Positions 1 to 26,732 of a DNA stretch of 26,732 nucleotides are shown piece by piece (within the stretch, counting starts at the first letter, position 1; the number at the start of each line of letters is the position of its first letter). The notes under the pieces were generated by a model. That model did no database searches. It was not told where the DNA came from and was given only the letters and a program-made list of their open reading frames with translations. The translations under genes and the position numbers were made by a program. Source of the DNA: a virus; IMG/VR virus record IMGVR_UViG_3300020416_000058, positions 1 to 26,732 of that record. One strand, given 5' to 3'.

Positions 1-70
1 ATCTTGTGTTTTCATGTAATTCTGGTGTGCTATAAGTTCTTGCCATACCAAACTTAACTGTATATTTCAT
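1..70 (-). CDS. Hypothetical protein, partial (N-terminus only)
   Basis: Only the first 23 codons lie in the window; the gene continues past its left end. The start codon at 70-68 is preceded on the minus strand by a strong AGGAGG site. The ATG overlaps the TGA of the upstream zinc-ribbon gene as ATGA, so it is the last visible member of the translationally coupled small-gene array. The visible peptide begins MKYTVKFGMARTY. Too little is present for a family call. Confidence 0.6.
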   Translation of the reverse strand, partial: MKYTVKFGMARTYSTPELHENTR

Positions 71-234
71 GCTTCCTCCTGTAACTTTTGAATGATTGAT
101 TTATAAATACTTCCTTCTTCTTCGAGATATATTGTTTTTTGTGTATCTTTATTCCCACAAAAAAAACATTTATTTATAAATTTATCTTGCTCAAAGAAAT
201 GATTATTACATTTAAGACATTCTACTATTTTCAT
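67..234 (-). CDS. Zinc-ribbon microprotein (55 aa, two CxxC knuckles)
   Basis: This 55-residue ORF begins MKIVECLKCNNHFF. It has a first CxxC knuckle (ECLKC, residues 5-9) and a second about 18 residues later (KCFFCGN), the spacing of a rubredoxin-like zinc ribbon. The C-terminal half is acidic and helical. The start at 234 has an AGGAGG site, and the start ATG overlaps the upstream stop as ATGA. The stop likewise overlaps the next gene. Such small zinc ribbons often bind nucleic acid or RNA polymerase, but no partner can be named here. I infer a role in early host takeover only from position in the array. Confidence 0.8.
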   Translation of the reverse strand: MKIVECLKCNNHFFEQDKFINKCFFCGNKDTQKTIYLEEEGSIYKSIIQKLQEEA

Positions 235-593
235 GCTTCCTCCTTTGTTAGTTCATCATACGGAAAATAATCTTTGACTTTATAAATTGCTTCTATCTTG
301 GTAATTTCATCTTCTGGGTACATTGGATCTCCATCATGTACGCAAATACTTTGTCCAATTAAATCACTTGGTTTGTTAAGCCATTCATATTCCGTAAATT
401 CAAACATAGTCCAAACTTTTTGGTCTATGTCTGATATGTAAGAGCTTGTGTGCTCAAAATCCCAATCTGCGTAATCTTCTGCAAATTTATCATCTCCTAA
501 AGCAATTATATTACCTCCACCACCAGCAGTATCACATTCGATAACTAAACTATCCTTTTGGCTTTCTCTGTTAATAAATTTTACTTCTTTCAT
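231..593 (-). CDS. Hypothetical acidic protein (120 aa)
   Basis: I do not recognise a family. An upstream ATG at 608 would add five residues (MEGGR), but those codons are the GGAGGA ribosome-binding site of the internal ATG at 593-591, so the start is placed at 593 (MKEVKFINRES). The protein is acidic and rich in Asp, Glu, Tyr and Trp. It has a glycine run (AGGGGN, about residue 24) and a segment DIDQKVW that resembles DIDQEIW in the next gene upstream. The stop overlaps the zinc-ribbon start as ATGA. It is soluble, with no signal peptide or membrane segment. Confidence 0.8.
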   Translation of the reverse strand: MKEVKFINRESQKDSLVIECDTAGGGGNIIALGDDKFAEDYADWDFEHTSSYISDIDQKVWTMFEFTEYEWLNKPSDLIGQSICVHDGDPMYPEDEITKIEAIYKVKDYFPYDELTKEEA

Positions 594-886
594 TCGTCCT
601 CCTTCCATATTTTTAATTGTTCATCAATTATCAAAGATAAGTCTCGATAAAACTTCATGCCTTCTTCATAATTAGAAGTACAAAAACCTTGCATATTATC
701 CATAGTAAAATAATTATCTTCGTCAATTTGAAGTTCGTCTTTTAGTTTATTTTTGATTACTCTGGCTATATCTTCAGTAATATCCCATTCAACAAAGTAT
801 CTGGCTTTTTTATCTTGCCCTACTTCCTTATCAAAATTACACCAAATTTCTTGGTCTATATCTCCATGCTCTCTATAAAATCTCAT
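590..886 (-). CDS. Hypothetical protein (98 aa)
   Basis: No family is recognised. The longer reading from 904 adds MVGGGR, which again is simply the GGAGGA ribosome-binding site, so the start is taken at 886 (MRFYREHGDIDQEIW). The C-terminal half (NYEEGMKFYRDLSLIIDEQLKIW) matches the pattern of the C-terminus of the 145-aa protein at 1380-1817 (YQQGIKILDELSPKIDQKIIHF), which suggests distant paralogy. It overlaps both neighbours by 4 nt (ATGA), so translation is likely coupled. Acidic and soluble. Confidence 0.78.
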   Translation of the reverse strand: MRFYREHGDIDQEIWCNFDKEVGQDKKARYFVEWDITEDIARVIKNKLKDELQIDEDNYFTMDNMQGFCTSNYEEGMKFYRDLSLIIDEQLKIWKEDE

Positions 887-1110
887 TCGTCCTCCTCCCA
901 CCATTTGTGGATGTGCATCTCATCAACTAACATTTGGCAAACTTCGTACTCGCCATCTGCGTGTTTCAAGATTGCTTTACGCATTATATTGAGATCAATG
1001 TTTCCATTTAAAATCTCAGTCAGCCAACCATCTGAACTATGGTAATCATAGTGTTCAAAAAATTCACAAACACTTTCATAACATACTGCTACATCTAATT
1101 TACTTTTCAT
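883..1110 (-). CDS. Hypothetical protein (75 aa)
   Basis: A small acidic protein beginning MKSKLDVAVCYESV and ending in a Trp/Glu-rich tail (HKWWEEDE). The GGAGGA encoding that tail doubles as the ribosome-binding site for the next gene, whose ATG overlaps this stop as ATGA. Its own start overlaps the upstream TAA as TAATG and is preceded by GGAGGAAG. Two cysteines occur but no paired CxxC. No family is recognised. The tight packing shows it is real, but its function is unknown. Confidence 0.75.
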   Translation of the reverse strand: MKSKLDVAVCYESVCEFFEHYDYHSSDGWLTEILNGNIDLNIMRKAILKHADGEYEVCQMLVDEMHIHKWWEEDE

Positions 1111-1238
1111 TAGTCTTCCTCCACTTCAAATTCAATGTTAGATAGATTTAATTTATCATTAGTTTCCTCTATTGCGTCCTCATAAGTTTCAGCATCTACT
1201 TCAAACTCAAACTGTCCTTTAACTATAAATCTTTTCAT
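1110..1238 (-). CDS. Hypothetical acidic microprotein (42 aa)
   Basis: This 42-codon ORF reads MKRFIVKGQFEFEVDAETYE at its N-terminus and ends in IEFEVEED. The alternating strand-helix-strand character (KRFIVKGQFEFEV, then a helix, then NIEFEVEE) suggests a tiny beta-alpha-beta fold. An AGGAGGAGGAA site precedes the start at 1238, which overlaps the upstream TGA (ATGA). The stop overlaps the next gene (TAATG). It is called from strong translation signals and perfect fit in the array; function unknown. Confidence 0.72.
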   Translation of the reverse strand: MKRFIVKGQFEFEVDAETYEDAIEETNDKLNLSNIEFEVEED

Positions 1239-1378
1239 AGTTCCTCCTCCTCAATCATAATTTCGATTAGTTCTTTATCTGAGTAGTTATATGCACAACT
1301 CAAACACAATTCAAAACCTACTTGGTCTTGCGTTGACCTTTCATCAACTTCTTTTTTACATAATTGACATCTGCTCAT
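1235..1378 (-). CDS. Zinc-ribbon microprotein (47 aa, two CxxC knuckles)
   Basis: This 47-residue ORF begins MSRCQLCKKEVDE. Its first knuckle is CQLC (residues 4-7) and its second is CLSC (about residues 25-28), with a helical acidic tail ending in EEEEL. The layout is that of a treble-clef or zinc-ribbon microprotein, similar to but not a copy of the 55-aa protein at 67-234. It starts one base after the stop of the upstream gene with a weak TAGGTG site, and its own GAGGAGGAGG end serves the next gene. Likely nucleic-acid or protein binding through zinc; the partner is unknown. Confidence 0.78.
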   Translation of the reverse strand: MSRCQLCKKEVDERSTQDQVGFELCLSCAYNYSDKELIEIMIEEEEL

Positions 1379-1379
1379 T

Positions 1380-1817
1380 TCAACACCTACAAAAGTGAAT
1401 TATTTTTTGGTCTATCTTGGGAGATAGTTCGTCTAGTATTTTGATACCTTGCTGATATCTACCATAAAAAGCACAAGACCAACCATCATTTTCAAAAGTA
1501 GAACAAGCATTATTGTGAACTGCGTCTTTAACTATACCGATTACATCAAGTGCGAGTCCTTCATATTCTTGGTCTAGATTATTAAAATCTAGTCCGAACA
1601 TACAAAAATCATTTATATCTTCTGGGTATTCGTTAATCCATTCAAACTCTGGTAGACCTTCGTCATTAAATGTAGGGTTATGTAAATCAGCTTTATTTAT
1701 CAGCCAGATTAAATCCTCATGGTCTGTTTCATAGCCAAAGTGAACGCATCCCCCTCCACTATGGAAGGGGAATAGCTTTTTATTTTTGCTTAGTAATTGT
1801 TTGCTAGTGTCTTTCAT
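1380..1817 (-). CDS. Hypothetical protein (145 aa)
   Basis: No family is recognised. The protein begins MKDTSKQLLSKNKK, has a Gly/Cys/His patch (HSGGGCVHFGY, about residues 19-29), an acidic middle, and a C-terminus that resembles the 98-aa protein at 590-886 (Y..G.K......IDQKI). It ends CRC. GAGGAGG lies 7-10 nt upstream of the ATG at 1817, which overlaps the TAA of the gene before it as TAATG. Soluble, no membrane segments. The His/Cys patch could bind a metal, but that is only a guess. Confidence 0.8.
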   Translation of the reverse strand: MKDTSKQLLSKNKKLFPFHSGGGCVHFGYETDHEDLIWLINKADLHNPTFNDEGLPEFEWINEYPEDINDFCMFGLDFNNLDQEYEGLALDVIGIVKDAVHNNACSTFENDGWSCAFYGRYQQGIKILDELSPKIDQKIIHFCRC

Positions 1818-2143
1818 TAGGCGACCTCCTCAAGTTCGTTTAAATAATCGGCTACGATTTCTTCGCCAATGATATAAGCGTACATATTCACGACTTTTTC
1901 TGGGTCTGATAAATCAGTATGAACTTTTCCGAAATTATCTTGTTCATAATCTTTAATAAAGTTAATTACATTAAACGCCATATCTCCTAGCCATTGTTCA
2001 GCTTGATATGTGCCAATGATGTAATAGTCAGTGTTAAAAGCGTGATGATGTAAATCATCTTTGTTATCTTCTATCCATTCGGCATCTTGGTCGTTAATAA
2101 AATCATCAAAGTATTCTTTGATTTCTTCTTTTTTGTAATCCAT
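1817..2143 (-). CDS. Hypothetical acidic protein (108 aa), first gene of the minus-strand array
   Basis: This is the leader gene of the small-gene array. It is strongly acidic (many Asp and Glu) with a tyrosine-rich C-terminal helix (VVNMYAYIIGEEIVADYLNELEEVA). The start at 2143 follows an AGGAGAA site in a leader that also carries TTAATTAA, as in other leader genes of this phage. A sigma70-like promoter lies just upstream at 2172-2200. No family is recognised. Small acidic early proteins in phages often act as inhibitors or DNA mimics, but nothing here proves that. Confidence 0.82.
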   Translation of the reverse strand: MDYKKEEIKEYFDDFINDQDAEWIEDNKDDLHHHAFNTDYYIIGTYQAEQWLGDMAFNVINFIKDYEQDNFGKVHTDLSDPEKVVNMYAYIIGEEIVADYLNELEEVA

Positions 2144-2171
2144 AGTTATTCTCCTAAAAAAATGGTTAATT

Positions 2172-2200
2172 AATATAAGAATTATTACATATTTTTACAA
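2172..2200 (-). promoter_or_regulatory. Sigma70-like promoter for the minus-strand array
   Basis: Read on the minus strand, TTGTAA (2200-2195) and TATATT (2177-2172) are separated by exactly 17 bp, within the optimal range. The -10 overlaps TTAATTAA (2166-2173), an element repeated in other leaders here. The predicted start point falls about 15 nt before the AGGAG site of the 108-aa gene. Confidence 0.55.
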
Positions 2201-2202
2201 TT

Positions 2203-2211
2203 TGTGCATAA
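2203..2211 (-). other. DnaA-box match (TTATGCACA)
   Basis: Read on the minus strand the nonamer is TTATGCACA, a full match to the relaxed consensus TTWTNCACA. It sits beside a very AT-rich stretch (about 2212-2290) and the GATC/TGCGA repeat field. A single box can occur by chance, so it is weak evidence on its own, but its place next to the repeats is suggestive of an origin. Confidence 0.35.
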
Positions 2212-2468
2212 CTATTTACATAAAATTACATACATATTTTATATAATAAAAGTTAATAAACTTTTTCGTATTTCATTGATATAGATTAATAAACACGATT
2301 TCGACCCCCTCGCACACATAATCAAAATGTTTTCAGTTTGATCTAGTGCGATCTGCGATCTATAAAATAAAAAAAAAATCCGATCTGCGATTTCCAGATC
2401 CGAAAATTCGCCAGATCAATTTGCGATCTGCGATTTATGATCTGCGATTTGCGATTTATAAATAGAAA

Positions 2469-2492
2469 CCCCAAGATCCGAAGATCCTGGGG
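2469..2492 (-). terminator. UUCG-tetraloop hairpin, possible weak minus-strand terminator
   Basis: On the minus strand, CCCCAGGATC and GATCTTGGGG close a TTCG loop as a 10-bp stem with one G-U pair. The c(UUCG)g loop is exceptionally stable in RNA. It is followed by TTTCTATTT rather than a pure U tract, so termination would be weak. On the plus strand the loop is CGAA and the stem has an A-C mismatch, which favours minus-strand function. It may back up the strong terminator at 2684-2721. Confidence 0.4.
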
Positions 2493-2511
2493 CACCATTA
2501 GGAGAACAAAT

Positions 2512-2531
2512 TTGTCGAGAGAGTTCGACAA
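2512..2531. repeat. Perfect 7-bp inverted repeat (hairpin)
   Basis: TTGTCGA (2512-2518) and TCGACAA (2525-2531) flank a 6-nt GAGAGT spacer. It is one of several hairpins packed into the non-coding region. It could be an RNA stem or a protein-binding site. Confidence 0.5.
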
Positions 2532-2573
2532 GTGCGAGTTTAACATTATAAATGTGCGAATTGCTACTATTTA

Positions 2574-2624
2574 GATCAACCGGGCGATCTACCGGGTTGC
2601 GAGCTGCGACTTGCCCGGTTGATC
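2574..2624. repeat. Perfect 12-bp inverted repeat around a 27-nt centre
   Basis: GATCAACCGGGC (2574-2585) is exactly complementary to GCCCGGTTGATC (2613-2624). The 27-nt centre contains two TGCGA copies and a further CCGGG. A 12-bp perfect GC-rich repeat is very unlikely by chance in this genome. It may form a cruciform or long RNA stem. Confidence 0.65.
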
Positions 2625-2654
2625 CCGGGTAATCTTCCGGGCAATCTTCCGGGC
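2625..2654. repeat. 12-bp tandem repeat, about 2.5 copies
   Basis: The unit CCGGGTAATCTT (2625-2636) is repeated as CCGGGCAATCTT (2637-2648) and begins a third time (CCGGGC, 2649-2654). It directly abuts the right arm of the 12-bp inverted repeat. It looks like an iteron or protein-binding array. Confidence 0.6.
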
Positions 2655-2683
2655 TATGCGCGGCCTGCTCCTGATCGCTGGCT

Positions 2684-2721
2684 GAAAAAAAAGAAGGCCC
2701 ACTAGAAAAAACTAGTGGACC
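2684..2721 (-). terminator. Rho-independent terminator for the 142-aa gene
   Basis: On the minus strand, GGTCCACTAG and CTAGTGGGCC form a 10-bp stem (one G-U pair) around a TTTTTT loop. It is followed by TTCTTTTTTTT, a good U tract. It lies about 60 nt past the stop codon at 2780 and should end transcription arriving from the right. Confidence 0.8.
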
Positions 2722-2730
2722 TGGGGGGAT

Positions 2731-2768
2731 GTGGGATTGGGTTTGTATTAGGGAGAGCCCAACCCCAC
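2731..2768 (-). repeat. 11-bp stem-loop preceding the terminator
   Basis: GTGGGATTGGG (2731-2741) pairs with CCCAACCCCAC (2758-2768) with one mismatch around a 16-nt loop. It lies just after the stop codon at 2780 and just before the terminator, so the transcript would end in two tandem hairpins. The same tandem design occurs at two plus-strand terminators. Confidence 0.5.
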
Positions 2769-2779
2769 TGCTTTGGAAA

Positions 2780-3208
2780 TTAAGCATTTATTAAAATTTG
2801 GGTTGGGGTCATTCTAATTCTGAGTGGTTGCCCTTTCGCAATGTTAAGTAATTGAGTTTTGGTAAGTGGTACCGACTCAGCAAAGTCGTCGCCACTTACA
2901 GCATAAGTTTTATCCCAAAGATCTTCTTGGTTAAGGTCAAAACCTTTTGCATATGCGACTTTGAACTTCTTCGCTTTTGCGTCCCATAGTTCTTTGTCGT
3001 TGGTCGCGCCACTCATGACATAGATACCATGGTCTTTTACTAGAATAAAACAAGGAGTCTTTTTTCCCTTGTCATATTCTTCTTGAGTAATGTGACCTTC
3101 TTTAAGCATGAAGTCTTCGTAAGGTACGCTGAATTTGCGCTTTTTAAGTGTCACTTGTGCGATTTCTTTTAATTCGTCGCCAACGAATAACAAGTTTGTT
3201 GTTGTCAT
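2780..3208 (-). CDS. Hypothetical phage protein (142 aa), possibly DUF3085-like
   Basis: The protein begins MTTTNLLFVGDELKEIAQ. It carries a central core FILVKDHGIYVMSG followed by VAYAKGFDL and a VSGDDFAE segment. That order (value/knowledge of a 'live' strand, then YA.G.D, then GGDDF) reminds me of the DUF3085 phage family, from memory only. The start at 3208 has an AGGAGAA site and a leader with TTAATTAA, so this is a transcription-unit leader or at least separately expressed. Its 3' end is closed by a stem-loop plus strong terminator. Function is unknown. Confidence 0.82.
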   Translation of the reverse strand: MTTTNLLFVGDELKEIAQVTLKKRKFSVPYEDFMLKEGHITQEEYDKGKKTPCFILVKDHGIYVMSGATNDKELWDAKAKKFKVAYAKGFDLNQEDLWDKTYAVSGDDFAESVPLTKTQLLNIAKGQPLRIRMTPTQILINA

Positions 3209-3254
3209 ATCTTCTCCTAATATGAAAGTTAATTAATACAGAAAGTATAGCAGT

Positions 3255-3569
3255 TTACGCAGTAGTTTTCCATGTCAACTCTTTGAAGTCATAGCCACCT
3301 AAAACATCAGAGACCAAGTAGCCCCACTCTTGATGATATAAACTGCCATCATGGTCTGAGTCAAACTCGCCATACTTACTATCTGGGTCTGCCCAATAGC
3401 CACCATAGATACCTCCATCCAATTCTTTTTTGTCTAAGAAGAATGAATAATCCATAAAGCCATAGCTATTTATGTGGGCATACATTTCAAAAGTTCCTTC
3501 TGCGAGTTCCAGCTTGAAACTGTAAGGACTTGCGTCCTCCTCTGTTCTGTCTAAGTATGCGTCATCCAT
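3255..3569 (-). CDS. Hypothetical acidic protein (104 aa)
   Basis: An Asp/Tyr/Gly-rich soluble protein (MDDAYLDRTEEDASPYSFKL at the start; DGGIYGGYWADPDSKYGEFDSDHDGS in the middle, with the run split here by description only). The Asp-rich DSDHDG loop looks like a calcium-binding turn but is a weak match to an EF-hand loop. The start lies inside the end of the upstream gene (8-nt overlap) with a GGAGGT site 6 nt before it. No family recognised. Confidence 0.75.
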   Translation of the reverse strand: MDDAYLDRTEEDASPYSFKLELAEGTFEMYAHINSYGFMDYSFFLDKKELDGGIYGGYWADPDSKYGEFDSDHDGSLYHQEWGYLVSDVLGGYDFKELTWKTTA

Positions 3570-3861
3570 TGCTTACCTCCAAAAATCCATAGTCGCCTTC
3601 GTCTTTCATCAATTGAATTAATCTTTCTTTGGCTCTGTTAACCTCGTCCTGATCATATTCTTTGATTTTTTTTGACGCTTCTAGGGTAAAGTCTTCCCCA
3701 GAGCTTTCATCACCAATGAAAAAATCTTTGGTAAAGAAAGAAAAGTAAAGGAATGAATAGCTTCCAAATTCATCTTCAATCCTTTCGTTAAAGCGATAGA
3801 CATCTGTATTCATATCTTCACAGATGATATCGCCACTCTTATCACAAATTATATTTCTCAT
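3562..3861 (-). CDS. Hypothetical protein (99 aa)
   Basis: The protein begins MRNIICDKSGDIICEDMNTD. Two Cys (CDKSGDIIC) are too far apart for a simple CxxC knuckle. A Phe/Tyr-rich strand region (YSFLYFSFFTKDFF) is followed by an acidic, helical C-terminus. The start overlaps the upstream TGA as ATGA, and the stop lies 8 nt inside the next gene. It is part of the three-gene minus cluster 3255-4010. No family recognised. Confidence 0.75.
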   Translation of the reverse strand: MRNIICDKSGDIICEDMNTDVYRFNERIEDEFGSYSFLYFSFFTKDFFIGDESSGEDFTLEASKKIKEYDQDEVNRAKERLIQLMKDEGDYGFLEVSNG

Positions 3862-4010
3862 TTGTACTCTCCTGATCTTTTAAATTTATCTTCGCCGACT
3901 TGAATAACAAAGCCAACCTCCAATGCTTTCTCTAGTAGTTGGTCCTGATCTAGTTCAAAACAAAAACAAGGCGCTTGTTCCAACCATAAAGATTTTTTTG
4001 TGTATATCAT
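3858..4010 (-). CDS. Hypothetical microprotein (50 aa)
   Basis: A longer reading from 4049 would begin MYNISISISLGGI, but those codons cover the promoter region and the AGGAGG site (4012-4020) that serves the internal ATG at 4010, so MIYTKKSLWLEQAPC is taken as the start. The 50-aa product is followed by the next gene with an ATGA overlap. It contains CFCFELDQDQ near the middle and a basic end. It heads the minus cluster facing the divergent promoter region. No family recognised. Confidence 0.68.
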   Translation of the reverse strand: MIYTKKSLWLEQAPCFCFELDQDQLLEKALEVGFVIQVGEDKFKRSGEYK

Positions 4011-4040
4011 AATTCCTCCTAATGAAATTGATATAGATAT

Positions 4041-4070
4041 ATTATACAAAATGAATTATAATTCAAGTAT
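4041..4070. promoter_or_regulatory. Divergent promoter region with palindromic operator candidate
   Basis: This interval lies between the divergent genes starting at 4010 (minus) and 4097 (plus). It holds TATAAT on the plus strand (4057-4062), TATAAT on the minus strand (4046-4041) and TTGAAT on the minus strand (4066-4061). A perfect 14-bp palindrome, TGAATTATAATTCA, spans 4052-4065. The core TATAATTCAAGTAT (4057-4070) is identical to 5199-5212, the other divergent region. The -35 elements are less convincing here than there. Confidence 0.5.
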
Positions 4071-4096
4071 TAATTACATTATTAGGAGGTACAAAA

Positions 4097-4507
4097 ATGC
4101 AATTATTAACAATGGAAAACTCTAGAAAAATTTTAAAGAAAGGATGTTCCTATCGCATAGGGACCAATGCTTTAAATATCCTGGAATTTATTTATGATCA
4201 CCAGGGTTTTAAAAGTAAAAATCCAAATTTTAAAATCACACCACCTGCTTTAAAAGGAGCTAAACAGTCATACTTAAATGGCACTATAAAATGGGTAGAC
4301 CCTATGACTAGGGCTTTATCCGATAGGCAAGAAACTGATTATCGTTTCAGTGCAATGCAAAACATAAGTCACGATGACTTGAGATGCAGAGTGGGTGTTT
4401 TTACTGCATGGAATGGTGAGCCTGTGTGGGTTTTAGAAGAAGGAGAAACAGTTGATGATATAGCATATCAAGATTTAAATGAGATGATGCTTCCTGATCT
4501 TTTTTAA
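4097..4507 (+). CDS. Hypothetical protein (136 aa)
   Basis: A monocistronic plus-strand gene with its own promoter region, an AGGAGGT site 6 nt before the ATG, and a strong terminator 27 nt after the stop. The protein begins MQLLTMENSRKILKKG and has a mixed, soluble composition. A TAWNGEPVWVLEEGETVDD segment near the C-terminus is preceded by a Cys (DLRCRVG). I do not recognise the family. Its isolation between minus-strand genes suggests separate regulation, possibly an early gene. Confidence 0.82.
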   Translation: MQLLTMENSRKILKKGCSYRIGTNALNILEFIYDHQGFKSKNPNFKITPPALKGAKQSYLNGTIKWVDPMTRALSDRQETDYRFSAMQNISHDDLRCRVGVFTAWNGEPVWVLEEGETVDDIAYQDLNEMMLPDLF

Positions 4508-4533
4508 ATGTAGTAAGTAGTCCCACTACATGG

Positions 4534-4565
4534 AAAGGGCGCCTTGATCGGGCGCCCTTTTTTTT
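4534..4565 (+). terminator. Strong rho-independent terminator
   Basis: AAAGGGCGCC (4534-4543) and GGCGCCCTTT (4551-4560) form a 10-bp stem with a 7-nt loop, followed by eight T. A smaller hairpin, TGTAGT/ACTACA (4509-4514 and 4525-4530), lies directly upstream, so the transcript ends in two tandem stems. Confidence 0.9.
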
Positions 4566-4584
4566 GTGGGGGATTTGCGATTTG

Positions 4585-4782
4585 CTATTTAAAACTGCGA
4601 ATTAAAATTTCAAAGTAAAGAACTGCCAGAGCAAGAGCCAGACCAAAAGCCATGCCCATTGAAAAAATTGCCCAGCCAGCTCCTATTGTGAACAAGTGCG
4701 CTTGGATTAGGTTATGTCCCAGGATGGGAAAAATAATGGCACCTCCAACCGAGGTGCCGAATGCTATTAAAGTTATTTTCAT
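4585..4782 (-). CDS. Small membrane protein (65 aa, two predicted TM helices)
   Basis: The sequence is almost entirely hydrophobic: about residues 3-21 (TLIAFGTSVGGAIIFPILG) and about 31-58 (a Phe/Ala/Leu-rich stretch ending AVLYFEILIR), joined by NLIQAHLF. This predicts a two-helix hairpin in the inner membrane with a basic C-terminus (RSFK). It overlaps the upstream 121-aa gene by ATGA. Small phage membrane proteins can be holins, superinfection-exclusion factors or uptake inhibitors. No lysin lies beside it, so holin is only one possibility. Confidence 0.7.
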   Translation of the reverse strand: MKITLIAFGTSVGGAIIFPILGHNLIQAHLFTIGAGWAIFSMGMAFGLALALAVLYFEILIRSFK

Positions 4783-5144
4783 AATGCTGTGGCCTCCAAC
4801 AAGATCTTGCGCTTTTCTACAAAGCTCTCATCTTCGACATTCCAGCAAAGCCAACCACCGAAATAGTAAAGAGTTCTTCCATTTATTTCTTGTGGTTTAA
4901 TGGCCATGATTTCGTCAACGAAGTGACCATCACAACCATCATCAAGATCTGGATTTTCCATCCAATCATTAATGCAACGCTTTACATATCTATAGAACTC
5001 ATCTCTTTCCATGTAAGGCATTGCCCACCCATTCCAACCACGACAATCTGCGTCTAGCCAACAATCGTAAAGTAGTCTTGGGTCTTTGTTTTCGTAATAG
5101 TCATCAAAGCATACATGACTGCGAAACAATTTAAGGTCTTTCAT
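4779..5144 (-). CDS. Hypothetical protein (121 aa)
   Basis: The protein begins MKDLKLFRSHVCFDDYYE and is unusually rich in Trp, Tyr, Cys and acidic residues (DCWLDADCRGWNGW; WLCWNVEDE). No CxxC pair is present. The AGGAGAA site and a TTAATTA-containing leader follow a good minus-strand promoter (5208-5180), and the stop overlaps the membrane-protein start, so the two form one small operon. The aromatic-rich acidic composition recalls the other small early proteins of this phage. No family recognised. Confidence 0.8.
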   Translation of the reverse strand: MKDLKLFRSHVCFDDYYENKDPRLLYDCWLDADCRGWNGWAMPYMERDEFYRYVKRCINDWMENPDLDDGCDGHFVDEIMAIKPQEINGRTLYYFGGWLCWNVEDESFVEKRKILLEATAL

Positions 5145-5176
5145 AATTTATTCTCCTATGAATGATTAATTATTCT

Positions 5177-5204
5177 TTGATTTTATATATACATTTAGTA
5201 TAAT
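5177..5204 (+). promoter_or_regulatory. Plus-strand sigma70-like promoter for the MGMDVYG gene
   Basis: TTGATT (5177-5182) and a perfect TATAAT (5199-5204) are 16 bp apart. Transcription should start near 5211, in the conserved TATAATTCAAGTAT core, followed by TTAATTAA (5218-5225) and AGGAGGT before the ATG at 5249. Confidence 0.6.
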
Positions 5205-5208
5205 TCAA
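5180..5208 (-). promoter_or_regulatory. Minus-strand sigma70-like promoter for the 121-aa gene, overlapping the plus promoter
   Basis: Read on the minus strand, TTGAAT (5208-5203) and TAAAAT (5185-5180) are exactly 17 bp apart. Its -35 overlaps the plus promoter's -10, and its -10 overlaps the plus promoter's -35, so the two cannot be occupied together. Confidence 0.55.
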
Positions 5209-5248
5209 GTATCTATTTTAATTAATTTTATATATTAGGAGGTAAATT

Positions 5249-5779
5249 ATGGGAATGGATGTATATGGTAATCAACCAAAAAATGAAGCTGGAGAGTATT
5301 TCAGAAATAATGTTTGGTGGTGGCGTCCTCTTTGGGACTTCGTCGCTTCTATTGATGAAATGTATTCAGAAGTAAAAAGTGCTAATCGCTTAATCTCTGA
5401 GGATATGTACCAAAGTGGTCATTGTAACGACGGCGTTGGTTTAGAAACTCAAGAAGATTGTGATGAGTTATTAAATCGTTTAGGTTGGGCTATTGAAGAA
5501 GGACTTGCCGACCATCAAGAGAAGCAATACTCTGAAATAGTTAAACAAGCCAAAGAGACAAACAAGTTTGTCGAAAAGGAGATGCAAGAGTTTCAAGATA
5601 AAATGAAAAAGAAACTCGGCAATGATGTTGTCCCTTATGATTATCCTAAAAAGGATAAAGCTAAATGGGATGCAATCTATAAAAAAAGAGATAATCGAGA
5701 GAGTTATCCTTTTACAATAGAAAATGTTGAGGAGTTTTGCGAGTTCTTAAAAAACTGTGGAGGGTTTAGGATTTGTTAA
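5249..5779 (+). CDS. Conserved phage hypothetical protein, MGMDVYG family (176 aa)
   Basis: The N-terminus MGMDVYGNQPKNEAGEYF followed by NNVWWWRPLWDF is a signature I recognise from many marine and other phages, where the function is unknown. Next comes a helical domain with LETQEDCDELLNRL (about residues 66-79), a charged coiled-coil-like stretch (about 95-125), and an FTIENVEEFCEFLKNCGGFRIC C-terminus. It has its own promoter, an AGGAGGT site and a terminator, so it is a single-gene unit. It is expected to be cytoplasmic. The family call is from memory. Confidence 0.85.
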   Translation: MGMDVYGNQPKNEAGEYFRNNVWWWRPLWDFVASIDEMYSEVKSANRLISEDMYQSGHCNDGVGLETQEDCDELLNRLGWAIEEGLADHQEKQYSEIVKQAKETNKFVEKEMQEFQDKMKKKLGNDVVPYDYPKKDKAKWDAIYKKRDNRESYPFTIENVEEFCEFLKNCGGFRIC

Positions 5780-5797
5780 ACCATCCTCCTATGGTGG

Positions 5798-5824
5798 AAA
5801 GGGCGACTTCGGTCGCCCTTTTTT
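5798..5824 (+). terminator. Rho-independent terminator with UUCG tetraloop
   Basis: AAAGGGCGAC (5798-5807) and GTCGCCCTTT form a 10-bp stem closed by a TTCG tetraloop, followed by a T run. A small ACCAT/ATGGT hairpin (5780-5795) with a CCTCCT loop lies immediately upstream. The TGGAAAGGGCG lead-in matches that of the terminator at 4534. Confidence 0.9.
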
Positions 5825-5984
5825 GTTTGTGCGTTTGCGAATTCCGATACGGTCGCCAGAACAAATGCGAGCTCAAAAATTATAGGCCTCTTAAATTTAT
5901 TTTTTTTAAAATAATAAATAGTGATCACCAAGTTCTGTAGGATCGGGAGGACTTAATTTTTTAATTTTCCAGGGTCTTAAGTGG

Positions 5985-6013
5985 TTGCACAAAATGTCTA
6001 AAAATGTTAAATT
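5985..6013 (+). promoter_or_regulatory. Sigma70-like promoter in the 5827-6045 intergenic stretch
   Basis: TTGCAC (5985-5990) and TAAATT (6008-6013) are 17 bp apart, with AAAAGGAGGTACAA before the ATG at 6046. The rest of the 5827-6045 gap has no credible gene. It contains TGCGA copies at 5833 and 5867, as in the other post-terminator gaps, and an AT-rich tract at about 5897-5925. Confidence 0.5.
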
Positions 6014-6045
6014 TATTACATAAATTAATCCAAAAGGAGGTACAA

Positions 6046-6441
6046 ATGGAAAATTTAAAACAACTAAAAGAAGCAGTTCTTAAAAGAGAAGAACTAAAAC
6101 AAGATGCTCATTACAAAAAGATTGACTCTTTAATTCGTCAGTGTGATGAAGTGATAAGAGCATTTACTAATGAGCAAAAGGAAATACTAAAACCCTTGGT
6201 AAGATTTACCAATAATGGTATTGCCATTTCTGAAACTCAGCGAAATAAAATATCTCAAAAGTATGGGATAGAATTAGTATCTGATAAAACTAAGTCGACA
6301 AATAGATTTGCTGTTCATAATCAAATTGGTAATTCAGAAAATGTCAAATACTATTTAAGTAAAAGAAAGCCAACTAAAGTGCCAACGCTTACTGCTAGTG
6401 GCTTTGCTATTTATCATGATAGTGATAAAAGCATCTTCTAA
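6046..6441 (+). CDS. Hypothetical protein (131 aa)
   Basis: The reading frame opens at 6004, but the AAGGAGGT site sits directly before the ATG at 6046, so MENLKQLKEAVLKREE is taken as the start. Residues 1-45 are a charged amphipathic helix, probably a coiled coil. The middle (FTNNGIAISETQRNKISQKYGIEL) looks helix-turn-helix-like, and the C-terminus is basic. No family recognised. Because it lies just upstream of the packaging genes, has a coiled coil and a possible DNA-binding part, it is a low-confidence candidate for the missing small terminase subunit. A regulator is equally possible. Confidence 0.78.
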   Translation: MENLKQLKEAVLKREELKQDAHYKKIDSLIRQCDEVIRAFTNEQKEILKPLVRFTNNGIAISETQRNKISQKYGIELVSDKTKSTNRFAVHNQIGNSENVKYYLSKRKPTKVPTLTASGFAIYHDSDKSIF

Positions 6442-6459
6442 AAAAAATAATTCCTTTGG

Positions 6460-6492
6460 AAAGCCCCTCGATTTTTGAGGGGCTTTTTTTTT
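6460..6492 (+). terminator. Rho-independent terminator
   Basis: AAGCCCCTC (6461-6469) and GAGGGGCTT (6477-6485) form a 9-bp stem with a 7-nt loop, followed by a nine-T run. It separates the small-gene region from the packaging and structural module. It shares the TGGAAAG lead-in with two other terminators. Confidence 0.92.
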
Positions 6493-6572
6493 GCACCCCC
6501 TCCCCCCCATAAATCGCGACGCGTTTTTTTTTCTATATATAAATAACAATCGATATGTATAATTACAAAAAA

Positions 6573-6602
6573 ATGAAAAAGGGACCCCTATCAAATCCAT
6601 GA
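6573..6602 (+). CDS. Possible 9-codon leader ORF coupled to the next gene
   Basis: ATG at 6573 opens a nine-codon frame (MKKGPLSNP) whose TGA (6600-6602) overlaps the ATG of the XF1762-type gene at 6599 as ATGA. The downstream gene has no clear ribosome-binding site of its own, so re-initiation after this mini-ORF could explain its translation. A plus-strand TATAAT at 6558-6563 lies only 9 nt upstream, so this may instead be chance. Confidence 0.25.
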   Translation: MKKGPLSNP

Positions 6603-7060
6603 AATTACAAGTAATACCTATATCTTTAAGGGAAGCAAACGAATTTGTTATTAACTTTCATAGACACTCTAAAAAGACTAGGGGTCACAAATATTCAATT
6701 GGGGCTTCAGATGGAGAAAATTTAGTAGGAGTTGCTATAGTAGGCAGACCAGTAGCCAGAAAATTAGATGATGGATTTACTGCTGAAGTATTAAGAGTAT
6801 GTGTAAAAGATGATTCTCCTAAAAATACTTGTTCTTTTTTGTACGGTAGAAGCTGGCGCATTTGGCAACAAATGGGTGGTAAAAGAATGATTACTTATAC
6901 TTTGCAAAAAGAATCTGGATCTTCTTTACGAGCAGTTGATTGGAAGATTGTAGGTGAAACTAAAGTTTGGAAAGAAGGAACTGGTTGGGCAACTAGACCA
7001 GGTAGAGAGTGGCAACCTATATACGGACAACAAAAGTTTAGATGGGAAGTACTTAAATGA
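6599..7060 (+). CDS. XF1762-family protein (GNAT-like fold), 153 aa
   Basis: The sequence shows the series I associate with XF1762-type phage and prophage proteins: LREANEFVINFHRH, then VGVAIVGRPVARKLDDG, EVLRVCV, CSFLYGRSWR, MITYTLQKESGSSLRAVDWK. The layout resembles a GNAT N-acyltransferase, with the V-A-I-V-GRP strand as the core and a region (about 75-110) where acetyl-CoA would lie. The substrate is unknown. It is 153 aa, complete. It precedes terL and overlaps it by ATGA, so both are probably transcribed together. Family call from memory; enzymatic activity unproven. Confidence 0.8.
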   Translation: MKLQVIPISLREANEFVINFHRHSKKTRGHKYSIGASDGENLVGVAIVGRPVARKLDDGFTAEVLRVCVKDDSPKNTCSFLYGRSWRIWQQMGGKRMITYTLQKESGSSLRAVDWKIVGETKVWKEGTGWATRPGREWQPIYGQQKFRWEVLK

Positions 7061-8514
7061 AATTAGATCACTTAAATGACGAGACGATAAAAGAAATCTT
7101 AATGATTCAAGATCGTCTGAAAGTTATAGATGCTAAATCAGAATCAAGAGACTCCTTTTTGGGCTACATAAAACACGTCTGGCCTGAGTTTATCGAAGGG
7201 GAACACCACCGATTATTCGCGCAAAAGCTAGAAGATGTTGCGAAAGGCAAAATTAAAAGATTAATTGTCAATATGCCACCCAGACATACCAAGTCTGAGT
7301 TCGCTTCAGTCTACTTTCCTTCTTGGTTTATGGGACTCAAACCAAATACCAAGATCATGCAGACCACGCACACTGCTGAATTATCTGTGAGATTTGGTAG
7401 AAAGGTTAGGAACCTTATGGATCAGAACGAATATAAACAACTATTTGATGATTTCGGTTTATCTGCTGATTCCAAATCAGCTGGGCGATGGGAAACCAAT
7501 AAAGGTGGCGAATACTTTGCGGCAGGTGTGGGTGGAGCTATTACTGGGCGTGGTGCCGACCTTTTGATTATTGATGACCCACATTCTGAACAAGATGCCA
7601 TGTCTCCTTCAGCATTGGAAAGCGCTTGGGAGTGGTATTCTTCTGGACCGCGACAAAGATTACAGCCGGGAGGCTCAATCGTAATCGTAATGACGCGTTG
7701 GAGTACCATCGATCTTACCGCTAAATTGATTAAACGTATGTCTGAAGATAGTGCTGACCAATGGGAAGTACTAGAGTTGCCAGCGATTATGGATTCTGGC
7801 AAACCACTTTGGCCTGAATATTGGAAGATCGAAGAATTGGAAGCTGTCAAAGCTTCTATTCCAGTAGCCAAGTGGAATGCTCAATACATGCAGAATCCAA
7901 CCAGTGAAGAGGGCGCAATCGTTAGACGAGAGTGGTGGAATATCTGGGAAGATGAAGAACCACCACCCGTTGATTATATTATTCAATCTTACGATACTGC
8001 TTTTTCAAAAAAAGAATCGGCTGACTATTCAGCGATTACTACTTGGGGTGTGTTTCGTCCGAGTGATGATGCCCCGGATTCAATAATTCTTTTAGATTCT
8101 AAAAAAGGTCGTTGGGATTTTCCAGAACTCAAAGGAATTGCCTACGACGAATACCAAATCTGGAGTCCCGACATGGTCTTGATTGAGGCTCAATCGAGCG
8201 GGACTCCTTTGACTCAAGAACTGAGAATGATGGGCATACCTGTAATTAACTTCCGACCCTCAAGAGGTAACGATAAAGTTACTAGAATGCACTCGGTCGC
8301 ACCGATGTTTGAATCAGGTATGGTTTGGGCGCCAGACATGAGCTTTGCCGAAGAACTTATCGAAGAATGTGCCGCCTTTCCATTTAGTGAACACGATGAC
8401 TTGGTGGATTCCATGACTCAAGCCTTGATGAGATTTAGACAAGGTAATTTCATATCGCTTGATTCAGATGAAGTTATGGAAGATAATGACTTCACGAATC
8501 GAATTTATTACTAG
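7057..8514 (+). CDS. terL: Terminase large subunit (TerL)
   Basis: This is the DNA-packaging motor. The ATPase domain has the Walker A-type MPPRHTKS (residues 73-80), Walker B DLLIIDDP (about 168-175) and a TRW coupling motif (213-215). The C-terminal RNase H-like nuclease has SYDTAFSKKESADYSA (first Asp at 313), LIEAQSSG (Glu 377) and HDDLVDS (Asp 447, 448 and 451). The 485-aa length and PPRHTKSE form fit the TIGR01630 / psiM2-type large terminases. It acts in the cytoplasm, docking on the portal of the procapsid. No small subunit is recognised next to it. Confidence 0.96.
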   Translation: MKLDHLNDETIKEILMIQDRLKVIDAKSESRDSFLGYIKHVWPEFIEGEHHRLFAQKLEDVAKGKIKRLIVNMPPRHTKSEFASVYFPSWFMGLKPNTKIMQTTHTAELSVRFGRKVRNLMDQNEYKQLFDDFGLSADSKSAGRWETNKGGEYFAAGVGGAITGRGADLLIIDDPHSEQDAMSPSALESAWEWYSSGPRQRLQPGGSIVIVMTRWSTIDLTAKLIKRMSEDSADQWEVLELPAIMDSGKPLWPEYWKIEELEAVKASIPVAKWNAQYMQNPTSEEGAIVRREWWNIWEDEEPPPVDYIIQSYDTAFSKKESADYSAITTWGVFRPSDDAPDSIILLDSKKGRWDFPELKGIAYDEYQIWSPDMVLIEAQSSGTPLTQELRMMGIPVINFRPSRGNDKVTRMHSVAPMFESGMVWAPDMSFAEELIEECAAFPFSEHDDLVDSMTQALMRFRQGNFISLDSDEVMEDNDFTNRIYY

Positions 8515-8527
8515 AGGAGTAAAGATT

Positions 8528-9007
8528 ATGCCAAGAAAAAGAGTAGGACCTGTAATTTCTGGAACGCCTTCAAAAGGATCAGTAGGTTCTTATAAAGGTC
8601 CGGGTAAAAAAACAAATACTAGGAAAACAACTCCTAAAAAAACAACTCCCAAAAAAACGCCAGTTAAAAAAACAGTAGCTAAGAAAACAACTCCTAGAAA
8701 ATTACCTGGAAGACTAGGTAAGATAGCGGCTCTTGGCACAGCCCTAGGCGCTGGAACTCTAGCTTTAATGCGTAGAAAAGATCCTACTTTCGGTGAAACT
8801 TTTAAAAAAGCTAGAAAAGAAAAAGGACCTAACTCAACTTTTACCTACAAAGGTAAAAAATACAGCACAGTTACTCAAGACCAAGTTAAAAAAGCTGGCT
8901 ATAAAACTTTGAGAGAATATCTAAATGCTGGTGGTAAAAAGAAAAAAACTGGTTTTAAAACTAAAAGAAGAAAAACTGGCGGGCCGCCTTTAAGACGTAG
9001 GAGATAA
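8528..9007 (+). CDS. Lysine-rich basic virion-type protein with histone H1-like repeats (159 aa)
   Basis: The start is set at 8528 (MPRKRVGPVISG) by the GAGGAG site 8-13 nt before it; an upstream frame inside terL is ignored. Residues about 28-59 carry KTTPKK-type repeats like the tail of histone H1 or bacterial H1-like proteins. A Gly/Ala/Leu hydrophobic segment follows (about 64-81), then FGETFKKARKEKG and FTYKGKKYST (about 88-113), a motif I have seen in marine phage virion proteins. The end is a basic RRRR tail. Likely binds DNA during packaging or inside the head; this is inferred from charge only. Confidence 0.82.
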   Translation: MPRKRVGPVISGTPSKGSVGSYKGPGKKTNTRKTTPKKTTPKKTPVKKTVAKKTTPRKLPGRLGKIAALGTALGAGTLALMRRKDPTFGETFKKARKEKGPNSTFTYKGKKYSTVTQDQVKKAGYKTLREYLNAGGKKKKTGFKTKRRKTGGPPLRRRR

Positions 9008-9009
9008 TT

Positions 9010-9243
9010 GTGGCAGCTAAAAAGATAATAAAAGTAGTCAAAAAAATTTTAAGAGATGATTACAAACCAAAGTTAAAAAACGAAAAGGAAGTCTATAGTA
9101 GAGTCAAACAAGATTATTCTGATGTAATTAAAAATTACGAAAAAACTCAAAAGAAAATACAAAGAAACAGAAAAGTAGCAGGCACTGTCGGCGGAGCAAC
9201 AGCTGCAACTGTAGTAGCGAGCAACGTCAAAGATAAAAAATAA
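9010..9243 (+). CDS. Small basic protein with GTG start (77 aa)
   Basis: The start is GTG at 9010, with AGGAGA upstream and only 2 nt after the previous stop. The N-terminus is amphipathic and basic (AAKKIIKVVKKILRDD). Residues about 20-55 form a charged helix, and about 57-71 are a small Gly/Ala/Val hydrophobic segment (VAGTVGGATAATVVAS) before KDKK. This could be a single weak transmembrane helix or a buried virion-internal segment. It is one of the basic proteins around the packaging genes. No family recognised. Confidence 0.72.
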   Translation: MAAKKIIKVVKKILRDDYKPKLKNEKEVYSRVKQDYSDVIKNYEKTQKKIQRNRKVAGTVGGATAATVVASNVKDKK

Positions 9244-9249
9244 TTTCTT

Positions 9250-9495
9250 ATGCCAAAGAAGATTGAGGATCTCTCTTACGAAGAGACCGTGGAGAAGATT
9301 ACCAATATCACAAGTTACTTAGAGAGAGATGATCTCAGTATTGATGAATCTATCGAAGCATTTTCCTACGGAGTAAAACTTAGCAACCATGCTAAAAAAT
9401 TGTTAAACTCTGCTGAAGATAAAATTAAAAAAGTCTTAGACAAGGAGCACGTAGATGACTCAAAAAAACTCAAAAGTAAAAATATATTTGACTGA
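9250..9495 (+). CDS. xseB: Exodeoxyribonuclease VII small subunit homologue (XseB), 81 aa
   Basis: The sequence follows the XseB pattern closely: SYEETVEKI, LERDDLSIDESIEAF, YGVKLSNHAKKLLNSAEDKIKKVL. It matches the E. coli protein's S.E, LE..DL..EE, F..GV.L and L..AE positions and its length (80 aa there, 81 here). XseB is a helical hairpin that assembles in several copies on XseA, the catalytic subunit, to form a single-strand exonuclease. No xseA is present in the window, so the product would act on the host's XseA or alone. There is no clear ribosome-binding site. Its last 41 nt overlap the next gene. Confidence 0.85.
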   Translation: MPKKIEDLSYEETVEKITNITSYLERDDLSIDESIEAFSYGVKLSNHAKKLLNSAEDKIKKVLDKEHVDDSKKLKSKNIFD

Positions 9496-9679
9496 GTTTA
9501 GAGTGCAGGGTGAGAACACAATTTACGAAGGACCTAATATATTTGCTAGTAGCTCGGAAATAGCAGAAAATATAGCGGAACAGATGGGAGTTACTGTAGT
9601 TGGGGAATTACAAGATATAATTTCTCTTTACGATGACTTGTACGAAATATTTGATAAAGATGAAAGAGTATTACACTAA
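9455..9679 (+). CDS. Conserved phage hypothetical protein (74 aa)
   Basis: The protein begins MTQKNSKVKIYLTEFRVQG and shows YEGPNIFASSSEIAENIAEQMGVTVVGELQDII, a pattern I recall from small marine phage proteins located between terminase and portal: a beta strand, then YxGP, then a helix and a VVGEL strand. Role unknown; it could be an accessory of the portal or packaging machinery. It starts with AAGGAGC inside the xseB end (41-nt overlap in another frame), and its stop overlaps the portal ATG as TAATG. Confidence 0.78.
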   Translation: MTQKNSKVKIYLTEFRVQGENTIYEGPNIFASSSEIAENIAEQMGVTVVGELQDIISLYDDLYEIFDKDERVLH

Positions 9680-12153
9680 TGGCAGATATAGATAAAGCGA
9701 TAGGTTCTGACGATCTAATAGATTTAGAAGTAGAGAATCAAGACAAAACAATTAACGTCGAAGTACCAGAAGACATCGAGATAGATTTATCTGTCTTCGA
9801 GCGTGGGGAAGATGGAACCCTAACCTTTGGTTCGGTGTTAACGCCAGATTTATCAGAACAATTCAATGACAACTTAGCTGAATACTTAGAGCAAGATGAG
9901 CTCGATGTTATTTACAGTGATTTAGTTGACGCCGTAGAAGCCGACAAATCCTCGCGACAAGGTTGGGAAGATACTTACAAGGAAGGTTTAGAAACTTTGG
10001 GAATGAATTATGAAGAAAGGTCACAACCTTTCGAGGGTGCCTCTGGCGTTATGCACCCACTATTAGCAGAATCGGTAACTCAGTTTCAAGCACAAGCTTA
10101 CAAAGAAATACTGCCATCAAATGGCCCAGTAAGAACTCAAGTAGTTGGTGCAAAAAATCCAGACAGTGAAGCACAAGCTGGTCGTGTTAGTGAGTTCATG
10201 AATTATCAATTGATGAATGTCATGGAAGAGTACGATACTGAAACAGATCAAATGTTATTTTATTTACCATTATCTGGTTCAGCATTTAGAAAAGTTTACT
10301 ACGATCAAAATTTAGGCCGTGCTGTTTCTAGATTTATTCCAGCAGAAGATTTAGTTGTGCCTTATGCCACAACTGATATTTATAGTGCTGGCAGAATTAC
10401 GCATATCGTTGATATGTCTATGAACGATATTAAAAAATTACAACAAGCTGGATTTTACCGAGATGTCGATATATCTGAATCAATGATAGTCGATACCGAT
10501 ACAGATTCTATTCAAGAAGAAATAGATGAATTGCAAGGTGTCGAACCTAGCTATGGCGAAAGCGATCAATGTGAACTTTATGAAGTACATACTGACTTAG
10601 ATATTCCAGGGTATGAAGATGTAGATGCTGAAGGTGAACCTACAGGAATTAAATTACCTTATGTGATTACGCTTTCAACTACTACTAACGAAGTATTATC
10701 GATTAGAAGAAACTACAGACAAAACGACCCATTGAAAAAACGCATAAATTATTTTGTGCATTATAAGTTTTTACCGGGTTTAGGTTTCTACGGATTTGGG
10801 TTAACTCACATGATTGGTGGGTTATCAAAAGCGTCAACATCTATTCTAAGACAATTGATAGATGCTGGTACATTGTCTAACTTACCAGCTGGTTTTAAAG
10901 CAAGAGGTATTCGTATCAGAAACGATGACCAACCGCTACAGCCGGGTGAGTTCAGAGACATGGATGCCCCTGGCGGGAGCTTACGAGATGCTTTTGTCCC
11001 ACTGCCATTTAAAGAGCCATCTGGCACTTTGCTTAATCTATTAGGTACCTTAGTAGATAGTGGCAGAAAATTTGCAGCTTTAGCTGAAATGCAAATTGGC
11101 GATGCTAACCAAAACATGCCAGTTGGTACTACCGTAGCTTTACTAGAGCGTGGTACCAAAGTCATGTCAGCAATCCATAAAAGATTGCATTCTTCACAAA
11201 GATTTGAATTTATTTTATTAGCCAAAGTATTCGCTGATTACTTACCACCAGAATATCCTTACATGAGTTCTGCTGGTGACGGCATGATTAAACAAATGGA
11301 CTTTGATGAACGCGTAGATGTACTACCAGTTTCAGATCCAAACATTTTCTCTATGAGTCAGCGTGTTATGTTGGCTAATGAAATATTACAAGTCGTAAAT
11401 TCAAACCCAGAGATTCATGGCATACAAGGTATGTATGAGGCGTATCGTAGAATGTATTCTGCTATGGGTGTGCAAAACATAGAACAGTTATTGCCACCAC
11501 CACCACAACCAATGCCAACTGACCCAGCAAGTGAAAACGCTTTGTTGATTAAAGGGCAACCTTGTCAAGCTTTCCCTGGGCAAGATCATGATGCACACAT
11601 CAACGTGCATATCTCATTAGTACAAACAAGTTCAGCAATGATTGAACCTATTATCATGACTAACATTCAAGCACATGTTTATCAACACGTAGCTTTACGT
11701 GCTGCAGAAATTGTGGACATGCAAAATATGCAAGACCCAGAGTTCATGCAAATACAACAAATGCTTATGTCAATGCCGCCAGAAATGGCTATGCAACAAC
11801 AACAAAAAATAGATGAAGCGATTGCAAAAGATGTAGCACAAATTCAAGCTGGATTGATGTCACAAATCAATATGGCATTTGTCCCGCCAGCCCCACCAGC
11901 AGACCCATTGGTAGCTTTACGTGATAAAGAATTAGATATTAAGGCTCAAGACGTAGAACGTAAGAGTCAAGAGTTTGCAGCTAGACAACAATTTGATGCT
12001 ATGCAAGCCATGAAACAACTAGAATTAGCTAGAGAAAAATTAAATGTTGCTCAAACGATTGCCGAGATGAAAGACGATTTAGGTCGTGATAGATTAGATT
12101 CTAGTAATAAAATTAAAAAAGCAGAATTGCTGATAAAGAATAGAGGAAATTAA
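9679..12153 (+). CDS. Portal protein (824 aa)
   Basis: A very large portal-type protein between the terminase and the capsid genes, with the start overlapping the previous stop. After an acidic N-terminus come the marks of the podovirus-type portals: SSRQGWEDTYKEGLETLGMNYEERSQPFEG (described by position, about residues 93-122), HPLLAESVTQFQAQAYKEI and a central SGSAFRKVYYDQ with FIPAEDLVVPYATTDI. The C-terminus is Gln/Met-rich coiled coil (about residues 680-824). A dodecameric ring at one capsid vertex is the known role of the family: it passes DNA in and out and docks TerL. Longer than many portals. Confidence 0.9.
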   Translation: MADIDKAIGSDDLIDLEVENQDKTINVEVPEDIEIDLSVFERGEDGTLTFGSVLTPDLSEQFNDNLAEYLEQDELDVIYSDLVDAVEADKSSRQGWEDTYKEGLETLGMNYEERSQPFEGASGVMHPLLAESVTQFQAQAYKEILPSNGPVRTQVVGAKNPDSEAQAGRVSEFMNYQLMNVMEEYDTETDQMLFYLPLSGSAFRKVYYDQNLGRAVSRFIPAEDLVVPYATTDIYSAGRITHIVDMSMNDIKKLQQAGFYRDVDISESMIVDTDTDSIQEEIDELQGVEPSYGESDQCELYEVHTDLDIPGYEDVDAEGEPTGIKLPYVITLSTTTNEVLSIRRNYRQNDPLKKRINYFVHYKFLPGLGFYGFGLTHMIGGLSKASTSILRQLIDAGTLSNLPAGFKARGIRIRNDDQPLQPGEFRDMDAPGGSLRDAFVPLPFKEPSGTLLNLLGTLVDSGRKFAALAEMQIGDANQNMPVGTTVALLERGTKVMSAIHKRLHSSQRFEFILLAKVFADYLPPEYPYMSSAGDGMIKQMDFDERVDVLPVSDPNIFSMSQRVMLANEILQVVNSNPEIHGIQGMYEAYRRMYSAMGVQNIEQLLPPPPQPMPTDPASENALLIKGQPCQAFPGQDHDAHINVHISLVQTSSAMIEPIIMTNIQAHVYQHVALRAAEIVDMQNMQDPEFMQIQQMLMSMPPEMAMQQQQKIDEAIAKDVAQIQAGLMSQINMAFVPPAPPADPLVALRDKELDIKAQDVERKSQEFAARQQFDAMQAMKQLELAREKLNVAQTIAEMKDDLGRDRLDSSNKIKKAELLIKNRGN

Positions 12154-12175
12154 TGAATGTGATAAGATTAAAAAC

Positions 12176-12215
12176 GCTAGGGCCTAGTTTTCAATCTTCT
12201 CCCCTCGGCCCTAGC
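12176..12215 (+). promoter_or_regulatory. Perfect 9-bp stem-loop between portal and the next gene
   Basis: GCTAGGGCC (12176-12184) pairs exactly with GGCCCTAGC (12207-12215) around a 22-nt pyrimidine-rich loop (it contains CTTCTCCCCTC). No T tract follows, so it is not a standard terminator. It sits 14 nt before the ATG at 12229, whose ribosome-binding site is weak, and could control translation or mark an RNA-processing point. Confidence 0.5.
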
Positions 12216-12228
12216 ACTTTAACGAGCT

Positions 12229-12549
12229 ATGGCAATCACTAGATCACAACTTAAAAAAACTACTAGAAAAAGTTCAAAGGGCAAAATGCCCTCAAAAAAT
12301 AAAAAGAATTTTAGACCTACTAAAAAAGGTGCAGGTATGACTGCAGCTGGAGTCAGAAAATATAGGAAGCTGAACCCCGGCTCTAAATTAAAAACTGCCG
12401 TAACTGGCAAGGTGAAGAAAGGTAGTAAAGCGGCTAAGAGACGTAAATCATTTTGTGCTAGATCAGCTGGACAAATGAAAAAGTTTCCTAAAGCAGCTAA
12501 GAATCCTAATTCAAGATTAAGACAAGCAAGACGAAGGTGGAAGTGTTAA
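12229..12549 (+). CDS. Basic DUF6321-type phage protein (106 aa)
   Basis: The core KKGAGMTAAGVRKYRKLNPGSKL...KKGSKAAKRRKSFCARSAGQMK is the signature I associate with DUF6321: AG.T..GV..YR..NPGSKL followed by GSKAAKRRKSFCAR and a C-terminal RRWKC. It is strongly basic throughout and has two conserved Cys (one in SFCAR, one in WKC), which may bind metal. The families are found in marine phages and large algal viruses, where the role is unknown. The charge suggests DNA binding inside the virion. Weak ribosome-binding site; follows the stem-loop at 12176. Confidence 0.82.
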   Translation: MAITRSQLKKTTRKSSKGKMPSKNKKNFRPTKKGAGMTAAGVRKYRKLNPGSKLKTAVTGKVKKGSKAAKRRKSFCARSAGQMKKFPKAAKNPNSRLRQARRRWKC

Positions 12550-12840
12550 ATGGCTACAAATACTAGAAATAAAAAAACTGTAAAAAAAGTTGTTAAAGGT
12601 TTAAGAAAAGCTAGCAAGTTACATGCTAGTCAAGCTAAATCTTTGAGTGCTTTAAAATTAAAAAAAGGTGGTAAAGCTACTAAAGCTAAAAAGAAAGGTG
12701 GTGCTAAACCAACCAATCCAGCTTTATACGCTAGAGTAAAAGCAGAGGCTAAACGTAAATTTAAAGTTTATCCTTCAGCTTATGCTAACGCTTGGTTAGT
12801 TAGAACTTATAAAAAACGTGGTGGCGGTTACAGAAGTTAG
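12550..12840 (+). CDS. Basic phage protein with KPTNPALYARVK...YANAW motif (96 aa)
   Basis: The N-terminal half is Lys-rich (KKTVKKVVKGLRKASK; KAKKKGGAKPTNP). The C-terminus carries LYARVKAEAKRKFKVYPSAYANAW and YKKRGGGYR, a conserved module I know from phage and algal-virus proteins (probably DUF5872-like, from memory). It starts immediately after the previous stop, with AAGGTGG upstream, so the two are coupled. Likely nucleic-acid binding by charge. Function unproven. Confidence 0.8.
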   Translation: MATNTRNKKTVKKVVKGLRKASKLHASQAKSLSALKLKKGGKATKAKKKGGAKPTNPALYARVKAEAKRKFKVYPSAYANAWLVRTYKKRGGGYRS

Positions 12841-12848
12841 TAACTAAC

Positions 12849-13433
12849 ATGAGAAGTCTTTCTTTTTTGCTTCCTGAAGTATTGCCAGAACAGATTATTG
12901 AAGATATAAAAACTATGGCATTAAAATTTCCAGAGGAGATTGGAGTCGTAGGTGGAAAAATAGGTGAAAGTACTAAACAAGAAAAAGATATTAGAAGATC
13001 TCAAATTCGTTGGATAGACCCACGTACAGAAGATACAGCTAAATTAACCAATCTTTGCACAAATTTATTTGTTGATATTAATAGAGAACATTTTGGGTTA
13101 GATATTGAAAGAATATTTAATATTCAATATACAGAATACTTAGCAGCTAACAGAGGTTTTTATCATAAACATATAGATAGTCTTGTAGGCAGAGGAGAAA
13201 TGTATGATAGAAAACTTAGTATGACTATACAGTTATCTGATTCAGATGAATATGAAGGAGGTGATTTTGAATTCGATAATGATATTTTACCAGACTCTTT
13301 TGATAAAAATATTATAAGAGAAAAAGGCAGAGTTTTAATTTTTCCTTCTTTTTTACCACATAAGGTAAATCCTGTTACTAAAGGAATTAGGAAAAGTTTA
13401 GTTACTTGGATTGAAGGGCCAGCTTGGAGATAA
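12849..13433 (+). CDS. 2OG-Fe(II) oxygenase, prolyl-4-hydroxylase/PKHD-like (194 aa)
   Basis: The cupin-like double-stranded beta-helix fold is indicated by the iron triad H108-x-D110 (in FYHKHIDS) and H171 (FLPHKV), and by R181 (GIRKSLVTW) as the likely 2-oxoglutarate-binding residue. MTIQLSDSDEYEGGDFEF is the usual strand before the second half. These enzymes use oxygen and 2-oxoglutarate to hydroxylate a protein residue or small molecule; in phages the substrate is usually unknown. It sits among Lys-rich proteins, which makes protein lysine or proline hydroxylation a possible job. There is no clear ribosome-binding site. Complete. Confidence 0.92.
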   Translation: MRSLSFLLPEVLPEQIIEDIKTMALKFPEEIGVVGGKIGESTKQEKDIRRSQIRWIDPRTEDTAKLTNLCTNLFVDINREHFGLDIERIFNIQYTEYLAANRGFYHKHIDSLVGRGEMYDRKLSMTIQLSDSDEYEGGDFEFDNDILPDSFDKNIIREKGRVLIFPSFLPHKVNPVTKGIRKSLVTWIEGPAWR

Positions 13434-13496
13434 TGTTGCAGGAAAAACTCAACAAGTTAAAATATTTACACAAGGAAAAAACAATAAGGAAAAAAC

Positions 13497-13844
13497 ATGG
13501 CAAAGCCTAGTGGCGGATTAACAGAATGGTTTGGTAAAGGACCTAAAGGAGATTGGGTTGATATTGGCGCACCGAAGAAAAAAGGTAAGTTTCAAAAGTG
13601 TGGTCGAGCTAAAGTAAAAGGTTCTAAAAGAAAATATCCTAAATGCGTACCACGAGCAAAAGCTAAAAGCATGACAGCCGCACAAAGAAGTAGCGCAGTT
13701 AAAAGAAAACGTGCAGCTGGTAATCCGGGCGGTAAACCTACCAACGTAAAAACTTTTGCTAAAGACGGCAAACTAATACGAAAACACCACAAAGGTTGTG
13801 GTAAAGTGATGTCAAACAGAAGGAAGAAAACTAGATACTCATAA
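13497..13844 (+). CDS. Basic phage protein with GLTEWF...WVDIGAP motif (115 aa)
   Basis: The N-terminus SGGLTEWFGKG, then DWVDIGAPKKKGKFQKCG, SKRKYPKCVPRAKA, MTAAQRSSAVKRKR and KPTNVKTFAK, is a repeated set of marks I know from marine phage and algal-virus proteins (DUF-type; exact number not certain). Three Cys are spread in KCG, KCV and GCG, possibly metal-binding. It is strongly basic. Starts with AAGGAA upstream. It follows the 2OG oxygenase and fits the same set of Lys-rich proteins. Confidence 0.8.
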   Translation: MAKPSGGLTEWFGKGPKGDWVDIGAPKKKGKFQKCGRAKVKGSKRKYPKCVPRAKAKSMTAAQRSSAVKRKRAAGNPGGKPTNVKTFAKDGKLIRKHHKGCGKVMSNRRKKTRYS

Positions 13845-13850
13845 AAATTA

Positions 13851-14039
13851 ATGGCAGAAGATCTCAATTTAGCCGAATGGCTATTAAAAAAAATTAGACA
13901 AAGACAAGAAGATATACTTGAAACATTGGGTGCAGGTAATATAAAATCCGTTGAAGATTACAGATTTCACATTGGTGAGTTAACAGCACTTCGCACCATG
14001 GAATCTGAAATAAGGGAAGTGCTGCAAGAAGAGGATTAA
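13851..14039 (+). CDS. Small helical phage protein (62 aa)
   Basis: An acidic, all-helical protein (MAEDLNLAEWLLKKIRQRQEDI; ITALRTMESEIREVL-like end). I have seen similar short proteins in marine podovirus structural modules, but the function is unknown. It starts 6 nt after the previous stop with no clear ribosome-binding site, so it probably depends on upstream translation. Two amphipathic helices suggest it binds a partner, perhaps capsid or portal. Confidence 0.75.
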   Translation: MAEDLNLAEWLLKKIRQRQEDILETLGAGNIKSVEDYRFHIGELTALRTMESEIREVLQEED

Positions 14040-14041
14040 CG

Positions 14042-14518
14042 ATGACCGAACTAGCAGTTCCAAACCACATCGCAGAAGAAAGAAAAAAGGAAAGAGAAGA
14101 AGCAGCAAGATCAGATGTAGATAAAGCTTATGTCAAAACTGAAGACAGAGTTTTAGATCCTACATTGCTAGATAAATCATTACTTGAAAGAATGCCTAAT
14201 CCCACTGGCTGGCGTATATTGGTTTTACCTTACAAAGGTAAAGGCGTAACCGAAGGTGGCATACACTTAACCACATCTACTTTAGATCGAGAATCTTTAG
14301 CTACAGTAGTTGCCTATGTTTTAAAAGTAGGTCCTACCGCTTATAAAGATAAAGATAAATTTGAAAGTCAGACTTGGTGCAGAGAAAAAGATTGGGTATT
14401 GATTGGCAGATATGCGGGAGCTCGCTTTCGTTTGGAAGACAATCACGAGGTAAGAATTATTAATGATGACGAGGTAATCGGCACCATTAATGATCCCGAT
14501 GATATTAAAACTTTATAG
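14042..14518 (+). CDS. GroES-like co-chaperonin (158 aa)
   Basis: The Cpn10 core is visible: NPTGWRILVLPYKGKG (about residues 53-68), the mobile-loop GGIHLTTSTLDRES (72-85, including the GGI-hydrophobic motif that contacts GroEL), ATVVAYVLKVGPTAY (87-101), EKDWVLIGRYAGARF (115-129) and DDEVIGTI (142-149). A 50-residue charged N-terminal extension is extra compared with about 95-aa GroES. In T4 and others (gp31), a phage co-chaperonin lets host GroEL fold the capsid protein. Its place just before the scaffold and capsid supports this. Starts with a GAGG site. Confidence 0.88.
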   Translation: MTELAVPNHIAEERKKEREEAARSDVDKAYVKTEDRVLDPTLLDKSLLERMPNPTGWRILVLPYKGKGVTEGGIHLTTSTLDRESLATVVAYVLKVGPTAYKDKDKFESQTWCREKDWVLIGRYAGARFRLEDNHEVRIINDDEVIGTINDPDDIKTL

Positions 14519-14525
14519 GTGATTT

Positions 14526-15524
14526 ATGGCTGAACAAGAATATGCTTTACCAGATATTTCAGAAGAGCAAGTAGAGAAAGCTGCTTTACCAGTTGGTAAA
14601 AGAGCTGATCAAGAAGCTTCTGATGAAACTAAGTACATCGATCTTGAAGAAAACAAAGATGAACTTAAATCTATTGAAGAAGACACTATTCAAGAAAACT
14701 TTGAAACCAGTGACAAGGTAGTAGAAGAAAACAAAGACAAAGGCGAAGTTGAAAAGAAAGCTGCTTATGCACAAAACAGAATTAACAAAGCTGTTGCTCA
14801 AGCAAAAGATTTTCAAAGACGCGAACTTATGGCTGTGCAATATGCTAAACAGCTAGAAGAAGAAAACAATAAATTAAAAGCGACCAAACAATCTTTTGAA
14901 AAGACTATGTTTGATAGTCGTAAGAGCGAAACTGATTCAACTATTGAATTAGCTAAACAAGCTCACAAACAGGCTGTTGAGGCAAACGATGCTGAAGCCA
15001 TAGCAAGGGCTACTGAATTGTTAAGCACTGCTATTGCTGAAAAAAAATACATTGAAGCGTCTGAGCAAAGAAGCCAGTTTGAAGCAGATTATGACCAAGC
15101 GGTAACTCAAGAAGTTGAGAGCCCACTTCAAGAACCACAACAGGTTCAAGAATATGCAGAGCCTTCTCCGAAAGCACAAGCATGGGCAAATAAAAACTCT
15201 TGGTTCGGTCAAGACCGAGTAGCCACTACCGTGGCCCTTACTATTCATGAGCAATTAGCTAATGAAGGTTTTGATTTAAACTCAGATGAGTATTACAATG
15301 AATTAGATAACAGACTTAGGTCAGAAATACCTAATAAGTTTGATAACAACGTGGAAGCTACAAAACCCGTCCAAACCGTTGCTTCACCATCACGCACTAC
15401 ATCGACTGGACGCAAACCAAGTAATCGAGTGGAGCTTTCTCCAAGCGAGCAAAGACTAGCGAAACGCTTAGGCGTTTCATTTAAAGATTACGCAATACAA
15501 AAAGCGAGGTTACAAAAATCGTGA
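14526..15524 (+). CDS. Scaffold-type protein (332 aa)
   Basis: Acidic N-terminus (about residues 1-75, rich in Glu, Asp and Lys), then a long coiled coil (about 80-190, KAYA..., AKQLEEENNKLKATKQSFEK) and a C-terminal segment AWANKNSWFGQDRVATTVALTIHEQL followed by LSPSEQRLAKRLGVSFKDYA. This layout and the position directly before capsid genes fit scaffolding proteins, which guide procapsid assembly and leave before DNA packaging. No protease domain is seen. The SPKAQAWANKNSWFG motif is shared by several marine phage scaffold candidates, from memory. A virion-internal protein is possible. Confidence 0.75.
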   Translation: MAEQEYALPDISEEQVEKAALPVGKRADQEASDETKYIDLEENKDELKSIEEDTIQENFETSDKVVEENKDKGEVEKKAAYAQNRINKAVAQAKDFQRRELMAVQYAKQLEEENNKLKATKQSFEKTMFDSRKSETDSTIELAKQAHKQAVEANDAEAIARATELLSTAIAEKKYIEASEQRSQFEADYDQAVTQEVESPLQEPQQVQEYAEPSPKAQAWANKNSWFGQDRVATTVALTIHEQLANEGFDLNSDEYYNELDNRLRSEIPNKFDNNVEATKPVQTVASPSRTTSTGRKPSNRVELSPSEQRLAKRLGVSFKDYAIQKARLQKS

Positions 15525-15991
15525 ATAAAGAAACTAAAACTGAAAAAAGGGCACCTAGAGCTGAAGAATCTAGGGAAACAAAAAAGGCTAAGACTCCTTG
15601 GAAGCCGCCTTCCATGTTAGAGGTTCCTAGTGATCCTCCAGCTGGTACGGTCTACCGATGGATAAGAGCCGAGACGTTAGGTCAAGAAGACCGAACTAAT
15701 GTTTCCAAAAGATTCCGAGAGGGCTGGGAGCCAGTTAAACCAGAAGAAGTTCCTGGTTACGATTATCCAACCGTCGATGATGGTCGTCACGCGGGCGTCA
15801 TTGGAGTGGGTGGTTTGATACTCTGCAAAATAGACGAGGAAATCGTCGAACAAAGATCTGAGTATTTTAGTCAAGCCACACAAAATCAAATGACGGCAGT
15901 GGACAATGACCTTATGCGTGAAGAAAACCCTGCAATGCCTATCTCTAGGGAAAGGAAAAGCAAGGTTACATTTGGTGGAGGGGGTAAATAA
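15521..15991 (+). CDS. Conserved marine phage protein next to capsid genes (156 aa)
   Basis: GTG start overlapping the previous stop (GTGA), GAGG upstream. After a basic, disordered N-terminus come TVYRWIRAETLGQEDRTNVSKRFREGW, DDGRHAGVIGVGGLILCKIDEEIVEQR and AVDNDLMREENPAMPI, a set of blocks conserved in many marine phages. The role is unknown; the location between scaffold and capsid suggests head assembly or completion. C-terminal FGGGGK is flexible. Soluble. Confidence 0.8.
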   Translation: MNKETKTEKRAPRAEESRETKKAKTPWKPPSMLEVPSDPPAGTVYRWIRAETLGQEDRTNVSKRFREGWEPVKPEEVPGYDYPTVDDGRHAGVIGVGGLILCKIDEEIVEQRSEYFSQATQNQMTAVDNDLMREENPAMPISRERKSKVTFGGGGK

Positions 15992-16036
15992 CTTCCTCTG
16001 ATTTATTAATTGTTTGGAATTTAAAGTCGAATAAAC

Positions 16037-16624
16037 ATGGCAAACGAAACTACTAAAATGGGATTAGTCCCTGTTAGAAAAGTCGGTGGACAATCATGGA
16101 CTGGCGGCCAACAAAAATACAGAATCGCGAGTGGCGCGACTACTGCTATTTTCCAAGGTGATTTGGTAACACAACTTACTGCTGGAACAATAGGTAGACA
16201 TGCTGCTTCAGGCTCTGTACCAATTGTTGGAGTCTTCAATGGATGTTCATACACTGACCCTACTAGTGGTGAAACAGTATTTAGTAACAGTTACCCCGGC
16301 AGCATTGCTGCTAGTGATATTGTTGCTAATGTTATCGATGACCCAATGGTTCAATTTTCTATTCAATCAGACGAGGCTTTCCCCGTAACTGATTTGTTTG
16401 GTAACTTTGATATCGTTGATTCATCTCCTGTCGGCGACACAAAAACTGGAACTTCAAACATGCAATTAGATACTTCAACTGGTGCTACTACAGCAACTTT
16501 ACCTTTGAAGGCTATTGACATTTCACAAGATCCAGAAAATTCCGACGTAGCTAGCGCAGGCACAAATGTAATCGTGGTTATTCAAAACCACGTCATGGGT
16601 GCTAAAAGCGCTGGATTAGCGTAG
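16037..16624 (+). CDS. Head decoration-like structural protein (195 aa)
   Basis: The protein begins MANETTKMGLVPVRKVGGQSW and has an all-beta composition. Blocks GVFNGCSYTDPTSGETVFSNSYPG and VIDDPMVQFSIQSDEAFPVTDLF are ones I recall from phage proteins encoded immediately before the major capsid protein. These are thought to be capsid-decoration or capsid-associated proteins, although the exact role is unproven. Fully folded beta domain with few Lys. No clear ribosome-binding site, only an A-rich leader. Confidence 0.78.
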   Translation: MANETTKMGLVPVRKVGGQSWTGGQQKYRIASGATTAIFQGDLVTQLTAGTIGRHAASGSVPIVGVFNGCSYTDPTSGETVFSNSYPGSIAASDIVANVIDDPMVQFSIQSDEAFPVTDLFGNFDIVDSSPVGDTKTGTSNMQLDTSTGATTATLPLKAIDISQDPENSDVASAGTNVIVVIQNHVMGAKSAGLA

Positions 16625-16634
16625 AGGTTTAATA

Positions 16635-17543
16635 ATGGCAATTTCTAGAGCACAATTAGCGAAAGAATTAGAACCAGGATTAAACGCCCTTTTCGGTTTA
16701 GAGTACAACAGGTACGAAAACGAGCACGCTGAAATCTTTGATACTGAATCTTCTGACAGAGCGTTTGAAGAAGAAGTATTACTAGTAGGTTTCGGAAATG
16801 CTCCAACTAAAGCTGAAGGGCAAGGCGTAAATTTTGATACAGCAATGGAGTCATACACTGCTAGATACTCTCACGAAACAATTGCATTAGCATTTGCTTT
16901 GACTGAAGAAGCTATCGAAGATAATTTGTATGACAAACTTGGTGCCAGATATACTAAAGCATTAGCTAGAAGTATGGCTCACACTAAGCAAGTTAAAGCT
17001 GCTTCTGTATTAAACAACGCTTTTAACTCAAGCTTTACTGGTGGTGATGGTAAGGAGCTTTGTGCTACTGATCACCCATTAGCGAGCGGCGGAACTTTTG
17101 CAAACGAACCTAGCACTGATGCTGATTTGAACGAAACTTCATTAGAAGCGGCGTTGATCGATATTGCTAACTTTAAAGATGACCGAGACATGATCTTGGC
17201 TCTTCAAGGTATGAAATTAATCGTTCCTACAAATCTACAGTTCGTTGCTGATAGACTGTTACAAACACCTGGTAGAGTAAGTACTGCTGATAACGATATT
17301 AATGCTATTAGAAACATGGGAATGTTACCTGATGGCTATGTTGTAAATCACTTCTTGACAGATACAGATGCGTTCTTCCTCAAAACTGATTGCCCAGATG
17401 GGTTTAAACATTTTGAAAGAACTCCTTTGTCAACTGCAATGGAAGGTGATTTTGATACTGGTAATATGCGTTTCAAGGCTAGAGAAAGATATTCATTTGG
17501 TTTCTCTAACCCAAGAGCAGTTTACGGATCTAAAGGAGCTTAA
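16635..17543 (+). CDS. Major capsid protein (302 aa)
   Basis: The sequence resembles the Mu gpT-type / HK97-fold capsid proteins of marine phages: ISRAQLAKELEPGLNALFGLEYNR, RAFEEEVLLVGFG, ESYTARYSHETIALAFALTEEAIEDNLYDKL, HTKQVKAASVLNNAF, CATDHPLASGG and MKLIVPTNLQFVADRLL. The HTKQ..AA.VLNNAF block and the DHP loop are typical. It is the last gene before a strong terminator, consistent with high, separately ended expression. It forms the icosahedral shell with the scaffold and decoration-like neighbours. Confidence 0.9.
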   Translation: MAISRAQLAKELEPGLNALFGLEYNRYENEHAEIFDTESSDRAFEEEVLLVGFGNAPTKAEGQGVNFDTAMESYTARYSHETIALAFALTEEAIEDNLYDKLGARYTKALARSMAHTKQVKAASVLNNAFNSSFTGGDGKELCATDHPLASGGTFANEPSTDADLNETSLEAALIDIANFKDDRDMILALQGMKLIVPTNLQFVADRLLQTPGRVSTADNDINAIRNMGMLPDGYVVNHFLTDTDAFFLKTDCPDGFKHFERTPLSTAMEGDFDTGNMRFKARERYSFGFSNPRAVYGSKGA

Positions 17544-17598
17544 TCTTAGTACTGATTTATAAGAAGTAAATCCCACTTTTTAACTCAAGGGATAAAAG

Positions 17599-17626
17599 AA
17601 AGGCATCGACGGGTGCCTTTTTTTTT
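17599..17626 (+). terminator. Rho-independent terminator after the capsid gene
   Basis: AAAGGCA (17599-17605) pairs with TGCCTTT (17614-17620) around an 8-nt loop, followed by a nine-T run. It ends the first late transcription unit; a new promoter follows at once. Confidence 0.88.
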
Positions 17627-17636
17627 GGCAAAAAAA

Positions 17637-17665
17637 TTGCTATCCTATGACAACTAGGATTAATT
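17637..17665 (+). promoter_or_regulatory. Sigma70-like promoter with symmetric operator candidate for the second late unit
   Basis: TTGCTA (17637-17642) and TTAATT (17660-17665) are exactly 17 bp apart. Inside the spacer, ATCCTA (17642-17647) and TAGGAT (17655-17660) form a perfect 6-bp inverted repeat separated by 7 nt, ideal for a dimeric regulator blocking the promoter. Confidence 0.55.
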
Positions 17666-17669
17666 TTCC

Positions 17670-17707
17670 GTTACTGACTGACCTAGCAGACTCGCCAAGA
17701 CAGTAAC
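17670..17707 (+). promoter_or_regulatory. 7-bp stem-loop in the leader of the second late unit
   Basis: GTTACTG (17670-17676) pairs with CAGTAAC (17701-17707) around a 24-nt loop. It lies between the promoter and the GGAGGT site of the gene at 17724. It may stabilise the leader of an abundant late transcript. Confidence 0.4.
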
Positions 17708-17723
17708 ACTACGGAGGTAAAAA

Positions 17724-18206
17724 ATGGCAAACACAACTTTTAACGGACCAGTTAGATCTGAGAATGGTTTTAAAACTATTATCAAGAATGAAACAACTGG
17801 CGGATTGACTAATGAAATGACTATGTCAACTTACAGCACTTCTATTACTATTGCTGCTTCTGGAACTGACCACAAAGAAAGTTCTATTGGAATACCATCA
17901 AACTTTATTCCAATGGGTGTAGCAATCACTGTAACTGGTGCAGCTGCTAACAACGTAAACTTAGTAGATATTGGTACTGATGCAGATACTGATGGTTTCG
18001 TAGACGGAATCTCAGTAGCTATTAACTCAACTGGTTTCAAAGGATTTTTCCCTTGCAACGGAGTTTTAGGTATGTCTGGTGGTACTACAACTGCAGCTAC
18101 TGAAACAGCTGATGAAGTAGAAGTGGTTATTTCTGGAACAGCAGGAGCTGGTGGAGTAGTAGCGTTAAAATTCTTTGGAATTGCTTCCGATTCACCAACT
18201 GCATAA
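17724..18206 (+). CDS. Structural protein, beta-rich (160 aa)
   Basis: The N-terminus MANTTFNGPVRSENGFKTI is a block I know from marine phage structural proteins. The rest is Thr/Ala/Gly-rich beta sequence with few charged residues, ending in VVALKFFGIASD. GGAGGT is 6 nt before the ATG, and this is the first gene of the second late unit, so strong expression is expected. Probable decoration or tail-related virion protein. Exact role unknown. Confidence 0.75.
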   Translation: MANTTFNGPVRSENGFKTIIKNETTGGLTNEMTMSTYSTSITIAASGTDHKESSIGIPSNFIPMGVAITVTGAAANNVNLVDIGTDADTDGFVDGISVAINSTGFKGFFPCNGVLGMSGGTTTAATETADEVEVVISGTAGAGGVVALKFFGIASDSPTA

Positions 18207-18218
18207 TAGGAGCTAACT

Positions 18219-18494
18219 ATGGCAGTTTCTGATGTTGTAACAGCTTCTGTAACTTCAACTGGCGACATGACTACTAGGCGTTCAAGACTTCGTGGTTTTG
18301 TAGTTTCAGGCGGAGCTTCAGATGGCACAGTTACTTTTAAAAATACTAGTTCAGGAGCAACACTATTGGTGTTGCCCGTGAACGCTGACACTACAGAAAC
18401 ATTAAATATTCCAGATAATGGCGTATTGTTTTCAAGTGGCATACATGCAACTTTATCTAATATAGATAGAGTAACTATATTCTTTACAGGATAA
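18219..18494 (+). CDS. Small structural protein, beta-rich (91 aa)
   Basis: A Ser/Thr/Gly-rich sequence (MAVSDVVTASVTSTGDM; RRSRLRGFVVSGG; GTVTFKNTSSGATLL) of alternating beta strands ending IDRVTIFFTG. It looks like a single jelly-roll or Ig-like domain, as seen in small virion proteins near tail genes. AGGAG site 8 nt before the ATG. No family recognised with certainty. Confidence 0.72.
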   Translation: MAVSDVVTASVTSTGDMTTRRSRLRGFVVSGGASDGTVTFKNTSSGATLLVLPVNADTTETLNIPDNGVLFSSGIHATLSNIDRVTIFFTG

Positions 18495-18507
18495 AGAGGA
18501 GTATTAA

Positions 18508-18729
18508 ATGGTTTATAAAAGAACTAAAGGCTATGGCAAAGGTGGCATGGCTAAAAAAACTAAAGGCTACCGTGGTGGCGGCATGGCTAAAAAAACTAAA
18601 GGTTATCGTGGCGGTGGTGCAATGAAAAAAACCAAAGGCTACAGAGCTGGAGGAAAAGCCACCAAAGGGTATAGCAAAGGCGGTAAAGCAACTAAAGGTT
18701 ACAGAAGAGGCGGCGCTGCTAAAAAATAA
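18508..18729 (+). CDS. Gly/Tyr/Lys tandem-repeat protein (73 aa)
   Basis: Nearly the whole protein is repeats: a 13-aa opening unit, three 12-aa units of the type MAKKTKGYRGGG, then two 10-aa units KATKGYxxGG and a final AAKK. It is strongly basic with Tyr spaced every 10-12 residues. Similar KGY..GG repeat proteins occur in marine phages, with unknown role; I would guess a flexible DNA- or RNA-binding or matrix-like virion protein. GAGGAG site 8 nt before the ATG. Low-complexity sequence makes homology searching difficult. Confidence 0.75.
   Translation: MVYKRTKGYGKGGMAKKTKGYRGGGMAKKTKGYRGGGAMKKTKGYRAGGKATKGYSKGGKATKGYRRGGAAKK
18547..18714 (+). repeat. Coding tandem repeats (three 36-nt and two 30-nt units)
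   Basis: Units span 18547-18582, 18583-18618, 18619-18654 (36 nt each), then 18655-18684 and 18685-18714 (30 nt each). They differ by synonymous and a few coding changes, which suggests selection on the protein repeat rather than very recent duplication. Copy number may vary between related phages. Confidence 0.8.
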
Positions 18730-18752
18730 ATAAAAAGAAGATTGAGGTATAA

Positions 18753-19433
18753 ATGCCATATTTGATGAGCAATGTCCCATACTTTAAGTGTTGGGTAAGA
18801 AGAGAGTTTACATGTAATCATTTACGCTATCACGGAGAGTATTTACATGCGCTAGCAATAGCGGTAAATACAATCCCTGATAGATCATTAAGCTTTCAAG
18901 TTGTCTTTACCGGGTGTGAGATAGACGACGAAGATTGGGAAGAAGGTAATATTCACGGTGGAGCTATGTGGGCAAGAATGCCTATTCAAGCATTAGTTGC
19001 TGATATACCTTTAGATGAATGGCCAGAACCTATGGAAGATCATTTGTGTCAACCATGGGATTGTGAGTCTAGAAATCATTCAATCATAACTATGGATAGA
19101 GTAAGTTCTTCACCATGGATGTGTAAGATCGATAATAAATTTTATCAAGGTAAATATTTATTTACTGTAGATTATACAGACCATGAGATAGCAGATGATC
19201 CTGCTCAACATAAGCAATCACATGTGATATATTTAACAGACGCTGGCAAGTGGACTGGTAATATAGTTGCACTTCCTAACAATAGAGTTAGAGCAACTAG
19301 CCCGGCTTTGTGGAGAACTGGCGAAGGAGCACCTGATTTTACTCCTTCACAACATCTACATTCTGCTGAAGGCCATGAAAGTTATTTAGATCCTAGGATA
19401 ACTTTTAATAATTTATATAGTGATGAGGATTAA
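18753..19433 (+). CDS. Conserved phage protein, MPYLMSN family (226 aa)
   Basis: The N-terminus MPYLMSNVPYFKCWVRREFTCNH with HALAIAVNTIPDRSLSFQVV and the middle QPWDCESRNHSI are a set I know from marine phage structural modules. The protein has six or more Cys, many His and Trp, so metal binding is possible. C-terminal VIYLTDAGKWTGNIVALPNNRVR is another conserved block. The role is unknown; context suggests a neck or tail assembly function. GAGGT site 5 nt before the ATG. No signal peptide or TM. Confidence 0.82.
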   Translation: MPYLMSNVPYFKCWVRREFTCNHLRYHGEYLHALAIAVNTIPDRSLSFQVVFTGCEIDDEDWEEGNIHGGAMWARMPIQALVADIPLDEWPEPMEDHLCQPWDCESRNHSIITMDRVSSSPWMCKIDNKFYQGKYLFTVDYTDHEIADDPAQHKQSHVIYLTDAGKWTGNIVALPNNRVRATSPALWRTGEGAPDFTPSQHLHSAEGHESYLDPRITFNNLYSDED

Positions 19434-19435
19434 AC

Positions 19436-20104
19436 ATGGCAACATCAAACAGTACAGACTTTGAACCAAATGTCGCAGAGTTTATTGAAGAAGCTTATGA
19501 GAGATGTGGTTTAGAGTTAAGAACTGGATATGATTTAAAATCTGCAAGAAGATCTATTAATCTTATGTTGGCTGAATGGGCTAACAGAGGATTGAATCAA
19601 TGGACAATATCTGAGGCTACACAAACAGTTACTGAGGGTACTAGAGAATATACTTTAGATTCTAGTGTTATAGATATTTTAGATGTAGTGTTAAGAAGAA
19701 CTGAAGGTTCAACTACTACTGATACACAAATGTCTAGAGTAAGTAGAAGTGAATACATAAATATTCCAACCAAAGGAACTAAAGCTAGACCTAATCAATA
19801 TTTTTTAGATAAACAAAATACCCCAGTTTTAAAAGTTTGGCCTGCTCCAGAAAACTCTACAGATATTTTAGTATTTAATAAAATGGTAAGAATGGATGAT
19901 GCTGACAAAGCAACCAACACTATGGATTTACCATTTAGATTTTATCCTTGTTTTGTAGCTGGGTTGGCGTACTACTTATCTATGAAAAGAAATCCACAAT
20001 TAACAGAACAATTAAAAATAATATACGAAGAAGAGTTTAGAAGAGCTGCTGATGAAGATGGAGATCGAGCTTCCTTTAGAATCAATCCCTCACAAAGTTC
20101 ATAA
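19436..20104 (+). CDS. Neck/adaptor protein, P22 gp4-like (222 aa)
   Basis: The pattern VAEFIEEAYERCGLELRTGYDLKSARRSINLMLAEWANRGLNQW followed by QTVTEGTREYTL resembles the head-to-tail adaptor (P22 gp4-like packaged DNA stabilisation) proteins of podoviruses, including the helical N-terminal half and the E-Y-x-L strand. Later PFRFYPCFVAGLAYYLSMKRNP also fits. Such proteins bind under the portal to close the head after packaging. Upstream GAGG site; its stop overlaps the next ATG. Confidence 0.82.
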   Translation: MATSNSTDFEPNVAEFIEEAYERCGLELRTGYDLKSARRSINLMLAEWANRGLNQWTISEATQTVTEGTREYTLDSSVIDILDVVLRRTEGSTTTDTQMSRVSRSEYINIPTKGTKARPNQYFLDKQNTPVLKVWPAPENSTDILVFNKMVRMDDADKATNTMDLPFRFYPCFVAGLAYYLSMKRNPQLTEQLKIIYEEEFRRAADEDGDRASFRINPSQSS

Positions 20105-20925
20105 TGGCTTACGCAAAAGGTAAACAAGCTTATGGAATATGCGACATATCTGGGTTTAGGTACAAACTAAAAGATATGAAAAGAACTTGGGATGGCCTAT
20201 TAGTCGGTCCTGATCAATGGAGTCCAAAACACCCACAATTAGAACCAAGGACTCATGCTGCTGATCCAGAAGCTCTGTTTAATCCTAGACCAGATAGAGC
20301 GGAAGATGGTGGTAATGGTTTTGTTGTTGTAACTTCTCCAAGCATAACAAAAAACTTTTCTATGTTGTCTAGTACTATTCCTAGCAAATTTGAATTAGCT
20401 AAATTATCTGGCAACCTAGGAGATATTAGTGTCCTTGAAAATAGTAGACCACCAACAAATGCAGACTTGTCTGGAGTATCTGCAACTAGTTCTTTAGGAA
20501 CAACAACCGTTACGGGTAACATAAGCACAACTGTTGATGTAACTAGTTCACAACTACTTGGATTAACTGGAGCAATAACTGTTACTTCAAACTTTACAGA
20601 ATACGAAGTTAGGGTAGCTTATTATGGAGGCGGTAATAAATACTTTATAGATAGTGTTGCCTATCCTACATTAAATTTATCTGAGGGTAGTACTTATAGA
20701 TTTGATCAATCTGATGCTAGTAATACTAATCACCCATTAAGATTTTCTACAACTTCTAATGGTACTCATTCAGGAGGAACAGAATATACAACAGGAGTTA
20801 CTACTAATGGAACTCCAGGAAATGCAGGAGCGTACACTCAAATAACAGTGGCAGTTGGAGCTCCGACCCTTTATTATTACTGTACTAATCATTCTGGTAT
20901 GGGAGGTCAAGCAAACACTCCTTAG
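20104..20925 (+). CDS. Neck-type structural protein with C-terminal cupredoxin-like domain (273 aa)
   Basis: The N-terminal domain (AYGICDISGFRYKLKDM, WDGLLVGPDQWSPKHPQLEP, residues 9-48) is found in phage neck or tail structural proteins. The C-terminal part (about 165-273) reads like a cupredoxin: YFIDSVAYPTLNLSEGSTYRF, NHPLRFST (H210) and LYYYCTNHSGMGG (C260, H263, M266). His, Cys, His and Met are the usual type-1 copper ligands, as in plastocyanin (C-x2-H), although the H-x2-M spacing is shorter than usual. Cyanophage structural proteins have similar YYYC.NHSGMG ends. Whether it binds copper is untested. Coupled by a TAATG overlap to the gp4-like gene. Confidence 0.82.
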   Translation: MAYAKGKQAYGICDISGFRYKLKDMKRTWDGLLVGPDQWSPKHPQLEPRTHAADPEALFNPRPDRAEDGGNGFVVVTSPSITKNFSMLSSTIPSKFELAKLSGNLGDISVLENSRPPTNADLSGVSATSSLGTTTVTGNISTTVDVTSSQLLGLTGAITVTSNFTEYEVRVAYYGGGNKYFIDSVAYPTLNLSEGSTYRFDQSDASNTNHPLRFSTTSNGTHSGGTEYTTGVTTNGTPGNAGAYTQITVAVGAPTLYYYCTNHSGMGGQANTP

Positions 20926-20942
20926 TTTGATATAATTTAATT

Positions 20943-21623
20943 ATGACTTATACGCAGCTACAAGATTTAATTAAGAACTTTTGTGATAGCACAGAAACTA
21001 CTTTTGTTAATACGATTGCAGATTTTATTAAAAATTCAGAAGAAAGAATATTTCAACTAGTAGAATTTGATTTTTTTAGAAAGAATGTAACTGGAGTATT
21101 TACCTCTGGGAATAGATTTTTAACAACACCTTCAGATTATATAGCTAGTTTTTCTCTAGCAGTATTAGATTCTGGTGGAGATTATCATTATCTTTTAAAA
21201 AAACACCCTACATTTATGCAAGAGTATTCAGAAGATCCAGCTGATACTAACTTGAGAGGATTGCCTTTGTACTACGCTGATTTTGATAAAGAACTTTCTA
21301 CAGCATCTAACAATGGATCTACCATAACAGTAAGTCCAGTACCAGATGCAAACTACAACGCAGAACTTCACTATCTTTACAAACCAGCTTCTTTAACTTC
21401 TGGTTCTGGTAGCGGTACTACTTGGCTATCAACAAATGCAAGAAGCGCTTTGTTATATGGCTCTTTAGTTGAGGCCTATACTTTTTTAAAAGGAGAGCCA
21501 GATGTATTAGCTCAATATGAAAAAAGATTTATGGAAGAGATAGCAAGACTTAAAAACAGAGCAGAGGGCAGAAGCAGAAGAGATGAATATAGGGCTGACG
21601 CGCTAAGAACAAATGTAACTTAA
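20943..21623 (+). CDS. Second neck/tail adaptor-like protein (226 aa)
   Basis: The N-terminal helical part (MTYTQLQDLIKNFCDSTETTF; IADFIKNSEERIFQLVEFDFFRKN) and RFLTTPSDYIASFSLAV, then TWLSTNARSALLYGSLVEAYTFLKGEPDVLAQYEKRF, fit the family of phage adaptor proteins (second gp4-like or tail-tube terminator-like). Same overall layout as the 222-aa gene at 19436, so likely a partner in the neck stack. There is no clear ribosome-binding site; the leader is only 17 nt. Confidence 0.78.
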   Translation: MTYTQLQDLIKNFCDSTETTFVNTIADFIKNSEERIFQLVEFDFFRKNVTGVFTSGNRFLTTPSDYIASFSLAVLDSGGDYHYLLKKHPTFMQEYSEDPADTNLRGLPLYYADFDKELSTASNNGSTITVSPVPDANYNAELHYLYKPASLTSGSGSGTTWLSTNARSALLYGSLVEAYTFLKGEPDVLAQYEKRFMEEIARLKNRAEGRSRRDEYRADALRTNVT

Positions 21624-21631
21624 ATAAAAAA

Positions 21632-22399
21632 ATGGAGAAGATTCAAGAACTTCAAGGTAAAAAAATAGCTTTAGTTGGCTTAGGTAAAAGCTGGTTTGAC
21701 TTTGCATTAGCTAGATCTAACGGTGAGCAGTTTGATGAAATATGGGTAATCAATGCTGTAGCTAATGTGATTAAACACGACAGAGTTTTTATGATGGACC
21801 CAGCTTCTAGATTTTTAGATAGCGATGATGCTGGGTTACAAACCAATGGTATGAAAGAAGTTTTGTTAAATCATGAAGGTCCTATATATACATGTGAGTT
21901 AGATAATCGTTGCCCAGGATTAGTTGAATATCCGATTGAAAAAATAGTAGCAGAAAATAATTCTTCTTATTTAAACAACACGGTTGCCTATGCAATAGCT
22001 TTTGCTTACTGGCATAGAGTTGGCTCTTTGCATTTGTTTGGTATAGATTTTGGTTACAAAGGTAATTTATATTTTGCCGAAGCTGGTCGAGCTTGTTGTG
22101 AATATTGGTTAACTAATTGTATGAATGTTGGTATCGAAATAGGAGTAGCGGCCTCTAGCTATTTATTAGATACAGCTGTAGAGCCAGAAGAAAAACTTTA
22201 TGGCTATCACAGGCTGGAAGATCCTTTAATGGTTGATTATGATTCTGAAAAACAACAATTAAGAGTTAGAAAAAAAAGTGATATGGTAAATAAGAAATAT
22301 TCTCCTCAACCTCTATTAGTAGGCAGAGAAGACGGTAAAGCAGAAATACAATTAAAAGAGATAATAGAAGAAAGTCATAACGAACCAAAAAAATGGTAA
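21632..22399 (+). CDS. Glycosyltransferase/MptE-like (DUF115-type) protein (255 aa)
   Basis: An N-terminal Rossmann-like start (KKIALVGLGKSW, residues 10-21), DEIWVINAV (35-43), HDRVFMMDP (49-57), NTVAYAIAFAYW (116-127) and LHLFGIDFGY (133-142) follow the pattern of MptE/DUF115-type and related sugar-transferase proteins: a nucleotide-binding core and a GxDF.Y block. A cluster of Cys (about 155-165) is unusual. It may modify virion proteins, tail fibres or host surface sugar, but the substrate is unknown. No ribosome-binding site in an A-rich leader; last 7 nt overlap the next gene. Confidence 0.72.
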   Translation: MEKIQELQGKKIALVGLGKSWFDFALARSNGEQFDEIWVINAVANVIKHDRVFMMDPASRFLDSDDAGLQTNGMKEVLLNHEGPIYTCELDNRCPGLVEYPIEKIVAENNSSYLNNTVAYAIAFAYWHRVGSLHLFGIDFGYKGNLYFAEAGRACCEYWLTNCMNVGIEIGVAASSYLLDTAVEPEEKLYGYHRLEDPLMVDYDSEKQQLRVRKKSDMVNKKYSPQPLLVGREDGKAEIQLKEIIEESHNEPKKW

Positions 22400-22692
22400 T
22401 GAAAATAACTCCAGATGGAATGCCTCAGTTAGGCATAGTAGAAACAAAGACATCAAATTTTGGTGGGCACCCTCCAGAATTTTGGGCAGAAAGATTAACT
22501 GAAAAAATAGTTGGCTATTCAGAAGACAACGAACCACACGTTACAGCGCAAGCAAAAGCTTATAGAGAACAAATTAAACAAGTTTGTTTAATTTATATAA
22601 AAAATGCTATAAAATCTTATAAAGCTACTTTGATTCAAGATTTGATAAAAGGTGGCGAAGAAGAACTAGCTAAAATTGTTTTAAAAATTTAG
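22393..22692 (+). CDS. Conserved phage protein with GGHPPEFWAER motif (99 aa)
   Basis: The N-terminus TKTSNFGGHPPEFWAERLTEKIVGYSED and the helical tail QIKQVCLIYIKNAIKSYKATLIQDLIKGGEEELAKIV are the two blocks of a small protein common in marine phage tail regions, where the function is unknown. Start taken at 22393; an ATG two codons later is possible. It overlaps the end of the glycosyltransferase-like gene. All-helical, soluble; possible tail-fibre accessory. Confidence 0.78.
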   Translation: MVMKITPDGMPQLGIVETKTSNFGGHPPEFWAERLTEKIVGYSEDNEPHVTAQAKAYREQIKQVCLIYIKNAIKSYKATLIQDLIKGGEEELAKIVLKI

Positions 22693-22712
22693 CTATTTTA
22701 TGAGGAATAAAC

Positions 22713-23141
22713 ATGGCAATAACTTCAACTTTAACTACTAGTTTTAAAAAAGAACTATTAACTGGTGTTCATAACTTTACTAACAGTTCTGGCGATACCT
22801 TTAAACTAGCTTTATTTACTAGCTCGGCTACTATGGGAGCAACCACAACTGCATTTTCAACTGCACAAGAAGCCAGTGGTACTAACTATACTTCTGGAGG
22901 AGCCAACCTAACAAATGTAACTCCGACTAATGACGGTACTACAGCTATAACAGATTTTGCAGATTTAACTTTTGGAACTGCTACTGTTACAGCTAGAGGT
23001 TGTATGATCTATAACAGTTCTGATTCTAATAAATCGGTAGCTACTATAGATTTTGGTGGAGATAAAACTTCTACTGCTGGAGATTTCACAATAGTTTTCC
23101 CAGCAGCTGCAGCTAGTACGGCTATTATAAGAATAGCTTAG
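22713..23141 (+). CDS. Structural protein, tail-fibre-associated (142 aa)
   Basis: The sequence MAITSTLTTSFKKELLTGVHNFTNSS, then DTFKLALFTSSATMGATTTAFSTAQEASGTNYTSGGANLTN, TATVTARGCMIYNSSDSNKSVATIDFGGDKTSTAGDFTIVFP, follows a protein often found next to tail-fibre genes of cyanophages and other marine phages. All-beta, Thr/Ser-rich. It likely forms part of the distal tail or fibre base. GAGG site 8 nt before the ATG. Confidence 0.82.
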   Translation: MAITSTLTTSFKKELLTGVHNFTNSSGDTFKLALFTSSATMGATTTAFSTAQEASGTNYTSGGANLTNVTPTNDGTTAITDFADLTFGTATVTARGCMIYNSSDSNKSVATIDFGGDKTSTAGDFTIVFPAAAASTAIIRIA

Positions 23142-23150
23142 GAGGAGAGC

Positions 23151-24356
23151 ATGGCTCTTGTCCTAAACGATAGGGTAAAAGAAACTACCACTTCTACTGG
23201 CACAGGCACCATAAATTTAGCAGGTGCCGAAACTGGTTTTGAAACTTTTGTAGCAGGTGTTGGAAACTCTAATACTTGTTACTACTGTATTGCTCACCAA
23301 TCGGCAAATGAATTTGAAGTTGGTTTAGGCACAATTACTGACGCCACTCCTGATACATTGGCAAGAACTACGATCATTAGTAGTTCTAACTCTGACTCTG
23401 CTGTAGATTTTTCTGCAGGAACTAAAGATGTATTTTGTACACTACCTGCAAGTAAGACTGTATTTGAAGATGCCTCTGACAATATAGCGTTAGGTGCTGC
23501 ACCAACTGTTAGCAATGCTTCTGGAGATTTAACCTTAGATGTTGTAGGAAGTATTGTTTTAGATGCTGACAATAATGCAGAAATATCTTTTCAAGATGCT
23601 GGAACAGAAATAGGTAAAATTTTTAACAGTTCTAGTGATTTTGCTTTAGAAGCAGGAGTACAAGATAAAGATATAATTTTTAGAGGTAATGATGGTGGTA
23701 CAGGAATTACTGCCCTTACTCTTGATATGTCTGATGCAGGTAGAGCTATGTTTAATGGTTCTATTGATGTTGGTGGTACTTCGATTACGAGAACAGGAGA
23801 TTTAACTTTAGATGGATCTGGAGATATTATTTTAGACGCTGGTGGAGAGCATATAAGATTTTATGATGATGGTAATGAATGGGGTAATATTGAAAGTGGC
23901 TCTTCAAATTTTAATTTGACTGCTTCAGTACAAGATAAAGATTTTGTATTTTTAGGTAATGATGGCGGCTCAGGTATTATTGCTGCAAGGATAGATATGT
24001 CAGATGCTGGTGCATTAATTTGTAATGGTAATATCACAGCTTTTGGAAGCACCTCAGATATTAGATTAAAAGAAAATGTTGAAGTTATTCCTGATGCTCT
24101 TGATAAAGTAAAACAATTAAAAGGGATTACTTTTAATTACAAAAAAGATGGAAAGAAAAGCACAGGTTTAATAGCACAAGATTTAGAAAAAGTATTACCA
24201 GAAGCAGTTTACGAAACTTCTGATGTAGATGATGAAGATAAACACTTAGCTATTCGTTATGGCAATACAGTAGGTTTATTAGTAGAAGCTATCAAAGAAC
24301 AACAAGAACAAATAGAAACTCTTACAGCTAAAGTAAAAGAATTAGAGAATAGATAA
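23151..24356 (+). CDS. Tail fibre with C-terminal S74 intramolecular chaperone (401 aa)
   Basis: The N-terminal part (LVLNDRVKETTTSTGTGTINLAGAETGFETFVAGVG, residues 3-38) is a virion-attachment domain typical of marine phage fibres. The middle is an internal duplication: residues about 125-205 and 216-295 share GDLTLD, ...QDKD..F.GNDGG.GI and DMSDAG. The C-terminus STSDIRLKENVEVIPDALDKV (from residue 300) is the start of a peptidase S74 / endosialidase-type chaperone, which trimerises the fibre and then cuts itself off at the Ser of S-D; the final residues are a coiled coil. It acts at host recognition. Confidence 0.9.
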   Translation: MALVLNDRVKETTTSTGTGTINLAGAETGFETFVAGVGNSNTCYYCIAHQSANEFEVGLGTITDATPDTLARTTIISSSNSDSAVDFSAGTKDVFCTLPASKTVFEDASDNIALGAAPTVSNASGDLTLDVVGSIVLDADNNAEISFQDAGTEIGKIFNSSSDFALEAGVQDKDIIFRGNDGGTGITALTLDMSDAGRAMFNGSIDVGGTSITRTGDLTLDGSGDIILDAGGEHIRFYDDGNEWGNIESGSSNFNLTASVQDKDFVFLGNDGGSGIIAARIDMSDAGALICNGNITAFGSTSDIRLKENVEVIPDALDKVKQLKGITFNYKKDGKKSTGLIAQDLEKVLPEAVYETSDVDDEDKHLAIRYGNTVGLLVEAIKEQQEQIETLTAKVKELENR

Positions 24357-25099
24357 TGGCGATACCTGCAAGTGGATCAGTATCTTTTAGTCAAATACAA
24401 AGCGAATGGGGTGGTAGTAACCCCATTAGTATAAGTGAGTATTACTCAGGAAGTTTACCTAGTGGTAGCACCTCTAGTAGTGTTAGTCCTACTGTAGCAA
24501 GCCTTACCAATTCAACGTATAACCCCGGCGCAAAATATGTTCCTGCTTATACACTATATGAAAGAACAAATGGATTTAAGAGTCAGTACGCACTTAATTA
24601 TCTTTCAGGTTCAATGGGATCAGCTTCTGCAACATGGACAACTACAGTAGGCAGAGATGTATCAGGTAATGCAGGATCAATACCTTCCTCTGGAGCTATA
24701 CAGACAGATCACTTTAGAGGCACTAGTGCTGGCTCATCGGCTAATTTACTTAGTTATGGATTTGGACTTTATCAGACAAGCTCAACAAGTGCCACTGCAT
24801 TAGGAAATGCTACTTTTTTTTGTTGGATTCAAGGCCATTATGGAACGAATGGTGTTACAGGCAATAACTGGACTAATGTTCCTTTTCGTTGGATAGACTC
24901 TGCTGCTAAAAATGGAATACCTGCTACTAGATGGTATGGCTCAGATAATCAGAGTAATAATGGTGCTAGTACATCTAAAGCTTCTTGCATACATGATACT
25001 TTTCCAACTATTGGTGCTGTCACAAGATATTTATGGACTAGTAATTTTAGTTCAGCAATAACTATGTCTGGAACATGGACTTTAACTATTCAACGCTAA
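24356..25099 (+). CDS. Tail fibre / adhesin-type protein (247 aa)
   Basis: The first residues MAIPASGSVSFSQIQSEWGGSNPISISEYYSG are a block seen at the N-terminus of cyanophage and other marine fibre proteins (S.IN..FGG..PIS.S.YY-type). The rest is Ser/Thr/Asn/Gly-rich with many aromatic residues, as in receptor-binding domains, ending GTWTLTIQR. The stop of the S74 fibre overlaps its start, so they are translated together. Likely the distal receptor-binding fibre. No cleavage or chaperone domain was recognised. Confidence 0.75.
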   Translation: MAIPASGSVSFSQIQSEWGGSNPISISEYYSGSLPSGSTSSSVSPTVASLTNSTYNPGAKYVPAYTLYERTNGFKSQYALNYLSGSMGSASATWTTTVGRDVSGNAGSIPSSGAIQTDHFRGTSAGSSANLLSYGFGLYQTSSTSATALGNATFFCWIQGHYGTNGVTGNNWTNVPFRWIDSAAKNGIPATRWYGSDNQSNNGASTSKASCIHDTFPTIGAVTRYLWTSNFSSAITMSGTWTLTIQR

Positions 25100-25332
25100 T
25101 GGTTGAAAAAGCAGAGGATATTATTTATTACGAAGAAACTATAACCGATGGCACTGTTGTTTATCGTTGTGATTATAAAGGTGTTGCTATTCGATATGAA
25201 AAGTCTATGTTCGATGGAATGACAGAATTACAGATTCAACGACATTTTTTTCAACATATAAATAACGAAATAGACGAAACTGTTTATGATATAAGTAAAC
25301 ATGCTGAAGAAAATACAAGTGAGGAAATATAA
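25099..25332 (+). CDS. Hypothetical protein after the fibres (77 aa)
   Basis: The start is at 25099 (MVEKAEDIIYYEETITDG), where ATG overlaps the previous stop as TAATG; a frame start at 25075 inside the adhesin is rejected. The N-terminus has GTVVYRCDYKGVAIRYEKSMFD; the C-terminus is acidic and helical (NEIDETVYDISKHAEE). It is a small acidic protein, perhaps a fibre-assembly factor. Its own stop overlaps the next start (TAATG). No family recognised. Confidence 0.72.
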   Translation: MVEKAEDIIYYEETITDGTVVYRCDYKGVAIRYEKSMFDGMTELQIQRHFFQHINNEIDETVYDISKHAEENTSEEI

Positions 25333-26033
25333 TGACAGTCCGATATGATTTTGTTGTAGTGCCAGAAACTCTTAAAGTAATTGATGATCAATTTCAAATA
25401 GTAGTAGTTAAAGGCAATCAGGGAGATGTAGCTTCTAGAACAGAAAAATCAGAAGTAGTTGAAGTAACAAATCAAATTTTTGATACTGAAAGTTCAAACA
25501 TACTTAAAACTCCAAGTATAATTTCTCTTATAGAAGGTGGTATAGAAGTTTCTCTTAGTTGGGAAAATGATGATATTACTGAGTCTGATATACAAAGGTT
25601 AAATTTATTAACTCAATATGATTATTTAAAAAATGGTTCTTTTGAACAAACAAGTTGGGAAGAAGCTGTAGCTAATAAAAGTTATAAAGCTACTTATACT
25701 TTTGGTAATGATTACGAAACTTTGCAAGAAAAAGGTTTTTCTTGGGGATTGTATGCTAAGTATGGAGAATTAAAAGCGACACAAGACAATACTAAATTAG
25801 TTTGTTGTTTACCTAAAGTAGAAGGATATTATGGCAGTATTTTAGATATAGGAGTTGGCGAAACTAAAACAATTAATAAATCTGATAATTTAATGTACTT
25901 ATTCTTTTCACAGAATTGTTCTATTGGCGATACACAAATAAGTCAGTATGATATAAAAAAATTAAATAGTTCTTCGGTGGAGATTACAAATGAATCAGAA
26001 ACTACTGCAAGGATCATGGTATATCGGAGGTAA
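25332..26033 (+). CDS. Hypothetical protein, late-module (233 aa)
   Basis: A beta-rich protein with N-terminal MTVRYDFVVVPETLKVID and blocks such as TPSIISLIEGGIEVSLSW and YLKNGSFEQTSWEEAVANKSY; C-terminus ETTARIMVYRR. Composition (Val, Ile, Thr, Ser, Asn) fits an extracellular or virion protein, but I do not recognise a family. GAGG site with TAATG overlap to the previous gene. Its place after the fibre genes suggests tail-fibre assembly or host binding; this is inference only. Confidence 0.72.
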   Translation: MTVRYDFVVVPETLKVIDDQFQIVVVKGNQGDVASRTEKSEVVEVTNQIFDTESSNILKTPSIISLIEGGIEVSLSWENDDITESDIQRLNLLTQYDYLKNGSFEQTSWEEAVANKSYKATYTFGNDYETLQEKGFSWGLYAKYGELKATQDNTKLVCCLPKVEGYYGSILDIGVGETKTINKSDNLMYLFFSQNCSIGDTQISQYDIKKLNSSSVEITNESETTARIMVYRR

Positions 26034-26038
26034 TAAAT

Positions 26039-26732
26039 ATGGCATGGAATTTAAAGAAAATATATAAATACAGCAAAGATGTATTTGAGAATAATCATAA
26101 TATACAAAAACTTGAAGATGATTTTGGTAATGCAAGATTAGATGCCTATCAAGGTTTAATTAGACAAATGGCTATTCCTTTTGGTTTTGGAGCAGTAATT
26201 ACACATCTTAAAAAAGAAAAAAGACCTATTTTATTTGGTGGAAGTTGGAATGATCCAACTTATGTAAAAGAAAAAGTATTACCAAAAATGTCAGATAGAG
26301 AATGGCTGCAATCTTTGCCTCCTAATACTGTAGGAGCTCACTTAGGTAATTTACTGAAAAATTTTACCCTAGAAGAACTTTATGATAAAAGATTTCTTGT
26401 CGGAGAAAATACTAATAATCTTGCAGGAAGAAAAGGTAGAAAACTCTGGGTTAATATATCAAGTCATATGTTTTTAACACATGATATATGGCACGTTTTA
26501 TTTAGATACGATACTACACTTTTTGGAGAAGGATTAATTCAACAAATTACTTTTAGAGCTATAGGTGTAGTGCCTGTTGCTTATATAGCTTTCGTTGTGG
26601 CTTGTAAAGTTGCTTGGCGTACCAAATCTTTTATGCCTTTTAAAGTTTTAAGAGAGGCAGATAAACTAGCAAAAAGAGCAAATAAAAAATTATTATCAGC
26701 TAATAGTCCTTTATATTTTCTTGAACAAGATA
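26039..26732 (+). CDS. coq4: COQ4-family ubiquinone-biosynthesis protein, C-terminus cut by window end
   Basis: The ATG at 26039 follows a strong GGAGGTAAT site. The 231 visible residues have the COQ4 marks: LPPNTVGAHLGNLL (about 93-106), FTLEELYD (109-116) and the metal-site motif THDIWHVLFRYDTTLFGE, giving HDxxH then 11 residues then E (H148, D149, H152, E164). This HDxxHx11E is diagnostic of COQ4. COQ4 acts in ubiquinone biosynthesis, reported to be needed for oxidative decarboxylation at ring C1 and to organise the membrane complex. A hydrophobic segment (about 173-190) may help membrane contact. Unexpected for a phage; it would be an auxiliary metabolic gene. The 3' end lies beyond 26732, so completeness is unknown. 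Confidence 0.85.
   Translation, partial: MAWNLKKIYKYSKDVFENNHNIQKLEDDFGNARLDAYQGLIRQMAIPFGFGAVITHLKKEKRPILFGGSWNDPTYVKEKVLPKMSDREWLQSLPPNTVGAHLGNLLKNFTLEELYDKRFLVGENTNNLAGRKGRKLWVNISSHMFLTHDIWHVLFRYDTTLFGEGLIQQITFRAIGVVPVAYIAFVVACKVAWRTKSFMPFKVLREADKLAKRANKKLLSANSPLYFLEQD

Follow-up and report, generated by a model that had tools for sequence, protein, structure and literature searches.

The repeat field at positions 2144-2779 of the window (the whole stretch of viral DNA analysed, 26,732 nucleotides) is tentatively identified as an initiator-binding, origin-like DNA site that lies beside a structured core. On sequence grounds this is the single most likely reading, with a replication origin ranking ahead of both a small RNA gene and an operator. 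The locus appears to be a conserved, non-coding, cis-acting site of the podovirus clade related to HTVC023P and to comprise two modules. Module A would consist of conserved boxes, an AT-rich tract and TGCGAYT heptads that share one strand and frequently form 7-bp tandem pairs, and module B of a hairpin core that probably ends leftward transcription in the window's clade and may itself be an RNA. The repeats exceed chance expectation, are conserved in relatives and keep to one strand, and the two modules are separable. A phage protein most likely binds the TGCGA heptads side by side, and the site most likely serves to initiate replication. Once bound, that protein would melt the AT-rich tract and then load the phage primase-helicase, which in relatives is a Prim-Pol/PriCT_1/AAA_25 protein.

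Results

Phage and gene layout

The window is, judging from its genes, a fragment of an HTVC023P-related podovirus genome. The phage was placed by its TerL (7057-8514, + strand), which shares 60-64% identity with those of HTVC027P, HTVC023P, 023Pt_psg01 and DSL-LC04; HTVC027P and HTVC023P are Pelagibacter phages and the former is a cultured isolate. Leftward genes lie mostly within 67-4010 and rightward genes occupy most of the remaining window, with the repeat field to the left of terL. In relatives the array or core has terS 2-4 kb to its left, so terS is expected just beyond the window edge. Both genes flanking the field are leftward (Table 1), and the DUF3085 gene is missing from two contigs (L010 and L012) that retain the core. 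Immediately ahead of terL, at 6599-7060, is a Mom-like DNA modification gene (PF25680; phrog_1384). Three contigs (L014, L015 and L011) start 22-30 bases before terL, probably owing to assembly breaks at a variable junction.

Table 1. Positions of the features discussed in the text, in window coordinates unless another contig is named.
Feature	Position	Strand	Remarks
Source record	IMGVR_UViG_3300020416_000058, positions 1-26,732	one strand	26.7-kb virus record
Flanking leftward gene	1817-2143	-	108 aa, PHROG 10208, function unknown
AT-rich tract	2144-2300		also 5' region of the leftward gene 1817-2143
Module A boxes AAGTTAAT..TTTTTCG..CCCCCTC..AAAATGTTTTC	2230-2335	+	used in fixed-pattern search of relatives
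Main TGCGA heptad array	2347-2454	+	copies at 2347, 2354, 2386, 2422, 2429, 2443, 2450
Hairpin P1	2468-2493	-	predicted leftward intrinsic terminator with UUCG loop in the window's clade
TTAGGAGAA	2498-2506	+	element of the search pattern; local ribosome-binding sites match it; the putative RNA seed is its complement
Hairpin P3 (TTGTCGA-GAGAGT-TCGACAA)	2512-2531	+	GTCGAGAGAGT(T)CGAC in 20 of 20 pattern members, by construction of the pattern
Further TGCGA copies	2533, 2555, 2598, 2605 (2533-2609)	+	first two retained in most of the window's clade
Terminator P5 of DUF3085 gene	2695-2722	-	leftward
Hairpin P4	2730-2769	-	in the window's clade stem altered, 16-nt loop retained (one end base varies)
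Flanking leftward gene	2780-3208	-	DUF3085, 142 aa
Mini-array, 2 TGCGA	4572-4600	+	past terminator of rightward gene 4097-4507; recurs in relatives
Mini-array, 2 TGCGA	5826-5870	+	past terminator of rightward gene 5249-5779; recurs in relatives
TTGTGCA block	G002 22787-22950; G005 31960-32122; G001 21273-21434	- (G001)	upstream of terS

Repeats and composition of the gene-free field

At 636 bp the field is the longest gene-free stretch, as the sequence-only reading had stated, and the next-longest gap between predicted genes is 269 bp. Two leftward ORFs overlap it (67 aa, 2343-2546; 123 aa, 2416-2787), each of which is disrupted by in-frame stops in at least 5 of the 10 relatives searched; protein coding was therefore rejected and the field treated as non-coding. 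To assess chance clustering, the whole window was simulated 200 times under a first-order Markov model. GATC occurs 14 times in 337 bp (2340-2676), as had been claimed, against a simulated maximum of 7 in any 337 bp, and 11 forward copies of TGCGA fall within about 260 bp (2347-2609), against a simulated maximum of 4 per 300 bp. The earlier statement that all TGCGA copies point in one direction is correct for this array but not for the whole field, which also contains a reverse copy at 2310. The genome-wide counts it had proposed give ordinary totals for the whole window (86 GATC against 73.6 expected; 30 TGCGA against 27.1 expected), and the clustering itself is therefore the signal. Clustered short repeats in the gene-free stretch are thereby confirmed as real.

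The remaining elements of that reading are likewise found in the sequence. A DnaA-type nonamer, TTATGCACA, is present on the minus strand at 2203-2211 as an exact TTATNCACA, which recurs exactly at one other place in the window (14765). A 12-bp tandem repeat of 2.5 copies (2625-2654) and a perfect 12-bp inverted pair (2574-2585/2613-2624) are both present, but neither (2574-2654, + strand) is retained in relatives, and the 7-bp inverted repeats that had also been listed are numerous and carry no weight. The described switch from AT-rich to GC-rich DNA is evident, GC content being 16.6% in 2144-2300, 38.1% in 2301-2460 and 50.5% in 2461-2779. The tract is among the AT-richest 100-bp windows, nearly equalled at 5131-5171 (15-18% GC) and 3981-4041 (19%), both of which are other, ordinary gene-start regions, and it is milder in the relative G005 (31.6% GC against 39.7% contig-wide). 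A second candidate motif, GCCAGANCAA (4 forward copies, 0 reverse), was dropped because two of its four matches fall within an apparently coding leftward ORF (4585-4782).

Conservation and separation of the two modules

Relatives were gathered by TerL (50 loci) and by DUF3085 (2 loci), and the interval is conserved in place among them. The core pattern (TTAGGAGAA, then GTCGAGAGAGT(N)CGAC) was found in 19 IMG/VR viral contigs, making 20 with the window, some of which are near copies of each other and so do not amount to 20 independent cases. A looser pattern gave three matches in genome contigs: one, L091, is a true match in a phage contig of a metagenome bin, and two are chance matches in high-GC Natribaculum breve DNA that has neither P1 nor an array. 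Five viral contigs matching the looser pattern (L092-L096) were also treated as chance, having no P1 and no array; with the RNA model R1, E values are 0.07 for L092 and 0.13 for L095.

The core is made up of a GC-rich stem P1 (CCCC..GGGG), the TTAGGAGAA segment and a hairpin P3 (GTCGA-GAGAG-TCGAC), and its usual neighbours are TGCGA heptads on one strand, conserved boxes and an AT-rich block. The boxes, which are found to the left of the array, are AAGTTAA, TTTTTTCG-like, CCCCCTC-like and AAATGTTTTC elements. A fixed-pattern search detected the C-tract, last box and array in 17 of 21 core-bearing contigs; of the exceptions, L060 ends soon past the core, and L069, L071 and L091 carry variants recognised by eye. 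Module A shows 96-97% identity within the window's clade and 57-66% between clades. Its array is confined to one strand and occupies the same position in relatives, and the commonest spacing between neighbouring TGCGA copies is 7 bp (18 of 77 spacings in 16 distinct rows), followed by 22, 38, 10 and 14.

In two relatives the modules come apart. The array block of L070 is 825 bp from the core, and that of G005 is 1659 bp to the right of the core, between a rightward terminator and a leftward one, the latter read by eye. The order of block and core is reversed in both, and in both the block comes after a rightward terminator. These separations show that modules A and B can move apart and that the array can sit where an operator would be unexpected; its position after a rightward terminator fits a DNA site better than an operator.

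Structure of the core

RNAalifold, applied to 15 distinct core sequences, gave 11 pairs, 4 of which show two-sided change. Examined stem by stem, P1 pairs in 11 of 12 distinct sequences with no more than one odd pair over 7-10 pairs; in the twelfth (L091) the search extended the stem into mismatches, and the inner stem is identical to that of L059. Covariation in the fold alignment is weak (-0.33) because the P1 loops differ in length. The RNA model R1 retained only 5 base pairs, since P3 was misaligned, and is therefore mainly a sequence model; a search with it across 36 sources returned no core in the parts searched of HTVC027P, 023Pt_psg01, DSL-LC04 and HTVC023P, nor in G007. A short rightward peptide encoded by the core was rejected, since the frames, read by eye, lack a conserved start codon and in the L017 clade contain a stop. 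Rfam gave no match at gathering score in the window and none at E up to 1 in 2100-2850, and no tRNA was found in the window. Structured RNAs do occur in the terS-terL interval of the group, as HTVC027P carries a match to Rfam RF02976 (Flavobacterium-1 RNA; 90.2 bits, gathering 58.9) there, at 9256-9376 on the minus strand.

Origin features across relatives

The sequence-only reading had proposed a candidate phage origin, and comparison with relatives, which it had suggested as a check, sustains that proposal in part: the TGCGA array and AT-rich block are kept in place and orientation, whereas the GATC cluster, the DnaA box and the 12-bp repeats are not. As a sign of an origin the DnaA box fails, being exact in 2 of the 13 testable rows (of 16 rows, which vary in the upstream length shown, these 13 reach 300 bases) and oppositely oriented in one of those two, L067; the conserved DnaA boxes of a DnaA-dependent origin are thus lacking among these rows. 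GATC clustering fares no better, with 13 copies in the window's row and 1-2 in six of the 16 rows, and the cluster is not retained in relatives in the manner of a Dam/SeqA-regulated origin. L026 has 12 copies and L071 has 9, and TGCGA persists where GATC drops; dense GATC is for the most part a trait of the window's clade. On this comparison the site needs neither host DnaA nor Dam methylation. The GC-skew minimum falls elsewhere, at 5066, an outcome that had been named in advance as contrary to an origin, but it has little weight: skew tracks the coding strand, and 5066 is a switch in gene orientation. GC skew was dropped as an origin test since it follows gene strand, and skew at four-fold sites in one relative gave no replication signal.

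The replication genes of relatives are consistent with the origin reading. The 54.8-kb relative G001 encodes a Prim-Pol/PriCT_1/AAA_25 protein, a Sak4-like annealing protein, a Cas4-like exonuclease, an SF2 helicase and a DUF669 protein, and G002-G007 carry all or part of this set. The Prim-Pol/AAA_25 replication protein was matched in 7 of 7 relatives (G001-G007), several of which are fragments, and the PolA of HTVC027P has no match in these same seven, fragments included. A plasmid-like primase-helicase replicon could use an iteron origin. The field has the short direct repeats in non-coding DNA that characterise such origins, conserved and at heptad spacing, and an AT-rich tract alongside, albeit one that is not unique in the window. 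Counting against an origin, no initiator gene adjoins the array, its flanks being DUF3085 and a gene of unknown family; the Prim-Pol gene is about 6-8 kb from the array in relatives; and the array lies within a variable region of small genes. An initiator gene next to an iteron array is usual, though not universal.

A competing repeat block beside terS

Direct and inverted TTGTGCA repeats form a block 0.3-0.7 kb upstream of terS in G001-G005, outside the window. Between clades this block is 83-91% identical, compared with 70-77% for terS DNA, 57-66% for module A and 45-74% for the core. Being better conserved, it at least equals the array as a candidate origin, and by conservation it would be the better candidate for an essential site, whether origin or pac. 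Repeats also occur in other lineages, identified there from TRF output and the highest-count 7-mers, with no lineage-by-lineage control for chance: G007 and L030 have repeats near terS plus a second set between terS and terL, HTVC023P and 023Pt_psg01 have other short repeats in gaps of that interval, and HTVC027P has two 7-bp tandem arrays of another sequence there, of which the first lies in a gap and the second overlaps a small annotated gene. G007 also contains long irregular GGTTNGGCAGGT-like repeats (27650-28200, - strand) upstream of a small HTH-like gene that precedes Prim-Pol.

Discussion

Several other explanations of the locus were weighed. The core (2460-2560) could be a leftward small RNA gene composed of P3, a seed UUCUCCUAAU and the terminator P1, a reading that is doubtful yet the nearest in rank to the origin. 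Base pairing between the seed and the ribosome-binding sites of local early genes would shut these genes down, and the TGCGA boxes around its TATAAT (the copies at 2533 and 2555 flank this leftward hexamer) would control the RNA. P1 does score as a leftward intrinsic terminator with no gene ahead of it, and the 101-nt fold has z of -5.49 leftward and -4.60 rightward, with 0 of 200 shuffles as good on either strand. Of the odd pairs in distinct P1 stems, three are G-U only on the leftward RNA and one only on the rightward RNA. TTAGGAG sites also follow the core by clade: in the two clades with core CTTTAGGAG, 12 of 14 sites have CTTTAGGAG and 0 of 14 have ATTAGGAG, and in the window's clade, with core ATTAGGAG, the counts are 0 of 15 and 8 of 15, respectively. 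However, the Fisher p of 0.002 for this seed/RBS relationship is overstated because homologous genes in related contigs were counted as independent, and the core may merely resemble a local RBS. Furthermore, the P1 U-tail is found in the window's clade only and is absent from the other two clades, the TATAAT has no good -35 by eye, and variation in P3 of L052 favours the other strand, again by eye. Within 2143-5249 of the window, the first genes of local operons share the RBS TTAGGAG preceded by A/T, and most late genes in the window are without AGGAG. An improbable extension would join the two readings: the small RNA would shut off the phage's own early genes through its RBS-complementary seed, seed and RBS would co-evolve by clade (ATTAGGAG in one, CTTTAGGAG in two), and transcription would be gated by the TGCGA-binding protein that marks a nearby origin, tying shut-off to replication.

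It is unlikely, and somewhat more so than the small RNA gene, that the array is the operator or promoter region of the leftward operon starting at 2143, with TGCGA as the site of a phage transcription factor. In the window, as in most relatives, a leftward gene starts immediately downstream of the array, and the AT-rich tract resembles other gene-start regions, but the G005 block between convergent terminators and the mini-arrays that come after rightward terminators do not fit an operator. Nor does module A contain a conserved sigma-70 hexamer pair by eye, and promoter-like matches in 1-6000 are not above shuffles (17 against 23.1 expected). A pac site recognised by the small terminase is a poor candidate, less probable even than the joint scheme above: the array does lie between terS and terL, an interval with short repeats in other lineages too, but it is 2-4 kb from terS, and the TTGTGCA block of G001-G005 is far closer. 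A cos end was rejected because none of the contigs carrying the core ends at it, an observation that does not speak against pac. Unselected sequence drift in a gap is very improbable; one part of the interval, 2574-2654, is indeed not conserved, but the core and boxes are strongly conserved and the stems show compensating changes. An integration site was also rejected, as no integrase was seen in a non-systematic look at annotated or scanned nearby genes.

The origin reading can be set beside characterised systems. In PLE, a phage satellite, RepA binds repeats in a 2.7-kb non-coding region needed for replication (PMC7145576). The present locus resembles plasmid iteron origins and that of PLE in having direct repeats in a non-coding region. 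It differs from them in its 7-bp unit and in having neither a known nor a neighbouring initiator, and its origin function is a prediction from sequence. Phage P1 oriR has GATC-bearing heptamers and lambda ori has iterons beside an AT-rich tract; unlike in these, GATC is not conserved here, and the TGCGA heptads are another sequence. Of the flanking genes that were scanned, none proved to be a homologue of O or RepA. SaPI origins pair an AT-rich region and its surrounding short iterons with a helicase-type replication protein. All three have likely counterparts here, but the present iterons flank the tract on a single side and lie well away from the replication gene. As for the core, trans-acting small RNAs with C-rich seeds target Shine-Dalgarno sites, and in the window's clade the core has a comparable predicted hairpin, CU-rich unpaired seed and intrinsic terminator; it differs in that the layout changes in other clades, 2100-2850 has no Rfam match and the RNA is a predicted one.

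A limited term search of the literature on this phage group found no mention of a replication origin or of intergenic or noncoding elements. The defined, conserved site described here offers a concrete target for mapping the start of replication, or the switch-off of early genes, in such phages.

Follow-up and report, generated by a model that had tools for sequence, protein, structure and literature searches.

The DNA analysed here, referred to as the window, is an entire linear IMG/VR record of 26,732 bp. At its end lies a COQ4-like gene (COQ4L), cut off by the end of the contig and preceded by a predicted bicupin-fold protein (P1), a short protein, a tail-fibre-like gene and a tail-fibre gene. 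The features of this region are as follows:

23151-24356, plus strand: tail fibre with a C-terminal Peptidase_S74 chaperone domain (Pfam)
24356-25099, plus strand: tail-fibre-like protein (AIPxSGxxS..EYY type), neighbour component 1, with no Pfam family over cut-off
25075-25332, plus strand: 85-aa protein, at position -2 in the nearest relatives (neighbour component 22, 12 loci)
25332-26033, plus strand: P1, 233-aa predicted bicupin-fold protein directly upstream of COQ4L (AlphaFold, Foldseek)
26026-26030, plus strand: ribosome-binding site GGAGG, 8 nt upstream of the COQ4L ATG and inside the end of the preceding gene
26039-26732, plus strand: COQ4L, with an ATG start; 231 codons of a gene of about 278, the contig ending before the remainder
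26480-26530, plus strand: HDxxHx11E metal motif and YDT..GE signature of COQ4L (codons 148-164, HDIWHVLFRYDTTLFGE)

The COQ4L reading frame (26039-26731, plus strand) comprises 231 codons and is stop-free to the window end. Since the window is the whole record and its sequence ends at 26732, the C-terminus cannot be read past that position. Two relatives, L002 and L003 (88% and 90% identity to the window protein), encode the complete protein of 278 aa (at 1821-2654 in L003) and show no frame break, which the first-pass annotation had named, for the sequence just past the window, as something that would count against its claim; three further relatives, L007-L009, share 57% identity with window COQ4L. 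The metal motif is formed by H148, D149, H152 and E164, with a spacing of exactly 11 between H152 and E164, and both LPPNTVGAHLGNLL and FTLEELYD are found in the window protein, all as first described. The ribosome-binding site, the GGAGG listed above, is strong, as had been stated. Placement of the gene in a phage late or tail module also stands; its position directly after tail-fibre genes does not, as two genes (233 aa and 85 aa) intervene.

COQ4 helps cells to make the respiratory molecule coenzyme Q. In a search against Pfam, the window fragment scored 24.1 bits and complete relatives 28.6-29.2 bits for Coq4 (PF05019), so that the HMM comparison proposed at the outset was significant (curated cut-off, 22.9 bits); the single-sequence alignment spans only profile positions 125-218 of 221. 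Adeno_E1B_19K and other Pfam side matches were below their own cut-offs or isolated, and were set aside. Among the matches listed, 68 of 69 phage relatives matched Coq4 at E <= 0.01 (best E, 8e-18). A profile of these 69 relatives (alignment A4) was compared with the PDB and matched only two chains, 3MSQ (E 6.6e-16, residues 82-237) and 6E12 (E 8.7e-12, residues 56-236), which are COQ4 homologues from Nostoc (Npun02000094; Alr8543). Homology therefore extends past the half that carries the motif, with the profile aligned over residues 56-236 in the match to 6E12. An AlphaFold model based on A4 (pLDDT 85.4) was submitted to Foldseek, which returned 6E12 and 3MSQ, each with a probability of 1.00 and a TM-score of 0.69-0.72 on the target, and no other convincing match.

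Residues G99, H148, D149, H152, D158, T159, G163 and E164 are invariant throughout A4, several of them having been built into the search pattern (HDxxHx5DTx3GE) used to fetch most relatives. Because of this, five relatives that were fetched by other peptides provide an unbiased check, and they also keep the motif. Loss of the motif among relatives, which the first-pass annotation had named as something that would refute its claim, is not seen in the 69 sequences. The H, D, H and E of the motif are likewise invariant in 30 cellular COQ4 sequences compared, and within the motif H, D, H, G and E are common to phage and cellular proteins. A chance resemblance to Coq4 over 70 residues, in a helical phage protein with no relation to it, would fit the modest single-sequence scores (24-29 bits) and the coverage of only the second half of the profile, yet such an accident is exceedingly improbable in view of the family profile (E 7e-16 over residues 82-237), the invariant motif, and a fold that matches both COQ4 structures and no others. 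Because Coq4 is matched by nearly every relative, the PDB profile matches are exclusively COQ4, and the predicted fold retrieves the same two structures, membership of the window gene in the COQ4 superfamily is settled, as had been claimed.

COQ4L shares with the Coq4 family (PF05019) the HDxxHx11E motif, the GE that follows it, the conserved G99 and a helical fold. It differs in being longer (278 aa against 221 profile positions), in its phage gene context, and in having only 12-16% identity to the solved COQ4 homologues in structural alignments. A further difference lies within the signature, where positions 158-159 are DT in phage COQ4L while GR is commonest in the cellular set compared, giving RYDT where cellular COQ4 most often has GYGR. 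The YDT of the phage proteins resembles Nostoc-type and Chitinophagaceae proteins rather than the commonest cellular form, YGR.

In order to survey the spread of the gene, a DNA pattern for HDxxHx5DTx3GE was scanned across IMG/VR viral contigs, which yielded at least 119 stretches, at least 72 of them non-redundant at 95% identity. All 119 stretches listed fall in open reading frames, mostly of 200-290 aa, and BLASTP linked 113 of them in one set with the window protein and four in a second set, with two standing alone. Carriers include HTVC023P-like podoviruses and T4-like myoviruses: in 43 COQ4L contigs, the HTVC023P-like capsid family was found in seven and T4-like Gp23 in three, and four COQ4L contigs have a contractile sheath together with a T4-like terminase match. 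COQ4L is thus carried by at least two unrelated phage lineages.

The window itself is a real phage genome, with TerL, portal, capsid and tail fibre within the same 26.7 kb. Its TerL is 61% identical to that of Pelagibacter phage HTVC027P and its capsid 71% identical to that of HTVC023P (66-71% across HTVC023P and HTVC027P), so that both proteins are homologous to those of HTVC023P-type pelagiphages; HTVC023P itself has no Coq4 match. The capsids of Planktothrix and Synechococcus phages are also 60% identical to the window capsid, and relatives of this phage backbone infect other bacteria besides Pelagibacter. The backbone (TerL, capsid) is better evidence of host than the presence of COQ4, and Pelagibacter is a candidate host. 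The earlier argument that a COQ4 gene makes a cyanobacterial host less likely fails, because cyanobacteria carry COQ4-family proteins: the Coq4 search matches Synechococcus elongatus, and both solved homologues are from Nostoc. A SAR11 16S probe had no match among the 190 genomes of the class of genome G046. Coq4-family matches were present in only 17 of these 190 genomes, and genomes G101, G192, G172 and G170 have three to six such matches each.

Elsewhere in the window, a GroES-like Cpn10 gene (14042-14518) and a 2OG-Fe(II) oxygenase gene (12849-13433) are present, and HTVC023P is annotated with both kinds too. A Mom-family protein (DNA modification, PF25680) is encoded at 6599-7060, immediately before the terminase, and a 73-aa protein of GYRGGG-MAKKTK-type repeats, very rich in Gly and Lys, at 18508-18729.

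No convincing COQ4L match was found in INPHARED, PHROGs or BFVD. A tblastn search of 50,697 phage records with the window protein, a full relative and four diverse members gave no significant match, PHROGs gave one marginal match among 69 members, NCBIfam held no relevant model for these proteins, and no BFVD structure matched the COQ4L model. The literature covered, which lay outside preprints and most subscription papers, contained nothing relevant on COQ4 in phages. The statement that phage copies are not generally described is therefore borne out by these records, databases and papers. The study of HTVC023P-type pelagiphages reports multi-gene module transfer between a podovirus and a myovirus and makes no mention of Coq or quinone in its main text (PMC9599517); a match no stronger than the single-sequence one of COQ4L would not pass the 1e-10 cut-off used there for annotation. 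The only report of a phage ubiquinone gene that we found concerns ubiG, which a study of Baltic Sea phages lists among their metabolic genes (PMC9301287). Like COQ4L it is a ubiquinone-pathway-type gene in a phage, but it encodes a methyltransferase unrelated to COQ4.

Phylogeny was inferred from a quick COQ4 tree with long branches that included 40 cellular sequences, a small sample with no eukaryotic COQ4. In this tree, window COQ4L sits in a phage-only clade of 35 sequences (clade A; SH-aLRT 98) that branches apart from the cellular COQ4 sequences sampled, and a second clade holds, besides phage sequences, only four Chitinophagaceae proteins whose placement is uncertain. Three other phage sequences, from L017, L135 and L096, nest among cellular COQ4 and, by this placement, appear to be a separate acquisition from cells. 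Their cellular-type genes lie at L017:7980-8612, L135:5919-6551 and L096:1428-2099; those of L017 and L135 adjoin a glycosyltransferase 2 gene, and in L135 a radical SAM gene follows two genes on.

Cellular genome contigs were also scanned for relatives. A scan with a three-sequence alignment gave 138 pattern matches, none of them a relative, and a motif scan gave 21 matches, mostly short Chitinophagaceae proteins and one phage-like contig. In the genome scan, which revealed no close cellular relative, the phage type of COQ4L turned up in a single contig, from a Gammaproteobacteria MAG. This contig (L137; NYWC01000010.1, 61,206 bp) encodes a protein 99.6% identical to that of phage L024, and is either a prophage or phage DNA that was assigned to the MAG during binning. 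COQ4-like proteins of about 160 aa were seen in MAGs of Chitinophagaceae and other Bacteroidota (L136, L139-L141, L143-L150, L152-L154 and L156). To our knowledge, cyanobacteria do not use ubiquinone, nor do we know of ubiquinone synthesis in Chitinophagaceae or other Bacteroidota. The occurrence of COQ4-like proteins in such organisms implies that the COQ4 family has further roles. Between close COQ4L relatives, dN/dS is 0.11-0.32, which denotes purifying selection and hence a functional protein.

The gene directly upstream of COQ4L recurs with it. Among the matches listed, the P1 family is present at 81 of 119 loci, in 80 of those at position -1, and at 49 of the 72 non-redundant loci, in both main groups; a single-protein search with window P1 returned five close relatives, all of them in COQ4L-carrying contigs. 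The AlphaFold model of P1 (pLDDT 92.4) was matched by Foldseek to cupins and is bicupin-like, and it is assigned to the bicupin fold class only, because TM-scores were low. The sole invariant residues in its alignment (A5) are M1, G69, C158 and N220, so that the metal site of cupins is not seen to be conserved. Window P1 matched no Pfam or PHROG family.

The motif group of the window has 34 non-redundant loci, and at least 12 of them show a second context, an Fe-S/redox block that contains COQ4L, not every block gene being present in each locus. The order is Redoxin (peroxiredoxin), PRTase (phosphoribosyltransferase), COQ4L, NifU_N/IscU, Fe-S_biosyn/IscA-type and glutaredoxin. P1 and this block occur together in none of the 72 non-redundant loci (among the matches listed). 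Examples of the block include L099:4258-9449, L060:6830-12480, L108, L113, L072 and L078, and a glycosyltransferase is also found in it. A small transmembrane protein occupies position +1 in 22 of the 34 non-redundant loci of the same motif group, among the matches listed, and occurs in both the P1 and the Fe-S/redox contexts; it is absent from group B phages. None of the genes next to COQ4L was recognised as a further member of the ubiquinone pathway.

The frequency of P1 with COQ4L in both clades, and the fact that COQ4L adjoins tail-fibre genes in most loci, could mean that the two proteins belong to a host-recognition or entry module, in which an enzyme fold has been recruited for structure or envelope contact. 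We regard such a tail- or virion-associated role as improbable: all four metal ligands are invariant, no PHROG structural family matches, and about seven neighbourhood changes are needed on the clade-A tree, at least three of them forced by well-supported branches, with COQ4L still present where it lies apart from tail genes, in the Fe-S/redox block. COQ4L is thus retained through changes of neighbourhood. This switching of context around an invariant active site is why a purely tail-structural role was dropped as the leading view.

Work on cellular homologues bears on what the enzyme may do. Ancestral animal COQ4 carried out Zn-dependent C1 decarboxylation in vitro at the same motif, and double mutants of the metal site were inactive (PMC7615680); human COQ4 has been reported as an oxidative decarboxylase (PMC11495197), and a Nostoc COQ4 homologue binds metal at the motif, plus a lipid (PMC9774615). 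With a probability of about 0.45, COQ4L is hypothesized to be a membrane-associated metalloenzyme that acts on the host prenyl-quinone pathway during infection. It would represent a phage-specific COQ4 branch, largely helical, with a putative metal bound at HDxxHx11E, and would probably be associated with the inner membrane, where the small transmembrane protein at +1, frequent in the clade of the window, could anchor it. The substrate would most likely be a polyprenylated aromatic precursor of the host quinone, the reaction might be, for example, C1 decarboxylation of the COQ4 type, and the phage may thereby sustain or redirect the respiratory quinone pool during virion production.

The family match, the invariant ligands and the low dN/dS argue for the quinone-pathway reading, as do the Fe-S/redox block for a link to respiration and the transmembrane protein, found in both contexts, for a link to the membrane. 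Against it, the DT signature and the separation of the phage clades from the sampled cellular COQ4 make the identity of COQ4L COQ4-like and not demonstrably that of a ubiquinone COQ4; neither the partners at -1 and -2 nor the position in a tail module points to quinone synthesis; and the lack of a membrane partner in group B and of an adjacent ubiquinone gene count in the same direction, as does the occurrence of COQ4-like proteins in cyanobacteria and Chitinophagaceae.

The same signature and separate clades suit a COQ4-like metalloprotein with a job other than ubiquinone, whose ligand or substrate would be some other lipid of the host envelope, prenyl or fatty. The nearest solved structures are the Nostoc proteins, one of them with oleic acid and Mg, the DT signature is closer to Nostoc-type and Chitinophagaceae proteins than to the GYGRD that is commonest in cells, and COQ4L would then be likened to the COQ4-like proteins, still uncharacterised, that cyanobacteria and Bacteroidota possess. 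The Fe-S/redox genes around COQ4L in part of clade A, and a catalytic motif identical to that of demonstrated decarboxylases, speak against this proposal, which we hold to be possible but doubtful. A role in host takeover, in which COQ4L blocks quinone synthesis by the host, for example as a decoy that poisons a biosynthetic complex, would accord with the late position of the gene and with the scaffold role proposed for eukaryotic COQ4 in the CoQ complex (PMC11495197). For a decoy, however, there would be no need to keep the metal site unchanged in 69 sequences, and we consider this role very unlikely.

Beyond the proposed quinone-pathway role of the enzyme itself, the recurrent partners raise the tentative idea of an undescribed module common to unrelated marine phage lineages, in which a phage-specific COQ4-like enzyme and either the bicupin or the peroxiredoxin/Fe-S genes, joined in one clade by a membrane partner, might manage both the respiratory quinone and the redox state of the host in the course of infection.

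Phages are well known to carry genes bearing on photosynthesis and on carbon or nucleotide metabolism; genes that would act on the respiratory quinone pool are hardly known. A relative of COQ4, with all of its metal-binding residues, is encoded by many uncultivated marine viruses that infect bacteria. The conservation of these residues, the recurrent neighbours and the absence of the gene from the phage catalogues searched suggest an undescribed form of interference by these viruses with the respiration of their hosts. If this is true, a conserved and widespread COQ4-like gene in abundant ocean phages would place respiration among the processes that phages control. The recurrent partners of COQ4L make the question of its function testable, and the set as a whole, which comprises many COQ4-like proteins outside cells, could help to settle which roles the COQ4 fold has beyond ubiquinone synthesis.
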